Source: Pseudomonadota bacterium (GTDB lineage Bacteria; Bdellovibrionota; FAC87; UBA2466). Taken from it: DNA of 63,046 nt. This document shows positions 1-63,046 of this stretch, in pieces (the first letter of the stretch is position 1; each line of letters begins with the position of its first letter). The stretch lies in contig RFNO01000071.1 in the NCBI GenBank assembly GCA_009927165.1, forward strand, positions 1-63,046, read 5' to 3'. The translations under genes were made by a program, and so were the position numbers. The notes below the pieces were generated by a model. The model was not told the origin of the DNA. It did no database searches and saw nothing but the letters and a program-made list of their open reading frames with translations.

Positions 1-1
1 T

Positions 2-1486
2 TTTCTTTCAGATTTTGTCAAAACCAAGCGCAATGTGATGTGGTTAGGCTACCACCTGTGGATGTTACCAGAGAAGGACTTAGCTCAACTCTTTGGAGTT
101 TCATTCAAGGGACTCAGCAGCTTGGGGGAAGACCAGTCCTTTTTTAAGTATTATCACTACAAAGGTGAGGTTTTTGAGAAGTACGGTGAGTGGGATGCTA
201 AAGACCCTCGTAAATTCAACGCGGCTTTCGAACTTGTCGTCTTGGAACAGTCCGAAAGTCCCCCTCCGGAATCACATATTATTTCCTGGGCCGAACATAG
301 CAAAAGTCACAACAAAATTCCGTATTTAGTCGTGAACCAGAATCATTGGTATATGGCCGAAAGCCCTTTTGCTTTTGCTACCGAAAAAGATCGCTATCTC
401 ATTTTCACCGACCTGCTTTTTGATTTTCTCAACGAAGCACCTCGACGCGTGGGAAATCGCCCAGCATTTGTTCGGTTCGAAGATATTCATCCGAACCTGC
501 CGCTCTGGCAATTGGAAACCTATACCCATATATTTGAGACTGCAGGCATCCCATTTTCAATTTCATTAATTCCTATTTTCGCAGATCCGCTCATGGTTCA
601 AGTGGACGACAAAGCTGAACGGTTTGTTACCATTGCTCAGAGGACCTACTTTAAGGAATTCCTACGACGAGCTGAAACCAAGAGAGCCTCGATTATCCTT
701 CATGGCATTACTCACCAATACCAAAGCATCAAAAATCCATTTAACGGTCTCTCAGGGGACGACTTTGAATTTTGGGATGGAGTAAATCAAAAACCTATCC
801 CCGAGGACTCTGCCGACTATGTTTTGAGCCGTCTTGAGCTGGGATGGCAGTTAACAAAGTCATCAGAGTTCACTCCGGTCGCTTGGCTGACTCCCCATTA
901 TCAGGCTTCACCACTGGACTTTATTTTGTTCGGTCAGTTGTTTCACTGGAACATAGGTCGTGTTGTTTATTTCCCCCATCATCACAATCAGGATTCTCGT
1001 CTGCCCGAAGAGCTTACCTTTGAATCCAGTGACACCCTCAACCACGAAGCCCGGCTAAAGCTCCTGAACAGTATTACTGTTCGTTTTCCAAGCGGCCTTA
1101 AACCCAGTGGGCAATTTTTCCCTTATGAAATTTGGGGTGATGTCTACGGCCAGCGATTGGTTCCAGAAAACCTTGGAAATGTCCAGCCCTTCCTGAATGA
1201 ACAAGTCCACAAAACCCAAAGCATTTCGGAAATGCTTTCCTGTGCCAAAAGAAATCGAGTCCTCAGAGATCATTGGGCATCCCTGTTTATTCATCCAGTT
1301 CTCGTTCTACCGCGTTCAGAAGAGGGCCTGGGAGACTACCCAGGAGACGGCAATCAGGTCCAAAGCTTTCTGAGGGACATTCAGACTCTGGGTTATGAAT
1401 TCATTCATCTCAAAGACTGGACCAGTCATGAGCCTTTACTCATGAGACCCCCGCCAAAGGATTTGTCCTATGAATCGTTTGATTAA
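2..1486 (+). CDS. DUF2334 polysaccharide-deacetylase-like protein (5' end outside window)
   Basis: The reading frame is open to the left edge, and the codons before the GTG at 35 continue a family-like sequence (KRNVMWLGYH), so the true start lies outside the window. Counted from the GTG at 35, RFEDIHP (147-153) and ILHGITHQY (221-229) match the Asp/His motifs of DUF2334, a family related to NodB-type carbohydrate deacetylases. The likely role is deacetylation of an N-acetylated polysaccharide, probably in the envelope or periplasm. Its 3' end overlaps the next gene by 17 nt, and it heads a coupled run that ends in wecB. The family call is fairly sure; substrate and activity are inference. 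Confidence 0.78.
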   Translation, partial: FLSDFVKTKRNVMWLGYHLWMLPEKDLAQLFGVSFKGLSSLGEDQSFFKYYHYKGEVFEKYGEWDAKDPRKFNAAFELVVLEQSESPPPESHIISWAEHSKSHNKIPYLVVNQNHWYMAESPFAFATEKDRYLIFTDLLFDFLNEAPRRVGNRPAFVRFEDIHPNLPLWQLETYTHIFETAGIPFSISLIPIFADPLMVQVDDKAERFVTIAQRTYFKEFLRRAETKRASIILHGITHQYQSIKNPFNGLSGDDFEFWDGVNQKPIPEDSADYVLSRLELGWQLTKSSEFTPVAWLTPHYQASPLDFILFGQLFHWNIGRVVYFPHHHNQDSRLPEELTFESSDTLNHEARLKLLNSITVRFPSGLKPSGQFFPYEIWGDVYGQRLVPENLGNVQPFLNEQVHKTQSISEMLSCAKRNRVLRDHWASLFIHPVLVLPRSEEGLGDYPGDGNQVQSFLRDIQTLGYEFIHLKDWTSHEPLLMRPPPKDLSYESFD

Positions 1487-3245
1487 ATTCCTCTGCATAA
1501 CCTTTCTTTGTGTTGGATCGTTCGCAGACACTCTTCCTGCCCCAGATAAAATCATCGAGAAGGCAAAGAAAGGAAGAACTGACTTTGTCGAAGCAATCGG
1601 AGAAGTACAACGGCTTGCTCCGGGACTTTCCTCAAAAGAACAGTTGTTTCCTTACATCAGCTTGTTAGATGAGCTCAAATCAATCGGAGCCGAAGTAGGC
1701 GCCAATGAGATAAGCGAAGATTTGGTGCAATCTTTGGGTTACATTCTCACGCGGAATGGAATCAAGTGGCTGAGACTTGATTTGGATGACCCTCTTTTTA
1801 TCCAATTATTTTTCCGGTGGTCAGAAAATTCAACTCGGTATCAATTAGCCGGGCTTCATATCAAGCTTCTTGTTCTTGTTGCGGAAAAGGAAAACCTAAT
1901 TCACTGGTTTAACCGAACAACTCTATCCCTTAGTTGGATTCGAGAGCTTAAGAGCGAAGCTTACGTCGTAGAGTCGTTTGAACAACTTCAGGCCAGCTGT
2001 TTGCAAAGACTAATGAAAATCAGAAAAGAGCTAAAACCACAACAATTGATTGAGCTTCTCAAGCAAACCAAGTCACTGCTCGCAATTCAGTCCATTATTT
2101 CTTTCCTCAACGAAGAGGGCCTTAAGACAAGTGATCCTGAGGACTTAGAAACTTATTTGGAATGGACTTCAATCTTAGGTAGCAATCTGCAAGCCATTAA
2201 TCAGGTGGTCCCTTTTTATGTTCTTTCGGGCCCCGGTCAACTCATCATTACAATCGTCACAAAATTTCTTACTCTTAACCGAACATTTGACCTGGCATTA
2301 ATTCCTGCACTTTTAAAAACTTTGCTCCCCAGTCAGATTCCGAGTCTGGGTTCTACACTGATAGCACTCTATAAAGACCGTTATATCCCCAAAGAAATAC
2401 TCCCTTTGCTAGTCGAGTTATCCACCCAACTCTACGACGAATATCTCCGATTGACTCTTGGAAATGAGAGCCGAGAAATGAGAAAGTTTGTGAGTCAAGT
2501 CACTCTTTTGGATGCGGCTATTTCAAATCAGATTGAGGGTTCCTATGAAGTTCAGATTCGAGACAAACCGGGACTGATTAATTTGGTCCACTTGGGGAAT
2601 GGCAAATTTTTTATGGGCCTTTCCGTTCGTTACGGCGGCGAGGTTTCGGTGGATTTTAGTTTTTTTCATATCACCTTTAATGCAAAGACCCAAACTTGGG
2701 AAGCTACACATTACGATCCTAATGACCCAGAAACTTCTAACCCCGTCAATGAAGTGTTTTTTACAACTTTTACTTTGACGCCACAGGGAGAAGGAATGTC
2801 GATTGAAGGAACACTATTTACTGCAAAGTTAACCTCTCCCTATCGGGGCCAGCAAACGAGCCGGTACTTAAATTTCCGCACTGAACCCAACGACCGGATT
2901 GCTGATGTGAGAGGAGTATATACCGGCGAAGATCGAGGGTATCGTTTTCGCTTGCTCATCAACCAAGTGGAGCAACGCCTACAGGGAGTTATGCTTGTTA
3001 CCAGCCCCACCAATATCCCCGTAAACATAGACCTTGAATATGGGTATTACGACCCCCGGTATAACGTTGCCTACTTAACAAGCGGCCGTTTTGAAAGTTT
3101 GAGATGGGTTCACATTCGCGGACAGTTTCTTAGAGGCGGTGAACAATTTGAGGGCCAATATATCGGGAGTGTTTACGGACCCCTTCATCATCTAACTTTA
3201 GAAAAAAACAAGAGAGAAAGTCATGACATACAATCCATTCGTTAA
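1470..3245 (+). CDS. exported protein of unknown function, 591 aa
   Basis: The N-terminus (MNRLIKFLCITFLCVGSFAD) is a clear Sec signal peptide, so the mature protein is periplasmic or outer-membrane associated. Residues up to about 330 look mainly alpha-helical with leucine-rich, repeat-like stretches. The last 230 or so residues are rich in aromatic and beta-forming residues and may form a separate beta domain. I recognise no family or catalytic motif. It overlaps the upstream deacetylase-like gene by 17 nt and the downstream glycosidase-like gene by 23 nt, so it is translated with them and probably serves the same polysaccharide pathway, perhaps as a scaffold or export partner. That role is inference from context only. 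Confidence 0.75.
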   Translation: MNRLIKFLCITFLCVGSFADTLPAPDKIIEKAKKGRTDFVEAIGEVQRLAPGLSSKEQLFPYISLLDELKSIGAEVGANEISEDLVQSLGYILTRNGIKWLRLDLDDPLFIQLFFRWSENSTRYQLAGLHIKLLVLVAEKENLIHWFNRTTLSLSWIRELKSEAYVVESFEQLQASCLQRLMKIRKELKPQQLIELLKQTKSLLAIQSIISFLNEEGLKTSDPEDLETYLEWTSILGSNLQAINQVVPFYVLSGPGQLIITIVTKFLTLNRTFDLALIPALLKTLLPSQIPSLGSTLIALYKDRYIPKEILPLLVELSTQLYDEYLRLTLGNESREMRKFVSQVTLLDAAISNQIEGSYEVQIRDKPGLINLVHLGNGKFFMGLSVRYGGEVSVDFSFFHITFNAKTQTWEATHYDPNDPETSNPVNEVFFTTFTLTPQGEGMSIEGTLFTAKLTSPYRGQQTSRYLNFRTEPNDRIADVRGVYTGEDRGYRFRLLINQVEQRLQGVMLVTSPTNIPVNIDLEYGYYDPRYNVAYLTSGRFESLRWVHIRGQFLRGGEQFEGQYIGSVYGPLHHLTLEKNKRESHDIQSIR

Positions 3246-4527
3246 ATTATCTATCCTTATACTTATTCAGTTTTCAATCGGATCCCATTCAGAAGTATCC
3301 CTTGTGAGGGGAGCGACCCTTACCGAAGTAGGAGATTACCTGTTTGATGCGGCTACTGAAGGAACCGATAAAACTGCAGCCCAAAAAATGGTGGATAAGG
3401 CTTTTGACGTAGGTGTTCGACATATTGTGCTCACCCCAAGAGCGGTTATGACTCACCCAAGAAACTCAGAAATTACTCCGCTCACACGACCTGAAAAACG
3501 GGCTGACGAGCGGAGACGCCTTATTCGACTCATCAGCTATATTCATAGTAAAGGAATGACTGCCGGAATTCGTCCTATCTTCTTTGTAATCGATGCTCAG
3601 GGACACACCCCTTATGTCGAAGATTTACCAGATGGCAAAAAAAAGGAATGGTGGCACGGAAATATTCAACCAGAAAATCCGAATGCCTGGTTTGAGTCGT
3701 TTAAAACCTATCTTGATCTCTATCTACCCATTTCCGCTCAAACTGGCGTGGAAGAATTCACCCTTGGCGCTGAACTCTATTCCATGACCGTGGGTATAGA
3801 AGATCAATGGAAAGCACACCCCCATGGATTTCCAGCTCAGTGGGTCAAACTGCTTGCTTATGCTCGAACCAAGTTATCGCCATCAACTCGAGTCATGTAC
3901 GACATCAATTTTACCGATGACAAAATTATTTCAGACGAGTCAGGAATAGAAGAGTATGGGGGAGAGCTAGCGCGGTGGCGTTACCGAATTGTAGACTTGG
4001 CAAACCGAACAGTTCCTATCGAAAAGGAAGTTTGGACTCATCTAGTTGAATTCTGGAAAGGACTCGATGCGATTGGTGTCGATATGTATCGATCGCTTGC
4101 TACTGAAAATCAAAAAGTATCGAGTCGATTCAACGAGCTGGTACAAGAACTCAAGCAAGCTTCCGATCGTTATGCTTCTCAGTTAGACAATGCCTTATTC
4201 GAAATTGAGAACATCACCAAAAAACCACAAGTTGTGATCCTAAAAGAAATTGGATTTCGAAGTGTAGAGCGGGGGTATGTTAATCCCTTTCGATACGTCG
4301 GTGAAGATCGGGGGACGGTGAGCATGACTGATCAAGCTGCCGCTTACACAGCATTGTTTCAATCTTTCTGGGAACCCAAGTGGGACTGGTTTAAGGGGAT
4401 CGTTTTGTGGGACATCTCCATCAATCCAGCTCTACATGGACCGAAAGATTCGGGTTTTAGCTTTATTGGAAAGCCCCAAACTGAAGCCGTTGTATCCCAG
4501 TACTATGGGGAAAGTAGAACTCAATGA
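3223..4527 (+). CDS. exported GH113-like TIM-barrel glycosidase-related protein, 434 aa
   Basis: A signal peptide (about residues 1-23) precedes a TIM-barrel-like sequence. WWHGNIQP (143-150), TLGAE (180-184), DAIGVDMYRSL (282-292) and KEIGF (341-345) lie in the order seen in GH113-like glycoside hydrolases. There E184 would be the acid/base and E342 the nucleophile. The likely substrate is a beta-linked polysaccharide, possibly the product of this operon, and the protein would act in the periplasm or outside the cell. Its ATG lies inside the end of the previous gene (23 nt overlap), and its stop overlaps the wecB start (ATGA). The fold assignment is reasonable; activity and substrate are not shown. 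Confidence 0.68.
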   Translation: MTYNPFVKLSILILIQFSIGSHSEVSLVRGATLTEVGDYLFDAATEGTDKTAAQKMVDKAFDVGVRHIVLTPRAVMTHPRNSEITPLTRPEKRADERRRLIRLISYIHSKGMTAGIRPIFFVIDAQGHTPYVEDLPDGKKKEWWHGNIQPENPNAWFESFKTYLDLYLPISAQTGVEEFTLGAELYSMTVGIEDQWKAHPHGFPAQWVKLLAYARTKLSPSTRVMYDINFTDDKIISDESGIEEYGGELARWRYRIVDLANRTVPIEKEVWTHLVEFWKGLDAIGVDMYRSLATENQKVSSRFNELVQELKQASDRYASQLDNALFEIENITKKPQVVILKEIGFRSVERGYVNPFRYVGEDRGTVSMTDQAAAYTALFQSFWEPKWDWFKGIVLWDISINPALHGPKDSGFSFIGKPQTEAVVSQYYGESRTQ

Positions 4528-5657
4528 CATTAGGAAAACTGCTTATTCTTATTGGAACTCGACCTGAAGCGATTAAGACCCTCCCCCTTCTCAAGAAATT
4601 AAAAGCTTCACCGGAATTTCAAGTAAAATTGGGAGCAACCGGACAGCATCAAGAACTTCTAGAGCAAACACTTAAGCCTTTTGAGTTTTCGATAGACTGG
4701 AATCTCGGCATTATGAGACCCAACCAGTCACTTGCTGAACTGTCAGCCAGTTGCTTAGCTTTAATTCCTAAAATTTTCGATGATTTTTCGCCAGACTTAG
4801 TCATCGTTCAAGGTGACACTACCACTGCAACGATGGCAGCTCTCTCTTCTTTTTTTAATAGAATCCCCGTTGCTCATATCGAAGCAGGCCTTCGAACAGG
4901 AATCCGATATTCTCCTTTCCCCGAAGAAATGAATCGGATTCTTCTTACTGGAATTGCTGATATCCATTTTTGTCCTACTGAACGTTCGAGACAGAATCTA
5001 CTGTATGAGGGAATCTCGCAGGAAGCTGTATTTGTGACGGGAAACACAGGAATCGATGCATTAAGAGACGAGTGGGAAAATCCTCAAGAATTTCCCGAGC
5101 TGAGAAAACTGCTCGGCGATAGAAAAACTGTTCTGGTCACTGCGCATCGAAGAGAAAACTTCGGAACAAAAATGGAAAACATTTTCCGGGCCATTAGAGC
5201 TCTTGCAGATAAAAACCCAGGCTACCAATTTGTCTATCCCGTACACCCCAACCCGGCCGTAAGACCGCTAGCTTGGAAGATTCTGAGTGAGCATGAGAGG
5301 ATTATTTTGATAGACCCAGTGGGATATCCTGAACTCGTATTTCTCATGCGAAATTCCTCCTGTATCCTTACCGACTCAGGGGGTATCCAAGAAGAAGCCC
5401 CGACTTTAGGAATCCATTCTCTCATTCTCCGAGACAACACGGAGCGACCGGAAGCTTTGGAAACTGGGTTCTCAACGTTAGTAGGAACCCATCCCAGTTC
5501 AATTTTTGACTCTTTTACGAGACTCAGAGATCAAGGGGCATTTGACCAACCCCCTCGGTGGCTGGGCGGCCCCTTTGGAAATGGACATGCTTCTGACAAA
5601 ATCATTCACATCCTGAAAGATTGGATTAAAAATAAACAACCAATAACGCACCATTGA
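4524..5657 (+). CDS. wecB: UDP-N-acetylglucosamine 2-epimerase (non-hydrolysing)
   Basis: This cytoplasmic enzyme interconverts UDP-GlcNAc and UDP-ManNAc, supplying ManNAc for surface polysaccharides. Family motifs run along the whole 377 aa: GTRPEAIK near the start, QGDTTT, HIEAGLRTG, FPEEMNR, TGNTGIDAL, TAHRRENFG, YPVHPNP, DSGGIQEEAP and TERPEA. Length is normal for the family. Its ATGA start overlaps the stop of the glycosidase-like gene, so it closes a coupled four-gene run. Its presence suggests that the run makes or remodels a polymer with N-acetylated hexosamines, which fits the deacetylase-like first gene. The 3' end overlaps the convergent DoxX-like gene by 32 nt. Confidence 0.95.
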   Translation: MTLGKLLILIGTRPEAIKTLPLLKKLKASPEFQVKLGATGQHQELLEQTLKPFEFSIDWNLGIMRPNQSLAELSASCLALIPKIFDDFSPDLVIVQGDTTTATMAALSSFFNRIPVAHIEAGLRTGIRYSPFPEEMNRILLTGIADIHFCPTERSRQNLLYEGISQEAVFVTGNTGIDALRDEWENPQEFPELRKLLGDRKTVLVTAHRRENFGTKMENIFRAIRALADKNPGYQFVYPVHPNPAVRPLAWKILSEHERIILIDPVGYPELVFLMRNSSCILTDSGGIQEEAPTLGIHSLILRDNTERPEALETGFSTLVGTHPSSIFDSFTRLRDQGAFDQPPRWLGGPFGNGHASDKIIHILKDWIKNKQPITHH

Positions 5658-5961
5658 TTAAGCCCAACAGCGCAGCGGGAATAAAGGCAAACCAAGGATC
5701 ATGAACTCGCCAACGCGTCCATAGACCACACACCATCAAAAGACCGAGGCCGCCGGCCGAACAGATGGCTAATGAGGAATTCCACAATCCCCCTATTTGT
5801 CCCAGAGCTCCTGCAACTTCAAGAACTCCTGTCATGATTCGAAATTTCTCCAATCCATAACGGCGAAACTCATTCACCATGCCCTTTGAAAACAGACAAT
5901 GAAATCCATAAAAAAGAAACAGCCCCGCAGAACTTAGCGTGAGAAAAAGAACCACATTCAA
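5626..5961 (-). CDS. DoxX-like small membrane protein, 111 aa
   Basis: The protein has about four hydrophobic segments and the layout of DoxX-like inner-membrane proteins: FYGFHCLF after the first helix, FRRYGLEKFRIMTGVLEVAGA in the middle, and a VHDPW loop before the last helix. The start is TTG (5961) with only a weak AGAGA-like ribosome site; a GTG two codons later is an alternative. It is divergent from a second DoxX-like gene that begins at 6035, and the two share features such as GLxxFR/FC and VHDP, so they may be diverged paralogues. The family includes quinone- and thiosulfate-linked proteins, but no specific function can be read here. Confidence 0.72.
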   Translation of the reverse strand: MNVVLFLTLSSAGLFLFYGFHCLFSKGMVNEFRRYGLEKFRIMTGVLEVAGALGQIGGLWNSSLAICSAGGLGLLMVCGLWTRWRVHDPWFAFIPAALLGLINGALLVVYF

Positions 5962-5993
5962 GAGAATCTCTTTTCTATTGTTGCAGCCTTTAA

Positions 5994-5999
5994 TATAAT
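5994..5999 (+). promoter_or_regulatory. candidate -10 box (TATAAT) for the + strand DoxX-like gene
   Basis: A perfect TATAAT lies 35 nt before the ATG at 6035, in the 73-nt space between the two divergent DoxX-like genes. No good -35 hexamer sits 16-18 nt upstream. The same AT-rich stretch could serve the minus-strand gene. Confidence 0.4.
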
Positions 6000-6034
6000 G
6001 GTTTTACAAGACAAAATCACCGAGGAAATTCACC

Positions 6035-6409
6035 ATGACAATTATCACACAACTCTCGCAACTCATTGTGGGTTTAGGTCTGCTGAATGTTTGGCTGGTG
6101 CGCTTTAACCAAGCAACTGATTATCGAGGAGGAGCGGCCCAAAACATGAAAGAAGAGTTTTCCACTTATGGTCTTCCTGGATGGTTTTGCTATGTGGTAG
6201 GGGGACTCAAAATTGTTTCAGGACTGATTCTTCTGATTGGTTTGGTTGTCCCAGGCATCGCAATTTATCCTGCCGCAGTGGTATCTGTTCTCATGATGGG
6301 AGCCCTGGTAATGCATGTCAAAGTGCATGACCCACTCAAAAAATCGATTCCGGCGGCATGTGTTCTGGCTCTATGTGCTCTGATTATCGCTTCCCCTTTT
6401 CTGAGCTGA
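6035..6409 (+). CDS. DoxX-like small membrane protein, 124 aa
   Basis: Four hydrophobic segments, an EFSTYGLPGWFCYVVGG stretch and a KVHDPLKK loop match the DoxX-like/DUF4870-like group of small inner-membrane proteins. GAGG at 6022-6025 is a good ribosome site for the ATG at 6035. It is transcribed divergently from a related gene (5626-5961), and its 3' end overlaps the convergent membrane glycosyltransferase gene by about 39 nt. The specific role is unknown. Some relatives act with quinones or terminal oxidases, others in stress responses. Confidence 0.78.
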   Translation: MTIITQLSQLIVGLGLLNVWLVRFNQATDYRGGAAQNMKEEFSTYGLPGWFCYVVGGLKIVSGLILLIGLVVPGIAIYPAAVVSVLMMGALVMHVKVHDPLKKSIPAACVLALCALIIASPFLS

Positions 6410-7546
6410 TTGCCAAAAATAAACCAGCAAAGGAACACAACACCATGTGTGTAGACGGTAATGCACCACAATCGAATTAAAAACCTCACGGCCCACCACA
6501 TCAAAAGATAAGAGCCACTCTCCAAACGCTAACACACACAGAGGTAACCCATAAATCAGTTGTTTGCGATCGAAACAGAAAACTAGGGCGTAGAAGACAG
6601 GAACCACCAAGAGCAATTCGGTATAGGCAAAACTCACTGGCGAAAAACTTAAATTTATCCACAGCGATAGCGCAAGCACAGCCAAAACATCTCTGTTTTT
6701 TCGAGACAAATAAACGCCCCATCCGACCACAGGAATAAGCAGACCTACATAAGCTAATTTTTCTGACATGTGACCGATATGTACAAAAAAAGAAAAAATA
6801 CTCATGTTTCCGTTCCCAGTTCGATTTAATAGATTGTCGAGCGAGGAAATCCGAATCACACTAAGCCAGTCCTGATACCATCTCAGTCCCTGATCCCATC
6901 CAAAGGGGAATGGCAACGCCCATAGAGCAACCAGAAACAGAGCTACCACCGAGATGCTACGTTTTACTCTTGACCAGTAAGCAAGACTTAACAGGAAAGG
7001 CAAAAGCCCAAATTGGGGTTTCACTCCTACTCCAGCCCACATCAGCAACAGCCCGATACTTCTATTCTTAAAGAACTGATAGGCCCCCTCAACACTCAAA
7101 TACAGAAGTAGTACGTTAGTATTTCCCCCTTCAATTTGCGCCCCCAACCCCCGAAGCACCAAAATCCAAGGCAAAATGAGAGCCCAGCGGAAAGGACCTT
7201 TGCGACAAAGCAGAGGCGAATCTTGAGGCGTCATTTCCAATAAAATCCACTGGATTCTCCCCAGCATCAAAAGGGTACAACCAAAAAATCCCCAGTGAAT
7301 AAAACGAAAAGAGACCCACTGTATGGGCAGCATCAGAACGCACCACCAAGGTGCATACCGAAAAGGACTATTGGCAGAAATATCGTAGGGGCTTTGACCC
7401 GTTAATAAAGAACTGCCCGCCCTCACCGCTAACTCGAGATCAAAACCATTGTAGCGACGAACAAAATAGAACAACAAGCCGACCGCAAAAACACCATGAA
7501 AGAAAACAAATTCGGTTTTAAGATCCCGATTTGACGAGAATTTCAT
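6371..7546 (-). CDS. polytopic membrane glycosyltransferase, GT87/DUF2029-like
   Basis: The product is a highly hydrophobic protein of about ten membrane helices with the GT-C layout: an early loop with GQSPYD and FRYAPWW, a GGNTNVLLLYL segment and GVKPQFGLLPFL. These fit GT87 enzymes, which transfer a mannosyl or similar residue from a polyprenyl-phosphate sugar on the periplasmic side of the inner membrane. I chose ATG 7546 because GGGGAGA lies 9 nt upstream; in-frame ATGs at 7582, 7573 and 7564 lack such a site. An intrinsic terminator (7595-7637) lies just upstream. The family is likely; the acceptor is unknown. Confidence 0.7.
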   Translation of the reverse strand: MKFSSNRDLKTEFVFFHGVFAVGLLFYFVRRYNGFDLELAVRAGSSLLTGQSPYDISANSPFRYAPWWCVLMLPIQWVSFRFIHWGFFGCTLLMLGRIQWILLEMTPQDSPLLCRKGPFRWALILPWILVLRGLGAQIEGGNTNVLLLYLSVEGAYQFFKNRSIGLLLMWAGVGVKPQFGLLPFLLSLAYWSRVKRSISVVALFLVALWALPFPFGWDQGLRWYQDWLSVIRISSLDNLLNRTGNGNMSIFSFFVHIGHMSEKLAYVGLLIPVVGWGVYLSRKNRDVLAVLALSLWINLSFSPVSFAYTELLLVVPVFYALVFCFDRKQLIYGLPLCVLAFGEWLLSFDVVGREVFNSIVVHYRLHTWCCVPLLVYFWQSAQKRGSDNQST

Positions 7547-7584
7547 GGGAATAAATCTCCCCATAAAAACCATTTTTGTCATTC

Positions 7585-7637
7585 TAAAAAGAAAAAGCCC
7601 CTAGTAAGACAGTTCACACTACCTCGGCTAGGGGCTT
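7585..7637 (-). terminator. intrinsic terminator of the fasciclin gene
   Basis: AAGCCCCTAG (7595-7604) pairs perfectly with CTAGGGGCTT (7628-7637) around a 23-nt loop. On the minus strand the stem is followed by a T-rich tract (TTTTTCTTTTTA). It lies 18 nt after the fasciclin stop and about 50 nt before the chosen start of the glycosyltransferase gene, so it separates the two. Confidence 0.85.
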
Positions 7638-7654
7638 GCTGAACCCGGTGAAAC

Positions 7655-8200
7655 TTACTTCACCATCGGGAAAAGAACGTAGTCAATTACATGCACAATG
7701 CCATTGCTGGCTTCAATATCGGCACAGATGATATTGGCTTCGTTTACTCCATATCCTTTTTCATCCCGAAAAAAGAAAAGATCATCCCCTTCAGCGCTTT
7801 GAACCACTTCTCTCGAAGTAGCCTCTTTCACTGTAAGACGACCTTCCACTACGTGATATAGCAATACATCTTTTAGCAACTCCTTATCGTTCATCAAAGC
7901 TTCCATCTCACTTTGAGCGAGTTGATTAAAAGCATCGTCGGTTGGCGCAAAGAGGGTGAGCGGACCTTGAGCTTGATCGATTGACTCCATCAGCCCTGTC
8001 TTTTCTAAAGCTTTAAGCAAGATCGTAAACTTCCCTGATGCTTTGGCTATCTCAACGATTGTGCCCTTCTTGATTTGATGGCATTTATCCTGCTCATCAC
8101 TCCCCACTACGTAGCTCTGTCGTGCATAGCCGGCAGAAGCCGACAAAAAGAACGCAACTCCAAGAAGGGTTAGAAGGAAGCGATTATTAGCTTGATACAT
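7655..8200 (-). CDS. exported fasciclin (FAS1) domain protein, 181 aa
   Basis: The ATG at 8200 is preceded by GAGG at a good distance and opens a signal peptide (MYQANNRFLLTLLGVAFFLS...); an upstream in-frame ATG at 8272 would bury that signal. The mature part is a single FAS1 domain: FTILLKALEKTGL, then GPLTLFAPTDDAF (the H1 region), LLYHVVEGRLT, and INGIVHVID-like residues (SNGIVHVIDYVL) near the C-terminus. FAS1 proteins are secreted adhesion or surface proteins. A CHQIKKGT segment with one Cys precedes the domain. It is a single-gene unit with its own terminator. The family is certain; the partner is unknown. Confidence 0.93.
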   Translation of the reverse strand: MYQANNRFLLTLLGVAFFLSASAGYARQSYVVGSDEQDKCHQIKKGTIVEIAKASGKFTILLKALEKTGLMESIDQAQGPLTLFAPTDDAFNQLAQSEMEALMNDKELLKDVLLYHVVEGRLTVKEATSREVVQSAEGDDLFFFRDEKGYGVNEANIICADIEASNGIVHVIDYVLFPMVK

Positions 8201-8246
8201 GGACAACCTCACTGTGAATGTTTCGGATTGAAACCGTCGTGTAGAA

Positions 8247-8303
8247 AAACAGCGAACTGTTTCTTTTTGCACGAACTCCTCTATCGAGAACCGCTCTCAA
8301 TAG
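8247..8303 (-). other. two small hairpins between the chalcone-isomerase-like and fasciclin genes
   Basis: On the minus strand CTATTGAGA/TCTCGATAG (8303-8281) forms a 9-bp stem with one G-T pair. It is followed by AAACAG-TTCG-CTGTTT (8262-8247), a short stem with a TTCG tetraloop and a few T residues. They may form a weak terminator or processing site in the 151-nt gap. The stems are AT-rich, so confidence is low. Confidence 0.25.
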
Positions 8304-8351
8304 AACTTTCCATCCGATCGGATATCCACAGCAAGAGCTGTACCTACTTTC

Positions 8352-9023
8352 TTAAGGGGCGCTGAGTAATTTTTTTTTGAGATCTTCTAGCCCACTATCA
8401 TTGGGAACGCCGAAATATCCTTTCCAGATATCAGTAGCCATTCCCTTTCCTTTCCCATGAATCATCTGAGAAGGAGCAAGAGCAATGACTTCTTCCTCGT
8501 CTTTGCCCGTGTTTAGCCCGATAAGCGTGAGGGTTTCGCCGGGGGAAACTGAAAATTCAAATTGCCCAAAAAACTGATTGAGATGAGGCGCTTTGACATT
8601 CACCCCGTTCTTTTCGAGAGCTGACTTAAGCGCTTCGCCAATTTCTTTTGCCGTAAGGGAACGAAAGAACGTCAGCTGCATCACTTTGGCCTTTGAAGCC
8701 GCAATAGACTTTAAAGGCTGAGCAGGATCCATTTTGAGTTGTGTATCTAAATAATTCGCAGCCGCGTACACATTTACATCAATTACTGCGACCGTTTTCC
8801 ACCGCACGCCAGCCCCACTAAGCTTTAATGCCCATTTATTTTTTCCTTGAGTAACCACAGCAGTCGGAAAGACCTGAACCTTTCTCCCCGTATCAGAAAG
8901 TCCTTTGCCTGAGTCACTTAGTTCCAGAGGGGTGCCTGAATAGTCGACCGAAACCGGAACGGGAGATTCAGAAAAAACAGGGGTGACAAAAATAAGCCCT
9001 AATAACATTAAGTTTTGTAACAC
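8352..9023 (-). CDS. exported chalcone-isomerase-like protein, 223 aa
   Basis: AAGGAG (9035-9030) sits six bases before a GTG at 9023, which opens a signal peptide (MLQNLMLLGLIFVTPVFSES). This is better than the in-frame ATGs further up at 9050 and 9125. The mature protein matches the bacterial chalcone-isomerase-like family: SGAGVRWK, then DVNVYAAANYLD, LTFFRSLTAKEIGEAL and a C-terminal GYFGV. Bacterial members are periplasmic and may bind fatty acids or related ligands; enzymatic flavonoid chemistry is not expected. It is divergent from the exported repeat protein at 9192. The fold is likely; function is unknown. Confidence 0.8.
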   Translation of the reverse strand: MLQNLMLLGLIFVTPVFSESPVPVSVDYSGTPLELSDSGKGLSDTGRKVQVFPTAVVTQGKNKWALKLSGAGVRWKTVAVIDVNVYAAANYLDTQLKMDPAQPLKSIAASKAKVMQLTFFRSLTAKEIGEALKSALEKNGVNVKAPHLNQFFGQFEFSVSPGETLTLIGLNTGKDEEEVIALAPSQMIHGKGKGMATDIWKGYFGVPNDSGLEDLKKKLLSAP

Positions 9024-9191
9024 ATCGAGCTCCTTGAGGTTTTTTTTCATTATTTTCCCGCTCTTTCGGAACCCGGTCAAACTCAATAAGCAAAATATAT
9101 TTTTTGGAAAACTGGACATTTTCATTCGAGAGGCATAAATGTCTTGATCAAGAACAGAATTTACCTTGTGTTCGATAACAAAGGAGACCCC

Positions 9192-9911
9192 ATGTTAACC
9201 AGATTACTTGCTATCAGCTCAGTCCTGATGATGGGATTCGGTGCCATAGCAGACGAAACGAACGCCCCCAAAACCGTAGAAGCGGCACTCACCAAAGCTT
9301 ATATTCCCATGGGCTTTGACGATAATGACCGAGTTCAAATTGCAGTGGCAGGGACGTTCAAGAATACTTGTTATAAAGTTGGCCCACACGCTCTCAAAGT
9401 TGACGCGGAAAATAAGACCATAACAGTCCAACAACAAGCCTACCTGTATGGAGGTGTGTGCTTGCAGATGTTTGTTCCCTTCTCTGAAATCATCGATGTG
9501 GGTATTGTTCCCTCAGGAGATTACAAAGTACTCGATTCCAAGTCTGGAGCTACTTTGGCAAATCTAAAAGTCGATCGCGGTAACAATCCCGGACCGGATG
9601 ATTTTCTTTACGCACCAGTAACCGATGCGTACATCGTCAATGGTGGAGAAAATCAAAAGCATATTCTCGCTCTCGCAGGGAGTTTTGGCGATCGATGCTC
9701 TGATTTCCAAGACATCACGGTTCATGTGAAAGATGACGTCATCGTGGTTCAACCGATCGTAACTCGTGCAGCTGATGTGAGCTGTGCTCCGGAAAAAGTT
9801 CGATTCTTAAAAACAATTGAACTCGACTCGAACATTGCACACGGAATGTACATGTTGCATGTTCGTTCTCTAAATGGGCAAGCCATCAACAAACTGGTTG
9901 ATCTCGAGTAG
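9192..9911 (+). CDS. exported protein with two related Cys-pair repeats, 239 aa
   Basis: AAGGAG (9181-9186) directly before ATG 9192 fixes the start; an in-frame ATT or ATG further up has no such site. A signal peptide ends near MGFGAIADE. The mature protein holds two similar halves. The first has VAVAGTF-like AVAGTFKNTCYKVG, ITVQQQAYL, VCLQMFVPF and GDYKVLDS. The second has LALAGSFGDRCSDFQ, IVVQPIVTR, SCAPEKVRF and GMYMLHVRSLNG. Each half carries two Cys, which suggests one disulfide per repeat. No known family is recognised. A strong terminator follows, so this is a monocistronic exported protein. Confidence 0.82.
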   Translation: MLTRLLAISSVLMMGFGAIADETNAPKTVEAALTKAYIPMGFDDNDRVQIAVAGTFKNTCYKVGPHALKVDAENKTITVQQQAYLYGGVCLQMFVPFSEIIDVGIVPSGDYKVLDSKSGATLANLKVDRGNNPGPDDFLYAPVTDAYIVNGGENQKHILALAGSFGDRCSDFQDITVHVKDDVIVVQPIVTRAADVSCAPEKVRFLKTIELDSNIAHGMYMLHVRSLNGQAINKLVDLE

Positions 9912-9925
9912 TGAGTCGAAATTAG

Positions 9926-9958
9926 GGGGACCTGGGTTTTGCCCAGGTCCCCTTTTTT
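9926..9958 (+). terminator. strong intrinsic terminator after the repeat protein gene
   Basis: An 11-bp perfect GC-rich stem, GGGGACCTGGG (9926-9936) with CCCAGGTCCCC (9942-9952), has a 5-nt loop and is followed by six T residues (9953-9958). It lies 14 nt after the stop codon. On the other strand no T-run follows, so it acts on the plus strand. Confidence 0.95.
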
Positions 9959-9963
9959 ATTGG

Positions 9964-10353
9964 TTAAGAAGCTAATGAAAGAGCCTCTGGCATACTGCTC
10001 ACCCAACCGTACTCGCGCTCTTTTCGATATAACGTACGTCGGTTTATTCCGAGGATCCGAGATGCTTTATCTTTTCTTCCCCCGGTTCTTTTTAAAATCA
10101 CTTCAATGTACCTCTTTTCGAGTTCATGAAGTGTGGGCTGATCAGCAACTAATCCCAGACCAGTCTCATTTGGAACACCAGCTCCCATAAGAGGGGCTTC
10201 CCCGTTGCATTTCGCATTTAAGAATGCAAGGGCATCCTTGGCTTCTATGAATTGCTTCAACTCATATTCCGCGCTTGGACAATGCTCTCTCAGTAGCTTT
10301 TCCATTGGAATTTCACCATTTACTACCACAATCATTGATTTTTTTTCGTTCAT
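9964..10353 (-). CDS. Fis-type (HTH_8) DNA-binding protein lacking an AAA+ domain, 129 aa
   Basis: The C-terminal part (TLHELEKRYIEVIL, then GGRKDKASRILGINRRTLYRK) is the Fis-type helix-turn-helix that ends NtrC-family sigma-54 activators. The roughly 80 residues before it (MIVVVNGE...AKDALAFL) faintly resemble a shortened receiver domain, but no phospho-acceptor Asp is placed as expected. There is no ATPase domain. GAGGAGGA (10358-10365) sets ATG 10353. The gene is divergent from a CBS-domain gene, and both seem to have sigma-54-type promoters. It probably regulates its own gene and the CBS gene, perhaps by modulating a full-length activator. That role is inference. Confidence 0.8.
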   Translation of the reverse strand: MNEKKSMIVVVNGEIPMEKLLREHCPSAEYELKQFIEAKDALAFLNAKCNGEAPLMGAGVPNETGLGLVADQPTLHELEKRYIEVILKRTGGRKDKASRILGINRRTLYRKEREYGWVSSMPEALSLAS

Positions 10354-10380
10354 TTTGTCCTCCTCTTTGGGGCGTATTAA

Positions 10381-10395
10381 GCAGCTTTCATGCCA
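10381..10395 (-). promoter_or_regulatory. candidate sigma-54 promoter for the Fis-type regulator gene
   Basis: Read on the minus strand the sequence is TGGCATGAAAGCTGC. The GG and GC are exactly 10 bases apart, as in the -24/-12 consensus (TGGCACG-N4-TTGC); only two consensus bases differ. The predicted start is near 10370, just before the ribosome site of the gene at 10353. Confidence 0.55.
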
Positions 10396-10415
10396 TTGGG
10401 GGACAGGCCGGCACA

Positions 10416-10430
10416 TGGCCCTTCGCTTGC
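10416..10430 (+). promoter_or_regulatory. candidate sigma-54 promoter for the CBS-domain gene
   Basis: TGGCCCTTCGCTTGC has the invariant GG (-24) and GC (-12) with correct spacing and a full TTGC element. The predicted transcript start is near 10442, leaving a short leader with GGGAG before the ATG at 10461. Confidence 0.6.
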
Positions 10431-10460
10431 ACTAAAAGTTCATAAACCAAGGGAGATTTT

Positions 10461-10934
10461 ATGCCTTCACTCAAACTGTATCGCACCGAAGTCGCAGTCA
10501 TTACCGCCGACTCTTCAATCGAGGAAGCGGCAAAGCTGATGAGAGATTTTCGTGTCGGAAGTATTGTTGTGATTGAGTCGACCACCGACGGGTCATTCTT
10601 CCCCGTTGGATTGCTGACTGACCGAGATATCGTAGTAGATGTCGTAGCGGAGGGACAAGAGAGTCGAAAACTCCTAGTCGCCCAAATCATGAGCCCGCAT
10701 CCCATCACCGTGAACTATTCGGCCACTCTGGAGGAGATGCTCACACTCATGAAGGATTTTAATGTCAGACGCTTGCCAGTAGTGGATGATAAACGCAACT
10801 TAGTCGGTTTTGTGTCCTTTGATGATCTTCTCGAAAGAGTGGGAGCGGAGTTGTCTTTTCTTTCGCAGCTATCCAATGGTCAAAACAGATTAGAAAAAGT
10901 TATTACCCCGGTTCGCGATAATCGATTTTCTTAG
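10461..10934 (+). CDS. two-CBS-domain protein, 157 aa
   Basis: Two CBS motifs fill the protein: residues about 8-75 (SIEEAAKLMRDFRVGSIVVI, GLLTDRDIV) and about 80-140 (MSPHPITVNYSATLEEMLTLM, VRRLPVVDD, LVGFVSFDDLL). Stand-alone CBS pairs bind adenine nucleotides or related ligands and control other proteins. The start follows GGGAG. A sigma-54-type promoter lies just upstream, and the divergent neighbour is a Fis-type regulator. The 3' end overlaps the convergent K+ channel gene by 4 nt, and a CBS protein beside an ion channel invites, but does not prove, a functional link. Confidence 0.92.
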   Translation: MPSLKLYRTEVAVITADSSIEEAAKLMRDFRVGSIVVIESTTDGSFFPVGLLTDRDIVVDVVAEGQESRKLLVAQIMSPHPITVNYSATLEEMLTLMKDFNVRRLPVVDDKRNLVGFVSFDDLLERVGAELSFLSQLSNGQNRLEKVITPVRDNRFS

Positions 10935-11335
10935 GACTGCTTCTCTTTTTCTTTGAGGTGCTTGTCGACCTCCTCCAGCTCCTTTTCTACTGCAATGAAG
11001 TCGGGTCTCAACAGAACGCTCGCGAATAACGCTGTGAAAGAGCAAAAAATAGCACTTCCGAGGATCATCATAATCATGCCCAAAATTTTCCCAGGAACTG
11101 ACTGGGGCAAGATATCGCCATATCCCACAGTGGTTACTGTTGCCACCGCCCACCACAAGGCATCCAAATAACTATCCACTTTAGGATTGCTCCCATGCTC
11201 GAGGTGATAAAACAGGAGCGCTGCCAAAGCAATCGTCCCATTTCCAATCACCGTCAGAATACCAAAAATGGGATGTTGTACGAGAGTTTGAAGTCGACCC
11301 GAAACAAACCGTACGCTTTTGCTGCCGAAACCCAA
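10931..11335 (-). CDS. two-TM potassium channel, 134 aa
   Basis: Two membrane helices (about 22-43 and 85-108) flank a pore loop with the K+ selectivity filter TTVGYGD (68-74), the mark of KcsA-type ion channels. A short charged, probably coiled C-terminus follows (KELEEVDKHLKEKEKQ); no RCK or cyclic-nucleotide domain is present. The start is TTG 11335. Its ribosome site AAGGAG is formed by the last two sense codons (Lys-Glu) of the upstream haem-c gene, whose stop lies 3 nt before this start, so the two are translationally coupled. The channel would act in the inner membrane as a tetramer. Confidence 0.92.
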   Translation of the reverse strand: MGFGSKSVRFVSGRLQTLVQHPIFGILTVIGNGTIALAALLFYHLEHGSNPKVDSYLDALWWAVATVTTVGYGDILPQSVPGKILGMIMMILGSAIFCSFTALFASVLLRPDFIAVEKELEEVDKHLKEKEKQS

Positions 11336-11338
11336 GCA

Positions 11339-12487
11339 CTACTCCTTTGCTTTCTTTCCCTCAGCAAGCTTTCTCAACTCTTCTAATCGCTTCACTTCGT
11401 CTTCCGGGATGAACGTTCCAGCACTTCCCGTGTAACCCATGTAGATTTTATCCGAGTAACGTCGGTAGCATTTCTTTGCTAGATCCGTTTGTGGCGCTTC
11501 TCGGATACAGCTTTCAAAGTAAAGTCGATCCAAATCCCAAACAGTAGGATCTTGGAGCGCCGAATAAGCTACTCCTAAAAGATACAGTGCCTCTACCCTT
11601 AGTTTACTTCCTGGGTTGTCGTCCAAAGCCGCATGAAGATAATTGGAAGCTCTCAAATAGCTAATATCCCCGTTTTCATCAGCGGGAAAAGTTTGCAATG
11701 ACGAAGCTCGCTCGATTAACTTTTGGGCTTTCTGAATGAGTTCTTCCGGACTCATTTTTTTCTTTGCATCTCCATCTTCCAACCAGTGTTGAGCATCTTT
11801 TTTCCATTGATCAGCCATTCGATGAACAAATTCCGGCAACTCTTTCCTCTGGGAAATACTGTCAATCAATGCAAGCGTTTCTTTTGGATCTTGTTTTACT
11901 CTAACTGTGATGCTCAAAGCTCTGCGAAGTGACCGAGTAAACTCAACGATTCCCAATCCGTCGGTAGGACTGGAAGACAGAATATCCGTATAGGCTTTTA
12001 ACGCTTTATCAAATTGTCGAGTTGCCGCAAACACATCCGCTTTTTCAAAAGGGCTGAGTTGACTTGACTCCACACGTTTTTGCAAATCCTGGAAATTTTT
12101 CTCTGAAGGAATTCTCGAGTGGCAGCTGAAACAGAAAGCTGTTACCGTGCGCATTCGGTGTCTTGCATAGTCATAATCCCCCGCTTTAAACCGATCACGT
12201 GTGTCTTCTAAATAACCATGAAACATTCGAGAAATGGCGTAAATTCCGGGTTCTTCATTTTTCATAGAGTTGGGGAACGCATGTTTCAAGTTCGCGAGTT
12301 GATTGAGGTCTTTTTGAATGATTGCTCTGTTTTTGGGACTGCGAAACTTTTCAGGACTTACCAAAAAAGGCTGCAAATTTAAGAGTGAAGTGAACATCTG
12401 CTGCATGGTTCCCTTTACTTCGGGGCGTTCTTTAGCAACTGATACGGAGATACTGAGCATTAGGATTAAACTGAGTGCGCGTATCAT
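11339..12487 (-). CDS. exported monohaem c-type protein with helical-repeat C-terminus, 382 aa
   Basis: A signal peptide (MIRALSLILMLSISVSVAKE) leads a helical N-terminal region that carries one haem-c motif, CFSCH (119-123). The rest looks like TPR-type helical repeats (AATRQFDKALKAYTDIL, LRVEALYLLGVAYSAL, and others). One haem on a four-helix-like N-terminal region recalls cytochrome-c-prime-like proteins, but I cannot assign the family. GAGG precedes ATG 12487. It is directly followed, with 3 nt between, by a K+ channel gene whose ribosome site lies in this gene's last codons. A redox or ligand-sensing partner for the channel is possible; this is inference. Confidence 0.75.
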   Translation of the reverse strand: MIRALSLILMLSISVSVAKERPEVKGTMQQMFTSLLNLQPFLVSPEKFRSPKNRAIIQKDLNQLANLKHAFPNSMKNEEPGIYAISRMFHGYLEDTRDRFKAGDYDYARHRMRTVTAFCFSCHSRIPSEKNFQDLQKRVESSQLSPFEKADVFAATRQFDKALKAYTDILSSSPTDGLGIVEFTRSLRRALSITVRVKQDPKETLALIDSISQRKELPEFVHRMADQWKKDAQHWLEDGDAKKKMSPEELIQKAQKLIERASSLQTFPADENGDISYLRASNYLHAALDDNPGSKLRVEALYLLGVAYSALQDPTVWDLDRLYFESCIREAPQTDLAKKCYRRYSDKIYMGYTGSAGTFIPEDEVKRLEELRKLAEGKKAKE

Positions 12488-12702
12488 GGGTTGGCCTCTT
12501 TCTCCTCTTGGTGAGGAAGCTGTAGTTTATGTGATTTTCGCGGATTTTGCCAACCACCTCACCCGAGAAAATACCCATCCGATAACCTGCATTATTTCCA
12601 TTAGTTACACCACCTTTGCGAAGCTGCTTTTTTAGTTTAATCGGATGATTGACTACCCCCGTTAAGAAAGATACTTCTTGGAACTCTTATAGGGGGTTCT
12701 TC

Positions 12703-13170
12703 ATGCGATTTTTGATTCTAGTGGCTGGCCTTTTTGCTCTCACCAGTGTCGCTCAACCTTACAAAATAAATTGCAAAGCAACTAAGCAGCAAATTGGAAC
12801 CCATTGGCTAGTGAACGCCTCCCTTAAAGGCACGTTAGAACGAGGTCGCTCGGTAGTGACTCTCCAGAACTTTTCGGGCGGTTTAGCCATTTATCACGAT
12901 GAGGATTTCTCTGAGCCCTGGGCAAAAAGCTACATTAATCAAAAATCATTGGAAAATGACGAGTACTATCACCCGGTAAAATATAAAAACCACTACCGCT
13001 TTGAACTGGATTTTGAGAAAACAGAAAACTTTGAAGCAGAGCGAGTTCAGTTTCTTTTGCCTAAAGCTTTTGAATCTAACCGTGGAACACGTGCCTATTT
13101 CATCCTGAATCGTGTTAATGGCACATTTGGCGGAACTGTGCAGCTCACTTGCCAGATTACCGCGGAATAA
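12703..13170 (+). CDS. small exported protein of unknown function, 155 aa
   Basis: AGGGGG just before ATG 12703 and the signal peptide that it opens (MRFLILVAGLFALTSVAQ) favour this start over one at 12649. The mature part has two Cys, one near the start (INCKATK) and one near the end (LTCQITAE), which may form a disulfide, and many aromatic residues in short beta-like stretches. No family is recognised. It is convergent with the GNAT-like gene, with one base between the stops. The 215-nt region before it holds no other convincing gene. Confidence 0.68.
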   Translation: MRFLILVAGLFALTSVAQPYKINCKATKQQIGTHWLVNASLKGTLERGRSVVTLQNFSGGLAIYHDEDFSEPWAKSYINQKSLENDEYYHPVKYKNHYRFELDFEKTENFEAERVQFLLPKAFESNRGTRAYFILNRVNGTFGGTVQLTCQITAE

Positions 13171-13171
13171 C

Positions 13172-14338
13172 TTATTTCGCTTTAAACTTACTCAAGTAAT
13201 CACGACCTTCGAGCTTGTAGTATTCGGCCAAGTATTCCAAATAAATTTTATTTACTGAAATAGGCAGTGCCGAATTGGTAAATAGCCGTTCCGACGAACG
13301 AGCTAGCACAACGTAATCTCTTCGTTTCTCACCCTGGGCCTTCAAAGCCGGAAAATAAGTGCAAGGCAAGTATCCCGCTTTGACGAAGCAATCAATCCCC
13401 CACAGATCGGCCGCATCATTAATCACTTCAATATAACTGATTTTTTCTCTCGCCAGCATTCGCGCCAACTGGGAGTAGAGCTCTGTGGGGTTTACTGCTT
13501 TTTCAAGACGCTCCCCAATAATGGTTGCCATTTGCTCTTCCGGAATAAGCTTCACGTAAATTTCTACTGACTCATCCCGATCGATGATCATCGCGTTCGG
13601 ACGCGTGAAGGGATAAAAGTGCATAGCTAGTGATTTTCTCTCTTCCAACTTTGAAAATCGTCTCAATACAAACTGAGGCGCATGAATTAGCTCTAACGAC
13701 GGAACTGCTTCAAAGGGAACTGGTGAACTCGGGACGTCCTGAGCCACCGGAAGATCCTCTAAATGGCACTCGCGCTTTACGAGGTCGAAAAAGGGGGCAA
13801 TAGCTGGATGTAACTGGAAATCCTGATGCCGTTTTTCTTCAAGCACTTTGTCAAAAAAATAAGCGGCAACGCCGTTCAGCCGATTCCCTTCCGTCGCGGA
13901 TGCCATCGGCAAAACCCCCACGATCTTAAAACCCAATTCAAGAGTAGCTTCTTGTTGCTTGAGTGAAACCCCTTGGGCCGTTGTATAAATCACTTCGATC
14001 TTTCTTTTTGGGTCTTTTAAGTAAGCGAGTAGCGGAACCAAGCCTTTTTTGAGAACTCCTGCCCAATCCGTCACCACGGGATCTAAGTAAAGCCGCACTA
14101 CTTTTGCTAGTCGATTCTCCAGATCTATCAAAATCGAAAACACCGTCAGAGCGACGCCATTTTTCTCGCCTAAGATCCAAGCCGTAAAAGGACTACGGAT
14201 AGACTCGCGCAACTTTTCAGCATCCAGAAATACCGGATCTGAATTGGATGGATGCTTCCCTACTTGATAAAGACGCATTAAAGAAAATACGTCTGTTTCC
14301 GAAGCCAAACGAAATTGTATTTCCCCAACCTTGATCAT
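13172..14338 (-). CDS. protein with two GNAT-like domains, last gene of the LuxC/LuxE cluster, 388 aa
   Basis: The N-terminal half (FRLASETDVFSLMRLYQVGKHP, then LAKVVRLYLDPVVTD) has the outline of a GNAT acetyltransferase. The C-terminal half (FVLRRFSKLEERKSLAMHFYPF, IEVINDAADLWGIDCFVKAGY) looks like a second, diverged GNAT fold. Canonical acetyl-CoA loop residues are not clear, so one or both halves may be inactive or use another acyl donor. Its ATGA start overlaps the stop of the MFS gene, which ties it to the five upstream genes. A role in acylating the product of that pathway is inference. Confidence 0.62.
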   Translation of the reverse strand: MIKVGEIQFRLASETDVFSLMRLYQVGKHPSNSDPVFLDAEKLRESIRSPFTAWILGEKNGVALTVFSILIDLENRLAKVVRLYLDPVVTDWAGVLKKGLVPLLAYLKDPKRKIEVIYTTAQGVSLKQQEATLELGFKIVGVLPMASATEGNRLNGVAAYFFDKVLEEKRHQDFQLHPAIAPFFDLVKRECHLEDLPVAQDVPSSPVPFEAVPSLELIHAPQFVLRRFSKLEERKSLAMHFYPFTRPNAMIIDRDESVEIYVKLIPEEQMATIIGERLEKAVNPTELYSQLARMLAREKISYIEVINDAADLWGIDCFVKAGYLPCTYFPALKAQGEKRRDYVVLARSSERLFTNSALPISVNKIYLEYLAEYYKLEGRDYLSKFKAK

Positions 14339-15567
14339 TTAGACTCCCACGAAAGCTCACCAGTGCTTATCCTTCTGCGTAAAAACCAGAAATAATGGGA
14401 GACCAATAAAACTCCCATTCCTTGGACCAGACAAGTTTGTCTGACGCTCATTAGGTCACAGAGCCAGCCAAACACAAAATATCCTAATGGAAAGCTGGCT
14501 CCAATCAGATATTGTAGCAGCGCAAAAAACCTTCCCTTTACTTCTGCGGGAACCACTTGCTGAAAGAGGGATAAAAACTTCACGTTATTAACTCCCAACA
14601 CCAACCCCGATACGAACAGCATGGTTCCATAGAGCACGGACTGGACGGCAAAAGCAGGAATACAAAATGTTATGCCCAACACCAAAAGACACACGCCCGC
14701 AATCACCAGCTTATCGACACTTTCAGGTACCCAACGAGAACCCAGTGCCCCCGCAAAAAGGCCCACCCAGAGTGCCCCTTCAAGTGCTCCTAAAGTGATA
14801 GAGTCTGCCCCAAGAATTTTTTTAGTGTAGAGAGGTAAAATAACCAGAGTCGGTACGGTAAAAAAATTCACCACGCCAAAACCTATGACCATTTTCTTTA
14901 ACAGTCCAAATCGTTTCAAAAACTCCCAACCACTATCCCCTTTTGAAGGAGAATCGATTGTCGAGGAAAAAAATACTGCTTTTTTTGAAAAACGAGAAGC
15001 AGTGAAATAAAAAAGACAGGCCATCAATAAGATTTGCGACATCCCCATTACACCAATGGTTACAGCACCCAAAACCGCCCCTCCGAAATTGGATAACGAT
15101 TGGGTCGTTGCAAACAAAGCAACACCGTTCTCTTGATCTTCGGGATACCGGTCATTTTTTGGAATCAACTCGTATAGACTTTTGTTGAGCGCGGGATCGA
15201 TCAAGCTCTGGCAACAGGCTACCAGAAACCCCGTCGCAAGAAGTAGGGCCAAACTGGCATCTCTTTCCTTGACGATCAGGCTCGAACAACCCAGCAAGAC
15301 GCTGGTACACGAATCCGTCAACACTAAAATTCGGCTGCTCGAAAAAGTATCAACACACTTTCCTATAAAACGAGAAAACAAGAGGGGGGGAATGGCAACT
15401 GCCACCATGAACAGCCCAGTCCACTTTCCGGCATCGACGCCCAAATGGGACACAATCCACCAGACCATTGCCATCTGTACCATTCGCGCACCAGACTGGC
15501 TGAGTATTTGTCCCATCCACACCCAAGTGAAATGAGAATTTCTCAGAAAAAAATCAAAGCCTTTCAT
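14335..15567 (-). CDS. MFS-type transporter in the LuxC/LuxE cluster, 410 aa
   Basis: About twelve hydrophobic segments and an FIGKCVDTFSSSRILVLTDS loop between helices 2 and 3 (the MFS G-x-x-x-D/R-x-x-x-R/K signature region) mark a major-facilitator transporter of the MFS_3 or drug-exporter kind. I chose ATG 15567, preceded by GAGG, over a TTG at 15576. It overlaps the end of the LuxC fusion gene and shares an ATGA with the downstream GNAT-like gene. The natural reading is that it exports the product of the cluster at the inner membrane. The substrate is unknown. Confidence 0.85.
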   Translation of the reverse strand: MKGFDFFLRNSHFTWVWMGQILSQSGARMVQMAMVWWIVSHLGVDAGKWTGLFMVAVAIPPLLFSRFIGKCVDTFSSSRILVLTDSCTSVLLGCSSLIVKERDASLALLLATGFLVACCQSLIDPALNKSLYELIPKNDRYPEDQENGVALFATTQSLSNFGGAVLGAVTIGVMGMSQILLMACLFYFTASRFSKKAVFFSSTIDSPSKGDSGWEFLKRFGLLKKMVIGFGVVNFFTVPTLVILPLYTKKILGADSITLGALEGALWVGLFAGALGSRWVPESVDKLVIAGVCLLVLGITFCIPAFAVQSVLYGTMLFVSGLVLGVNNVKFLSLFQQVVPAEVKGRFFALLQYLIGASFPLGYFVFGWLCDLMSVRQTCLVQGMGVLLVSHYFWFLRRRISTGELSWESK

Positions 15568-18184
15568 CAATAACAAGCCTCACTTTACCTGTCCTGGAGT
15601 CTCTTGGGATCTCGCCAGGCTTTTTAATATGAACTTCAATGTCAACCAGGCTCTTCTTTCTCATTGCTTCTTGTATTTTTGGAAGGCCCGAAAGCATCGC
15701 TTTTTTTATTTCATTTGAGAGTTCTGAGTTCTGAGAGTCGGTTTCAAGCACAAGGCGAATACTTTCGCCTTGATCGTCACTAAAAGCAATTAACTGAAAT
15801 AAGGAAATAGGCAAATGACTCAAAGCCTGCTGGATATCACGATAGTTCACATTCATTAAGCCCACACTCAACATGTCATCAGTACGACCTAAATACTCTA
15901 TTCTTCTTCCCATTCGCCCACATTTACACGGTTCGCTCAAGAACCGTCCGCTATCACCTATTTCATAACGCAGAAGCGGAAAGCTCAGCTTCTGCAAGCT
16001 TGTGATTAACATTTTCCCGACCGCTCCTTCGGGCAATGATTGACCTTTTTCATCTACTATCTCGATAAAATTGTAATCATCGATCACATGGTGTTCCGTT
16101 CCCTGACAATATTCGCACTGAAACCCGATCTGGCCTCCGTCATTGGCGCCAATGACAGAACTTATTCGTTTAGCTCCACACTCAGATTGTATCCACTTTC
16201 TATCAGCTGGACTGAGCGGTTGCCCACCAAAGATTACGGTTTCAATCTCAAAAGCGGGTTCGATTTTTTTACACTGGCGAAGAAGCGGCATGAGAACCGT
16301 TGGGATAGCTTCAATTACGTTAATCTTGAACTGTTTCCACGTTTGTAAAAACACATCAGTTTTTAATTCCCCGGCAAAAGCGAAGCTGGTTGCACCGACT
16401 CGACAGTTAATGTGGTCAAAGGATACAAAGCTTCCGTAGAGATCTCCGGCTAACATGCAATTAGCCACTCTGTCGCCCTTTTTAAGTCCAGCCCCCGCTA
16501 ATACTCGGATAGCGTTGGACACTAAAGCTTCCCAATCACTGCCATCGTAAACACTAAATTTAGGTTTTCCAGTAGACCCACCACTTCGAGTTACGTAACC
16601 GCCGCTCCATGAGCGAGTGCACAACCCATTGACTGTGGGGTCTGCTTGTTCCTCCATATCTTTTCGGGAGAGCACCGGAATCTTCTGCAAATCGACTAAT
16701 GAATTGATGACAAGGCCCTGTAAGCGTGGCCCGTAATAAGATGATGAACGAGCTATCTGAACCACTTCTCTTAACTTTTGCTCCAGAAGGAGTTTTCGCT
16801 CAACTTCTCCAAGACGTTCTTCCCAAAAAACAGGCTCATCTCTATCTCGCTGAAAAACAAAGTTACCAAATTGAGACAAGTCAAAAGCTCCATCATGAGG
16901 ATCATCAATTTCTCCGTTTGCCATTTCTCCTAACTCCACAATCCGCAGAATCCCTGCTTGAGTCAGATGGGAAGCCAATGGGGAAACTTCACTTTTGGCC
17001 ACTCCCAAGCCAACGGTTTGAAGATACCCACGCATTTCCTCCATTTGGACTAGAATGTCTTTTACCGTGCCAAAAGCACATATTTTTATCGTGCGATGTA
17101 ATGGAGACGGCTCAATCGCCTTATCTCGAGAACTATAAACAGTATGGCTGATACTGTTTTCTGGGCCCCAACATCGCCCTTCATTTTTTATCTCAGCTAT
17201 TTCTGCGACCATCCGCAGTTTCTGAATTTCAATCGCAGTATCCACTGATGCAGCTCCAGCGGGCAAAACTGTTTCCATATTTTTTAAAGCACTTACCAAT
17301 GAGCTGCCAAGTGGCTCCACGTTTCTTTCGTTTTCAATAAACACCATTTGGGGTGCCGTGCAGGCACTTTGATCCCAAACAGCCATCTCTTTCGCTAGCT
17401 GATGAGAAATCCAAGGCAATGTTTTTTCTTGGAGGCCCTTTTCGGTAACAATTGCCAGACTGAGTTTAGGTCCATAGACAATCACTTTGGTTCTTGCTGG
17501 GAGATCATTTCGATAAGCTTGGACGGCTTCTTCCCCGCCCCAAACCACGATTCCATCTACCGATCTCTTAAAAACCTGAATAACCCCATGATCTGTTGAA
17601 GAGTAATCGACGAGAGCAATGCTTCGGGTAATCACCCCATCCACGTCGATGCTTTCTATAGATTTGATGAGTCTGGGCAAAAAGAATTGCTCATCACTGC
17701 TTTGTTTTAAAAGAGTAATGTTCCCTGTAATTAAACCCTCAATGAGAGAACTTAATCCAACGAGAAAGACGTTTCCCGACAAGATATGCAGGACAACACC
17801 CAGTGGTTGAAAAGTTATTCGTGTACGACTTGACGGCTGAGAATTCCATTGCCCTCTTCGGATTCCTCTGAGCTCGCGTTCTAATTTTCTTTCCAGTCCA
17901 TTTCTGTCTAAAACCCTACTTATCGATGCAATAGATTGACGGATCATCTTTTCTGAAAAGCCCGTAACACCCGGCAACTCGGCTTCACATTCCTGTCGCA
18001 AACTAAAACCAGGATCACTCCACAACTTCCCCAAGTCCTGGAGTAAACTGAGTACTCTGTCGACGGGGTAAGATTCCAGTTCCTTCCTGCGAGCGTGGGC
18101 GAGCTGACAAAGCTCATTGGCTTCGAACGGTGTAACGGGTTTATCACCTGAGCGCCACTCACCTAGGAAAAAACGCGTCTTCAT
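15554..18184 (-). CDS. LuxC-like acyl reductase fused to a PaaK-like adenylating domain, 876 aa
   Basis: Residues 1 to about 440 match LuxC, the NADPH-dependent reductase that turns an activated acyl group into an aldehyde: GVVLHILSGNVFLVG, LKQSS, VVWGGEEA, and DQSACTAPQ with the probable nucleophile Cys275. The remaining 430 residues form a PaaK-like adenylate-forming domain with the P-loop SGGSTGKPK (534-542), EYCQGTEHH and CKCGRMG metal-like Cys, and an SRTGKVR end. LuxC proteins are normally about 480 aa, so this is a fusion. ATG 18184 overlaps the luxE-like stop (ATGA); a further in-frame ATG at 18292 is inside that gene. Acid activation and reduction on one chain is inferred. Confidence 0.88.
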   Translation of the reverse strand: MKTRFFLGEWRSGDKPVTPFEANELCQLAHARRKELESYPVDRVLSLLQDLGKLWSDPGFSLRQECEAELPGVTGFSEKMIRQSIASISRVLDRNGLERKLERELRGIRRGQWNSQPSSRTRITFQPLGVVLHILSGNVFLVGLSSLIEGLITGNITLLKQSSDEQFFLPRLIKSIESIDVDGVITRSIALVDYSSTDHGVIQVFKRSVDGIVVWGGEEAVQAYRNDLPARTKVIVYGPKLSLAIVTEKGLQEKTLPWISHQLAKEMAVWDQSACTAPQMVFIENERNVEPLGSSLVSALKNMETVLPAGAASVDTAIEIQKLRMVAEIAEIKNEGRCWGPENSISHTVYSSRDKAIEPSPLHRTIKICAFGTVKDILVQMEEMRGYLQTVGLGVAKSEVSPLASHLTQAGILRIVELGEMANGEIDDPHDGAFDLSQFGNFVFQRDRDEPVFWEERLGEVERKLLLEQKLREVVQIARSSSYYGPRLQGLVINSLVDLQKIPVLSRKDMEEQADPTVNGLCTRSWSGGYVTRSGGSTGKPKFSVYDGSDWEALVSNAIRVLAGAGLKKGDRVANCMLAGDLYGSFVSFDHINCRVGATSFAFAGELKTDVFLQTWKQFKINVIEAIPTVLMPLLRQCKKIEPAFEIETVIFGGQPLSPADRKWIQSECGAKRISSVIGANDGGQIGFQCEYCQGTEHHVIDDYNFIEIVDEKGQSLPEGAVGKMLITSLQKLSFPLLRYEIGDSGRFLSEPCKCGRMGRRIEYLGRTDDMLSVGLMNVNYRDIQQALSHLPISLFQLIAFSDDQGESIRLVLETDSQNSELSNEIKKAMLSGLPKIQEAMRKKSLVDIEVHIKKPGEIPRDSRTGKVRLVIDERL

Positions 18185-19311
18185 AGGTTGTCGCTCCGTT
18201 TCACAATCTCGCTTGCAGTCATGGCACATCCCTTGTTCTTGGTAAGCCCCCCTCGTCCCACCAAGGTGAAAGTAGGTGAGGCAGTTCCACACGCACAGGG
18301 CTTTTCATCCAAGTACCCAAGATCCGTCGAAAGGATGCTGAGATTAGGCATCATGGAATTAAAGGGAGTGATAAACTGGAGAAGTCCCACTTTTCCCGTT
18401 CCCATTGGCTTAAGAGAAAAAGGATCACGTACGATGATGCGATTGAACGCTGGGATATGAAAAGAATGGTTTTGGCACTCCAAGTACGGACTTCCGTGTT
18501 CGGCAAGTCCATAACCATCTCGGATCCTGACATCCGTTATTCCGAAAAGCTGATGAATCATCTCCCGAAACTTCTGTCTAGATACTTTTTTGTCCTCAGC
18601 TGCTTTCCAGCCTCCACCTGTCATCACTAAACTCTCGGGAGCCAATTTGACTTGTTGGTTGTTTTTCTGCATCACTTCCATCAAATCAAACAGAAAACTC
18701 GGAATTCCCATCAATCGGACCGGTCCCCCGCTCGCCTCAAACTCCCGGAGCTTCATGAGGGTCTCCTCAACGTCGAACACCCAACTGTCGTTCTTCATTT
18801 TTAGAGCGAAGTAACTTTCCCGGCTTGGGGCAAACCGTTGTCCATTTCTGACCGTGAAAGCGATCCCTAAATCTTTAGCATTTTTGGGATCGTATATGAA
18901 ATTCAAATAGGATGTCTTTTCTTTGGAGATCAATCCCTCTTGCCCCCATACTCCTGTTAACATTTCCTGGGCGCGTTCAAGGCTCTCAGAATCGAAATGA
19001 ATCTCGGTTTTTCGCCCACGAGTTCCTGATGAGGTCAGACTCAGCACAGATGACTCTATCGGCTTTGATAACAACAAGTATTTTTTCATGGCTTCTACCC
19101 CTATCCAGGGTAGTTTTTCAAAGTCGGCTTCCGTCTTTAATTGGTCAGGACTAAATCGCCGGTTTTTACAGATCGTTCTGAACTCAAGACTGGCTTGGAT
19201 CTGAAACTCAGCCATTTGCTGACAGGCATGTTGCATCACTTTGCACTTGGTCTCATCCCATGATAAGGGCTGGGGTTCACGGCATATTTTTTCAATGCTC
19301 GACAACTTCAT
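18181..19311 (-). CDS. LuxE-like acyl-protein synthetase, 376 aa
   Basis: The whole protein matches LuxE, which adenylates a fatty acid and holds it on its own Cys before passing it to LuxC. SSGTRGRK (94-101) is the ATP-binding loop, RDGYGLAEHG (264-273) the acyl-adenylate motif, and KGCAMTA (360-366) carries Cys362, close to the acyl-accepting Cys of luciferase-type LuxE near the C-terminus. Length equals that of known LuxE. Its ATG overlaps the stop of the GNAT-fusion gene, and its stop overlaps the LuxC-fusion start. Together with LuxC it should yield an aldehyde. No luxA or luxB is nearby, so light emission is not expected. Confidence 0.87.
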   Translation of the reverse strand: MKLSSIEKICREPQPLSWDETKCKVMQHACQQMAEFQIQASLEFRTICKNRRFSPDQLKTEADFEKLPWIGVEAMKKYLLLSKPIESSVLSLTSSGTRGRKTEIHFDSESLERAQEMLTGVWGQEGLISKEKTSYLNFIYDPKNAKDLGIAFTVRNGQRFAPSRESYFALKMKNDSWVFDVEETLMKLREFEASGGPVRLMGIPSFLFDLMEVMQKNNQQVKLAPESLVMTGGGWKAAEDKKVSRQKFREMIHQLFGITDVRIRDGYGLAEHGSPYLECQNHSFHIPAFNRIIVRDPFSLKPMGTGKVGLLQFITPFNSMMPNLSILSTDLGYLDEKPCACGTASPTFTLVGRGGLTKNKGCAMTASEIVKRSDNL

Positions 19312-20777
19312 AGCAACACATTTCCTTCGTAGCTTTTGCGGACAATATCCAACAAGCGTTTGGCCTGTTCGGTGGATACTTTTATGTCATCAAATGCCAC
19401 TTTTGTCGGACCGATAGATTGGAAACGCATGGCCAATTTGTCAGAAGCTTTAAACGGTATAAAACCCGAAATAAAAAAACCCACACTGGATAGTTGATCG
19501 TAAATTTGAGCAAGACCTGGTTCATCAACGGGCACGTCAACTGCCCCGTATTGATAGCCTTCTCTCAAAAAAGCTGCCCAATCTCGAATAATTTTTTGGA
19601 CAGCACTTCTTCCACTTTTGCTCAGCTCAAATACGACTGCATTCTGAGCTCGAAATACGTGAGCCTCAGAAACCCCTTCAGCCGGTAAAACTTGGAATCG
19701 ACTAGTGGGAACCCAACTCATTTTCAAAGGCTCAAGAAGGAAACCCAAGAGCTCACCTAAATTATTAGGAAGTTGTATGACTTTTCCAAAAGGATACTTG
19801 GCCCGTGGAAGAACCGACACCAAGAGTGAGTACCGTTCCATTTCTTTTGGATCGGCCCCCAGCCCGATCTTCTCGAGCTTCGCTTGCGTCTCCTTGGATT
19901 GACATCCGACGAAAAGAGCTAGGTCAGCGGTTCCATACCTCGAAACAAACCTTTGTGTATAATCATGATTGGTTACGAAATCTATCAAGCAATACTGAAA
20001 CGGAAGTTGCTCCAATTTTTTTATTACGGCTTGAAAGAGTTTGCTGAACAGACCTCTCGACTTTACTCTCGGATCGGTCACACCCAAACACGGCTCAAAA
20101 ACGAGGGGGGTTTGGTTGCACTGGAGCAAACCCACATGCCCGACCAACCTGCCATTTTTCAGCGCTGCTACGAAGGAAATAAGTTTCCCTTCTTTCATCA
20201 TCTGCGACATGCGTTCCGGATAGTAAACGGCTTCATTAATGTATTGGTAACCGTAGACATGATAAAACAGTTGGCTCAAAGCACCGGTTTCACTAGGCTC
20301 CATTGGTCGTATAGTCACCGAATTGTTTTGGAGTTCTTCTGCGGAATCCTGTGATCCCAAGACAGACAGCTGAGTATTCTTTGGTTTTTCCAAACTTGCC
20401 TTTAGGCAAATGGTTTGTCCCCCACGACCATGATTGTAAATAAAAATGCCTTCAAGCTGGGAAGCTAACTTCATCAGTTTTTCTTCCGCGGGACGGTTAG
20501 CATCCTGTATGAGAATGGGAACTCCGCGATTAATCACTTCAACAACCAAACTCTGCTCATTCTTATGTATTTCCAGACCGATCGGCTCCCCTATTACTGT
20601 ATCTGACACATTATTATTCATGACAGTTGCCAATGATGCTTCAATTGCGCTTTCTAGTGGCTTTATTTGATGGGTTGGAAGTTCAGCTTGTCGAGCATAT
20701 TTGACCACAAACTCTACGGCGGGGAAGAGAAATTCCTGACTCGGAGGAAAGCTGATCTTTGCTCTTGGATAACTCAT
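19308..20777 (-). CDS. RsbW-like ATPase domain fused to GNAT acetyltransferase, 489 aa
   Basis: Residues about 10-130 resemble the RsbW/anti-sigma histidine-kinase-like ATPase fold (FVVKYARQAEL...LESAIEASLATVMNN, VVEVINRG, GRGGQTICLK). The usual N-box Asn and D-G-G box are altered, so ATP binding is uncertain. Residues about 153-300 form a GNAT domain (VTIRPMEPSETGALSQLF, DPRVKSRGLFSKLF as the acetyl-CoA loop). The last 170 residues are unassigned and may be a second GNAT-like fold. ATGA overlaps join it to the PaaK-like gene before it and the luxE-like gene after it. It may acylate the pathway product or regulate an enzyme; both are inference. Confidence 0.72.
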   Translation of the reverse strand: MSYPRAKISFPPSQEFLFPAVEFVVKYARQAELPTHQIKPLESAIEASLATVMNNNVSDTVIGEPIGLEIHKNEQSLVVEVINRGVPILIQDANRPAEEKLMKLASQLEGIFIYNHGRGGQTICLKASLEKPKNTQLSVLGSQDSAEELQNNSVTIRPMEPSETGALSQLFYHVYGYQYINEAVYYPERMSQMMKEGKLISFVAALKNGRLVGHVGLLQCNQTPLVFEPCLGVTDPRVKSRGLFSKLFQAVIKKLEQLPFQYCLIDFVTNHDYTQRFVSRYGTADLALFVGCQSKETQAKLEKIGLGADPKEMERYSLLVSVLPRAKYPFGKVIQLPNNLGELLGFLLEPLKMSWVPTSRFQVLPAEGVSEAHVFRAQNAVVFELSKSGRSAVQKIIRDWAAFLREGYQYGAVDVPVDEPGLAQIYDQLSSVGFFISGFIPFKASDKLAMRFQSIGPTKVAFDDIKVSTEQAKRLLDIVRKSYEGNVLL

Positions 20778-22111
20778 GAGATGATGTCTTCCCTTATTCG
20801 TATGAGTTTTCCCGTTCTTTGATTTCGTTCAATGGAATTGACTGGAACAATTTTTACTTGAAGGGGTTCGATCAACCCTTTCTGAATCATCATTTGAAAA
20901 GCGGGACGACTCTCCACGATAACTTTGTGAAGTTCACGCTCCAGACGAGCAAATTCTTGTTGTGGCTCTTCGCTCTCTACTCGAATTTCAAGAAGGTCTT
21001 TCCCGGCTTTTCTTGACTTCACTAATTGTACAGTTCCAGACACACCAGCCACTTTCAGAACGCACTCTTGAATACTGGCATATTCAACGGAATCATAACC
21101 AATTCGTAAAACATCATCTCCTCTGCCAAACAGTTTAAAAAGAGGAGTTGTCCTCCCGCAAGGACATGGTCGTTCCAGCCACATTGCAAGATCGCCCACT
21201 CGATACCGTACAATCGGTGTGATTTTCCGGGGGTAAGCCGTAGCGTAAAGCATCCCGACCTGATTCGGTTCAGCGGCTTGTTGTTTTTCCTCGTTTACAA
21301 TTTCAATGAAGCACTGATCATCATGCGCATGAAACACTCCCGAAGGGGTCTCTTCGCATTGATAACCAATATACCAAGTATCTACGGTCCCATACCCAGG
21401 AGCTAAAATGGTATTTGTTCCAAACTTTCGTTTTATTTCCACTTTGTCTGCGTCGTACAAGTGCTCCCCACCGAAAAACACTTTTTCTATTTTTAATTTT
21501 TCGGAACCCAAGCTTTCAAACTCACGAAGTGCACTCAGCACGATACTGGAGACCCCGGTGACAACATTGATCTTAAACTGATTTACTACTGTATGAACAA
21601 ACTCATTCAAGCTGTTGTTCGCAAATGGAAAATTCACGCACCCATAATTCTGGAGCATTCGATTAATATGAATAAAAGTCATGTAAAGCGAACCCACGGC
21701 GAATAAATTGGCAACTCTATCTTCCGCTCTGAGTCCACAAGCATAAAAGCCGCGAGCATTGGGGAGATCTAAAGCTTCCAATTCACTGTGACTAAACAGA
21801 GTGGTTTTAGGCATTCCAGTGGTTCCACCACTTTGGAAAACAGTAAATTGTTCGGACGTGGGGACTACTAAATTATCGGAGTGCGGAGGAAGACTCGAAC
21901 GGACCTCCGAAGATTCTAAGGGGGGAACTTCTTGCAAAGGATGGGCTGCTTTGGGTTGATAGGCTTTCAATCGATTTTTATAAAACGGGAGTTGAGCCGC
22001 ATACGTCACATAAGTATTGAGTCGTTTTCTGACTTCAGGGTTTCGGTCGATGGTTGGGGTTTCTTCCCACGTATCGTAGAATCGACCCTGTTTTTTTTTG
22101 AGTAATGTCAT
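20774..22111 (-). CDS. PaaK-like adenylate-forming enzyme, first gene of the LuxC/LuxE cluster, 445 aa
   Basis: It matches phenylacetate-CoA-ligase-like enzymes: SGGTTGMPK (94-102) is the P-loop, PGYGTVDTWYIGYQCEE and YRVGDLAMW follow, CPCGRTTPLF has the paired Cys seen in the family, and NQRTGKL carries the C-terminal catalytic Lys. Such enzymes activate a carboxylic acid with ATP. It resembles the C-terminal domain of the LuxC fusion and may be its paralogue. A TAA seven codons before the ATG makes 22111 the first usable start, though no ribosome site lies close by. It heads the six-gene run that ends at 13172. The substrate acid is unknown. Confidence 0.85.
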   Translation of the reverse strand: MTLLKKKQGRFYDTWEETPTIDRNPEVRKRLNTYVTYAAQLPFYKNRLKAYQPKAAHPLQEVPPLESSEVRSSLPPHSDNLVVPTSEQFTVFQSGGTTGMPKTTLFSHSELEALDLPNARGFYACGLRAEDRVANLFAVGSLYMTFIHINRMLQNYGCVNFPFANNSLNEFVHTVVNQFKINVVTGVSSIVLSALREFESLGSEKLKIEKVFFGGEHLYDADKVEIKRKFGTNTILAPGYGTVDTWYIGYQCEETPSGVFHAHDDQCFIEIVNEEKQQAAEPNQVGMLYATAYPRKITPIVRYRVGDLAMWLERPCPCGRTTPLFKLFGRGDDVLRIGYDSVEYASIQECVLKVAGVSGTVQLVKSRKAGKDLLEIRVESEEPQQEFARLERELHKVIVESRPAFQMMIQKGLIEPLQVKIVPVNSIERNQRTGKLIRIREDIIS

Positions 22112-22241
22112 TAGTTTGTCTGGTTGTTCTTACAAAAAACTTCTCCTTTTCTTATCGGTATTTTCGCCTTCTAGCAGAAGCCTTCTTGTCATTTTGTTTT
22201 GAAGCTTTTTAATCAATGGTTTCGATTACTTGCGCTGAGCT

Positions 22242-23936
22242 ATGGAGGGGCGTTTTGGATGGCCTTTGATTGTCAGCTTTTTCATTTTCCATTATCTTCT
22301 GCAGATGCTTTGGTTCATTCTGATCGGCCTCTCTGCCCTAGGAGTTTCTGCTTGGTATACGTATCACTGGGATCTCTTTTTCAACTCTGACTTTGCAATG
22401 GTGGGTCTAGTAGGTCAACGAATCCTAGAAACGGGTGAACAGTTTATTTTCGTCCCCAAAGTTGGATACCAAGGGCTACTCATTGAGGGAAATCTCAGTG
22501 CTCTACTTTTTAAAGTTCTAGGCACTTCCCCTCAAGTGCTGCACTTAACTGCAGTCATTGCGTTTACCGTGTTTTTGGCCAGTTATTTCTTCGCTCTGCG
22601 CGTGTGGTTTGATTTGAAAGTAGCATGCATTTCAACTTTTCTCATGTGTTGGAGTTCGCCTCTGTTTTTTGAGAAAGTGTTACGGACGCAGCCAAACTAC
22701 CCAGAAACTTTTGCTTTGGGATGTGCTTTGTTTCTTCTCTACAAAAAACTTCTACACTGCTTTCGACCCTACCGCTTTGGACTTTTTGCCTTCATTTGTG
22801 GTTTTGGTTTTTATCTTTATGGTCAGATTGCATTTTTCTTGGGCAGCGTTCTTTTATCTCTTTTGGGGCTCCTTCCCGTGAAGCAAAGATGGTTTTTCAT
22901 TCGCTTTTCCTTGCTGGGTTCACTGGCACTTTTAATCCCCTCTGACTTTTTTTCTGACTTTTCCTGGAAGGGAGTACCCATTTTTATGGGGATCAGTTTG
23001 TTGGGGCCCCTTCAGTTAGGATGGATTCACCGAAAACGCATCAAGCTTTTTATTTCTCAATTCTATTCTCTTGTTTTAACATTTTTGGGATGCTTCCTAG
23101 TGGGATACTCTCCTGCCATTTATTATCGAATTACCCACCAATCACAGGTTTCCAGCCATATTAATTTTGTCGAGTTTTCTGAGGTGGTTTGGAGAAACGC
23201 ACAAACCCTCGCCTTATTTTTCGATGACTTTATGGTTTCTGCTGGCCCCATCCTTTTGTCTTCCGGATTGTGCGTAGCAGTTCTCGGCTTTTTTATTTTC
23301 TACCTGACGAGAAACCTGTTTGTGCGTTTGTGTGTTCCTTACAACCCTTTTTGGATCCTGGGCATTTTGATCCTAGTGGGTTTTCTTTTTGCCAAAGATG
23401 CCGGAGATGCTGCGAGCGTCAGATACACTTTAGGTTGGCAACTGGTGTTTAATCTTGTGATTGCTTCTTTGCTTGTGAGGTTAGCGCAGAACAAACTGCG
23501 GTTGGCCCTGATAATGGGATCCCTGTTTTTAGTTTTTAGAGTTTCGGCTCACTTATTCTTAGGATGGCCTGTGACCAGCCGAAGAGTTTTAAATACGACT
23601 TCCGCTTGGAATGAACTTCAACCTATAGCGGATTACTTAAAGGCCCAGCATATTTCTGCCGGTTATGCCGATTATTGGGCAGCCTATCTCACTACTTTTT
23701 GCACCCGAAAGGCCATTATTTTAGAGCCGCTCTCTTTTAACTATCTGCCTTTTTTTGAAAAGGAAGTGAACTCGCAAAATCGCATTGCGCTGGTAAAATC
23801 CAATTCCCGTTTATCCCTATCTCCCGTTTGGCCTAATTCCGATAACACTTTTTTGTTTCGGGGCCACCGATACCGAATTGAAAATACTCGCCATTTTCCC
23901 GATTGGACCGTTTGGATAATCTCAAAAGATATGTAA
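22242..23936 (+). CDS. polytopic membrane protein, probable GT-C glycosyltransferase, 564 aa
   Basis: About ten to twelve membrane helices. After the first helix comes NSDFAMVGLVGQRILETGE, with the early acidic residue typical of the GT-C fold (dolichol- or undecaprenyl-phosphate sugar transferases), and the C-terminal 100 residues form a soluble domain. No named family is certain. The ATG at 22242 has a poor ribosome site, and another in-frame ATG lies 22 codons later. It is divergent from the LuxC/LuxE cluster and precedes rfbC, which fits work on a surface glycan. Confidence 0.65.
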   Translation: MEGRFGWPLIVSFFIFHYLLQMLWFILIGLSALGVSAWYTYHWDLFFNSDFAMVGLVGQRILETGEQFIFVPKVGYQGLLIEGNLSALLFKVLGTSPQVLHLTAVIAFTVFLASYFFALRVWFDLKVACISTFLMCWSSPLFFEKVLRTQPNYPETFALGCALFLLYKKLLHCFRPYRFGLFAFICGFGFYLYGQIAFFLGSVLLSLLGLLPVKQRWFFIRFSLLGSLALLIPSDFFSDFSWKGVPIFMGISLLGPLQLGWIHRKRIKLFISQFYSLVLTFLGCFLVGYSPAIYYRITHQSQVSSHINFVEFSEVVWRNAQTLALFFDDFMVSAGPILLSSGLCVAVLGFFIFYLTRNLFVRLCVPYNPFWILGILILVGFLFAKDAGDAASVRYTLGWQLVFNLVIASLLVRLAQNKLRLALIMGSLFLVFRVSAHLFLGWPVTSRRVLNTTSAWNELQPIADYLKAQHISAGYADYWAAYLTTFCTRKAIILEPLSFNYLPFFEKEVNSQNRIALVKSNSRLSLSPVWPNSDNTFLFRGHRYRIENTRHFPDWTVWIISKDM

Positions 23937-23983
23937 AATTAAATACTTGGATTATCCTAGGATTCCTGGGAAAATAGTCTTTT

Positions 23984-24544
23984 ATGGAATTGGTGAAGAC
24001 AGATTTACCCGAAGTATTGCTGATCAAACCTCAAGCCCATCAAGATGCGCGTGGTTTCTTTCTCGAGTCTTGGCAGAAGCAACGTTATGAAGCGTTTGGA
24101 ATCAAAGATTCCTGGGCTCAAGATAATGTTTCTTGCTCTTCTCATGGCGTCTTGAGAGGGCTGCACTTTCAATTTCCCCGGATGCAGGGAAAGCTCATTA
24201 CGGTGCTTCAAGGTGAAATATTTGATGTTGCAGTGGACATCCGTCGAGGCTCACCTTCTTTTGGAAAATCGGTTTCAGTCCGACTAAGTTCCGATAATTT
24301 ACATCAGTTATGGGTTCCAAAAGGGTTTGCCCACGGGTTTATCGTCACTAGCAGTACAGCTATCGTTTCTTATAAGGCTTCTGAGTTTTATTACCCCGAA
24401 GATGAACGATCACTTCTCTGGAATGACCCACAATTAAATATCCCATGGCCAACAGAGGCAACTCCCCTGGTGTCCGCAAAAGATAAAGCAGGAAAAAGAT
24501 TGGCTGACATTGCTCCTTCTTCACTGCCCCTCTTTGAACCATGA
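23984..24544 (+). CDS. rfbC: dTDP-4-dehydrorhamnose 3,5-epimerase
   Basis: This enzyme converts dTDP-4-keto-6-deoxyglucose to the 4-keto-rhamnose form, step three of dTDP-L-rhamnose synthesis. DARGFFLESW, NVSCSSHGVLRGLHFQ (with the catalytic His of RGLHFQ), KLITVLQGEIFDVAVDIR, and WVPKGFAHGF are family hallmarks, and 186 aa is the normal length. The other rhamnose genes (rfbA, B, D) are not in the window. It follows a GT-C-like gene by 47 nt and overlaps the DMT exporter gene by ATGA, so a role in O-antigen or another deoxysugar glycan is likely. The assignment is firm. Confidence 0.93.
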   Translation: MELVKTDLPEVLLIKPQAHQDARGFFLESWQKQRYEAFGIKDSWAQDNVSCSSHGVLRGLHFQFPRMQGKLITVLQGEIFDVAVDIRRGSPSFGKSVSVRLSSDNLHQLWVPKGFAHGFIVTSSTAIVSYKASEFYYPEDERSLLWNDPQLNIPWPTEATPLVSAKDKAGKRLADIAPSSLPLFEP

Positions 24545-25482
24545 AAAAACTGCACGACACGGTCAAGCTTTCAGCGAATCGAGTAACTCCCTTAACGCTC
24601 GCTGCACTCATTGGAATTCAAGTATCGTTCGCTTTCAACTACTTGCTCTCGAAAGTTATCATGAAGTCTCTCCCTCCCCTTGTTTGGGCAAATATCCGCT
24701 CAATCGCTACTGCGCTTCTCTTGGGCTCTTTTCTTTTTTTAACGGGCCAGTCTCATTGGCAAGAAGCTTGGAAACTTCGCAAACAACTGCTCTTATTCTC
24801 GCTGTTGGGAGTGGCCCTTAACCAAGCTGCGTTTTTATCTGGTCTCCATTTAACCACAACAACCAATAGTGCTCTCATCAATACGATGATTCCCATTTTC
24901 ACCATTCTGTGGGTGACATTGAGTAAACAAGAAAAGTTTCCATGGTTTCGCTGGTTGGGTCTTGCGTGTGCTTTTATAGGAGTCGTTTCCTTAAGAGACT
25001 TACGACATTTTTCATTTTCTTCTTCCACATACCAAGGTGACCTCCTGTCGTTGTTGAACTGTTTTTGTTACAGTATTTTCCTCGCCAAAAGCCCAGTTTT
25101 TTTTAAACACCGGAACGTCTTATGGACCACTACTTGGCTTTTTATTTTCGGAAGCTTTTGGCTTACTCTGTTTGCTAGCCACCAATGGGTTTCTTTTCAG
25201 GAACCCATAGTAAACTCTCACTTGGTCCTTTATTGTGTATTAGGTGTCCTTGTCGGAAACACCATTCCGTATTTGCTGATTAGTTTCACCTTAGGGCGGG
25301 CTCCCAGTTCGTTGGTTGCTCAATTTATTTATCTCCAAGCTTTGCTAGCCACTCTTTTAGGACACTTTTTTCTGGGAGAAGCTTTCACACTGGGCACGGT
25401 GGGTGCGGGAATTCTCATTTTTTTGGGGCTCTATTTATCCGCCACCCAAGTCCCTTTCGGAATCCGCATCGTCCGGGACTAG
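24541..25482 (+). CDS. DMT/EamA-family transporter, 313 aa
   Basis: Ten predicted membrane helices in two repeats of five mark the drug/metabolite transporter (EamA) family; each repeat has the expected pattern (first: LIGIQVSFAFNYLLSKVIMK, ALNQAAFLSGLH; second: LSLLNCFCYSIFLA, LVAQFIYLQALLATLLGHFF and LGEAFT). Such proteins usually export small metabolites such as amino acids or nucleotide-sugar-like compounds. The start overlaps the rfbC stop as ATGA, so it is in the same operon. The substrate cannot be inferred. Confidence 0.87.
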   Translation: MKKLHDTVKLSANRVTPLTLAALIGIQVSFAFNYLLSKVIMKSLPPLVWANIRSIATALLLGSFLFLTGQSHWQEAWKLRKQLLLFSLLGVALNQAAFLSGLHLTTTTNSALINTMIPIFTILWVTLSKQEKFPWFRWLGLACAFIGVVSLRDLRHFSFSSSTYQGDLLSLLNCFCYSIFLAKSPVFFKHRNVLWTTTWLFIFGSFWLTLFASHQWVSFQEPIVNSHLVLYCVLGVLVGNTIPYLLISFTLGRAPSSLVAQFIYLQALLATLLGHFFLGEAFTLGTVGAGILIFLGLYLSATQVPFGIRIVRD

Positions 25483-25577
25483 CCTCAAACGCTTGGTCAG
25501 ACCGGGCTTTTAACTTGAGATTGACGATTTTCCAATCATTTTAGAGAGTCGAGACTTAACCGTTAAGGTAAGTTCTA

Positions 25578-27578
25578 GTGTCTTCTAGTTGGATTCAACA
25601 TTTAAACGAGGCCCAGAAAGCCGCAGCGCTTCACAATGAGGGCCCCCTGCTTATTTTAGCGGGCGCTGGCTCTGGAAAAACCACGGTTTTAGTATCTCGA
25701 ACGGGGCGCCTGATTGATGAGGAAGTGGTTCAGGCACAACAACTCTGCGTTTTGACTTTCACCAATAAGGCGGCCCGAGAACTGAAATCTCGTGTGGTTA
25801 CTCAGCTGGGACCTCGGGCCAAAGGGGTGTGGGCAGGTACTTTTCACTCATTTGGGCTGCAAATTTTGAAAAGTCACCATGAACAGTTTGGATTACCCAA
25901 GCAATTTGAAGTGATTGATCCCTCGGATGCCGGCAGTCTTCTCAAAGAGCTTTTAGTTTCTTTTCATCAAGGAGACAAATCTGCATACGATGCCGACCGC
26001 CTGCTTTCAACTCTCACTCTTTTTAGAGAAGAAGGTAGAACAGCTCGAAAAACGGATAATGAATATGAAGTAGCGGTCGAATGGCTGTTACCCAAATACT
26101 CAAATCGCTTAAAGCAACTTGGCTTAGTAGATTTCGACGATCTACTGTTGAAACCCTTGGAACTGCTAGAAACTTCCAGTGAGATCCAAAACGCCCTTCT
26201 TGAAAAATTCAAACAAGTCATGGTGGATGAATTTCAGGACACGAATAAAATCCAAATGCGCTTGGTTCGTGCGCTTACTCAACGCCACAACAACCTCACC
26301 GTAGTCGGAGACGATGACCAGTCCATTTATGGGTGGAGAGGGGCCTGCATCCAGAACATTCTTAGTTTTCCCAAGCTCTATTCCAACTGTAAAGTAGTGC
26401 GCTTGGAGGAAAATTATCGTTCCACTTCTTCCATCATAAAGGTAGCTAATGCTGTCATTCAAAAGAATACTGAACGGCACTCGAAAGTATTGAAGCCTAC
26501 CAAAGCAGATCCGGGTCCGCACCCAGAGGTTCTAGTTTTTTCCAACGAAAATGAAGAAGCGGAAGGCATTGCTACCGATATTTCTCTTCAGTTGTCGAGA
26601 GGCTTTAAAGCACAAGATATTGCCGTTTTGTTTCGTTCGAACAGTCAGGGGGCTCTGATTGAAGCTGAACTTCGACGAATGGGACACCCCTACTCTCTGA
26701 CAGGAGGTACGGGCTTTTTTGATCGGCGAGAAATTCGAGACATCTTGGCCTACCTCAAATGTGCTGTAAAACCTAATGAAGTACCCCTCAGACGAATCCT
26801 GAATACTCCTCATCGAGGCATTGGTGATAAATCTTTTGAACTGCTTGATTCATACATGAAACTTACCCAATGCAATTTTTATCAAAGCATGGTGGATTGG
26901 AGAAAAGCAGGCCTTGAGACAAAAACGGGAACCCACATTGATGAACTCATCAATCAACTCAAGGCTCTTCCCCAAGCATTAGTCGGTACTCTGGGGGAAA
27001 CTCCCGGGCAAGCACTCATCAGTTTTCTGAACCGTATTCGCTATAAAAGCCATCTAGAAAAGACTTCTTCTCAGTCTCTTGCAGCTCAAAAGCGCTGGAA
27101 AAACATCGAAGTGTTTGCAGACATTTTCAATCGAATCGTCACAAAAGACAGCACTCTTTCTGGTATAAAAAACTTCCTTGAGAGCATGGACCTCAGAGAT
27201 GTCCCAGATGACGAAGAAAAGAAAGACGTGGTTCAACTCTTAACGTTGCACGCGTGCAAAGGACTCGAGTTCCCGTTGGTATATTTTGCCGGCGTTGAGG
27301 AAGACATTATCCCTCACAAACGTCTTGGGTCTGATGTCGCGGAAGAAAGACGGCTTTTTTACGTAGGGGTTACTCGAGCCAAGCAAAAGCTAATTTTTAC
27401 ACGGTCCCGAAAACGCAAAAAACATGGCAAAGATCAGGCTTCTCCACCTTCACGTTTTCTTTTAGAACTCCCAGAAGAACTTTATGTGGAACACATTGGA
27501 GGACGTCCATCCGAAGCTTCAGGAAGAAAAGCACTCTTAAGCCAACTCTACAAAAAGCTGGATGGACTCGGTGTCTAA
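25578..27578 (+). CDS. UvrD/PcrA-type 3'-5' DNA helicase, 666 aa
   Basis: All superfamily 1A motifs are present in order: AGAGSGKTT (I), TFTNKAARELK (Ia), DEFQDTN (II), GDDDQSIYGWRG (III), LEENYRST (IV), LLTLHACKGLEF (V) and RRLFYVGVTRAK (VI). It unwinds DNA in repair and in clearing of stalled replication or recombination intermediates. The length is close to PcrA/Rep. GTG 25578 is the start, with an AAGGTAAG-like ribosome site. The last 17 nt overlap the DusC-like gene. I cannot separate UvrD, Rep and PcrA from this alone, so no symbol is given. Confidence 0.93.
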   Translation: MSSSWIQHLNEAQKAAALHNEGPLLILAGAGSGKTTVLVSRTGRLIDEEVVQAQQLCVLTFTNKAARELKSRVVTQLGPRAKGVWAGTFHSFGLQILKSHHEQFGLPKQFEVIDPSDAGSLLKELLVSFHQGDKSAYDADRLLSTLTLFREEGRTARKTDNEYEVAVEWLLPKYSNRLKQLGLVDFDDLLLKPLELLETSSEIQNALLEKFKQVMVDEFQDTNKIQMRLVRALTQRHNNLTVVGDDDQSIYGWRGACIQNILSFPKLYSNCKVVRLEENYRSTSSIIKVANAVIQKNTERHSKVLKPTKADPGPHPEVLVFSNENEEAEGIATDISLQLSRGFKAQDIAVLFRSNSQGALIEAELRRMGHPYSLTGGTGFFDRREIRDILAYLKCAVKPNEVPLRRILNTPHRGIGDKSFELLDSYMKLTQCNFYQSMVDWRKAGLETKTGTHIDELINQLKALPQALVGTLGETPGQALISFLNRIRYKSHLEKTSSQSLAAQKRWKNIEVFADIFNRIVTKDSTLSGIKNFLESMDLRDVPDDEEKKDVVQLLTLHACKGLEFPLVYFAGVEEDIIPHKRLGSDVAEERRLFYVGVTRAKQKLIFTRSRKRKKHGKDQASPPSRFLLELPEELYVEHIGGRPSEASGRKALLSQLYKKLDGLGV

Positions 27579-28572
27579 CTTGTTAAAAAAAGGATGGATT
27601 AATAAAAACCGCCCCGGGGTTGTCTTAGCTCCCATGGAAGGCGTCACCGATGCCCCCATGCGTGCTTTGCTGTCCGAGCATAGTCCCTACCTCTTTTGCG
27701 TTACCGAATTTTTGCGTGTTACCCATCTGGCGCCCCCTACGAAAGTTTTTTACCGCCATATCCCCGAGCTAAAAACACAGTCCCTAACTGCTAACGATAC
27801 GCCCGTCCTTGTTCAGCTGTTAGGGGGCGATGCTCAGGTCCTAGCCGAAGCCGCCCAAACAGCAGTCCAATTGGGTGCTCGAGGAATTGACCTGAACTTT
27901 GGCTGTCCAGCGCCTACAGTTAATCGACATGACGGAGGGGCCACTTTATTAAAATATCCAAAACGACTTTTAGACATCACTAGCGCAGTTCGAAAAGCTG
28001 TTCCCGCCGAGATCTCTGTTTCCGTAAAACTTCGACTAGGATGGGACAATCCCGACGATATTTTCAAAAACGTTGATGCGGTTTTAGCAGCAGGCGTGTC
28101 CTGGATCACCATCCACGCGCGAACCCGAATGCAAGGTTATGCACCCCCAGTTTCTTGGCAACACATCAAAGAAGTGGCTCGACAAGCCCCAGTACCTATT
28201 GTTGCCAATGGAGATATTTGGAATTTCTCAGACTTTTTAAGGTGTCACGAGATCACGGAATGTAAACACTTCATGATAGGCAGGGGTGCTCTAGGAAATC
28301 CCTGGTTGGCACACCAAATGACTCACTACCTGAACACAGGTTCCCCTCCGACCGATCTGTTTTCTCCGACTACTCCCGCCGATTGGAACCCTCTCATCCA
28401 ACGATTTTGGGCCCTTGGCGAATCTCAATCTTCAAAACCTGAGTATTTCACTCGAAGAATCAAACAATGGATTAAAATGGCTTCTTTAAAAAAAGAGATG
28501 AGTTGGTTTCATCAGCTAAAACACTGCCAAACCCACAACGAAACCCTAAACCTTTTTCAATCAGCTCAGTAA
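27562..28572 (+). CDS. dusC: tRNA-dihydrouridine synthase, DusC-like, 336 aa
   Basis: This FMN enzyme reduces a uridine in tRNA D-loops. APMEGVTDAPMRALL near the start, FCVTEFLRVTHL (resembling the DusC ITEFVRV), DLNFGCPAPTVNRHDGGATLL with the catalytic Cys of GCP, KLRLGW, TIHARTRMQGY, VANGDIW and IGRGALGNPW are all family motifs. The pattern around the Cys resembles DusC (U16) more than DusA or DusB. The start at 27562 lies in the helicase gene's last 17 nt. The 3' end overlaps the convergent aminotransferase by 7 nt. The Dus call is firm, the C type likely. Confidence 0.85.
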   Translation: MDSVSNLLKKGWINKNRPGVVLAPMEGVTDAPMRALLSEHSPYLFCVTEFLRVTHLAPPTKVFYRHIPELKTQSLTANDTPVLVQLLGGDAQVLAEAAQTAVQLGARGIDLNFGCPAPTVNRHDGGATLLKYPKRLLDITSAVRKAVPAEISVSVKLRLGWDNPDDIFKNVDAVLAAGVSWITIHARTRMQGYAPPVSWQHIKEVARQAPVPIVANGDIWNFSDFLRCHEITECKHFMIGRGALGNPWLAHQMTHYLNTGSPPTDLFSPTTPADWNPLIQRFWALGESQSSKPEYFTRRIKQWIKMASLKKEMSWFHQLKHCQTHNETLNLFQSAQ

Positions 28573-29441
28573 GATTTCTGTCCTGAAATACTCTTAGCTA
28601 TTTCCTCTCGATAGGCTTGCTGGAGACGCAACGTAATGGGACCAGGAGCTAAAAACTTCCTATCGTCCCACTGATTAACTGGACAAATTTCTCTAACACT
28701 ACTAACCAAAAACACTTCTTTTGACTCTAAAAACTCTCTTAAGTCAAAAATGCCCTCTTCCACCGGCATGAATTCCTTCGCAATCTTCAGAACGTGGCGC
28801 CGAGTGATGCTGTCTAAAATACCTACTTTCAAATCAGGTGTACGAAGCACTCCAGCGAGACTTACCGAAAAGACGCTGAAAGTAGTCCCCTCTGTAACTT
28901 GGCCATTTGCATTGAGCAAAACAGCATCCATGGCTCCCCGGTCGGTTGCTTCCTTGAGAGCTAACAGGCTGTTTAGATAATTGCTGCTTTTTATATTGGG
29001 ATCTTGAGCCAAGCTTGAATTTCTTAACACTTTCGATGTTAACAGGGAATAACCCTCAGTTCTAAGTTTCGGTAACCCAGGTGAGAGTTCCTGCACTAAA
29101 ATTACTAAAGTAGGATCCCCGGCCATCACATCTAGACCAACTTTTTTGATTTCTCCACGAGTAATGATGATTCGGAAATAAACATTGTCTTTCCCAAACT
29201 GACCGGCTGTTTGACTTAAGCGAGAAACAATCTCTTCATCAGACCAAATAACCGGTATCCCCAAACGACTAGCTGAAGACCTTAATCGGGTTAAGTGCTC
29301 TTTCAAAAACAGAAAGACCCTATCGTAAGATCGTCCGGTCTCATAAACCCCATCTCCAAAAAGAAATCCCCTATCAAAAACCGATACCTTGGCATGCTCC
29401 GGAGCCAAAATCTTACCGTTGATATTTGTGAGTGCATTCAT
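28566..29441 (-). CDS. class IV PLP-dependent aminotransferase (branched-chain or D-amino-acid type), 291 aa
   Basis: The fold-type IV pattern is clear: VFDRGFLFGDGVYET, then NIKSSNYLNSLLAL with the PLP Lys (K151), GQVTEGTTFSVFSV, DSITRRHVLKIA and VFLVSSVREICPV. Such enzymes include branched-chain aminotransferase, D-alanine aminotransferase and aminodeoxychorismate lyase; SSVREICPV-type endings are seen in D-amino-acid and BCAT-like members, so the exact substrate is open. GAGGGG before ATG 29441 sets the start, 12 codons after a poorer in-frame ATG. It is convergent with the DusC-like gene. Confidence 0.87.
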   Translation of the reverse strand: MNALTNINGKILAPEHAKVSVFDRGFLFGDGVYETGRSYDRVFLFLKEHLTRLRSSASRLGIPVIWSDEEIVSRLSQTAGQFGKDNVYFRIIITRGEIKKVGLDVMAGDPTLVILVQELSPGLPKLRTEGYSLLTSKVLRNSSLAQDPNIKSSNYLNSLLALKEATDRGAMDAVLLNANGQVTEGTTFSVFSVSLAGVLRTPDLKVGILDSITRRHVLKIAKEFMPVEEGIFDLREFLESKEVFLVSSVREICPVNQWDDRKFLAPGPITLRLQQAYREEIAKSISGQKSY

Positions 29442-29539
29442 ACCCCTCAATCTAATGGGGTTTCCCTTATTTTTCAAATAAGTCAGCAGGTTAGCCGTTA
29501 AAATTTGACATTTACTTGAGAGATTGCCACAACCAGGCA

Positions 29540-30316
29540 GTGACTCTGAAGCATCTTATTTTTCTCTTTCTTTTTTACTTGGGTGGCGGCGTTTTTCTTA
29601 GTTTTGGGGCTCTCAAACAGAAACAAATAGGTCCCAACTACTTTCGTATTCATGGCCTGGGCTTAAGTCTGATTCTTTTTATTGCTTATTGGTTGGTAGG
29701 CCATTCTTTTCTCGATAATGCGACCACCCTCTGGTTCTCCATTTTCTTAACCTGTGCATTTGGGTTCAGTCTTTTTACGGGAGTTTCTACTCGGCTAAGC
29801 GTGCTTTCCTTTTTTTTAGGGGCTATTTGTTTTTTTGGGTGCATGACCATTCACCTTTCCGAGATAGGAATTGGTCGGGAAACTAGTTTTTTGCTTTTAA
29901 ATTCCTGTTTGAGCACGCTTCTGTTGGGATTTACCATGGCTGCCATGATGTTAGGGCACTGGTATTTGGTTCAACCCAAATTATCCATTGATGAATTACG
30001 CCGAACTACTTTGATTATGATTGTTTTGCTTATAGGTCGTTTTATTTTTGCTACTTATCAATCTACAATGCTTTTTTCGGCCATGAACGAAGTCGCACTT
30101 TTGAAATACCTGGTGGGAGTCCCTGGGGTTTTTGTTTTAATGCGATATGTATGGGGTATTTTAGGATCTCTGATTTTAAGTTTCTTGGTTTGGAAGACAG
30201 TTCAAATTCGCTCTACACAATCTGCTACGGGTATTCTTTACGTAGTTGTCGTTTCGACTTTGGTAGGTGAAATCCTAAGCTTATATTTGGCTTTTTATTT
30301 TGGAATTACCCTCTAG
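29540..30316 (+). CDS. integral membrane protein of unknown function
   Basis: The product has seven or eight hydrophobic segments over about 258 aa and few polar loops (KQKQIGPNYFRIHG after the first helix; HWYLVQPKLSIDELRR in the middle). I recognise no family. The start is unclear: a GTG at 29540 and a TTG at 29516 both keep the first helix, and neither has a good ribosome site. Its stop shares one base with the GTG of the zinc-ribbon gene that follows, so both are probably co-translated, which suggests one membrane complex. Confidence 0.62.
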   Translation: MTLKHLIFLFLFYLGGGVFLSFGALKQKQIGPNYFRIHGLGLSLILFIAYWLVGHSFLDNATTLWFSIFLTCAFGFSLFTGVSTRLSVLSFFLGAICFFGCMTIHLSEIGIGRETSFLLLNSCLSTLLLGFTMAAMMLGHWYLVQPKLSIDELRRTTLIMIVLLIGRFIFATYQSTMLFSAMNEVALLKYLVGVPGVFVLMRYVWGILGSLILSFLVWKTVQIRSTQSATGILYVVVVSTLVGEILSLYLAFYFGITL

Positions 30317-30765
30317 TGAATATCCAAGTTTCTTGTCCACATTGTCAGCACACTGTAACCACGGAGCTCAAATGGCCTCTGTCTGATCTTTTTTGTGCTT
30401 CTTGCAATCAGCTTGTATTTCCGCATTTAACAGACAGTCTCAAGAACCAAAAGAAGCTTGAACAATGTCCAGCTTGTGGAGCGAGCCACCTGTACCGAAG
30501 AAAAGATTTTAATCAACGCCTTGGGATTTTTCTGATCGTTTTGGGGATCAGTTTGGCCTACTTCACTTACGGAATCTCGCTTTTGGCCGTTACTCTTCTC
30601 GACTTTTTTTTGTTTCGACGAGTCCAAGAAGTCGGGATCTGTTATTCCTGTGAAGCTCAATTTCGCAACTCTCCCTTGGTCGAAGCTCTTGAGCCCTTTG
30701 ATCTGGAGTTGTTTGATTACTACAAAAACTTAAAGGAACGCACTTTAAACACCCCTGATAGTTAG
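30316..30765 (+). CDS. zinc-ribbon and membrane-segment protein, 149 aa
   Basis: The N-terminus has CPHCQ and CASCN pairs, followed by a second pair CPACG, and a third, CYSCE, follows a two-helix hydrophobic block (about 72-107, IFLIVLGISLAYFTYGISLL). These look like two zinc ribbons on either side of a membrane hairpin. The GTG start overlaps the upstream stop by one base. The protein may assemble or sense something with its membrane partner, but no function can be named. The 3' end is 9 nt from the convergent haem-protein gene. Confidence 0.68.
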   Translation: MNIQVSCPHCQHTVTTELKWPLSDLFCASCNQLVFPHLTDSLKNQKKLEQCPACGASHLYRRKDFNQRLGIFLIVLGISLAYFTYGISLLAVTLLDFFLFRRVQEVGICYSCEAQFRNSPLVEALEPFDLELFDYYKNLKERTLNTPDS

Positions 30766-30774
30766 CTCATTAAC

Positions 30775-32613
30775 TTATTGTTTGTGGGTCGGATTAGGTT
30801 TCGGACGAACTACTTTTTCTTGGCCTTGCAGAAGGCTGGTAGCGCCTGCTTGCTTGATTTGACAAAAATTGTTTTCAAACTCAGTCCTCGAAAGCCCAGT
30901 CACGGAACCCAAAAGTTGTGTCAGTGTGCTTTCGGGAACTCCAAGCTCACGGGCCATCACTTTTACGCTAACCGGCTCTCTTCGAGCTTCCATTGAAGCT
31001 GGAATCAGGGGAATAGGTTTTCCTTTTTCATCTGCTAAAAACGCGCCCGATGCCTTTTGGGCAGCGACAAATAAGTTACTGTCTTGTCTTTGTGTATTGT
31101 AATACTGCTGATTGTTAACAAAGAAATCACCATGAGTCAGTTGACCGCCGTTAGGATTCTGAAAAATTGTAGGCTGATTAAGAACTTTAATTCGGTTTCT
31201 TTGTTCTTCATAGTTTTGGGGGTTTCCGCCTAAGAACCCACTGGCATGGCAGTCTAAGCAAGATGCTGGATTTCTCACAGCAGGGCTCAAATTACGTCCT
31301 GGTGCTGAAGCTATTGAACCGGGAGCTTCATCTAACAACTGCCCATTTTGATTAAACAAAAAAGTAACTAAAAAGCCATTAGCACCTATGCACAGCCATT
31401 CTTCAGCTTCATGCGAAAAGAGAATCCCTCTTTCTTCGACACTTCTGGCAAGAGCTCCGGCTCCACCTTCATGCACATCTTTAAAATCAAGACTCCGATA
31501 GCAAACTCGTCCGGGAACGTTCAGTGTGGCTTGGCGCTCGAGCACTCTCTGATCACCTCCGACGACTCCAGACTGCTTAATTCCTTTTTCTCGAGAAGTA
31601 CCCACCAACAATTTATTACCAAAAGTATCTTCTTTATCTTCCAGCACACCTAATACATCGGCAATTTGCGTCCGATTGAGGCCCGCAATTCCTTGAGCTG
31701 CATTGTAGCGACTGGGATCCATCATCGTATTAATAAGCTCATTAATTCTTTGTTTACCGCCATTACACTGAGCATTTTGATCTGCATTGGCCATCAAACC
31801 TAATGTTTGGCCATTAAAGCAGAGATTTCCATTTGCATCGCGAAAGCCCGATAAATCTAAGCTGACAGTACCGGCTCCAAAATTAACTTGGTTATCGAAA
31901 ATCCGAATCAGACACCGGTTTTGAATCGAGTTTAAGAAAAAATTGAGTGCAGCCAGTCCCGCTTGGATTCGGTTTGCTCCATTGGGGAGGTCGGAACCAA
32001 TTTTGTCCCCTTCTTTCTTTTCCGGCAAACTAAATGACGCAAGATCAATGGTAAGTGTACCATTTCCAAAAGCACCAGACGCCGATAAGAAGCGATCGAC
32101 TTGGAAAGCCTGGTTTCCTTGAAACTTATTTCTATTCAGTAAGAAAAACTCTCTAGCTTCTTTAACGATACTCGGATCCCGATTGCTCACTCTTCTGCCT
32201 GTGCGGTCGACTAAATTCCCATTTCGATCAATAAACAGTTGAATATGGTCTCCGGCAGATGTCTGCCCAATGAGTTGATTGCCTCGCTGGAGCAATCGAC
32301 TAAAACCGGCTACTTCTTGAGCATCCTGAAAAAACTCGAAGCGATTACCTCTACCGAATCGCAAAAGATTACCTTGATTCACTTGGGCGTTTAAATCGGG
32401 AATAAACCCATTAAAACTGACTAGACCATTTCCGTTAGAAAAGTTGCCCGGGAAGGTTCCAAACTGATTTGCTTGGAAATTAAAAGCCTGAGGAAAAGTA
32501 GAAAAATTCCTCGAAAACTGCCCGCCTCTTCGATCGACACTCAGCGCAGGCTGAGACATCAAGAAAAAAGAAGCGCTAATAACAATCCATTTATGAGGTT
32601 GTTTCAACTTCAT
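30775..32613 (-). CDS. large exported monohaem c-type protein of unknown function, 612 aa
   Basis: A signal peptide (about 1-25, MSQPALSV cleavage region) is followed by a Gly/Asn/Phe/Gln-rich stretch (about 28-110). One haem-c motif, CLDCH (452-456), lies near the C-terminus. Before it is a region with other Cys (C234, C265, C283, C371, C408), which could form disulfides. A loop HEGGAGALARSVEERGILFSHEAEEWLC precedes the haem site. The tail is rich in Lys and Pro. The mix recalls exported planctomycete- or Bdellovibrio-type proteins, but I cannot name a family. It is monocistronic; a redox role in the periplasm is inferred from the haem site. Confidence 0.72.
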   Translation of the reverse strand: MKLKQPHKWIVISASFFLMSQPALSVDRRGGQFSRNFSTFPQAFNFQANQFGTFPGNFSNGNGLVSFNGFIPDLNAQVNQGNLLRFGRGNRFEFFQDAQEVAGFSRLLQRGNQLIGQTSAGDHIQLFIDRNGNLVDRTGRRVSNRDPSIVKEAREFFLLNRNKFQGNQAFQVDRFLSASGAFGNGTLTIDLASFSLPEKKEGDKIGSDLPNGANRIQAGLAALNFFLNSIQNRCLIRIFDNQVNFGAGTVSLDLSGFRDANGNLCFNGQTLGLMANADQNAQCNGGKQRINELINTMMDPSRYNAAQGIAGLNRTQIADVLGVLEDKEDTFGNKLLVGTSREKGIKQSGVVGGDQRVLERQATLNVPGRVCYRSLDFKDVHEGGAGALARSVEERGILFSHEAEEWLCIGANGFLVTFLFNQNGQLLDEAPGSIASAPGRNLSPAVRNPASCLDCHASGFLGGNPQNYEEQRNRIKVLNQPTIFQNPNGGQLTHGDFFVNNQQYYNTQRQDSNLFVAAQKASGAFLADEKGKPIPLIPASMEARREPVSVKVMARELGVPESTLTQLLGSVTGLSRTEFENNFCQIKQAGATSLLQGQEKVVRPKPNPTHKQ

Positions 32614-32863
32614 AACAGCTCATCACACCACGGCTACTCTGTGACTACCACACAACAGCTCCAACGGTGATTTGACTAAAATAACGTTTATCGAACTCGA
32701 AAAAATGCATTTTGGAGGCCAGAGAGGAGACAGAGCAAGTATCCCTTCAGTATGCTCAGGCTAGCTACTCACGAAATTGGATTTAAATCGATGTTTTAGG
32801 ATGCCTGTATTCTTTGAGTAACACGTTCATCAGATTGACAACTATCCAAGAGATCAAGAAAAA
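32614..32863. other. intergenic region upstream of the 612-aa gene, no gene seen
   Basis: I find no convincing gene. AACAGCTC occurs twice, at 32614-32621 (next to the ATG) and 32654-32661, 40 bp apart, which could be a regulator site or chance. The ferredoxin terminator begins at 32864. Confidence 0.4.
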
Positions 32864-32889
32864 ACCCGCTCGAGTTGCCTCAAGCGGGT
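32855..32889 (-). terminator. intrinsic terminator after the ferredoxin gene
   Basis: CCCGCTCGAG and CTCAAGCGGG form a 10-bp stem with one mismatch and a TTGC loop (32865-32888). On the minus strand it is followed by a TTTTTTCTTG tract. It lies about 30 nt beyond the ferredoxin stop. Confidence 0.85.
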
Positions 32890-32917
32890 CTGTTCTCAAT
32901 TCAACGAGAATCCTTTA

Positions 32918-33256
32918 TTAGGGAAAATTGGGTGGTACATATCCCTGAGCATCCATTGCCTTTAACTCATCTAGGCTTTTAGCTCCTGGAAGTGCGTCTT
33001 TTTTCTGATTAATGACGGGATTGCTAACGCAACCGTCGATGTTAATTTGAGTATAAGCTTGAAACTTCGCAGGCAGGTTTTCTTCAGAAAAAATAGCTTC
33101 TACCGGACATGCGGGAACGCAAGCATCGCAATTCACACAAGTGTCGGGGTTGATATAAACCATGCGTTCCCCTTCGTGAAACGCATCTACAGGGCAAACA
33201 GCTACACAATCCGTGTATTTACAATCTACGCAGTGCTGAGTGACGATGTAAGACAT
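32918..33256 (-). CDS. fdxA: 7Fe-8S type ferredoxin, 112 aa
   Basis: The N-terminal half has CVDCKYTDCVAVCP and CVNCDACVPACP, the pattern of FdxA-type ferredoxins, which carry a [3Fe-4S] and a [4Fe-4S] cluster. The C-terminal half (LPGAKSLDELKAMD) is the family's extra tail. It carries electrons at low potential in the cytoplasm. GGAGG precedes the ATG at 33256. It is a single gene with its own terminator. The call is firm. Confidence 0.95.
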   Translation of the reverse strand: MSYIVTQHCVDCKYTDCVAVCPVDAFHEGERMVYINPDTCVNCDACVPACPVEAIFSEENLPAKFQAYTQINIDGCVSNPVINQKKDALPGAKSLDELKAMDAQGYVPPNFP

Positions 33257-33624
33257 AAAAATCCTCCAACAAGTTAGGCGTCAGGATATCACGGGAAACA
33301 GCAGCTAGGCTAGAGAGATCTCAGGACTTTTCGGGGTTTTTGCTTACTTTTTACCCTTTTTAGGCCCCCTTCCTGAGTAACTTTTAGACAGTGAACTGGA
33401 TGTAGCCAACTATCTGAAAGAGTTACCGTAAAATCTTGATCCCATGTTTCTTCAATTCATTAAAAGGCCCGGTTTCATAATCTCTGAACAAAGAAGAGAC
33501 ACTGCCACCCCATAAAACTCGTTCAACCCTTCTTGGTACTTTGCTTGCACCTTGACCTGCCGCGAGATGGTCTGCGAGCTGTCTCAGCACGTGAGTTTTT
33601 CTTGCGGAAGTGGAGTGTTGGCGG
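33257..33624. other. intergenic region between fdxA and the lipoprotein gene
   Basis: About 370 nt without a clear gene. On the minus strand GTG 33590 to TAA 33423 gives a 55-codon frame whose sequence looks protein-like (HLAAGQGASKVPRR, GPFNELKKHGIKIL), but no ribosome site precedes it. It may be a remnant of a larger gene. I see no tRNA or terminator. Confidence 0.35.
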
Positions 33625-34365
33625 ATGGTTACTTATAAAAAAGTATTATTTCCTTTAATCACAGCAGCCCTTGGGCTTTTATTTTTAGCGTCTTGCGGCG
33701 GTACTGGGTCTTCTACCACAGGTATCCCCACTGCAGGAGCAGGTCCCGGAGGACCCACCAATCCTTTACCGACCCCTCCGATAAACCCAACACCAGGGCT
33801 TCCTGATTTAACAGGAGCGGTTTCTTTAGCCTTGCAAGACAATATTAACTACTCTGGTCTCGCTGATATTGCCGGGAATGTGGTCACCCCAGTCGTAGGC
33901 GATCCTAAAGTAAAACTCCAAATTACCAACACGCGCAATCAAAGCGTAAATGGAAAAATGCTAGTTGCGTTTGAAGATAAGCTCGGTTTCTGGGGAGCCG
34001 ATATGACTTCGGTCGCCGGAACAGGCGCTAATACTAGCAGTGGCCTCGATATCATTTTCTCTGATAATGCACTTACTTTCCGCGTAAGTTCTATTCGAGC
34101 AGGAGACAACCTCCTCTCAACGCTCTACTACAGAGTCAGGCAAGCGAATGAAGCTCAATGCTTACCGGTAAAATGTTACATCTTATTTGGCGGACAACGT
34201 TATGAAGTCCCATTCGGTTCCGTACAATGCCCCATGGCTGCTCCTGATATTGTGAGCCCTTGTCGTACCTATATGACACCTTCATCTTCCAATACCGCTG
34301 TAAAAACATTGGGAACTTTTACAGTGAAATATACTGACGCAGCTGTTTTGCCGGAGGGGAACTAA
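33625..34365 (+). CDS. lipoprotein of unknown function, 246 aa
   Basis: GGAG 9 nt upstream of ATG 33625 sets the start. The signal peptide ends in the lipobox LFLASC (Cys24), so the protein is lipid-anchored. A Gly/Pro/Thr-rich linker of about 45 residues (GGTGSSTTGIPTAGAGPGGP...) leads to a beta-rich domain with four Cys in its second half (CLPVKC, QCPM, SPCRT), probably forming disulfides. It is the first of three genes, followed after 2 nt by a second lipoprotein gene. The family is not recognised; an outer-membrane role is likely given the anchor. Confidence 0.78.
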   Translation: MVTYKKVLFPLITAALGLLFLASCGGTGSSTTGIPTAGAGPGGPTNPLPTPPINPTPGLPDLTGAVSLALQDNINYSGLADIAGNVVTPVVGDPKVKLQITNTRNQSVNGKMLVAFEDKLGFWGADMTSVAGTGANTSSGLDIIFSDNALTFRVSSIRAGDNLLSTLYYRVRQANEAQCLPVKCYILFGGQRYEVPFGSVQCPMAAPDIVSPCRTYMTPSSSNTAVKTLGTFTVKYTDAAVLPEGN

Positions 34366-34367
34366 TT

Positions 34368-35060
34368 ATGCGTAAAAGCACTATCGCTGCTACTCTTATC
34401 GTAGGTCTCGTGATTACCCTCGGGTGCGGCAAAAAAGATGATGGAACCTCCAATATCAATCCGGCCCCTGGGGTCACAAATCCTAATGGAATTATCGGCA
34501 ATTGTGCCAACATTGGTGGTGGAACAGCACTATCCAATCTTCCCTTCACCGGAACTCTGGTCTCGCAAAATGGATATACCAATCAAAGTTATAACCGTCT
34601 CAGTTCCATTACGCTAAATCCCTATTTTACAAACTCTAACTACGTGTCTGCTTCGAATAATATAATAGCAAGCGGACAAATTACTCTGGCTGACTTAGCG
34701 TATCTTTATACCAATGGTAATACCAACGGCCCGTCGGCTTGCATTTCATCGGCTGGGGGTGCCCAATCCAACACTAATTCTGGATACTTTTCCAATGGGC
34801 AAGTGCGGTCTTTAGCTTTAAATGGATCCATCCAAGTACCGCTTGTTTCTCCCTTTTCGTGGGGGGGCAACTATCCATACGGGAGTCCTGGTACCAGTCC
34901 CACTCTCGGCCAACAGATGATCCAAGTGATTGTAGGATCGCTCTGCAACGCAGCTTTTGTTCCCTCGTACGGAAATAACCAGGGAAGAATTCGCGGTTGT
35001 GTCTCTGTTCGGTTGGGCACCCAAGTCAACAGCCAAACCCTAAACTATCAAAGCCAGTAA
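34368..35060 (+). CDS. Asn/Ser/Gly-rich lipoprotein, 230 aa
   Basis: The ribosome site GGAGGGG lies in the previous gene's last codons, and the ATG follows its stop by 2 nt, so the two are coupled. The lipobox is ITLGC (Cys20). After KKDDGTSN the protein is rich in Asn, Ser, Gly and Tyr, with a GNCANIGGG segment, ACISSAG and a late LCNAAF and GCVSVRLG, so there are several Cys. It looks like a surface-exposed beta protein with low-complexity parts. No known family. It probably works with its lipoprotein neighbour. Confidence 0.77.
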   Translation: MRKSTIAATLIVGLVITLGCGKKDDGTSNINPAPGVTNPNGIIGNCANIGGGTALSNLPFTGTLVSQNGYTNQSYNRLSSITLNPYFTNSNYVSASNNIIASGQITLADLAYLYTNGNTNGPSACISSAGGAQSNTNSGYFSNGQVRSLALNGSIQVPLVSPFSWGGNYPYGSPGTSPTLGQQMIQVIVGSLCNAAFVPSYGNNQGRIRGCVSVRLGTQVNSQTLNYQSQ

Positions 35061-35091
35061 CATTGGCTTAGCCCCAACTGAAGAGGAAATC

Positions 35092-35310
35092 ATGTTTTTG
35101 GATGAAAAAACAACCGAACTGGACCTGAACCCAGTAACTAGGTCCCGAAGCACGTCCACCGAAACTCCTCGTTGGACGGAACATCGAACTCCCCAAATGA
35201 GAACGGCACCAGCCAGCTCAACTGCTGTAATTGAGGAAAAACACTTCCCCTGGCTGATTAAACTGGCAGCCGCTGTCTCTATTCTGATTCTCAGTCTCTG
35301 GTTATTTTAG
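35092..35310 (+). CDS. small tail-anchored protein, 72 aa
   Basis: A hydrophilic, Thr/Arg-rich 50-residue region (ELDLNPVTRSRSTSTETPRW) is followed by one C-terminal membrane helix (LIKLAAAVSILILSLWLF), so it is probably anchored in the inner membrane with its N-terminus inside. GAAGAGGAA precedes the ATG, 31 nt after the second lipoprotein gene. It belongs to the same plus-strand run as the two lipoproteins. No family or function is known to me. Confidence 0.66.
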   Translation: MFLDEKTTELDLNPVTRSRSTSTETPRWTEHRTPQMRTAPASSTAVIEEKHFPWLIKLAAAVSILILSLWLF

Positions 35311-35323
35311 ACCTGAAACAGAT

Positions 35324-35848
35324 TTATTTCTTTTTGCCTTTTGATTTGGAGTTAAAACGCTCTACAACGGCTTCCGTTAGGTCTTCTCCCGATTGAGCGT
35401 AAAGAACAGCCCCTTCGTTCTTTTCCAGAACTAAAGTAAGCCCTTTTTCTTTGCCTAAAGCTTCAACCACGGAGCGAATCTCATCCACTATCGGTTTAGT
35501 TAATTCTCGTTCTCGTTTCTGTAGTTCCATTTGAGATTCGGCGGCTTGCTTTTGAAGTTCAGCAAACTTTTTCTGAAGCTCTTGCTGTTTCTGGGTTTTG
35601 GCAGACTCGTTCATGAGACCTGCTTTCTTTTCAAATTCTTCAGCTTCTTTCTGTAAAGCTTGTTGCTGCTTTTCCAGCCCGCTTCTTTTGGCAGTGACTT
35701 CTTTTTCAAGAGTCTGCTTTGCATTTTTCCCTGCTTCTACATTTTGCAAAGTCTTTTGAAGGTCAACAAAACCCACTTTAAAAAGCCCTTCGGAAGCGAC
35801 ACTCACCCATCCAAATACCGCTAAAGCTAATACGAGAACGTTTTTCAT
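35324..35848 (-). CDS. skp: Skp/OmpH-type periplasmic chaperone, 174 aa
   Basis: A signal peptide is followed by KVGFVDLQKTLQNVEAGKNAKQTLEKEV and a long helical region rich in Gln, Glu and Lys (TAKRSGLEKQQQALQKEAEEF), the two-helix tentacle pattern of Skp/OmpH chaperones that hold unfolded outer-membrane proteins. It lies 17 nt after bamA in the same direction, which is the common arrangement in Gram-negative bacteria. The last residues (SKSKGKKK) are Lys-rich. The call is firm. Confidence 0.93.
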   Translation of the reverse strand: MKNVLVLALAVFGWVSVASEGLFKVGFVDLQKTLQNVEAGKNAKQTLEKEVTAKRSGLEKQQQALQKEAEEFEKKAGLMNESAKTQKQQELQKKFAELQKQAAESQMELQKRERELTKPIVDEIRSVVEALGKEKGLTLVLEKNEGAVLYAQSGEDLTEAVVERFNSKSKGKKK

Positions 35849-35865
35849 GTTTTTGCCTTTCTTTT

Positions 35866-38193
35866 TTAGAATGCAGGGCCAATCGTAAAAATAAATTGGG
35901 GAGCCCCGCCATTTACAATAGGATGCCCAAACTCAAAACGCAAGGGACCGATAGGAGTAAACCAACGAATCCCATACCCATAATTCGCCAACAGTTTTGG
36001 CTCAGTAAGTTTCAAATCATTAAAAGAATTTCCTGCATCAAAGAAAATAACCCCTCTTACTCTCGCTTCTTTCAAGATTGGAAACTCAATCTCAGCATTG
36101 AGAAATGCCTGATTGGTTCCTCCCACCACAATTTCTTTTCCCTGAAGATTATTATTAATCGCATCTTGGGATAAGGGCGGGCTGGCATTTCCCAGATTTG
36201 CTTTGGGACCGACACTCATGGGAGCATAGCCTCTCAAGGAGAACAACCCGCCTAAAATGTAGAGCTCGTTGACCGGAACCGGCCTATCGGTTGTCGGGGA
36301 AATATTTGCTCCCGTCACGTTCAGACGGAAAATAAAGTCCCAAACAATGGGATGATAAAACCGCAAAGTCCCCGAAGTTCTCAAGAAATGACGGTCAAAT
36401 CCTAAGCCAGCAAGTTCGGATGAAGCACTCCAATACAACCCATCGCGTGGATCAAACCGATCATCTCGTTTGTCATAGATAATATTTGCCGAAATACTGC
36501 TCAGATTTCCATTCAACTGATCGGGCTTGAAAATATCAGTATCGATAATATCTGAAACGTACGAGTGTTCAAACCGGTACGTCAGATACAAATTAGTAAA
36601 TTCACGAACGGGATGCCCCAATTTAACATCAGCTCCCGTTTTGATTTCACTGTAGGAGCGATTTCCAATGAGATAAATAACATCTCGTCGCAGCTGATAA
36701 AGCGATCCGCCTAAACTCCATCGGCTAGCTCCCACATAAGGCTCTTGGAAACTAATATTGTACTCAGACCGACCATTCCCCGTCTGAATTTGAGCGGAAA
36801 GAGCAGCAATCTGCCCATTACCCAGGAAGTTGTTTTGAGATAATTGCGCATTAAATAAAAATCCAGCAGGACCAGTGGAGTAACCCGCTCCAATCACTAA
36901 TTGGCCGGTAGAGCGCTCTTTTACTCTTATTTCAATATCGACAACGTTGGGTGACTTTTTCGAAGTCGATTGATGAAACTCAACTGAATCAAAGTACCCT
37001 AAACGAACCACGTTTTCCCGACTCTCTCGCTTCTTGGCTCCATTAAAGAGCCCCCCTTCATGAATCAGCAACTCACGTCGAATTACTTTGTCTTTGGTTC
37101 GAGTATTTCCAGTAACCGTAATTTCCCCAATATAAACTCTTTCTCCGCGATCAACATCAAACGTAATATCAACAACGTGAGTATCGTCATGAATCATGGG
37201 TTGAGGAACCACGTTAGCGAAAGCGTAACCAAGATCCGAATACTTTTCTGTGAATTTGAGGGTTTCTCGCCGAAGTACTTCGGTATTGAAAATCTCTCCT
37301 TCTTTTAACTCGAGATCGTTCACCAACTCATCTCGTCGATAAAGAAGGTCCCCCTGAAAGTCTACTTTTCCAACCCGATACTGTTTTCCCTCTTCTACAA
37401 AAAAAGTAATGTAGACCCATTTTTTGTCTGGGCTCACTGTCACTTCGGGTTTGCCAAAACGAGCACGAACATACCCTTTGGTTCCGTAATAGAACCCCAA
37501 TCCCGCTACATCTCTCTCAAAAATGGCTTCACGGAAGGAGCCCGAGCCGGACAACCAAGAAAACGGCCCGCCCTCCTGAGTCTGCATGATCCCTTTGAGC
37601 TCAGCATCGGACAAAATAGAGTTTCCGATGATATTGATGCTCTTAACTTGAATCTTATCGTTTTCCTGAATCTTAAAGATGATAGTCGCTTCACCTTTTT
37701 TAGGGTCTCTTTCAATCTCGTAACGGACATCAGCTAAGTAGAACCCTTTCTCCTCGTACTTTGCCAGCAGCTTCTCCACGGATTCGTTAATTTTGGAAAT
37801 ATCCAGAACTTCAAACTCTTTGATTTTAATGAGGTCTTTGGTGTCATCTTTTTCGATGGATTCCAATCCTTCAAACTCGACCTTTTTAACAATTGGTTTT
37901 TCTCTCACCCAATAAATTAACTTTACTCCTCCCGAAGTTGCTTCTTCGTCTACTTGGATATCTTCAAAAAATCCGAGTGAAAAAATACCGCGAATATCTT
38001 CACGGATGACTTCTCGACTGACAGCACTTCCCACTTTCGACACAACGCGATCCACAATTGCAGCTTTTTCTATTTTGTTATTTCCCTTAATTTCAATGGA
38101 AGTGATGTTGGGAGAAACGGAAAGCGCTGTGGCTCCGATCATCCCCATGAAGAGTACGATAAAAAAACCTAGGTTGTTTCTCAGATGTTGCAC
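35866..38193 (-). CDS. bamA: outer-membrane protein assembly factor BamA, 775 aa
   Basis: A signal peptide leads five POTRA domains (about 28-420; ITSIEIKGNNKIEKAAIVDRV opens the first) and an Omp85 beta-barrel that ends in the C-terminal Phe (FTIGPAF). LRGY in GGLFSLRGYAP is the conserved loop-6 motif of the barrel. It inserts barrel proteins into the outer membrane. The start is GTG 38193, with a weak ribosome site. A candidate sigma-70 promoter (38230-38259) lies just upstream, after lolD, so it may be expressed both from the long operon and on its own. skp follows after 17 nt. The assignment is firm. Confidence 0.96.
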   Translation of the reverse strand: MQHLRNNLGFFIVLFMGMIGATALSVSPNITSIEIKGNNKIEKAAIVDRVVSKVGSAVSREVIREDIRGIFSLGFFEDIQVDEEATSGGVKLIYWVREKPIVKKVEFEGLESIEKDDTKDLIKIKEFEVLDISKINESVEKLLAKYEEKGFYLADVRYEIERDPKKGEATIIFKIQENDKIQVKSINIIGNSILSDAELKGIMQTQEGGPFSWLSGSGSFREAIFERDVAGLGFYYGTKGYVRARFGKPEVTVSPDKKWVYITFFVEEGKQYRVGKVDFQGDLLYRRDELVNDLELKEGEIFNTEVLRRETLKFTEKYSDLGYAFANVVPQPMIHDDTHVVDITFDVDRGERVYIGEITVTGNTRTKDKVIRRELLIHEGGLFNGAKKRESRENVVRLGYFDSVEFHQSTSKKSPNVVDIEIRVKERSTGQLVIGAGYSTGPAGFLFNAQLSQNNFLGNGQIAALSAQIQTGNGRSEYNISFQEPYVGASRWSLGGSLYQLRRDVIYLIGNRSYSEIKTGADVKLGHPVREFTNLYLTYRFEHSYVSDIIDTDIFKPDQLNGNLSSISANIIYDKRDDRFDPRDGLYWSASSELAGLGFDRHFLRTSGTLRFYHPIVWDFIFRLNVTGANISPTTDRPVPVNELYILGGLFSLRGYAPMSVGPKANLGNASPPLSQDAINNNLQGKEIVVGGTNQAFLNAEIEFPILKEARVRGVIFFDAGNSFNDLKLTEPKLLANYGYGIRWFTPIGPLRFEFGHPIVNGGAPQFIFTIGPAF

Positions 38194-38229
38194 TAAGTAA
38201 TCGTATTTATTAACTTTCAGTAGGAGCCG

Positions 38230-38259
38230 ATAATACCCTCAGCAAGAATGAGTTGTAAA
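38230..38259 (-). promoter_or_regulatory. candidate sigma-70 promoter for bamA-skp
   Basis: On the minus strand TTTACA (38259-38254) and TATTAT (38235-38230) are separated by 18 nt. The site lies in the 122-nt gap between lolD and the bamA start. TTTACA differs from TTGACA by one base and TATTAT from TATAAT by one. Confidence 0.4.
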
Positions 38260-38315
38260 TGATTTTAGCCCTCCGTTTTTATTTTGTTCAAATCGACTTA
38301 AGTATTTAATTTTAC

Positions 38316-38990
38316 TCAGGAAAGTCGACCGTTAGTCAATCGGTAAACTTTGGGATATTGGCGGGCCAAATTTTCATCGTGAGTCACGGAAACCATCGCC
38401 ATTTGATATTGACTGTGCAAGGTGTGAATCAGTTCCATGACTTGTTGTCCTGTTACTGGGTCCAAATTACCGGTCATTTCATCGGTGAGAAGAATCTCGG
38501 GTCGCATGAGCAACGCCCGGGCTATCGCCACTCGTTGTTGTTCTCCTCCAGAGAGTTGTCCAGGTTTGTGGTGTAATCTCTCGCTCAGCCCCACTTGATC
38601 CAATAACTCTTTGGCTCGCTGTCGACTCTCATCTTTTCCCAGCCCGCCAATAAGTCCGGGCATCATGGTGTTCTCCAGTGCTGTGAACTCCAACATCAAA
38701 TAATGAAATTGGAAAACAAATCCCACTTTTTGATTACGAAAAATCGACAGCTCTTTTTCCTTGAGCGCGAACAGGTCTCTTCCTCGAAAAAACACTTTGC
38801 CTTCAGTGGGCTCTTCAAGTGTGCCCAGCAAATGCAAAAAGGTACTTTTTCCTTCGCCGCTTTTGCCTAAGATCGCAACTCGCTCACCTTTTTCCAAAGA
38901 AAAATCCACGCCACTAAGAATCTCTAACGCGTGTTGCGACTGCCGATCAAAGACTTTTTTCAAGTTTTGAGCTTCTAATAACTTACTCAT
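38316..38990 (-). CDS. lolD: LolD-type lipoprotein-releasing ABC ATPase, 224 aa
   Basis: Walker A is GKSGEGKS, the signature LSGGEQQRVAIARAL, Walker B ILLTDEMTGNLD and the H-loop VTHD, in the order of the MacB/LolD ATPase family. It powers extraction of lipoproteins from the inner membrane for transfer to LolA. The Walker B tail reads DEMTGNLD instead of the usual DEPTGNLD. The gene overlaps the permease gene by 8 nt. The assignment to Lol rests on the LolC/E neighbour and on bamA downstream. Confidence 0.9.
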   Translation of the reverse strand: MSKLLEAQNLKKVFDRQSQHALEILSGVDFSLEKGERVAILGKSGEGKSTFLHLLGTLEEPTEGKVFFRGRDLFALKEKELSIFRNQKVGFVFQFHYLMLEFTALENTMMPGLIGGLGKDESRQRAKELLDQVGLSERLHHKPGQLSGGEQQRVAIARALLMRPEILLTDEMTGNLDPVTGQQVMELIHTLHSQYQMAMVSVTHDENLARQYPKVYRLTNGRLS

Positions 38991-40194
38991 AACGAAGTGC
39001 CTGCACTGGACGACTCATTGCTGCTTTAAGTGCCGGAATCACACTGAACAGCACACACAAACCGACTGCCATAACTGATATCGTCGCCAAATCTGCCATT
39101 TGAACTTTCAGCGGCAATTTGCTCACATTGTAAATGGATTCACTCAAAATAGCAGGCTGAAAATGTTCAACCAACCAACACAACACAAATCCTAGCACTA
39201 TCCCAACCCCAACCCCTAAGACGCCCACGACTGTCCCTTGAGCCATAAAAAACAGAACAATCGATTTAAATCTCATTCCCATGGCTCGTAGAATAGCGAC
39301 ATCTCTTTTTCTTTGATAAGTACTCATCATCAGTAAGTTGATGACGTTCATACCGGCTAGGGCAACTACGATATCTAACACCCAGAACAACATGACTTTC
39401 TGATGTCGGACTGCCTTGAAGATATTTTGATTGATATCACTCCACCTTTTTGCTCCGGCCACTTTAGACATTTGCTCTTGGACCCGCTCGAAAGCATCGT
39501 CAAGAGATACGCCAGCTAAGGCTACTTTATAAAAGGGCTCCGAACCAACTTTTTGAAAAAGTCTCTGCAACTCGTGCAAGTCAACATAAGCGTAACGCAA
39601 ATCGTGTTCGTAGATTCCGAATTTGGTAATGGCCGTTACTACAAACTCTTCCGTTTGCAGGCGATTTCGCCCCATCAACACTCTGACTGTATCCCCTTTT
39701 GCGATTTTTAACTTATCAGCAAGGCCTTTTCCCACCCATATCCATCGAGGACTTTGAGCAGCATTTCTTTCAGGGGGGTCCACCCAAATACGGGACCAAT
39801 CGGTGACTCTATCTGAGTCTTGTAGGGATATCCCCTCCAGAGTAACGCCTCCCACACCATTTTTTACTAACATGGCTTGTCCTAACCAAAATGGAGTGAC
39901 TGCTTTGATACCGGGAATTTTCTCCAGCGTTTTTCTAAAATACTCTTCTTGGAGACGCTCACCTTTGGGAATTACCACAAGCGCAGACGTAATATCGGTA
40001 TATTTATTTTGTAGAAACTCAAGAAACCCCGACATAACAGACAGAACGAGCATGAGCTGGGCGACACCTAATGCAACTCCTCCGATAGAAATCCAAAGGG
40101 CTAGAGTTAACAGACTGCCGCCACGAGGAAAAAGATAACGCTTCAATAAAAAGAATAGTCCCGTGAAAAGACTTCTTGAAGGTGGCCTTTGCAT
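38983..40194 (-). CDS. lolC: LolC/E-type lipoprotein-releasing permease, 403 aa
   Basis: Four membrane helices, one near the N-terminus (SLLTLALWISIGGVALGV...) and three at the C-terminus (LFWVLDIVVALAGMNVINLLMMS and others), flank a large periplasmic domain; ALVVIPKGERL and RKRDVAILRAMGM are family features. With LolD it forms the inner-membrane complex that releases lipoproteins. Only one permease gene is present here, so a homodimer may replace LolC plus LolE, as in many bacteria. Its start overlaps the valS stop (TGATG). Confidence 0.9.
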   Translation of the reverse strand: MQRPPSRSLFTGLFFLLKRYLFPRGGSLLTLALWISIGGVALGVAQLMLVLSVMSGFLEFLQNKYTDITSALVVIPKGERLQEEYFRKTLEKIPGIKAVTPFWLGQAMLVKNGVGGVTLEGISLQDSDRVTDWSRIWVDPPERNAAQSPRWIWVGKGLADKLKIAKGDTVRVLMGRNRLQTEEFVVTAITKFGIYEHDLRYAYVDLHELQRLFQKVGSEPFYKVALAGVSLDDAFERVQEQMSKVAGAKRWSDINQNIFKAVRHQKVMLFWVLDIVVALAGMNVINLLMMSTYQRKRDVAILRAMGMRFKSIVLFFMAQGTVVGVLGVGVGIVLGFVLCWLVEHFQPAILSESIYNVSKLPLKVQMADLATISVMAVGLCVLFSVIPALKAAMSRPVQALRYE

Positions 40195-42827
40195 CAGCTC
40201 CCGATTTCCTTCAAATAGCGTTCGATAGCCAATACTTCAGCTCGGAGATCATCAGCCTGTTTTCGCACTCCTGCTTTTACAGCTTCTGGCGCTCCGCTCA
40301 TGAATTTTTCGTTTTGCAATTTACTTTCCGCACGCTCAAGTGCACTTCGCTTATCTATTAATTCTTTTTTTCTCTTTTCAATTTCCTGCGTAAGATCTCC
40401 TAAATACTCTTTCTCAACAAAAATGGAGCAGTCTTTGAGTACGAGTTCAATAACTTCTGCCTGAGTCATACGTTGATCAACAAAAGTCACTTTTGAAGCT
40501 CTTGTTAAACGCCCTAACTTTTCCTCATGTATCTTCAATTCTCCGATTACACGAGGTTGGGCCCAAATCGTAATTGGAATTTCCTTGCTTCCAGGGATTT
40601 GATGCGTGCCGCGCAAGGTTCTCACTTTTTCCACGAGTTCAATCACTCGCTGTAGTTGTCTCTCTGCTTCCGGATATTCGTGCTCTTTCAGCCATTCTGG
40701 AAAGGAAGCTAACGAAATACTCCTGGCTTGAGAACTACGAAACGGCAACTCGTGCCAGAGCTTTTCTGTAACAAAAGGCATCATCGGATGAAGTAACCTA
40801 AGTACTTCTTCCAGAACATCAACCGCCGTAGAGTCTTTAGCGTTCTTTCTTTTCTCTAATTCATCTTTTGATTTAATAAACTCGACAAACCAGTCACAGT
40901 AATCGTTCCAAACAAAGTGGTAGACAGCTTGAGCAGCTTCAAAAAATCGGTAATGGTCCAGACACTCTCCCACTTTTTTCTTGGTGGCATTGAGACGGGT
41001 AAAAATCCACTGATTAATCAAACTATTTTCGTCTCTCTTTGAGGACGTGACAGAAGAAAAATGTAACAAAACAAATTTGGTTACATTCCAGAGCTTCGTT
41101 ACAAAATTACGACACCCCTCAACCCCTTCATCGGACACTCGAAGATCTCGACCATGAAAGGCATTCCAGGCCAGAAAGAACCGTAAAGAATCAGCTCCCA
41201 TGCGATCGATAATTTCCAGCGGATCAACCACATTCCCCTTCGTTTTGGACATTTTTTGCCCATGTTCGTCTCTCACCATGGGATGAAGATAAACTGTATG
41301 AAAGGGGATTTTCCCTGTCATTTTTATACCGAGCATGATCATTCGAGCTACCCAGAAAAACAGGATGTCGAACCCGGTTTCCAACACATCATTGGGATAA
41401 AACTTTCTTAAGTCGGGAGTGTCTTCTGGCCAGCCCAAAGTAGAAAATGGCCATAGCCCGGAACTGAACCAAGTGTCTAATACATCCTCTTCTTGGCGTA
41501 TCCTTTTGCTCTGACAACTGGAACATACTTCGGGAGTCTTTACTGCCACTGTGACTTCTGTACAGTCAACACAGTACCAAACGGGAATTCGATGGCCCCA
41601 CCACAATTGTCGACTCACACACCATGGACGAATATTGTTCATCCAATCAAAATAAACGTTCTCCCACTCCTCCGGTAAAATTCGGATCTTTTTGGTTTTC
41701 ACTGCTTCGATCGCATCTTGAGCCAGCACCTCAGCTTTTACGAACCATTGCGCACTGACTTTTGGCTCAACTGCCGTTGCACAACGATCGCAATGTCCTA
41801 CGTTGTGCACGTGTTCTTCTTCTTTAATCCAAAGACCAGAATTCTTTAAGTCCTCGACAATTTGGTCACGGGCTTTTTCACGACTCAAGCCACGGTACTG
41901 CCCCCCTTGATCATTAACTCGTGCTTCATCATCAAAAATAGTGATCACGCTTAATTGATGTCTTTTCCCAACGACATAGTCGTTTACGTCATGACCTGGA
42001 GTAATTTTGAGAACTCCGGTCCCAAACGCCGGGTCAACATAACTATCGCCAATAATGGGAATGGAACGATTCATTAGGGGCAGGACCACTTTTTTCCCAA
42101 TCAATCGCTGATACCGTTTGTCATCTGGATGCACAGCTATCGCAACATCGCCCAGGAGAGTTTCGGGCCGAGTAGTAGCTACGGTGAGAAACTCTTCGGT
42201 GGACCCTTCTAAATAATACTTAAGATGCCAGAAGCGCCCCTTAATTTCTTTAAATTTGACTTCAAGATCTGAAAGCGCCGTACGACATCTCGGGCACCAT
42301 TGGATAATGGCTTCATCTCGAAAAACAAGGCCCTCTTGGTATAAACGTACAAAACATTCACGGACAGCGACCGAAACTTTTTCATCAAGAGTAAATGCCA
42401 AACGATCCCAATCGAGGCTACAGCCTAATGTTTTAAGTTGGCTGATGATTGTCCCTTGGGACTTATCTTTCCACTCCCATACTTTCTCAAGGAACTTTTC
42501 TCTTCCCAAAGCATGTCGATTGATTTGCTGCTCTTTTTGAAGTTGTCGCTCAACGACCATCTGGGTAGCGATTCCGGCATGATCCGTGCCCGGCAACCAA
42601 AGAGCATTAAACCCCTGCATTCTTTTCCGCCGGATGAGAATATCTTCCAGAGTTCCCGTAAGGGCATGACCCATGTGTAATACCCCAGTAACGTTGGGAG
42701 GAGGCAACACAATCGTGTAGGGTTTCTTCGGGGAATCAACTGAAGCGGAGAACACTCCTAACTCGAGCCACTTCTGATAAATTTCTTTTTCATCTTTTTG
42801 AGGATTAAACTGATTGTCCAGTGCCAT
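40194..42827 (-). CDS. valS: valyl-tRNA synthetase, 877 aa
   Basis: Class I signatures are present: HMGHALTG (HIGH box) and KMSKTKGN (KMSKS box), with the editing domain between and a C-terminal coiled coil (EIEKRKKELIDKRSALERAESKL) as in ValRS. CPRCRTALSD is the zinc-type loop seen in many ValRS. It charges tRNA-Val and edits threonine. It lies 9 nt after the COG3014 lipoprotein gene, and its stop overlaps the lolC start, so it is embedded in an envelope operon. The start follows AAAGAAAG. The call is firm. Confidence 0.96.
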   Translation of the reverse strand: MALDNQFNPQKDEKEIYQKWLELGVFSASVDSPKKPYTIVLPPPNVTGVLHMGHALTGTLEDILIRRKRMQGFNALWLPGTDHAGIATQMVVERQLQKEQQINRHALGREKFLEKVWEWKDKSQGTIISQLKTLGCSLDWDRLAFTLDEKVSVAVRECFVRLYQEGLVFRDEAIIQWCPRCRTALSDLEVKFKEIKGRFWHLKYYLEGSTEEFLTVATTRPETLLGDVAIAVHPDDKRYQRLIGKKVVLPLMNRSIPIIGDSYVDPAFGTGVLKITPGHDVNDYVVGKRHQLSVITIFDDEARVNDQGGQYRGLSREKARDQIVEDLKNSGLWIKEEEHVHNVGHCDRCATAVEPKVSAQWFVKAEVLAQDAIEAVKTKKIRILPEEWENVYFDWMNNIRPWCVSRQLWWGHRIPVWYCVDCTEVTVAVKTPEVCSSCQSKRIRQEEDVLDTWFSSGLWPFSTLGWPEDTPDLRKFYPNDVLETGFDILFFWVARMIMLGIKMTGKIPFHTVYLHPMVRDEHGQKMSKTKGNVVDPLEIIDRMGADSLRFFLAWNAFHGRDLRVSDEGVEGCRNFVTKLWNVTKFVLLHFSSVTSSKRDENSLINQWIFTRLNATKKKVGECLDHYRFFEAAQAVYHFVWNDYCDWFVEFIKSKDELEKRKNAKDSTAVDVLEEVLRLLHPMMPFVTEKLWHELPFRSSQARSISLASFPEWLKEHEYPEAERQLQRVIELVEKVRTLRGTHQIPGSKEIPITIWAQPRVIGELKIHEEKLGRLTRASKVTFVDQRMTQAEVIELVLKDCSIFVEKEYLGDLTQEIEKRKKELIDKRSALERAESKLQNEKFMSGAPEAVKAGVRKQADDLRAEVLAIERYLKEIGS

Positions 42828-42836
42828 TTCTTTCTT

Positions 42837-44069
42837 TTACTCCACCGAACGAAGGTTAACAAATGTAATCCGAGAAGGCTTGATCTCAACGCTCTCAAGC
42901 TGCTTCCATCGAATCTTCTCGCCCATTCGATTCACTTTATCAATAGCGAGAGTGTGCTTACCCACAGGTAAAGTCGTGCGGACTATTTGCAAATTCGCTG
43001 GCAAAAACATCCAACTGCGCAAATCTGGACGGTCTGTTAAGTGCAGAAGGATTGAGCTTAATAAACCCAGGTTTTTATTCTTAGTGGCTTGACCAATCCC
43101 AGCTGCCGCAGCCTCTTTGGCTACTATGCCTGCTATTTTTTTTGCTACCATGGCTGCTCTCCGCTCCTCTAACTCCCTGATCGCTGTCGCTTCAATATCA
43201 AATAACGGATAACTCCGCTTGCTAGTTGTGCCATCCCCGGTATCCACTTCCACGTAGTCGGTGCCGTAATAACTGGATACCATCACCGGGACTAACCGAA
43301 CATTGGGATCTTCCTGTTTGAAGGGTGCTCTGCCTACTTCAACTAGCACCACGAGATCTCCTCTATCCTTCTTCAATCCGTCATTTTTTGCTTCTGGATA
43401 TTCTTTTCGATAGGAAGCCAGTTCTTGAGATACCCGTAGCTTTTCTGCCATTCGAATCAGCCCAGTTCCATGATAGGGAAATTGGGGAGCCCACTCTTTA
43501 GCCTGTTTGTAATCAACCCAAGCATCATTGTACTCACCCCGATTTTCAAACAGAAGAGCAGCTAAATACTTAGCAAAGGCATTTTTCTGGAATGATAGTT
43601 CCCCCGCAGCTTCCAAAACTGCCAGTTTATGGTTTAGTCTTCGACATTCCACTAGAGCACTCTCCCAATCTCCTAGGAGGGTGTAATCAACAGCCAAATA
43701 CATGCTCAACAACACTTTTTCATACTGATCAATCTTATGTTTCTTTAAAGTGTCATTTAAAGCAACACTCGCTGCTTCTTGCGTAATGCTTGTGTAATCC
43801 GTTGCATCGCTAAGTTTTTCCGCTTCATGAAATGTCCTTATCGCCTCGGTGTAATTTCCAGATGCGTGGTACGCCATGGCAAGTTCAAGAAGGTATAGCA
43901 ACTCATCTGAGTCTTTTTTTTGGCTAAATGTTTTGAGTGAGTTAATCGCGCCCTCTGCATCGCCTGCTTCGAACGCAGAACGAATGGGCCCCACTTTACT
44001 AGGGTACGAAGCACAAGAGGCTAGGAGTAATCCTAGCCCCAGGCAAATAACCTTACTGATGCTCGGCAT
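42837..44069 (-). CDS. COG3014-type lipoprotein with TPR-like repeats, 410 aa
   Basis: The lipobox LLASC (Cys19) ends the signal peptide. Tetratricopeptide-like helices follow (LLYLLELAMAYHASGNYTEAIRTF, GDWESALVECRRL, NRGEYNDAWVDYKQAKEWAP), then a domain with DLVVLVEVGRAPFKQ and a long Ala/Lys helix. This is the layout of COG3014 proteins, which often sit next to lpoB, as here (12 nt downstream of it). It probably helps the LpoB-type activator of peptidoglycan synthase at the outer membrane. That function is inference from genomic pairing. Confidence 0.82.
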   Translation of the reverse strand: MPSISKVICLGLGLLLASCASYPSKVGPIRSAFEAGDAEGAINSLKTFSQKKDSDELLYLLELAMAYHASGNYTEAIRTFHEAEKLSDATDYTSITQEAASVALNDTLKKHKIDQYEKVLLSMYLAVDYTLLGDWESALVECRRLNHKLAVLEAAGELSFQKNAFAKYLAALLFENRGEYNDAWVDYKQAKEWAPQFPYHGTGLIRMAEKLRVSQELASYRKEYPEAKNDGLKKDRGDLVVLVEVGRAPFKQEDPNVRLVPVMVSSYYGTDYVEVDTGDGTTSKRSYPLFDIEATAIRELEERRAAMVAKKIAGIVAKEAAAAGIGQATKNKNLGLLSSILLHLTDRPDLRSWMFLPANLQIVRTTLPVGKHTLAIDKVNRMGEKIRWKQLESVEIKPSRITFVNLRSVE

Positions 44070-44081
44070 GAGGCTTTCCGA

Positions 44082-44690
44082 TTAGAGCCCCGTGCTTCGC
44101 TTTTGATAGAACTTACGAATCTCTTTCTCGTCAGTCCAATCAATGATACCCGTCTCGATGTTAACCAGATTGAAAGTTGCTTTGTAGTAGACGTACTTTT
44201 TACTTCCCACTTCCTGAACTCGATCTGCAATTTCACCGGTTAGAAAATACTGTGCACCGATTTGTTTTCCTTTTTTTCTTGCGGAAGCTGCATCCACGTA
44301 ACCACTTTCATTTTGGTATTGGAGTTCTCCCGCCATTTCTTCTCGAGCACCCTTTTCAGTAAAACGGAATTTTCCGCTTTTCACAACAGCAGTGCGAATT
44401 TTATCGGTCATCGACTTCATATCAATATGTTCAGAAGCACGATTCGTAATGAGCGTAATCAGCACCACCGGAGGTCTAGCAGCTTCCTGCACAACTCGGC
44501 TGTCAGTAAGAGACTTGACCATAGTGTCAGCAATTTGCCGCATATCGCTTTCATTGAACTTATCATCGAGAAGACGATCCTCTGAGAGATCATCATATTT
44601 CCCTTGGGTGAATTGTTTTGAACCGCATGAACTTACAACTAACGTGAGAACCCCACAAAAAACCAGCTTAAGAATCTGTTTTTGAGTCAT
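44082..44690 (-). CDS. lpoB: LpoB-type penicillin-binding-protein activator lipoprotein, 202 aa
   Basis: I chose ATG 44690 because GGGG lies just upstream and because it opens a lipoprotein signal with lipobox VVSSC (Cys22); an in-frame ATG at 44741 lies within the cytochrome gene. The mature part matches LpoB: DDKFNESDMRQIADTMVKSLTD, PPVVLITLITNRASEHIDM, MTDKIRTAVVKSGKFRF, AARKKGKQIGAQYFLTGEI. LpoB spans the periplasm from the outer membrane to stimulate PBP1B. Its start overlaps the octahaem cytochrome end by 23 nt, so it is co-translated with the respiratory genes. Confidence 0.85.
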   Translation of the reverse strand: MTQKQILKLVFCGVLTLVVSSCGSKQFTQGKYDDLSEDRLLDDKFNESDMRQIADTMVKSLTDSRVVQEAARPPVVLITLITNRASEHIDMKSMTDKIRTAVVKSGKFRFTEKGAREEMAGELQYQNESGYVDAASARKKGKQIGAQYFLTGEIADRVQEVGSKKYVYYKATFNLVNIETGIIDWTDEKEIRKFYQKRSTGL

Positions 44691-47600
44691 TGTTTTCCCC
44701 GTCTTTAGTGTCAGTGTTTTCAGCAGAAGGAGCTTGGCCAACAGGTGGCTCCAAACGATTTAAATCGCTCGGCATCGTCACCGGCTTTCCGCCCCCTTTT
44801 TGATAGCCCAACAAAAGCACATAATCTGCTAATGCATCTTGTTGTTTCTGGGAATCCCCTCCCAAAATCTCTGGTGCTGGACTATTCCCCTCAGGCCAGA
44901 ATCCGGGCATTCGGGTTCCTGGAACCATTTTTTGGGGGTTCTTGAGGAGGGAGATTATCCACTCTTTATTTAAACGCCCATAAGACCGAGTAATATCTGG
45001 AGCGTAACCTTTGCTCCCCCCCTCGAGATCATCTGCAGAGAGAGCGTACTGACCCACCGTATGGCAGTTTCCGCACTGGAGTTTATTCCAGAGTGCCTTA
45101 GCGGCTTCCAGACGCTGACCGGAAATTTCCGGTGCTTTGAGCTCCGCATTTGGAAACTCAAGGTTCCCCGACCGCGCCCAATGAGTTGTAATTTTATTAT
45201 TTTCGTCTGTGGGCATATTGTAAGACGGCATGCGCACTTTAATACCTCTGCGGAGTTTCCAGCTTGGGTTGTTCAAGAAATTATAAACCCACTCTGAACG
45301 GACTCGGCTTCCTTCGGTAACAAGCGGCGGAGGTCCTTTGGTTTCATCTTCCGAGAAATAAGTCAGAATCCTACCTTCCAGATTCCATTTTTCTTTTTCA
45401 TGTTTTTCAAAATCCGGATGTCCTTCAGGTAGGGATTGATACATTCCCTCGACTATATGACAGCCCTGACAATTATATTGATGAACCACTCGAGAGCCTT
45501 CTTCTATTTGCGATTCTCGGGCGTTGAGTATTTTTGCTGAAGGTGCCCCAATTTTTTGGGCTGTTAACCCTAGGATAAATGTCACCAAACTATCTCTCTG
45601 CTCTTCATCAAAGTGATAGTTAGGCATTCTCAATAAATCCAAGTATTCTTTCACGACTCCTTTATCAAAAGAGCGGGTGGCCTTGAATTTCTGATGCAAC
45701 CAAGAAGCAACCGATTTCTCCATGTCCAACAGGCCGAAATCGAATTTATTGACGAGCTTACTCCCATGCTCACTCAACTCTACCCCGCTTCCAGGCATTG
45801 TTTCCATACCACTGATTTCATGACATCCATAGCAACCGTAACGAGTGACGGCATTCTTGCCCAGTCTGTCGACGACTTCCTTCTTGGAGAGCCCCTCTAC
45901 GAACTGGTGAACTTTTGCTTTGGTTGCAGGTGCCATTTTGGGATCGCGCATGAGGTAAAGTTCAAGCACTTCTTTTTGTTTATCAAAATCAGCTTCGCCC
46001 ACTTCCAGTTGTTCAAACGTTGGGTTTTTCTTACTCAACAAGTAAGCGGATACGTCAGCTATCTCAGCATCGGTAAGACGCAGCGAGGGCATCGCGGTAT
46101 CTTTCCAATAATGGCGTGGATTTTTCAGCCACTGCCCCAACCATTCGCGATTAAGCTTGCTTCCCACTGTTGACAAATCAGGAGCTGCTCCAAATCGTCG
46201 CCTTCCTTCTGGGAACTCCTCCATTCCGTGACAGCCCAAACACCCCACGGAATAGAACACGTTTCGGCCTCTTTCCACGTTACCGCCGGCCGGAGCCGTG
46301 TAGGAAACCTTGTAATCCTCTGACAGCCCAAGAACATAGTCAGCAATCGCGAAGAGCTCAGCTTCCTGGAAAGCAGTATACTCTGGACTCTCGGTATTGC
46401 CTTGGTGGAACTGAGACGGCATTCGAGCATGGTCATTAAACGACTTAGGATTTCGCACCCAGCGCACAATCCAATCATGCTTGAGCTTTCCTTTGACTCG
46501 CTTAAGCGAAGGAGCTGGTTTACGAATATGATCCCATCCTTGGATGCGATGGCAACCATAGCAACCTGCGCCTCTTACCAGTTGGACTGCTTTGTTCAAT
46601 TTTTGGGCAGCGGGAACGTACTCAGTTTCTCGATGGCATACACGGCACTGTCCCTCGGTATATTGGAGGGGGACCATTTTTTCGATCACGTGGTGCATTT
46701 CATGCCACCCGTATTTTTTTTGCCATTCCTTCTTTTGTTCTTCGTTGCGAGGAGTGTGTGCCGAGCGGACGAAATCGACGGAAGCACCTCTTCCAGAGTG
46801 ACAAACGGTACAGCCCACTTTCTCAGTCGGATGGGGCGAGGTAGCACCTAACATCAGTTCCAAATTGGGATGAGTTCGGTACGGCTGAGGGGCATCTTCG
46901 AAACCCGGAGTGTCGATAGCTAAATGACAAGTGGTACAGCGGTCTACTTTCTGAACTTGAGCAAAGTAAACATCATCTCGAATCGTCGGAATAACCACTT
47001 GCTGCACTTTGAAAACTGGATTGGCTAAATCCAAAATGGGTGCACTTCTTAATAACTTGGTTAAATTAATTTCAGAATTACTTTTGGCTGCCAGCAATCG
47101 TTCAACCGTCGCTTGCGATTTCTTCAGTTCTTTTTCGAGTTCAGACTTCTCAGCATCTAGCTTAGCCATTTCCGCATTTTTAGCGTCTTCAGCCATCTGA
47201 GCATTGTTGGCGGCATCAGACAACGCTTGAACCTTTTCCCACTCTTTGGAGAGAGCTTCGCGAGCTTTTCTCTCTTTATCAGAGAGCTTGGTTCCTTCTT
47301 CAATTTTTTCTCCATGGGCGACCTTATGACCGTACACATTTTCAAATTCGTACTTGCTAACGTCGTACCGCCCTTTGGCTGCTTGGTACTTATCGACCTT
47401 ATTCACTCGATCCGTTTTGAGCTTGACCAATTCTTTAGCCAATTTTTTGGCTTCTGCTGCTTTTTCTTTATTGGCGGCATCAACTTGAGCTAATTTGTCT
47501 TTAAGTTCCTTGATTTTGTTTTCATCAAGGCTCTGTTTCGCTTCCTCAATTTGCTTCTCAATTTTGCCTTTGCGGTAATTAAAGAAATTAACTTGGTATT

Positions 47601-47736
47601 TTTTCCACTCACGACCGAAATCGTCGAGAACCATCCACAGAGTGAAAATCAACATAATGACGCTGGAAATCCCAAACGCCTTCATCAAAGTTTGGCTCTT
47701 GTAAAACTTATCGTCCGGTGAAGCGTTTTTGGCCAT
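44668..47736 (-). CDS. membrane-anchored octahaem c-type cytochrome of the bc complex, 1022 aa
   Basis: One N-terminal membrane helix (about 20-37) is followed by a highly charged coiled coil (about 55-225), then eight CxxCH motifs at about 267, 309, 364, 392, 499, 635, 756 and 888. The four last segments look like repeated mono-haem cytochrome c modules (GRNVFYSVGCLGCHG, TRYGCYGCHE, VVHQYNCQGCH, LWNKLQCGNCH). It takes the place of cytochrome f or c1 beside Rieske, cytochrome b and subunit IV, so it should carry electrons from the complex across the periplasm. The gene is the fourth in that operon, 18 nt after subunit IV. The long coiled coil is unusual. Confidence 0.9.
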   Translation of the reverse strand: MAKNASPDDKFYKSQTLMKAFGISSVIMLIFTLWMVLDDFGREWKKYQVNFFNYRKGKIEKQIEEAKQSLDENKIKELKDKLAQVDAANKEKAAEAKKLAKELVKLKTDRVNKVDKYQAAKGRYDVSKYEFENVYGHKVAHGEKIEEGTKLSDKERKAREALSKEWEKVQALSDAANNAQMAEDAKNAEMAKLDAEKSELEKELKKSQATVERLLAAKSNSEINLTKLLRSAPILDLANPVFKVQQVVIPTIRDDVYFAQVQKVDRCTTCHLAIDTPGFEDAPQPYRTHPNLELMLGATSPHPTEKVGCTVCHSGRGASVDFVRSAHTPRNEEQKKEWQKKYGWHEMHHVIEKMVPLQYTEGQCRVCHRETEYVPAAQKLNKAVQLVRGAGCYGCHRIQGWDHIRKPAPSLKRVKGKLKHDWIVRWVRNPKSFNDHARMPSQFHQGNTESPEYTAFQEAELFAIADYVLGLSEDYKVSYTAPAGGNVERGRNVFYSVGCLGCHGMEEFPEGRRRFGAAPDLSTVGSKLNREWLGQWLKNPRHYWKDTAMPSLRLTDAEIADVSAYLLSKKNPTFEQLEVGEADFDKQKEVLELYLMRDPKMAPATKAKVHQFVEGLSKKEVVDRLGKNAVTRYGCYGCHEISGMETMPGSGVELSEHGSKLVNKFDFGLLDMEKSVASWLHQKFKATRSFDKGVVKEYLDLLRMPNYHFDEEQRDSLVTFILGLTAQKIGAPSAKILNARESQIEEGSRVVHQYNCQGCHIVEGMYQSLPEGHPDFEKHEKEKWNLEGRILTYFSEDETKGPPPLVTEGSRVRSEWVYNFLNNPSWKLRRGIKVRMPSYNMPTDENNKITTHWARSGNLEFPNAELKAPEISGQRLEAAKALWNKLQCGNCHTVGQYALSADDLEGGSKGYAPDITRSYGRLNKEWIISLLKNPQKMVPGTRMPGFWPEGNSPAPEILGGDSQKQQDALADYVLLLGYQKGGGKPVTMPSDLNRLEPPVGQAPSAENTDTKDGENNDSKTDS

Positions 47737-47754
47737 AGTGAAGCCTCGAAGTTT

Positions 47755-48843
47755 CTAAATATTAAAGAAGTACTCTGGAATCGCCACAATGTACTTCAGG
47801 TTAATAGTCCATCGTAAAATCATTTTGATCGGTAACGAGGCCATTAACAGTAGAATGACCACCATAATATAAAACCGCGGTTTCCCCATTTTTTCCAAAA
47901 AGGATTTCATGACGGTTTTACCCAAAATAACCGGACCCGCGAACATGTAGCCGATCACCAGTATGATTCCGACAAGCTCTCGGAACAACCAAAAATCAGG
48001 AAGCTTGCCGCCGTTCAGACCACCAAACCTGAAGATGTACTCAGATAAATTGACGTTTCGGAGTACTTCTAACTTGTGCAGATCCCATACTTCATAGGGA
48101 CCGTAGAAGTTCCAGTTAGGACCTCGCAAGAACGTACCCAACACGATCAGAACTACCCATAGGATGAGAAACCCAAAAAGATAAGTAGTGATCGCAAACT
48201 TTCTATCTTTAAAGCAGTAATAACCATTCCCTTTAGGATTCACATCAATGTAAGGCAGCACGATCAGTCCCACAATAATGAGAGTGGGAAACACAACTCC
48301 GGCAAGCCAAGGATCATAATAAACCAACATTTCCTGCAATCCCAAGAAGTACCACGGGGCTTTTGAGGGATTGGGAGTTTCCACCGGATTTGCAGGCTCC
48401 TCTAAAGGAGCACGAATGGTAATAGCCCAAATCAAAAGAACCGACCACACTACAATCGCGCAAATAAACTCACTAAAAATGAGGTCCGGCCAAGTGAAGA
48501 CTAATTCTTTAGCTTCTTGTTTGTTTTCGACGTCTTTGCCCTCTTCAATCAGCTTGTCGTTTTTGACTGCTTTGTTAAGAGGAAGCCAGCAAAAAAAGGT
48601 CAGCAAGAAAAGCATCAGCACAATCGGAACGTTGTCTGGCTTGGTTACCACGTCCCTAAAGGTGGGGTTCAGCATGCTAATCAGGATGAACACAGCCATC
48701 GAAACGAGAATGGTATAAAGAGAAGACTTCTTAGCTAACTTTTCTCGATAGGGAAAAAGTCCCAAGTAAAAAGCCACACATGACAATGTAAATAGAATAG
48801 CCGGCCGACAAAGATAGTTGATCAAATCAGTGATGAAGCCCAT
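47755..48843 (-). CDS. cytochrome b6f/bc complex subunit IV-like protein, 362 aa
   Basis: KAPWYFLGLQEML is the PEWY-like quinol-oxidation-site motif of cytochrome b C-terminal domains. It is followed by ILVVGLIVLPY-type helices and a third and fourth helix. Compared with subunit IV (about 160 aa), it has an additional 100 residues with helices before that motif (including DKLIEEGKDVENKQEA) and more after it. It binds quinol together with the b6-like subunit. AAGGA precedes the ATG, 9 nt after cytochrome b. The assignment is firm; the extra helices are unexplained. Confidence 0.88.
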   Translation of the reverse strand: MGFITDLINYLCRPAILFTLSCVAFYLGLFPYREKLAKKSSLYTILVSMAVFILISMLNPTFRDVVTKPDNVPIVLMLFLLTFFCWLPLNKAVKNDKLIEEGKDVENKQEAKELVFTWPDLIFSEFICAIVVWSVLLIWAITIRAPLEEPANPVETPNPSKAPWYFLGLQEMLVYYDPWLAGVVFPTLIIVGLIVLPYIDVNPKGNGYYCFKDRKFAITTYLFGFLILWVVLIVLGTFLRGPNWNFYGPYEVWDLHKLEVLRNVNLSEYIFRFGGLNGGKLPDFWLFRELVGIILVIGYMFAGPVILGKTVMKSFLEKMGKPRFYIMVVILLLMASLPIKMILRWTINLKYIVAIPEYFFNI

Positions 48844-48852
48844 ACGTTTTCC

Positions 48853-49641
48853 TTATAGAGGACCTGAAATTCCCCCGTCTTTTCTAACTCGCCAAAAATG
48901 CACTGCCATGAGCACGCTCGCCACTAGCGGGATAAAAATGCAGTGGAGCACGTAAAACCGAAGCAAAGTCGCTTCCCCCACCAACCTTCCCGCAAGAAGG
49001 GCAAATCGAGCATCACTGCCAGCATTAATCGCCTCAAAGCCTAACAGGGAGTTCAACAGAGCCGCTCCCGGACCCTCATTTCCCGCAAAAGGAGTGGCGC
49101 GAGCCATATTTGAGCCCACAGTAATAGCCCAAATAGCCAACTGGTCCCAAGGGAGCAAGTAGCCGGTAAAGCTCAAGAGTAACGTCAGAACCAATAACAC
49201 TACTCCAATTCCCCAGTTAAATTCTCTGGGGGGCTTATAAGAACCTGTCAGAAACACTCGGAACATATGCAACCAAACACTGATCACCATGCTATGAGCA
49301 CCCCATCGGTGGATTTCTCGCATAATTCCAATGGGCACATGCTCGCGGAGCGCAATGATATCGTAATAAGCGTACTCTGCAGTAGGCCGATAATAAAACA
49401 TCAGAAGGACCCCGGTGATGGTCTCAACCAAAAATAAAAAGAATGTGATTCCGCCCATGCACCAGGTGAAGCTCATCCGAACACCCGATTTCTTCATGCG
49501 AATGGGGTGGAGGTGCAGAAACACGTTCATAAGAACAACCAAAACTCGGTTTCTCGCGTTTGCCGAAGGTGCTCCATGACGGAAAATGGATTTCCAGGCT
49601 TGTGATTCTTTTATCGTTTCGAAAATTGTTGGTTTAGCCAT
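48853..49641 (-). CDS. cytochrome b6-like subunit of the bc complex, 262 aa
   Basis: The four haem-binding His are visible: H111 and H125 (IHRWGAHSMV, WLHMFRVFLTG, 14 apart) and H233 and H248 (VLHCIFIPL, VHFWRVRK, 15 apart). The 15-residue spacing and the C-terminal ISGPL are those of the b6 type. The split into this gene and a subunit-IV-like gene supports a b6f-like rather than mitochondrial-type complex. It lies 34 nt after the Rieske gene and oxidises quinol in the inner membrane. Confidence 0.94.
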   Translation of the reverse strand: MAKPTIFETIKESQAWKSIFRHGAPSANARNRVLVVLMNVFLHLHPIRMKKSGVRMSFTWCMGGITFFLFLVETITGVLLMFYYRPTAEYAYYDIIALREHVPIGIMREIHRWGAHSMVISVWLHMFRVFLTGSYKPPREFNWGIGVVLLVLTLLLSFTGYLLPWDQLAIWAITVGSNMARATPFAGNEGPGAALLNSLLGFEAINAGSDARFALLAGRLVGEATLLRFYVLHCIFIPLVASVLMAVHFWRVRKDGGISGPL

Positions 49642-49675
49642 CCTTACTGCTCCCTTACCTACGCCGTTTCAGCCC

Positions 49676-50197
49676 TTAGGCCAGCTCAAGGAAGGAACTT
49701 GGATCGTTCCATTGCCCTAGCTCGAACTTAAATTTAGCCATTTTATCTACAAAAACCTGTCCGTCTTCGGAAAGACCGATTTTATACCGCTCTAGCGGAC
49801 GTGGGGCAGGCCCCTCAAAGTTAATTCCGGTGGAATAAAAGCCGCTTCCATGACACGGACATTTGAATTTCTGTTCGGCATCCAACCAATTGGGTGTGCA
49901 CCCCAAATGAGTACAGACCGTTGACAGGGCGTAAATTCCTTTTTCGTTCCGAACTAGCCAAACGCCGTATTTCTTCTTAAAGCGTTCATCGACTTTTCCA
50001 ACGGCATATTCGGCAGGGAAACCGGCTTTAAATTGTTGCGGAGGCTCAAAGGTGACATTGGGAAAAAACAAACGGCCGACTGCCGTAAGACCCGCTCCCA
50101 TGGCGGCTCCAAAGCCCACCCAACCTACACTAAGCCACGTGATAAAGCTGCGTCGACTAATGCCTTCGGGTGCTTCTGGAAATGACGGTGCTGGCAT
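49676..50197 (-). CDS. petA: Rieske iron-sulfur protein of the bc complex, 173 aa
   Basis: CTHLGC and CPCHGSGF are the two cluster-binding boxes of Rieske proteins, with C/H at the canonical places. The N-terminus has an ISRRSFITW twin-arginine motif and a membrane helix (WVGFGAAMGAGLTAVG), so it is a Tat-exported, membrane-anchored subunit. It is the first gene of the bc operon, behind a good sigma-70 promoter (50242-50270). The assignment is firm; the symbol follows general use for this family. Confidence 0.95.
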   Translation of the reverse strand: MPAPSFPEAPEGISRRSFITWLSVGWVGFGAAMGAGLTAVGRLFFPNVTFEPPQQFKAGFPAEYAVGKVDERFKKKYGVWLVRNEKGIYALSTVCTHLGCTPNWLDAEQKFKCPCHGSGFYSTGINFEGPAPRPLERYKIGLSEDGQVFVDKMAKFKFELGQWNDPSSFLELA

Positions 50198-50241
50198 GCT
50201 TCCTCTACTCCGTTAGAAATCTCAGATGAAAAATCACTGCA

Positions 50242-50270
50242 TTTATCTTGTCTTACTGACTTTGTGTCAA
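50242..50270 (-). promoter_or_regulatory. sigma-70 promoter for the bc-complex operon
   Basis: On the minus strand a perfect TTGACA (50270-50265) is followed after 17 nt by GATAAA (50247-50242). It lies 45 nt before the Rieske ATG, which has a GGAGTAGAGGAA ribosome site. It is a likely main promoter for the long minus-strand array. Confidence 0.6.
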
Positions 50271-50335
50271 GTAAGAATGCCACTGAAACCATCAAAAGTC
50301 GATAGCTCTAACTTGTCAGTTCAATTGAGTATTCT

Positions 50336-51121
50336 GTGCTGCATCTTGATTCTTCGATTAAGGTTCGAGAGAGTTATCTGGCATCCATGACACTCATCCG
50401 AGCATTGACCAAACCAGGGGAACTTGCCTGGAACATAACGCGCGAAGTCGGCGCTTCTGTGCTTGCTTATGAGCTTTATCCATTGGCGATTTTGGGAAAT
50501 TCGCTTCCCGCCCTCCCCATTTTTTGGACTAAATCTCAAAGCCACCGTCGACCCATATTGTTTATTCACGGGATTTTTCACAATAAGAGTGCTTTTTTCT
50601 ACTTGAAACAGAAATTGGCGGCAAAAGGCTGGCACCATTTTCGAGAAATGGACTTGCTAACGAGCGTCTATACTATCCCTCGCTTGGCGGAACGCGTTCG
50701 TTGTGAAGTCGATAAACTTCGCGAGGAATACCAAACGGATCAAATTGATATTGTTGCCCATTCCATGGGGGGAATCATTGCTCGCTACTATTTGCAAAAA
50801 CTTAACGGGGACGGAGTCGCTAAGAACTTAATCACTCTCGGAACCCCCCATCAGGGAACTCAGTGGTCCAAATATTCACTTCTCCCTCATATCCGCGAGC
50901 TCCAACCGGCCAGTAATCTGTTAAAGGAACTCAACGGCCTTGAACCCCCTCAAAAAACCCGTGCAGTTTCCGTTTCTGGGACTTTAGACATCATGATGTC
51001 TCCGGCCACAGCCCCTCAATGGTCGGGAGTAAGACATATAGAGCTGAAAAATGTAGGACATGCCGGACTTTTATTCTCTAAAAGAGTCTTTCAGATTGTC
51101 GCTTGTCATCTCGATGATTAG
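50336..51121 (+). CDS. alpha/beta-hydrolase, triacylglycerol-lipase or PGAP1-like, 261 aa
   Basis: FIHGIFHNKSAF is the oxyanion region, AHSMGGII the nucleophile elbow (Ser of G/A-H-S-M-G), GTPHQGT a lipase-type loop, and NVGHAGLLF carries the catalytic His. The layout fits secreted-lipase/PGAP1-like esterases that act on fatty-acid esters. No signal peptide is obvious. The start is uncertain: GTG 50336 or a downstream in-frame ATG 17 codons later. The gene is divergent from the bc operon and 5 nt before the ArsA-like gene. Confidence 0.84.
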   Translation: MLHLDSSIKVRESYLASMTLIRALTKPGELAWNITREVGASVLAYELYPLAILGNSLPALPIFWTKSQSHRRPILFIHGIFHNKSAFFYLKQKLAAKGWHHFREMDLLTSVYTIPRLAERVRCEVDKLREEYQTDQIDIVAHSMGGIIARYYLQKLNGDGVAKNLITLGTPHQGTQWSKYSLLPHIRELQPASNLLKELNGLEPPQKTRAVSVSGTLDIMMSPATAPQWSGVRHIELKNVGHAGLLFSKRVFQIVACHLDD

Positions 51122-51126
51122 TTTGG

Positions 51127-52017
51127 ATGACTCCCTCACATCGCTCAGGTACCATTTGGCTCGTGAAACCACGGTATCTTCATACTTTGCTGGAAAAGAA
51201 AGTTGTGTTTTTTACCGGAAAAGGGGGTGTAGGCAAAAGCGCACTCACTTCTGCGACAGCCGTTCTTTGCCAAAGACAGGGAAAAAAGGTTTTCTTGGTT
51301 AGTTGGAACCCCTTTGATACCCACGCTCGTTCCTTTCCCTACTCTTCTTTGGGAATTGAGCATTTAGTTCTGGATGGGCCTAGTTGTTTTAAGGAGTATG
51401 TCCTTGGAATTTTAAAATTTGAGAAAATTTACGATCTCATTTTTGAAAACAACGTTTTCCAAACATTCATAGCTGCCAGTCCCGGATTAGCAGAAACAGT
51501 CATCGCTGGAAAAATCTGGGATTTAATGGATAAAAACCCCCAAGCTCTGATTCTCGTTGATTTGCCGGCGAGTGGGCATGCTTTTACTTTTTTTTCTTCT
51601 CCTCTGGGATTGCGTAAACTTTTTAGAATGGGTCTAGTGCATCGAGAAATTGAGCGAATCTGTGAAATGTTTCTCAGCTCATCCACTCTATTGAACTTTG
51701 TAACACTGCCAGAAGAACTTCCTTTGTCAGAGACGCTTGAATTCAAAAATAAGCTCGCCAAACTAGGTAAAATAAATATGGGTTTTTTCTTATTAAACCA
51801 GTGTCTTCCTCAGCTTCCAGGACGAGAACCGGTGGAACCCCTAAATAACGACGACCAGCTTCTTCTACAGCAGTACCGATCTTATTTGGATCAAGAGCTT
51901 CGAGCAGAAGAGCTGCTTCAAAGTGCTGAACTGCCACAAATCAAACTCCCTCGACTGAGTTGCCCCGAATGGATAACGACGGTTGAGGCTTTATCTCGCG
52001 AGTTGGAGCGCCAATGA
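51127..52017 (+). CDS. ArsA-like ATPase, first and diverged member of a pair, 296 aa
   Basis: The deviant Walker A GKGGVGKSALT marks the ArsA/GET3 group. The usual DPA-N/S-L motif is replaced by SWNPFDTH, and ILVDLPASGHAF stands for the switch region, so this member may be regulatory or weakly active. It overlaps the second ArsA-like gene by ATGA, as in pairs found in Bdellovibrionota, myxobacteria and actinobacteria. Arsenite export is unlikely, since no arsB or ars regulator is near. A role in targeting or quality control of membrane proteins is possible. Confidence 0.82.
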   Translation: MTPSHRSGTIWLVKPRYLHTLLEKKVVFFTGKGGVGKSALTSATAVLCQRQGKKVFLVSWNPFDTHARSFPYSSLGIEHLVLDGPSCFKEYVLGILKFEKIYDLIFENNVFQTFIAASPGLAETVIAGKIWDLMDKNPQALILVDLPASGHAFTFFSSPLGLRKLFRMGLVHREIERICEMFLSSSTLLNFVTLPEELPLSETLEFKNKLAKLGKINMGFFLLNQCLPQLPGREPVEPLNNDDQLLLQQYRSYLDQELRAEELLQSAELPQIKLPRLSCPEWITTVEALSRELERQ

Positions 52018-53066
52018 GTTGGGATTTAGACAGCAAACGTATTTTCCTGATTGGAGGCCCTGGCGGCGTTGGAAAAACAACCATTGCAGCCGCGTTGGCT
52101 ATCAATCTCAGCCAACGGGGATACCGGACGTTGGTGTTAACGGTCGACCCCGCTCGGCGACTAGCACAGGCCCTTGGTTTCAGCGACTTTTCAAACACTT
52201 TACAAAAAGTATCGGTACCAGGACATCCCCAAGCTTATTTAATGGCTTCCATGCTGGATAGCGAACACTACTTTGACAAAGTCATTGAGCGGTTTGCTCG
52301 CTCCCCGGAGCAGAAAAAGAAAATTTTAGAAAACAATCTTTATCGGACGATGGTGGAATCGTTAGGGGGAAGCCACGAATATGCTGCAATGGAGCGCCTA
52401 CTGGAGTTTGCCTCTCATGCGGAATTTGACAAAATAGTGGTCGACACTCCCCCCACTCAGAATGCTCTTGATCTTTTCAACGCTCCCCAAAGACTTGCCA
52501 ATTTCATGGATAATTCAGTGCTTCGCTGGTTTCAACAGAAAGGGGGCTTTCACTTTTTTCAACGAGGCTCCCAACTTGCCATGAAAGCTTTGCAGAAAGT
52601 CTTAGGAAGCGCCTTTTTGGATCAGTTGGCCCTCTTTCTCAATGACTTAGAGGGAATGCAATCAGGATTTAAAGCACGTCATTTAGCGGTGTTGGAACTT
52701 TTTAAAAATCCAACCACTTCGTTTGTTCTGGTCACTCAGGCCAGCGAAGCTCGTTTCCTAGAATCAGTTGAGTTTCACAAAGTCCTGCAGAGCGAAGGAA
52801 TTCGGCTTGATCAGCTCATTCTCAATAGGATGGAAACAACGGCTCATGAACGACACACTCCTGGCCTATCTCGAGAGTCGCTTGAGTGGATTACAGCTTT
52901 CGCTCGTTACCTCCACGAACTTCAATTAATCCAGAAAAAATGGATGGATGCTTTCAAGACCGCGCTGCCAGTCCCGACGGTTCTAATCCCGCGCAACAGT
53001 AAGAGCCTTACGAACCTTGAAACACTTTTGGAATTGGGAAACTCCCTCACCTGCTCTGCATCGTAG
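52014..53066 (+). CDS. ArsA-like ATPase, second member of a pair, 350 aa
   Basis: GGPGGVGKTTIAA is the Walker A; TVDPARRLAQALG and IVVDTPPTQNALDLFNAP are typical of this class of paired anion-ATPase-like proteins. Here the DPA motif is intact, so this member should hydrolyse ATP. It is coupled by ATGA to the preceding diverged copy. The pair may work as a hetero-complex at the membrane. The 3' end is 5 nt from the convergent DUF503 gene. Confidence 0.87.
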   Translation: MSWDLDSKRIFLIGGPGGVGKTTIAAALAINLSQRGYRTLVLTVDPARRLAQALGFSDFSNTLQKVSVPGHPQAYLMASMLDSEHYFDKVIERFARSPEQKKKILENNLYRTMVESLGGSHEYAAMERLLEFASHAEFDKIVVDTPPTQNALDLFNAPQRLANFMDNSVLRWFQQKGGFHFFQRGSQLAMKALQKVLGSAFLDQLALFLNDLEGMQSGFKARHLAVLELFKNPTTSFVLVTQASEARFLESVEFHKVLQSEGIRLDQLILNRMETTAHERHTPGLSRESLEWITAFARYLHELQLIQKKWMDAFKTALPVPTVLIPRNSKSLTNLETLLELGNSLTCSAS

Positions 53067-53071
53067 ATGGG

Positions 53072-53428
53072 TCAGGGATCGTCGCGATCCCCTAGTTGGC
53101 TTCTCATGAGATCGTCTTCGTTGATCCCTGCTTCTAGCTCAAACTCCAATACTTCCTTGCTTTTTCTTACGACTTCAAAATTTCCAAGCAATAAATCCGC
53201 GGCTTTATCAAAAACCATTTCTAAGTGTTGGGAACTGGAAGCTACGTAGCTGAATCCTAGGAAAGCGCGTTTCATATCTTCTTGGTAACCACATTCCGTC
53301 ACACTAAAACCTTCGTTTCGAAGCTTCTGTTTGAGTTTCTGAAGTACACTCCGTTTATCCTTCAACGAGCGCGCTTGCCGAAAAAAAAGACTCACTCTGC
53401 CTATCCCTACCCAGAATTTTTTTTCCAC
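53072..53428 (-). CDS. DUF503 (YlxP-like) protein, 118 aa
   Basis: IGRVSLFFRQARSLKDKRSVLQKLKQKLRNEGFSV and TECGYQEDMKRAFLGFSYVASS match the DUF503 family, small proteins often found near nusA/infB/rbfA in other bacteria and linked by context to ribosome work. GAGGTGG before GTG 53428 favours it over GTG 53443. Here it is convergent with the ArsA-like gene and divergent from the AddB-like gene. The family is fairly sure; the function is unknown. Confidence 0.83.
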   Translation of the reverse strand: MEKKFWVGIGRVSLFFRQARSLKDKRSVLQKLKQKLRNEGFSVTECGYQEDMKRAFLGFSYVASSSQHLEMVFDKAADLLLGNFEVVRKSKEVLEFELEAGINEDDLMRSQLGDRDDP

Positions 53429-53506
53429 GATCCACCTCGACACATCGTATCATTACCGAGCTAATGAACTCTTTCTCACTTCTCGATTTACTGGTAATTC
53501 TCATTT

Positions 53507-55657
53507 GTGCCAAGCCTAACTTGTTTCGAATCTGCTAGGGATTTTTCGTTATTTCAACGAATGTCCCCGTCTACTGCAAACGAAACTGATACGTTTGAGC
53601 ATTGGCTAAATCGACAATTTTCTGCCCCTCTTTTAAACGCAGAAGACCGTCTCAGGATCGCCAGTACTTTTCGCCGAACGGAACTTAACACGCAGGACTG
53701 GTTATCCACTGTTGAGCTTATGCGAGAAGCACTTATTCTCAATTCAGAACAAGTAACTCTCTGTTTTTCCAGTCTCCCCCGAACAAAAAAGAATAGAGCA
53801 TTGCTGGACTGTTTTAACTTTTATTTGCAAAGTCCTCTGGCTGATGACCGAATGGCTCGAATTTGGAATATCCTAGGGCAATTAAAATCCCATGCTTTCA
53901 CTCTGTCAGACGAATTGCCCCTCACGTTTGTACCAGCTGAACCTTCAAGTTACCTTTTTCGCGAGTTTTGCAATTCCATTCAGTACTTTCCCCAGAACTC
54001 AAAAGTAGATATTTCTTCTTTTGATCACCTCGGTCTTGCTACGTCTCATGGCATGTCTGAGGTTTTCTCGGGAAACTCTATTGGAGCAATGGAATCACTC
54101 TGCGATGCTCTTATTTCAAACTTTCATTCCTGTAATAAGCCAGTAATTCTTCACTTTTTTGGAAAGCCCCAATCTTTGACTTGGATAAAACTTCGCTTGG
54201 CTCAAGCAAAAATCCGCTTCCAAGTGTGTTGGGATACTCCGACATCTTACTCCCCTAATTTTTTTACGAATCTGATTGCTTCTGTTCGGACAACCACTCA
54301 TCTCCCACTCATTGAGCGACTACAGATTGCCCATAATCTCAGTCAACATCCTGCTTACTTCGGGGAGAACCAACAAGACTACTTTGATCGTGTTCTTCAC
54401 TCACGGGCTGTCAGCACAGAGCAGATTGAGTTCCTGCAAACTCTTAACCCAATTGAGCTTAGAGAACCCCTAACGGAATTTCCACAGGTTCTTATTTTCC
54501 CTTTGGTAAACACCCCAGTTTTAGCTGGATTTGATTATTTTTCTTTTTCTGACGATTCCTTGCTTGAGCCACCCACGATGCACCACCTTCTTTCGGAATC
54601 CGAGCTGGAAAGTCTTTTTTATGCTGGTTTTCAAGTGCCAAGGTGGACGGAAACCTTACAAAGTCGGATGGCTATTTTAAAATCACATGCGAGTCGTTTT
54701 CATGAAAAAGTTTTCACGTCTCTGAAAGAAGAACACCTTGATGGAATTCTCACAAAACCAACACCGAAGAAACGCACCCACTCCATTCCAACTTCCCAGG
54801 ATTTTTCGGCTCAATTGCCTGTCACTAACTTGTCAGCTACCCAACTGGAAACTTTTGCTGAGTGCCCATCCAAATACCTTTTTCGACGCCTAAAACTCAA
54901 AGAAGCTCCAATTCCTTTGAGTAAATTTGCTCTCGAATTTGGACAAGCAGTGCACCTTACCTTAGAGACCCATTTTACCAATGAGCCTCCCGCTCCGCTC
55001 ACACCCGAAAATCTTGAAACGCTTTTTTCACAGTCTTTGCAAACAATTCTTCCCCACTTATCCGCCGACTCGTCGTTGCTGCTTTTCTTTAAAAAGGCTT
55101 TTGAAAAGACCTTACCTAAAATATTGGAAGCTGAAGCCAACCTGAAAAGAGTCTTTGGACCAACTAAAACACTGGGCATCGAGAAGGAGTTTCGCATTGA
55201 AGTGGAAGGAATTCCCTTGGTTGGAAAAATTGATCGCATAGATCTGTTGGAAAACAACCACTTACTGGTACTCGACTATAAAACGGGAACGGTTGATTTT
55301 ACGCCTGATCACATAGCACAAGGAATTAATTTTCAGGCCCTCCTCTATTGGCTTGGCGCGGAACAGATTTTTCAACTTCCTTTGGCAGCCATGCTTTTCT
55401 ATGATCTCAAAAAAGGTGAACTAAGACGGGGACTCGCCTGTGAGTCTGCTATTTCCTCCGACGCTAAGAAAAGCCTAACCCGAGGACACACTCTTAATGC
55501 CGATAAGCTGGACCCTCTTATTACTTCTGGAAAAGAATCTCTCAAACGATTAGCCCAATCCATTAAAACCGGTATATTTAAACCCCAGCCTTCGACCGAG
55601 AATTGTCGATTTTGTGAAGCTGCTACGTTTTGTCGACAGGGAGCTGGCTATGTCTAA
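53507..55657 (+). CDS. AddB-like iron-sulfur PD-(D/E)XK nuclease, 716 aa
   Basis: The C-terminal third is a RecB-family nuclease: GQAVH (motif with His 483), GKIDRID (D576), LDYKTG (D590, K592) and NFQALLY. Cys453 (AECPSKYLF) and Cys700, Cys703, Cys709 (CRFCEAATFC) form the iron-staple [4Fe-4S] arrangement of AddB-type nucleases. The first 430 residues show no helicase motifs, and AddB is normally about 1150 aa, so this is a compact form. It is joined by 8 nt overlap to the helicase that follows, and the pair should process double-strand ends for recombination. Confidence 0.85.
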   Translation: MPSLTCFESARDFSLFQRMSPSTANETDTFEHWLNRQFSAPLLNAEDRLRIASTFRRTELNTQDWLSTVELMREALILNSEQVTLCFSSLPRTKKNRALLDCFNFYLQSPLADDRMARIWNILGQLKSHAFTLSDELPLTFVPAEPSSYLFREFCNSIQYFPQNSKVDISSFDHLGLATSHGMSEVFSGNSIGAMESLCDALISNFHSCNKPVILHFFGKPQSLTWIKLRLAQAKIRFQVCWDTPTSYSPNFFTNLIASVRTTTHLPLIERLQIAHNLSQHPAYFGENQQDYFDRVLHSRAVSTEQIEFLQTLNPIELREPLTEFPQVLIFPLVNTPVLAGFDYFSFSDDSLLEPPTMHHLLSESELESLFYAGFQVPRWTETLQSRMAILKSHASRFHEKVFTSLKEEHLDGILTKPTPKKRTHSIPTSQDFSAQLPVTNLSATQLETFAECPSKYLFRRLKLKEAPIPLSKFALEFGQAVHLTLETHFTNEPPAPLTPENLETLFSQSLQTILPHLSADSSLLLFFKKAFEKTLPKILEAEANLKRVFGPTKTLGIEKEFRIEVEGIPLVGKIDRIDLLENNHLLVLDYKTGTVDFTPDHIAQGINFQALLYWLGAEQIFQLPLAAMLFYDLKKGELRRGLACESAISSDAKKSLTRGHTLNADKLDPLITSGKESLKRLAQSIKTGIFKPQPSTENCRFCEAATFCRQGAGYV

Positions 55658-57797
55658 CATGCTTACGGAAAACCAATCACTGGCGACTACTTTGCTCAAC
55701 TGCCCCCTTTCGGTGAGAGCTTCTGCCGGGAGCGGCAAGACTTCCACACTTGTTGAGAGATACATCAATTTGCTCAGAGCGGGTTTCACGCCTAAAGAAA
55801 TTCTAACCGTCACTTTTACTCGAGAAGCTGCTAACCAGCTAAGAGACCGTATTATTGCCGGTCTGCTAGAAGCAGGATTTCAAACTGACTTGATTGCTGC
55901 GGTTGAAGATACACGTTCAATCGGGACCATTCACAGCCTGTGTTACACGATCTTGAACCAGTTCGGGGAAGAACTGGGACTTGCGCCGGTAAAGGAAATC
56001 ACCGATGAATTCGCATTCTCAGGGGCTTTTTCTTCAAGTTATCAACAATGGGTGGAGACTCAGTCTCATCCAGACTTAAGCGCTCTTTTGCAACATTTTT
56101 CGCACCGAGAGCTGAACGATATGGCGAGGGCCATTTACCGAAACCGCTATTTATTTTACGAATCTCTGAGTTTGGCTCAAGACTCTGGAGGCAAAGATCC
56201 GGGGGGAGCGCTTCTTCTCCTTTTGGGACGGACTCTCAAACCCCTCATGGCACAGCTCACTTCTCGCTTTCATGCTCATGGTTCCTACACTTTTGACGAT
56301 CTTGAACATCTCGCGCTTCGGGTATTGAGTGAGTCCAGACTTGCCCGAACCCGCTTAACTCAACAATACCGACACATCCTTTTAGATGAGTTTCAAGACA
56401 CAAGCTCTCTCCAATGGCAAATATTACGGATTTTATTGGGCGAATTTCCGGAAAAGTTATTCATTGTTGGAGACCCTAAGCAATCCATTTATGGTTTTCG
56501 CCAAGCTGAGCCGGCTCTTTTTGAGGAAGTGACTCAATTGATTTGCCACAAAGGAGGAAGAGAATTGGCTCTGATCCACAACTTCAGATCAGAACCTGGT
56601 TTGCTCGATACGATAAATTTTTTAAGTGAACATCTTTTTGAAAACCAGTCGTTTTCTTGGGTGCCGATGCTATCGGGCACCGCCGTAACGAATAAGTCAA
56701 TCGCACCTTTTCGACTGCACTGGTACGGACCGAACACCAAAACTACCAGACGCGAATTACAACAAAGCGAAATTCCTGCGGTTGTAACTGAAATCGAATC
56801 ACTTCTTAAAAGAGGCATTGCTCCTGGCTCGATTGCTATCCTGTCTCGAAACACTGACCGAATAACAGAGTTCGCCCAAGCTCTGAAAGAAAAAGGAATC
56901 CCAGTTCGCTGTAAACAGACTGAGGCGCTAACCCATCAACTTGATGTGCTTGATGTCATTTCTTTTTTACAGTGCGTTGCTGCCCCTCTAGATGATACAA
57001 AACTGATTGGCTTTTTGCGGTCCTCTTTTATTCAATTCTCTTATCAACAGATACTTAATCTCACTTTACAAAGAACTGTGACGAACAAAACTTACGAACC
57101 TCTCATCCACGTCTTATTGAGAACACCTCCACAGGAACTTACCTGGTTTGTTGACTTGCTTAACAGCGGGGAATCACTCGTTGAGCGCTGTTTGTTGGCG
57201 CTTTTTACGCATGCGAATTATTTTCCTCAAAACCAAGAAGCTTTCAATGCTATTTTAAAGCCATTGTCACAGCCACACTTACAGCTATTTGAGATACAAG
57301 CAGATTTACAGGCGTGGAGAGACTCAGAATTATTGTTCAATCGCGATTCCGATTTTCAAGAGAGCCCTACATCGGTCCAGCTGATGACCGTACACGCTTC
57401 CAAAGGCCTCGAATTTGACTTTGTGTTTTTAGTGGATGGACTTCGACAGCTTCCGCAAGACCTCCCCCCGGTTTTGGTGAAACCCGGTTTGCCGCCAGGG
57501 ATTCGTTTTTGGCAAAATAATGAAAAAATCATGTCACCTAGCTACCAAGGACTTTTAGATGAACTTCGAAAAAAGAATGAAGAAGAAGCGAGACGAATTC
57601 TTTATGTTGCGATTACTCGAGCAAGAAAAGAATTGCACTTTTTTGCACCTCATCTGGATAGCGGGGCTTATCCCGCTCACAGCTGGGCCCAACTTCTTGT
57701 TGATGCTTGTCTGAATTGGGAGAACGGACGCACCCAAAACAAACCGAGAGAGCTGCCAGGCTCAACAACTCCCTCGGTTTCAGGTTGTACCACTTAG
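55650..57797 (+). CDS. AddA/RecB-like DNA helicase without nuclease domain, 715 aa
   Basis: Superfamily 1A motifs are seen: SAGSGKTSTL (I), TFTREAANQLR (Ia), LLDEFQDTSSLQW (II), GDPKQSIYGFRQA (III), NFRSEPG (IV), LMTVHASKGLEF (V) and RRILYVAITRARK (VI). The protein stops shortly after motif VI (HSWAQLLVDACLNWENG), so the nuclease domain of AddA is absent. The partner supplies the only nuclease. ATG 55650 lies in the nuclease gene end, with GGAG before it. It unwinds DNA ends in repair. The 3' end overlaps the convergent barrel gene by 4 nt. Confidence 0.86.
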   Translation: MSNMLTENQSLATTLLNCPLSVRASAGSGKTSTLVERYINLLRAGFTPKEILTVTFTREAANQLRDRIIAGLLEAGFQTDLIAAVEDTRSIGTIHSLCYTILNQFGEELGLAPVKEITDEFAFSGAFSSSYQQWVETQSHPDLSALLQHFSHRELNDMARAIYRNRYLFYESLSLAQDSGGKDPGGALLLLLGRTLKPLMAQLTSRFHAHGSYTFDDLEHLALRVLSESRLARTRLTQQYRHILLDEFQDTSSLQWQILRILLGEFPEKLFIVGDPKQSIYGFRQAEPALFEEVTQLICHKGGRELALIHNFRSEPGLLDTINFLSEHLFENQSFSWVPMLSGTAVTNKSIAPFRLHWYGPNTKTTRRELQQSEIPAVVTEIESLLKRGIAPGSIAILSRNTDRITEFAQALKEKGIPVRCKQTEALTHQLDVLDVISFLQCVAAPLDDTKLIGFLRSSFIQFSYQQILNLTLQRTVTNKTYEPLIHVLLRTPPQELTWFVDLLNSGESLVERCLLALFTHANYFPQNQEAFNAILKPLSQPHLQLFEIQADLQAWRDSELLFNRDSDFQESPTSVQLMTVHASKGLEFDFVFLVDGLRQLPQDLPPVLVKPGLPPGIRFWQNNEKIMSPSYQGLLDELRKKNEEEARRILYVAITRARKELHFFAPHLDSGAYPAHSWAQLLVDACLNWENGRTQNKPRELPGSTTPSVSGCTT

Positions 57798-58777
57798 AAA
57801 CTAACTCGAACTGTTCCCAAGAGCCGATAAAAATTGGTACTCATAGCTGAAGCATCTTCGGCTCCTTGAGCGGCATAACCATTTTGATTGTAGTTAGCCG
57901 GCAAATTGGTAAGGGGTCTAAGCATTTCACCGCGCGCTCCAATCGCTATACCACCGAACAAATTGAGATCTGCCCCGGCAACCAACTGTCCAGCGCCAAT
58001 CGTGTTACTAAAACGGGAGTTCTGTTGATAGCCCCCTTGATTTGCTTGGGACATTCCCTCGTAATAAACAGCCATCATGCCCAGTCCAAAGTAGGGTTGG
58101 AACAACCCCTTCCCTAACGTGACTCTTGCATTTGCTCCGCCACTGTATTGATTGAAGTTGTGGCCTGTACCTGAGTAGCTAATATTAAAGCGCCCCATGG
58201 TTCCTTCAGCTTCTAGTGAAAGAACAGAAATAAGAGGGATGTCGATCACAAGACCCACAGTCCCGCGATTAGAGATATGGCTATTCCACTGTCCTTGGTA
58301 TGCAGTGACTCCGGCAAGGGGAGTAATACTCATCGACCGTGAACTGCCAACAGCTTCGGCAGCTGCTACGAGCGCGGGAGCTGCTGTGGGAGCAGCAATT
58401 GCAGCGGCAACGGCTGGAACCGCACCATAGGCCAAGCCTCGTCCATCGATCGTAATATTGTTTTCAATTTTGGTTTCACTGGATCCTTCAAAATGCTTTT
58501 GGGTGGTAGTCGGTTCAGCAGGCAGTTTCTCGATCGTGCGTGTTTCAACAGTAACCCCGTTAGCCGTAGTAACGACAGGACTTTCAGTAATTTTAACAGT
58601 GGCAGGGGCAGTAGCGGTTACCACGGGAGCAACTGCTTCAGGCTTATCCGCCTGAGGAGTAGCACTGGTTTGTGCTCCTTCAGCTCCGAAAGAAGCGGAC
58701 ACTTTTATCAAAAGACACAACGTAAAAACGGTTATTAAATTCAATGTTTTCAAGAGTCCCCCCAAAACATTTCTCAT
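57794..58777 (-). CDS. outer-membrane beta-barrel protein, OmpA/porin-like, 327 aa
   Basis: A signal peptide is followed by a low-complexity Ala/Thr/Pro/Val region (about 35-150; TVETRTIEKLPAEPTTTQKHF, PAVAAAIAAPTAAPALV). The C-terminal 180 residues have alternating beta-strand pattern with GNFNQYSGGANARVTLG-type strands, ending VRVSF, an outer-membrane barrel C-terminus. It is probably an eight-stranded barrel. It would need BamA and Skp from the other part of the window. The exact family is not clear. Confidence 0.77.
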   Translation of the reverse strand: MRNVLGGLLKTLNLITVFTLCLLIKVSASFGAEGAQTSATPQADKPEAVAPVVTATAPATVKITESPVVTTANGVTVETRTIEKLPAEPTTTQKHFEGSSETKIENNITIDGRGLAYGAVPAVAAAIAAPTAAPALVAAAEAVGSSRSMSITPLAGVTAYQGQWNSHISNRGTVGLVIDIPLISVLSLEAEGTMGRFNISYSGTGHNFNQYSGGANARVTLGKGLFQPYFGLGMMAVYYEGMSQANQGGYQQNSRFSNTIGAGQLVAGADLNLFGGIAIGARGEMLRPLTNLPANYNQNGYAAQGAEDASAMSTNFYRLLGTVRVSF

Positions 58778-59006
58778 TTCAACTTTTTAAAACTTGGCAG
58801 GAAACGCAGGTGCAGACTGTATGCCAGAGGGATACATGCCCCATCTCCTTGATTACATGATCTTTTTAACGTTTTTCAAAAAGTGTCACTCGTTGGTCAA
58901 GTGTCAATCTTTTAAACAGGTTCGCAAGGAACTCTGGGAAAACAGGGTTATTTTCGAAACTTACTGGAGTGTCGAACTTTTAGACAGCTTGCCTTTTATG
59001 GGCCCC

Positions 59007-59405
59007 TCAGAGCCCCAAGGCCCTCAACCACTTTTCCGTCGGTTTGATGAGTTTTCGTCTCTCAAGATCAAATAAACCAAATTTAAAATGCGCATGGGTG
59101 CACAATTCGTTGGCCTCATTCCAAATTTTTTGTTCCAGCTCGGCGACAACTTTCGAGTAATTAATGCATTGGGTATCAATTCGGATCTTCTCCCGAACTC
59201 TCAACTCTTTCATGAACTTTACATTCACTTCTAGAATGACCGGACCGCGTTTCTCAGTTTGCACATCAGAAATGCTGTATCCCCCTTGGGTAATGAGCTC
59301 CCAACGAGCCTCTTCCATCAGCTCTAAGTAAACAGCATTGTTGACGTGTCCAAAACTATCGAGATGGTGCTCACGAATTAAAGTTGAGTAAGAAAAAATT
59401 CTCAT
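59007..59405 (-). CDS. 4HBT-type acyl-CoA thioesterase, 132 aa
   Basis: REHHLDSFGHVNNAVYLELMEEARWE holds the HxxDxxxHVNN-type motif (D then HVNN) of the YbgC/4-hydroxybenzoyl-CoA thioesterase group. It hydrolyses acyl-CoA thioesters in the cytoplasm. GAGG precedes ATG 59405; an in-frame ATG at 59450 lacks one. The 229-nt region between this gene and the barrel gene has no convincing gene. The family is firm; the acyl substrate is unknown. Confidence 0.9.
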   Translation of the reverse strand: MRIFSYSTLIREHHLDSFGHVNNAVYLELMEEARWELITQGGYSISDVQTEKRGPVILEVNVKFMKELRVREKIRIDTQCINYSKVVAELEQKIWNEANELCTHAHFKFGLFDLERRKLIKPTEKWLRALGL

Positions 59406-59478
59406 TGGTTTTTCCTCGAGTAACCTAATCCTTCTGAGCATCTTTGCCAAGACGCGAAAGTCTTTTTATAATGTCCCC

Positions 59479-60105
59479 ATGAATCATCAGAACTCACTTC
59501 ATCGACATTGTCGTCTTGAGAAAGAGTTGACCCGGCTGCATCAACGCTGCCAAGACACCCCCCTGAGTTTTGCTGAGATTATTTCTGAGGTGGGTCATCA
59601 TGACCAAGCCTTAGTGACTCTCATTTTAGCATTACCTTTTTTGCTTCCGATTCCTCTCCCGGGGCTGAGCATTCCGTTTGGTATTGTCATCGCACTTGTT
59701 TCGATTCGAATGTTTTTTGGGCTTTCATTCTGGCTGCCCTCTTTTCTCAAAAAGAAAACTCTCGATCCAGAGCTAGGTGCCAAATTATTCTCCAGAGCAA
59801 TTCCTCTCGCGCATCGACTTTCTAGTTGGGTTAAACCGAGGGGGAAGTTTTTCTTAGACCATCTAGGAACGAGACGAATTAGCACACTGTTGATTACTTT
59901 TTGCGGAATACTTTTAGCTCTTCCACTTCCGCCAGGCACAAATGCTCCTCCAGCGCTTACTATCGTTTTGTTATCTTTGGGTGTTTTAGAACATGACGGT
60001 CTTTATTTGGCTTTGGGGTACCTCTGCTTTTTTCTCATTGTAACACTTTTTGTTACTATAGGTTTTTGGGGATATCCCCATGTACTGCATTGGTTTGGTA
60101 GTTAG
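59479..60105 (+). CDS. ExoD-like exopolysaccharide synthesis protein, 208 aa
   Basis: DQALVTLILALPFLLPIPLPGLSIPFG is the signature first hydrophobic region of ExoD proteins, followed by IALVSIRMFFGLSFWLP, then TRRISTLLITFCGILLALPLPPGTNAPPALTIVLLSLGVLEHDGL and a last helix. ExoD was linked to exopolysaccharide production and alkaline stress in rhizobia, but its chemistry is unknown. It is an inner-membrane protein. Its end overlaps the upstream part of the methylase-like gene, and its start has a poor ribosome site. Confidence 0.88.
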   Translation: MNHQNSLHRHCRLEKELTRLHQRCQDTPLSFAEIISEVGHHDQALVTLILALPFLLPIPLPGLSIPFGIVIALVSIRMFFGLSFWLPSFLKKKTLDPELGAKLFSRAIPLAHRLSSWVKPRGKFFLDHLGTRRISTLLITFCGILLALPLPPGTNAPPALTIVLLSLGVLEHDGLYLALGYLCFFLIVTLFVTIGFWGYPHVLHWFGS

Positions 60106-60148
60106 CCCCTCGCAACTGGACTCGTTTTTTGCTACATTGCGCTCCCTA

Positions 60149-60862
60149 ATGAAAACCAATAAAGAAAAACGAGTTTACACAACGAAGCCAAAATTAACTC
60201 TGCAGACAACCACTTTGTGGGACTATCCCTCTCAACATTACGGCGATCGTATGCAAGGTGACCAAACTTATGTGGGTGCGACTCCTTCTTATATCATTTG
60301 GAATTTATTGTCCCGATACACTCGAGAGAATGACATCGTTTTGGATCCCATGTGCGGCAGTGGCACTACTTTAGATGTTTCAAAAGACTTGAACCGACAA
60401 GGGATTGGATTCGATATTGCACCTTTTCGCTCGGATATTCAAAAAGCAGATGCCCGAAAACTTCCGTTAAAAAGCAATTCTGTAGATTTTATTTTTTGCG
60501 ATCCTCCGTATTCCACCCATGTGAAATACTCTGGAGACCCTCAATGTATCGGCGAGCTGGATTCGCGAACTTCACTTTATTTTGATGCCATGGACAAAGT
60601 AATCACTGAGATGTTTCGAGTCCTTAAAAGTAGACGAACCATGGCGCTTTACGTTTCAGATAGTTTTCAAAAAGGGAAACCCTTTAGTCCGATTGGTTTT
60701 GAATTGTTTCAACGCCTCAGCCGAAAATTTAAGCCGGTAGATATTGTGTGTGTGGTTCGCCACAACAAAAATCTTAAACTCACTAATTGGCATAAAGCTG
60801 CTGTAGACGGAAACTACTTTCTTAGAGGGTTTAACTACCTGTTTATCATGAGAAAAGATTAA
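60149..60862 (+). CDS. small DNA (or RNA) amino-methyltransferase-like protein, 237 aa
   Basis: DPMCGSGTTLD (about residues 66-76) is the SAM-binding motif I and CDPPYSTHV the catalytic motif IV of N4/N6 amino-methylases. LWDYPSQHYGD and PSYIIWNLLSRYTREND before motif I resemble the C-terminal part of PF01555-type methylases, so the motif order here is I before IV. There is no clear target-recognition domain and no restriction gene next to it. ATG 60149 gives 237 aa; an in-frame ATG at 60080 lies in the ExoD gene. DNA, tRNA or rRNA could be the substrate. Confidence 0.75.
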   Translation: MKTNKEKRVYTTKPKLTLQTTTLWDYPSQHYGDRMQGDQTYVGATPSYIIWNLLSRYTRENDIVLDPMCGSGTTLDVSKDLNRQGIGFDIAPFRSDIQKADARKLPLKSNSVDFIFCDPPYSTHVKYSGDPQCIGELDSRTSLYFDAMDKVITEMFRVLKSRRTMALYVSDSFQKGKPFSPIGFELFQRLSRKFKPVDIVCVVRHNKNLKLTNWHKAAVDGNYFLRGFNYLFIMRKD

Positions 60863-60930
60863 CTGCTCACCGCCTGATTTGACGCGCCGTGTTTTTTAGT
60901 CTAGGGTTCGCGCCATTGAAGGAGTTATTC

Positions 60931-61470
60931 ATGAAGCTTTTTACTGCAGTCGTTATTCTCTTCTCAACCCTACTTTTGGCAGAGCCAGAGGAGTTTGTAA
61001 CTATTGACCAAGTACACGTAGAGGGTCGAGCTTTCACTCATAGCTGCAGCTACTTTTCAAACATTGAGGCTAATTTATCGGTTCGATTTCGAAAACCCAA
61101 CATGGAGCCCAACACTCGAGTCTTTCTACTTTATGGTTGGGGAGGCACCGAACAGACTCATGGAACCTCGTTCATTTGGAGAGAACAAAAAGAAGTTGAA
61201 ATGAATTTGATTGAAAGACATCTCTGGCAATTAGACTTAACTCAAATTCTTTTGGAGCGCTCGTCACCTATTCTCATCAAGGATCTTCACTTTGCGATTA
61301 GAATCAATGAACCCGGAAAAACTCCTTATTACGAAGCGATACCCGGTAACGGGATTTCGTACTTAGCTCATATTCTAGAAAACCCAGAGAAAACAACCTG
61401 TGTATCATCTGGCAGTGATCTTCCTGAAATGGAACCTCTCGTCGTACAAATTATTCCTGCGTCCCATTAG
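60931..61470 (+). CDS. exported protein of unknown function, 179 aa
   Basis: AAGGAG (60919-60924) lies just before ATG 60931, which opens a signal peptide (MKLFTAVVILFSTLLLAEPE). The mature part looks beta-rich, with two Cys, one at HSCSYF and one at TTCVSS, that might form a disulfide, and a GWGG motif (LYGWGGTEQTHGTSFIW). No family is recognised. It is convergent with the ribonucleotide reductase gene, 3 nt apart. Confidence 0.75.
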   Translation: MKLFTAVVILFSTLLLAEPEEFVTIDQVHVEGRAFTHSCSYFSNIEANLSVRFRKPNMEPNTRVFLLYGWGGTEQTHGTSFIWREQKEVEMNLIERHLWQLDLTQILLERSSPILIKDLHFAIRINEPGKTPYYEAIPGNGISYLAHILENPEKTTCVSSGSDLPEMEPLVVQIIPASH

Positions 61471-61473
61471 TGT

Positions 61474-63046
61474 TTAGCTGCATCCCGATGTGGACCCGCA
61501 GCTCACACACCGCAGGCAGGTTCCCCCTCTCACTAGAGTAAAGTGGCCGCATTCACTGCAAGGATCTCCCTCATAACCTTTGGTTTTTGCCAGACGTGAA
61601 GACAGGGATAAGTCGTCCTCAAACTCTCTGGGCGATAAAGCCACATCGACACCGGAGGATTCAGCGTAAGCGGCTTTCGAATAGTGACTTTCCGGCACAG
61701 TTCCAGCCATCGCTCCAAGCGATCCTAAAGGAATTGTTGGTTCTTTAGGTGGCACTTGGACGAGATCAGTCCGTCCTAAATAATTCAGAGCCAAGTCCCT
61801 AAAAATGAAATCAATGATAGATGAACAGAACTTTATATTGTCATGGTCCGCCACGTGCCCATTGGGTTCAAAACGAAACATGTGAAACTTATTAACAAAC
61901 TCTTCAAGGGGCACTCCATATTGCAAGCCCAATGAAACTGAAATAGCAAAAGCATTCATTAAAGCTCGATAAGCAGCTCCCTCTTTATAGATATCGATAA
62001 ATATCTCCCCGAGACTTCCATCTTCATATTCGCCGGTTCTTAAGTAAACTCTCTGGCCGCCGATAGTAGATTTCACTGTGTAGCCCATTCGGCGATTGGG
62101 AAGTTCCCGTCGCAAGGACTTTCGCGCTAATTTATCAGCAAGAACAGCAATGTGATTTCGAAGTGTTTCAGCTTCCGCGGGTACATTGTCGTCTTCAGTT
62201 TTGGTTTCAAAAAGAGCAGCAGATAAAGGCTGACTCAATTTAGAACCGTCTCGATACAAAGCAATCGCCTTAATCATTTTTTGCCAGGAGAAGTAATAGG
62301 CGCTTTTTACATCTTCGATAGTAGCTGTTCCCACCATGTTGATAGTCTTGCTAATGGCCCCGCTAATAAAAGGTTGTGCTGACGCCATCATTTCAATATG
62401 AGCTTGGTATGGCAAAAAGCGTTTTCCATATTTCCCACACTTATTTGCACAATCAAAAACCGGATAATCACATTCTTTCAAATGCGGAGCTCCCTCAAGC
62501 GTCATTTTCCCAAAAAGGAAAGCATTTGCTTCTTCAATTTGAGCCTCATTGAATCCAATAAATTTTAAAAAAGAAAAGTCAGGGTTCTCAAGATCAGTCG
62601 GTTTGACTCCAAACTGTTGAAAACATATTTCTTCTCCCAAAACAAATGGACTTATGACAAAACGAATATCAAAGGCATTTTTGATTTCCTCTTCTACTTT
62701 TTTGAGAACTTCCTGCGGCACTCCCTTTTCCTCAAAAAACGCTCGATTAACATGTGGAGTCTTTGAAAAATCAGTGCAGCCCAAAGTGTATTTAATCATG
62801 TCGTCAATTTCCTGGGCAGAATAACCGAGTCGACTCAGAGCCAGAGGTACTGACTGATTGATTATTCGAAAATATCCTCCTCCGGAAAGCTTCTTAAATT
62901 TCACTAGGGAAAAGTCTGGCTCGATTCCCGTGGTGTCACAATCCATGATAAGCCCAATGGTACCCGTTGGAGCGATCACTGATACTTGGGCATTTCGAAA
63001 TCCATACTGCTCGCCGAGTTCGAGAGCTCTGTCCCATGAAAGTCTT
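61474..63046 (-). CDS. nrdJ: B12-dependent (class II) ribonucleotide reductase, C-terminal part, cut by window edge
   Basis: The frame is open to the right edge, and the codons beyond the internal GTG at 62979 continue the family sequence (LELGEQYGFRNAQVSV), so the gene is incomplete at its 5' end. IAPTGTIGLIMDCDTTGIEPD and GGQRVYLRTGEY, KFHMFRFEPNGH match vitamin-B12-dependent reductases, which turn ribonucleotides into deoxyribonucleotides with adenosylcobalamin, without needing or being harmed by oxygen. The C-terminal Cys group (CSECGHF, CLRCVSCGSTSGC) looks like the zinc and redox-active tail. It is convergent with the exported unknown gene. Confidence 0.94.
   Translation of the reverse strand, partial: RLSWDRALELGEQYGFRNAQVSVIAPTGTIGLIMDCDTTGIEPDFSLVKFKKLSGGGYFRIINQSVPLALSRLGYSAQEIDDMIKYTLGCTDFSKTPHVNRAFFEEKGVPQEVLKKVEEEIKNAFDIRFVISPFVLGEEICFQQFGVKPTDLENPDFSFLKFIGFNEAQIEEANAFLFGKMTLEGAPHLKECDYPVFDCANKCGKYGKRFLPYQAHIEMMASAQPFISGAISKTINMVGTATIEDVKSAYYFSWQKMIKAIALYRDGSKLSQPLSAALFETKTEDDNVPAEAETLRNHIAVLADKLARKSLRRELPNRRMGYTVKSTIGGQRVYLRTGEYEDGSLGEIFIDIYKEGAAYRALMNAFAISVSLGLQYGVPLEEFVNKFHMFRFEPNGHVADHDNIKFCSSIIDFIFRDLALNYLGRTDLVQVPPKEPTIPLGSLGAMAGTVPESHYSKAAYAESSGVDVALSPREFEDDLSLSSRLAKTKGYEGDPCSECGHFTLVRGGTCLRCVSCGSTSGCS

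Follow-up and report, generated by a model that had tools for sequence, protein, structure and literature searches.

LuxE and LuxC form an established machine for converting acids into aldehydes, and the locus described here raises the question of what such a pair does in an operon shared with PaaK-type ligases, GNAT-type proteins and an MFS exporter. The operon occupies positions 13172–22111 of the window, i.e. the whole stretch of 63,046 nt that was analysed. The answer favoured here, with a confidence somewhat above even, is a pathway without carrier proteins in which acids are activated, one of them is turned into an aldehyde by reduction, an amine receives an acyl group and a small metabolite is exported.

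The host contig (C18) belongs to an assembly of 2.47 Mb in 137 contigs with a completeness of 95.9%. An ORF check confirmed the six minus-strand genes of the initial annotation as intact, overlapping reading frames without internal stops, and their domain families match those proposed. The coordinates also agree with the gene junctions described there, which are 4-nt ATGA overlaps except for a 23-nt overlap between the LuxC::PaaK and MFS genes. The genes are listed in Table 1 in their order from 22111 to 13172. The mechanically called ORF of the LuxC::PaaK gene (15554–18292) begins too early, at GTG 18292; alignment of homologues places the start at ATG 18184, overlapping the LuxE stop, and the earlier designation of the LuxC nucleophile as Cys275 is therefore correct (Cys311 in the longer ORF). 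A promoter and terminator scan upstream of the operon returned nothing above chance. The operon contains neither genes for precursor supply nor a carrier protein or a regulator dedicated to the pathway; either general metabolism has to provide the main substrate or the cluster could have a housekeeping or envelope role, which weighs against the favoured pathway.

Table 1. Genes of the operon, with positions in the window and the matches on which their assignment is based.
Gene product	Position	Strand	Evidence
PaaK1, stand-alone PaaK-family adenylating ligase, 445 aa, first operon gene	20774..22111	-	NCBIfam PaaK-type E=2e-32; PF00501 AMP-binding
RsbW-fold (degenerate) + GNAT + C-terminal region of similar secondary structure, 489 aa	19308..20777	-	model fold; weak Pfam GNAT matches
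LuxE-type acyl-protein synthetase, 376 aa, acyl-carrying Cys362	18181..19311	-	PF04443 E=5e-40; 7xc6_E E=3.5e-34
LuxC acyl reductase with fused PaaK2 (adenylating domain), 876 aa counted from ATG 18184	15554..18184	-	PF05893 E=3e-82 + AMP-binding/PaaK; 7xc6_A E=6e-47; PaaK 4r1l E=3e-45
MFS exporter, MFS_3 / H+ antiporter type, 413 aa	14335..15576	-	PF07690/PF05977; TIGR00900 E=9e-29
Tandem GNAT-like acyltransferase, 388 aa, last gene	13172..14338	-	Pfam silent; tandem GNAT folds 2wpw/9en3/7q3a

The acid-reducing pair was recovered as annotated, with both catalytic cysteines retained. Cys362 of LuxE aligns with Cys360 of the luminous-operon LuxE and Cys275 of the LuxC domain with Cys288 of luminous LuxC; the LuxE motif KGCA is kept in 23 of 23 cluster members and the LuxC motif WDQxACTAPQ in 20 of 20. 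The best solved relatives of the two proteins are two chains of one LuxC/LuxE entry (PDB 7xc6). Because the thiols of both proteins are invariant, an ATP/NADPH-dependent carboxylate-to-aldehyde reductase is the safest functional prediction for the pair from sequence. A CAR-type carboxylic acid reductase (A-carrier-R) was considered and rejected because the carrier domain is missing from the fusion, the reductase being of the LuxC/aldehyde dehydrogenase type. Adenylation motifs were found in LuxE, PaaK1 and PaaK2, in keeping with the claim of three separate acid-activating domains. In PaaK1 the two features expected of a PaaK ligase, the P-loop and the C-terminal catalytic lysine (RxxRTGK), are invariant in an alignment of three orthologues, and the P-loop is present in 22 of 23 cluster members. 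The acid substrate may be aromatic or aliphatic.

A bioluminescence operon was rejected, as no adjacent luxAB pair exists. The reported absence of luciferase genes thus stands: luxA and luxB are missing near the operon, and the one weak luciferase-like match in the genome (PF00296, 48 bits) lies unpaired on another contig. LuxD transferase was likewise absent from the six genes and the direct neighbours searched. Compared with the fatty acid reductase LuxC/LuxE of lux systems (7xc6) the enzyme families and both cysteines are the same, whereas the lux operon differs in possessing luxA/B and LuxD and in lacking the fusion of LuxC to PaaK, the additional PaaK, the GNATs and the exporter; identity to a luminous luxCDE operon is about 22%. 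The closest characterised analogues are LuxCE and GriC/GriD, the latter a carboxylic acid reductase that acts on 3-amino-4-hydroxybenzoate in the grixazone pathway (PMC10179220). Compared by function, GriC/GriD is a two-protein AMP-ligase and reductase system that yields an aldehyde within a metabolite cluster; it serves an unrelated pathway, but as a precedent for a ligase–reductase pair in metabolite biosynthesis it backs the pathway proposed here.

A different context for non-luminous luxE and luxC together with an AMP-ligase is provided by the group II flagellin glycosylation islands of Aeromonas, in which deletion of island genes affects flagellin glycans (PMC7874193). As has been proposed for luxE and luxC there, the LuxE, LuxC and PaaK enzymes of the cluster could direct a fatty acid towards lipids or glycans of the cell surface and so decorate the envelope or flagellum, and a Roseobacteraceae plasmid with an ACP–SDR–AMP-ligase–LuxE layout points in the same direction. 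This explanation is nevertheless unlikely. The Aeromonas island has an ACP, a reductase and glycosyltransferases in place of the PaaK fusion, GNATs and MFS protein, while ACP, ketoreductase (3-oxoacyl-ACP reductase) and glycosyltransferase genes are absent from the six genes studied here; a drug-type MFS exporter is found instead, in the same slot as in relatives.

The exporter and the acyltransferases of the cluster were confirmed at the level of family and fold, respectively. The MFS protein is of the H+ antiporter/Mef type and occupies its slot in most relatives, being missing in a few. A Pfam search of the protein encoded at 13172–14338 gave no match, and its putative role as a GNAT acyltransferase is based on its predicted fold: the model, which has moderate confidence (pLDDT 75), resembled the tandem GNATs 2wpw, 9en3 and 7q3a in Foldseek, with low TM values of 0.3–0.4 over the full pair and about 0.6–0.7 per single domain. 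These matches support the double GNAT-like architecture at fold level, and homologues of the protein occur in nearly all cluster types.

The fusion of an RsbW-like domain to GNAT was upheld in its fold and not in the function that the name suggests. In the AlphaFold model the N-terminal 130 residues match B. subtilis RsbW (6m37) with a TM of 0.87 by target length over 127 columns, and GNAT matches were obtained on the same model. The RsbW-like domain of the window protein is invisible to Pfam; related stand-alone proteins score with HATPase_c_2. The N-terminal fold is thus like that of the RsbW/SpoIIAB anti-sigma kinases, but here the N-box, G1 and G2 motifs are lost and a GNAT is fused. The N-box and the G1 Asp motif were kept in none of 26 cluster RsbW/GNAT proteins, whereas the N-box was present in all five stand-alone relatives compared. 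A working anti-sigma kinase was rejected on account of this loss, which makes the domain pseudo-kinase-like as judged from its motifs; it is probably a docking or regulatory module. In one distant cluster member a SpoIIE phosphatase sensor adjoins the RsbW/GNAT gene, suggesting that the RsbW part may have begun as a signalling module.

The simplest reading of a set that comprises three adenylating domains, two GNAT proteins and an exporter is that one or two acids are activated, one is reduced, an amine is acylated and the product is exported. In the proposed pathway LuxE would adenylate a carboxylic acid and then hold the acyl group on its C-terminal cysteine, from which it would pass to the cysteine of the LuxC domain and be reduced with NAD(P)H to an aldehyde, either as intermediate or as end point. 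The fused PaaK2 and the separate PaaK1 would convert this acid or another one into acyl-AMP or acyl-CoA, the tandem GNAT, joined in this cluster type by the RsbW/GNAT fusion, would move an acyl group onto an amine, and the MFS pump would send the product out.

In order to find related loci, the genome contigs were scanned with a single LuxE sequence, which gave no match, and a profile built from a ten-member alignment of RsbW/GNAT proteins was then used. RsbW/GNAT profile searches found 11 close members in 369 genomes of the phylum (Bdellovibrionota) and about 10 in 295 Elusimicrobia genomes; the named MAGs with matches belong to Bdellovibrionota, Elusimicrobia and, in two cases, Riflebacteria. 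The genes are not an assemblage that falls apart in other genomes, which the initial annotation had named as a refuting outcome, since the order PaaK – RsbW/GNAT – LuxE – LuxC::PaaK – MFS – tandem GNAT recurs in all three phyla, with identities to the cluster proteins of relatives of mostly about 32–58%. The loci were collected through the RsbW/GNAT gene, whose presence is therefore given by construction, and the other five genes provide independent evidence of conserved order. The genes co-evolve: distances correlate for all 28 gene pairs (r 0.53–0.90, permutation p≤0.002), and together with the recurrence in three phyla this is more than chance. The type I loci mapped, i.e. those with this set, share the same six to seven families, no others being conserved, and the operon is complete and clearly under selection. 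In the concatenated tree the phyla are intermixed in places: for instance, one Bdellovibrionota locus (L011) adjoins a group from Elusimicrobia, and Riflebacteria stand next to a locus of that phylum. Support at these nodes is moderate (0.76–0.90), and the pattern suggests transfer of the cluster as a block.

In many relatives a seventh gene encodes a secreted cysteine hydrolase related to protein glutaminase (PF18626; 8z3i, E=5e-6), with a hydrophobic N-terminal segment of the signal-peptide type and invariant Cys, His and Asp residues. Of 30 tabulated loci, many of them truncated by contig ends, 14 have this gene within or adjacent to the cluster, in most cases directly upstream of PaaK1; the 14 come from at least two phyla, and by distance correlation the hydrolase co-evolves with the cluster. 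Such a partner would suit a prodrug pathway in which the GNATs N-acylate a reactive product in the cytosol, the MFS protein exports it and the secreted hydrolase unmasks it outside, a logic similar to that of the colibactin pair ClbM/ClbP. This scheme is quite unlikely: the solved relatives of the hydrolase are protein glutaminases, which act on proteins and not on small amides, and the hydrolase (deamidase) was rejected as a part of the window operon, next to which no such gene was found, the sole homologue in the genome being a diverged lone gene on contig C6. A bolder version, to which we assign very little probability, would make the cluster a new carrier-free class in which LuxE and a self-loading LuxC::PaaK act as a two-entry carboxylate reductase, the dead RsbW recruits the GNAT, and a masked N-acyl product is exported and freed outside by a dedicated secreted cysteine amidase.

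Beyond the six-gene set a wider family emerged. A LuxE profile matched 112 of the 369 genomes of the phylum, 11 of which carry the type I set; a cluster special to the source lineage was rejected on this ground and on its occurrence in Elusimicrobia and Riflebacteria. About 90 further Bdellovibrionota genomes, counted by LuxE match (E about 1e-78 to 1e-110) with the gene order checked in a sample, represent a second class (type II). Some sampled loci of this class read (MFS) – tandem GNAT – LuxE – LuxC::PaaK – PaaK, others consist of the three-gene core tandem GNAT – LuxE – LuxC::PaaK, which also occurs in Elusimicrobia and Riflebacteria. LuxE and LuxC::PaaK are adjacent in nearly every cluster type and the tandem GNAT is present in almost all, so that the window set is one elaborated version of a (MFS) – tandem GNAT – LuxE – LuxC::PaaK – (PaaK) family.

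LuxE-profile matches are frequent in one Bdellovibrionota family, where the sampled loci are of type II. This frequency, like the best-known role of the PaaK family, in phenylacetate degradation, would fit a catabolic or detoxifying route in which an aromatic or fatty acid scavenged from, say, prey is handled by the CoA ligases and LuxC, the MFS protein being a passenger drug pump. We regard such a route as improbable, because the cluster contains no ring-cleavage or beta-oxidation genes, an aldehyde-forming reduction with GNAT and exporter fits anabolism better, and the patchy distribution across phyla fits a specialised trait.

A full-text search of the open-access literature found neither a described cluster with the same gene set nor its product. 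The initial annotation, which knew of no cluster with this exact set, holds to that extent, as does its overall reading of a conserved biosynthetic-type cluster without luciferase; the set is, however, neither unique nor isolated, and the notion of a working RsbW kinase is dropped. The operon is real and conserved, and its chemistry is of known type in a new arrangement. If the proposed pathway is true, enzymes known mainly from bioluminescence are central to a large family of metabolite pathways that has gone unrecognised; it is frequent in one Bdellovibrionota family, also occurs in uncultured phyla and is carried on plasmids in cultured Streptomyces and Salmonella. The cluster family offers a search handle for aldehyde-derived metabolites, the fused carboxylate reductase might serve as a biocatalyst, and an anti-sigma-kinase fold that has lost its ATP site has been put to new use in a biosynthetic-type operon.

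Relatives of the set reach Actinobacteriota and Gammaproteobacteria. Streptomyces plasmids (NBC_00158, S. cattleyicolor) carry PaaK – MFS – GNAT – LuxE – LuxC::PaaK, with the same families and the same LuxC::PaaK fusion but another order, no RsbW/GNAT gene and about 22–35% identity. The Salmonella version, which was not found in E. coli genomes, occurs on two plasmids as LuxE – LuxC::PaaK – PaaK, followed on one of them by an annotated GNAT gene.

Relatives of the cluster were also carried on conjugative plasmids of Salmonella enterica (L060, L067), where the LuxE, LuxC::PaaK, PaaK and GNAT genes were kin of those in the window; an annotation of the GNAT gene was present on CP054717.1. Two further Salmonella plasmids matched the beginning of this plasmid segment. 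The genome with the GNAT-free set (L150) also held a type I cluster. The sensor phosphatase of the divergent cluster (L029) had a dCache-HAMP-SpoIIE-HATPase architecture.

Moreover, HATPase-GNAT fusion genes standing alone were dispersed across Elusimicrobia (loci L097, L098, L099, L100, L101, L102 and L103), and the N-box was intact in those that were examined. At one of these loci, L100, SpoIIE-type phosphatase genes were located near the fusion gene.

The Streptomyces europaeiscabiei plasmid neighbourhood (L059) possibly represents a peptide-modification cluster including an aldehyde step. Within the window, the cytochrome bc-type genes adjoined one whose 1022-aa product carries numerous CxxCH haem motifs.

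Coordinates of the features, local to each locus or to the window
Location	Genes	Remarks
L029:1349-12786	MFS, 456-aa unknown protein, PaaK, LuxE, LuxC::PaaK, HATPase-GNAT, sensor phosphatase	divergent cluster, single gene run
L150:7602-13897	MFS-LuxE-LuxC::PaaK-PaaK, without GNAT	second cluster of its genome
L060:11998-16875	LuxE, LuxC::PaaK, PaaK	S. enterica conjugative plasmid CP053580.1
L067:7718-13476	LuxE, LuxC::PaaK, PaaK, GNAT (by annotation)	S. enterica conjugative plasmid CP054717.1
L059:6025-14483	LuxE and LuxC adjoining DUF692, MBL-fold, YcaO, MFS	S. europaeiscabiei plasmid NZ_CP109155.1
L057:7908-8708	lone protein-glutaminase-like gene	same genome as window, unlinked to cluster
window 44668-50197	Rieske and cytochrome b genes of the cytochrome bc type, beside the gene for the 1022-aa protein	ORF translations read by eye
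window 51127-53066	two neighbouring ArsA/Get3-like ATPase genes	ORF translations read by eye
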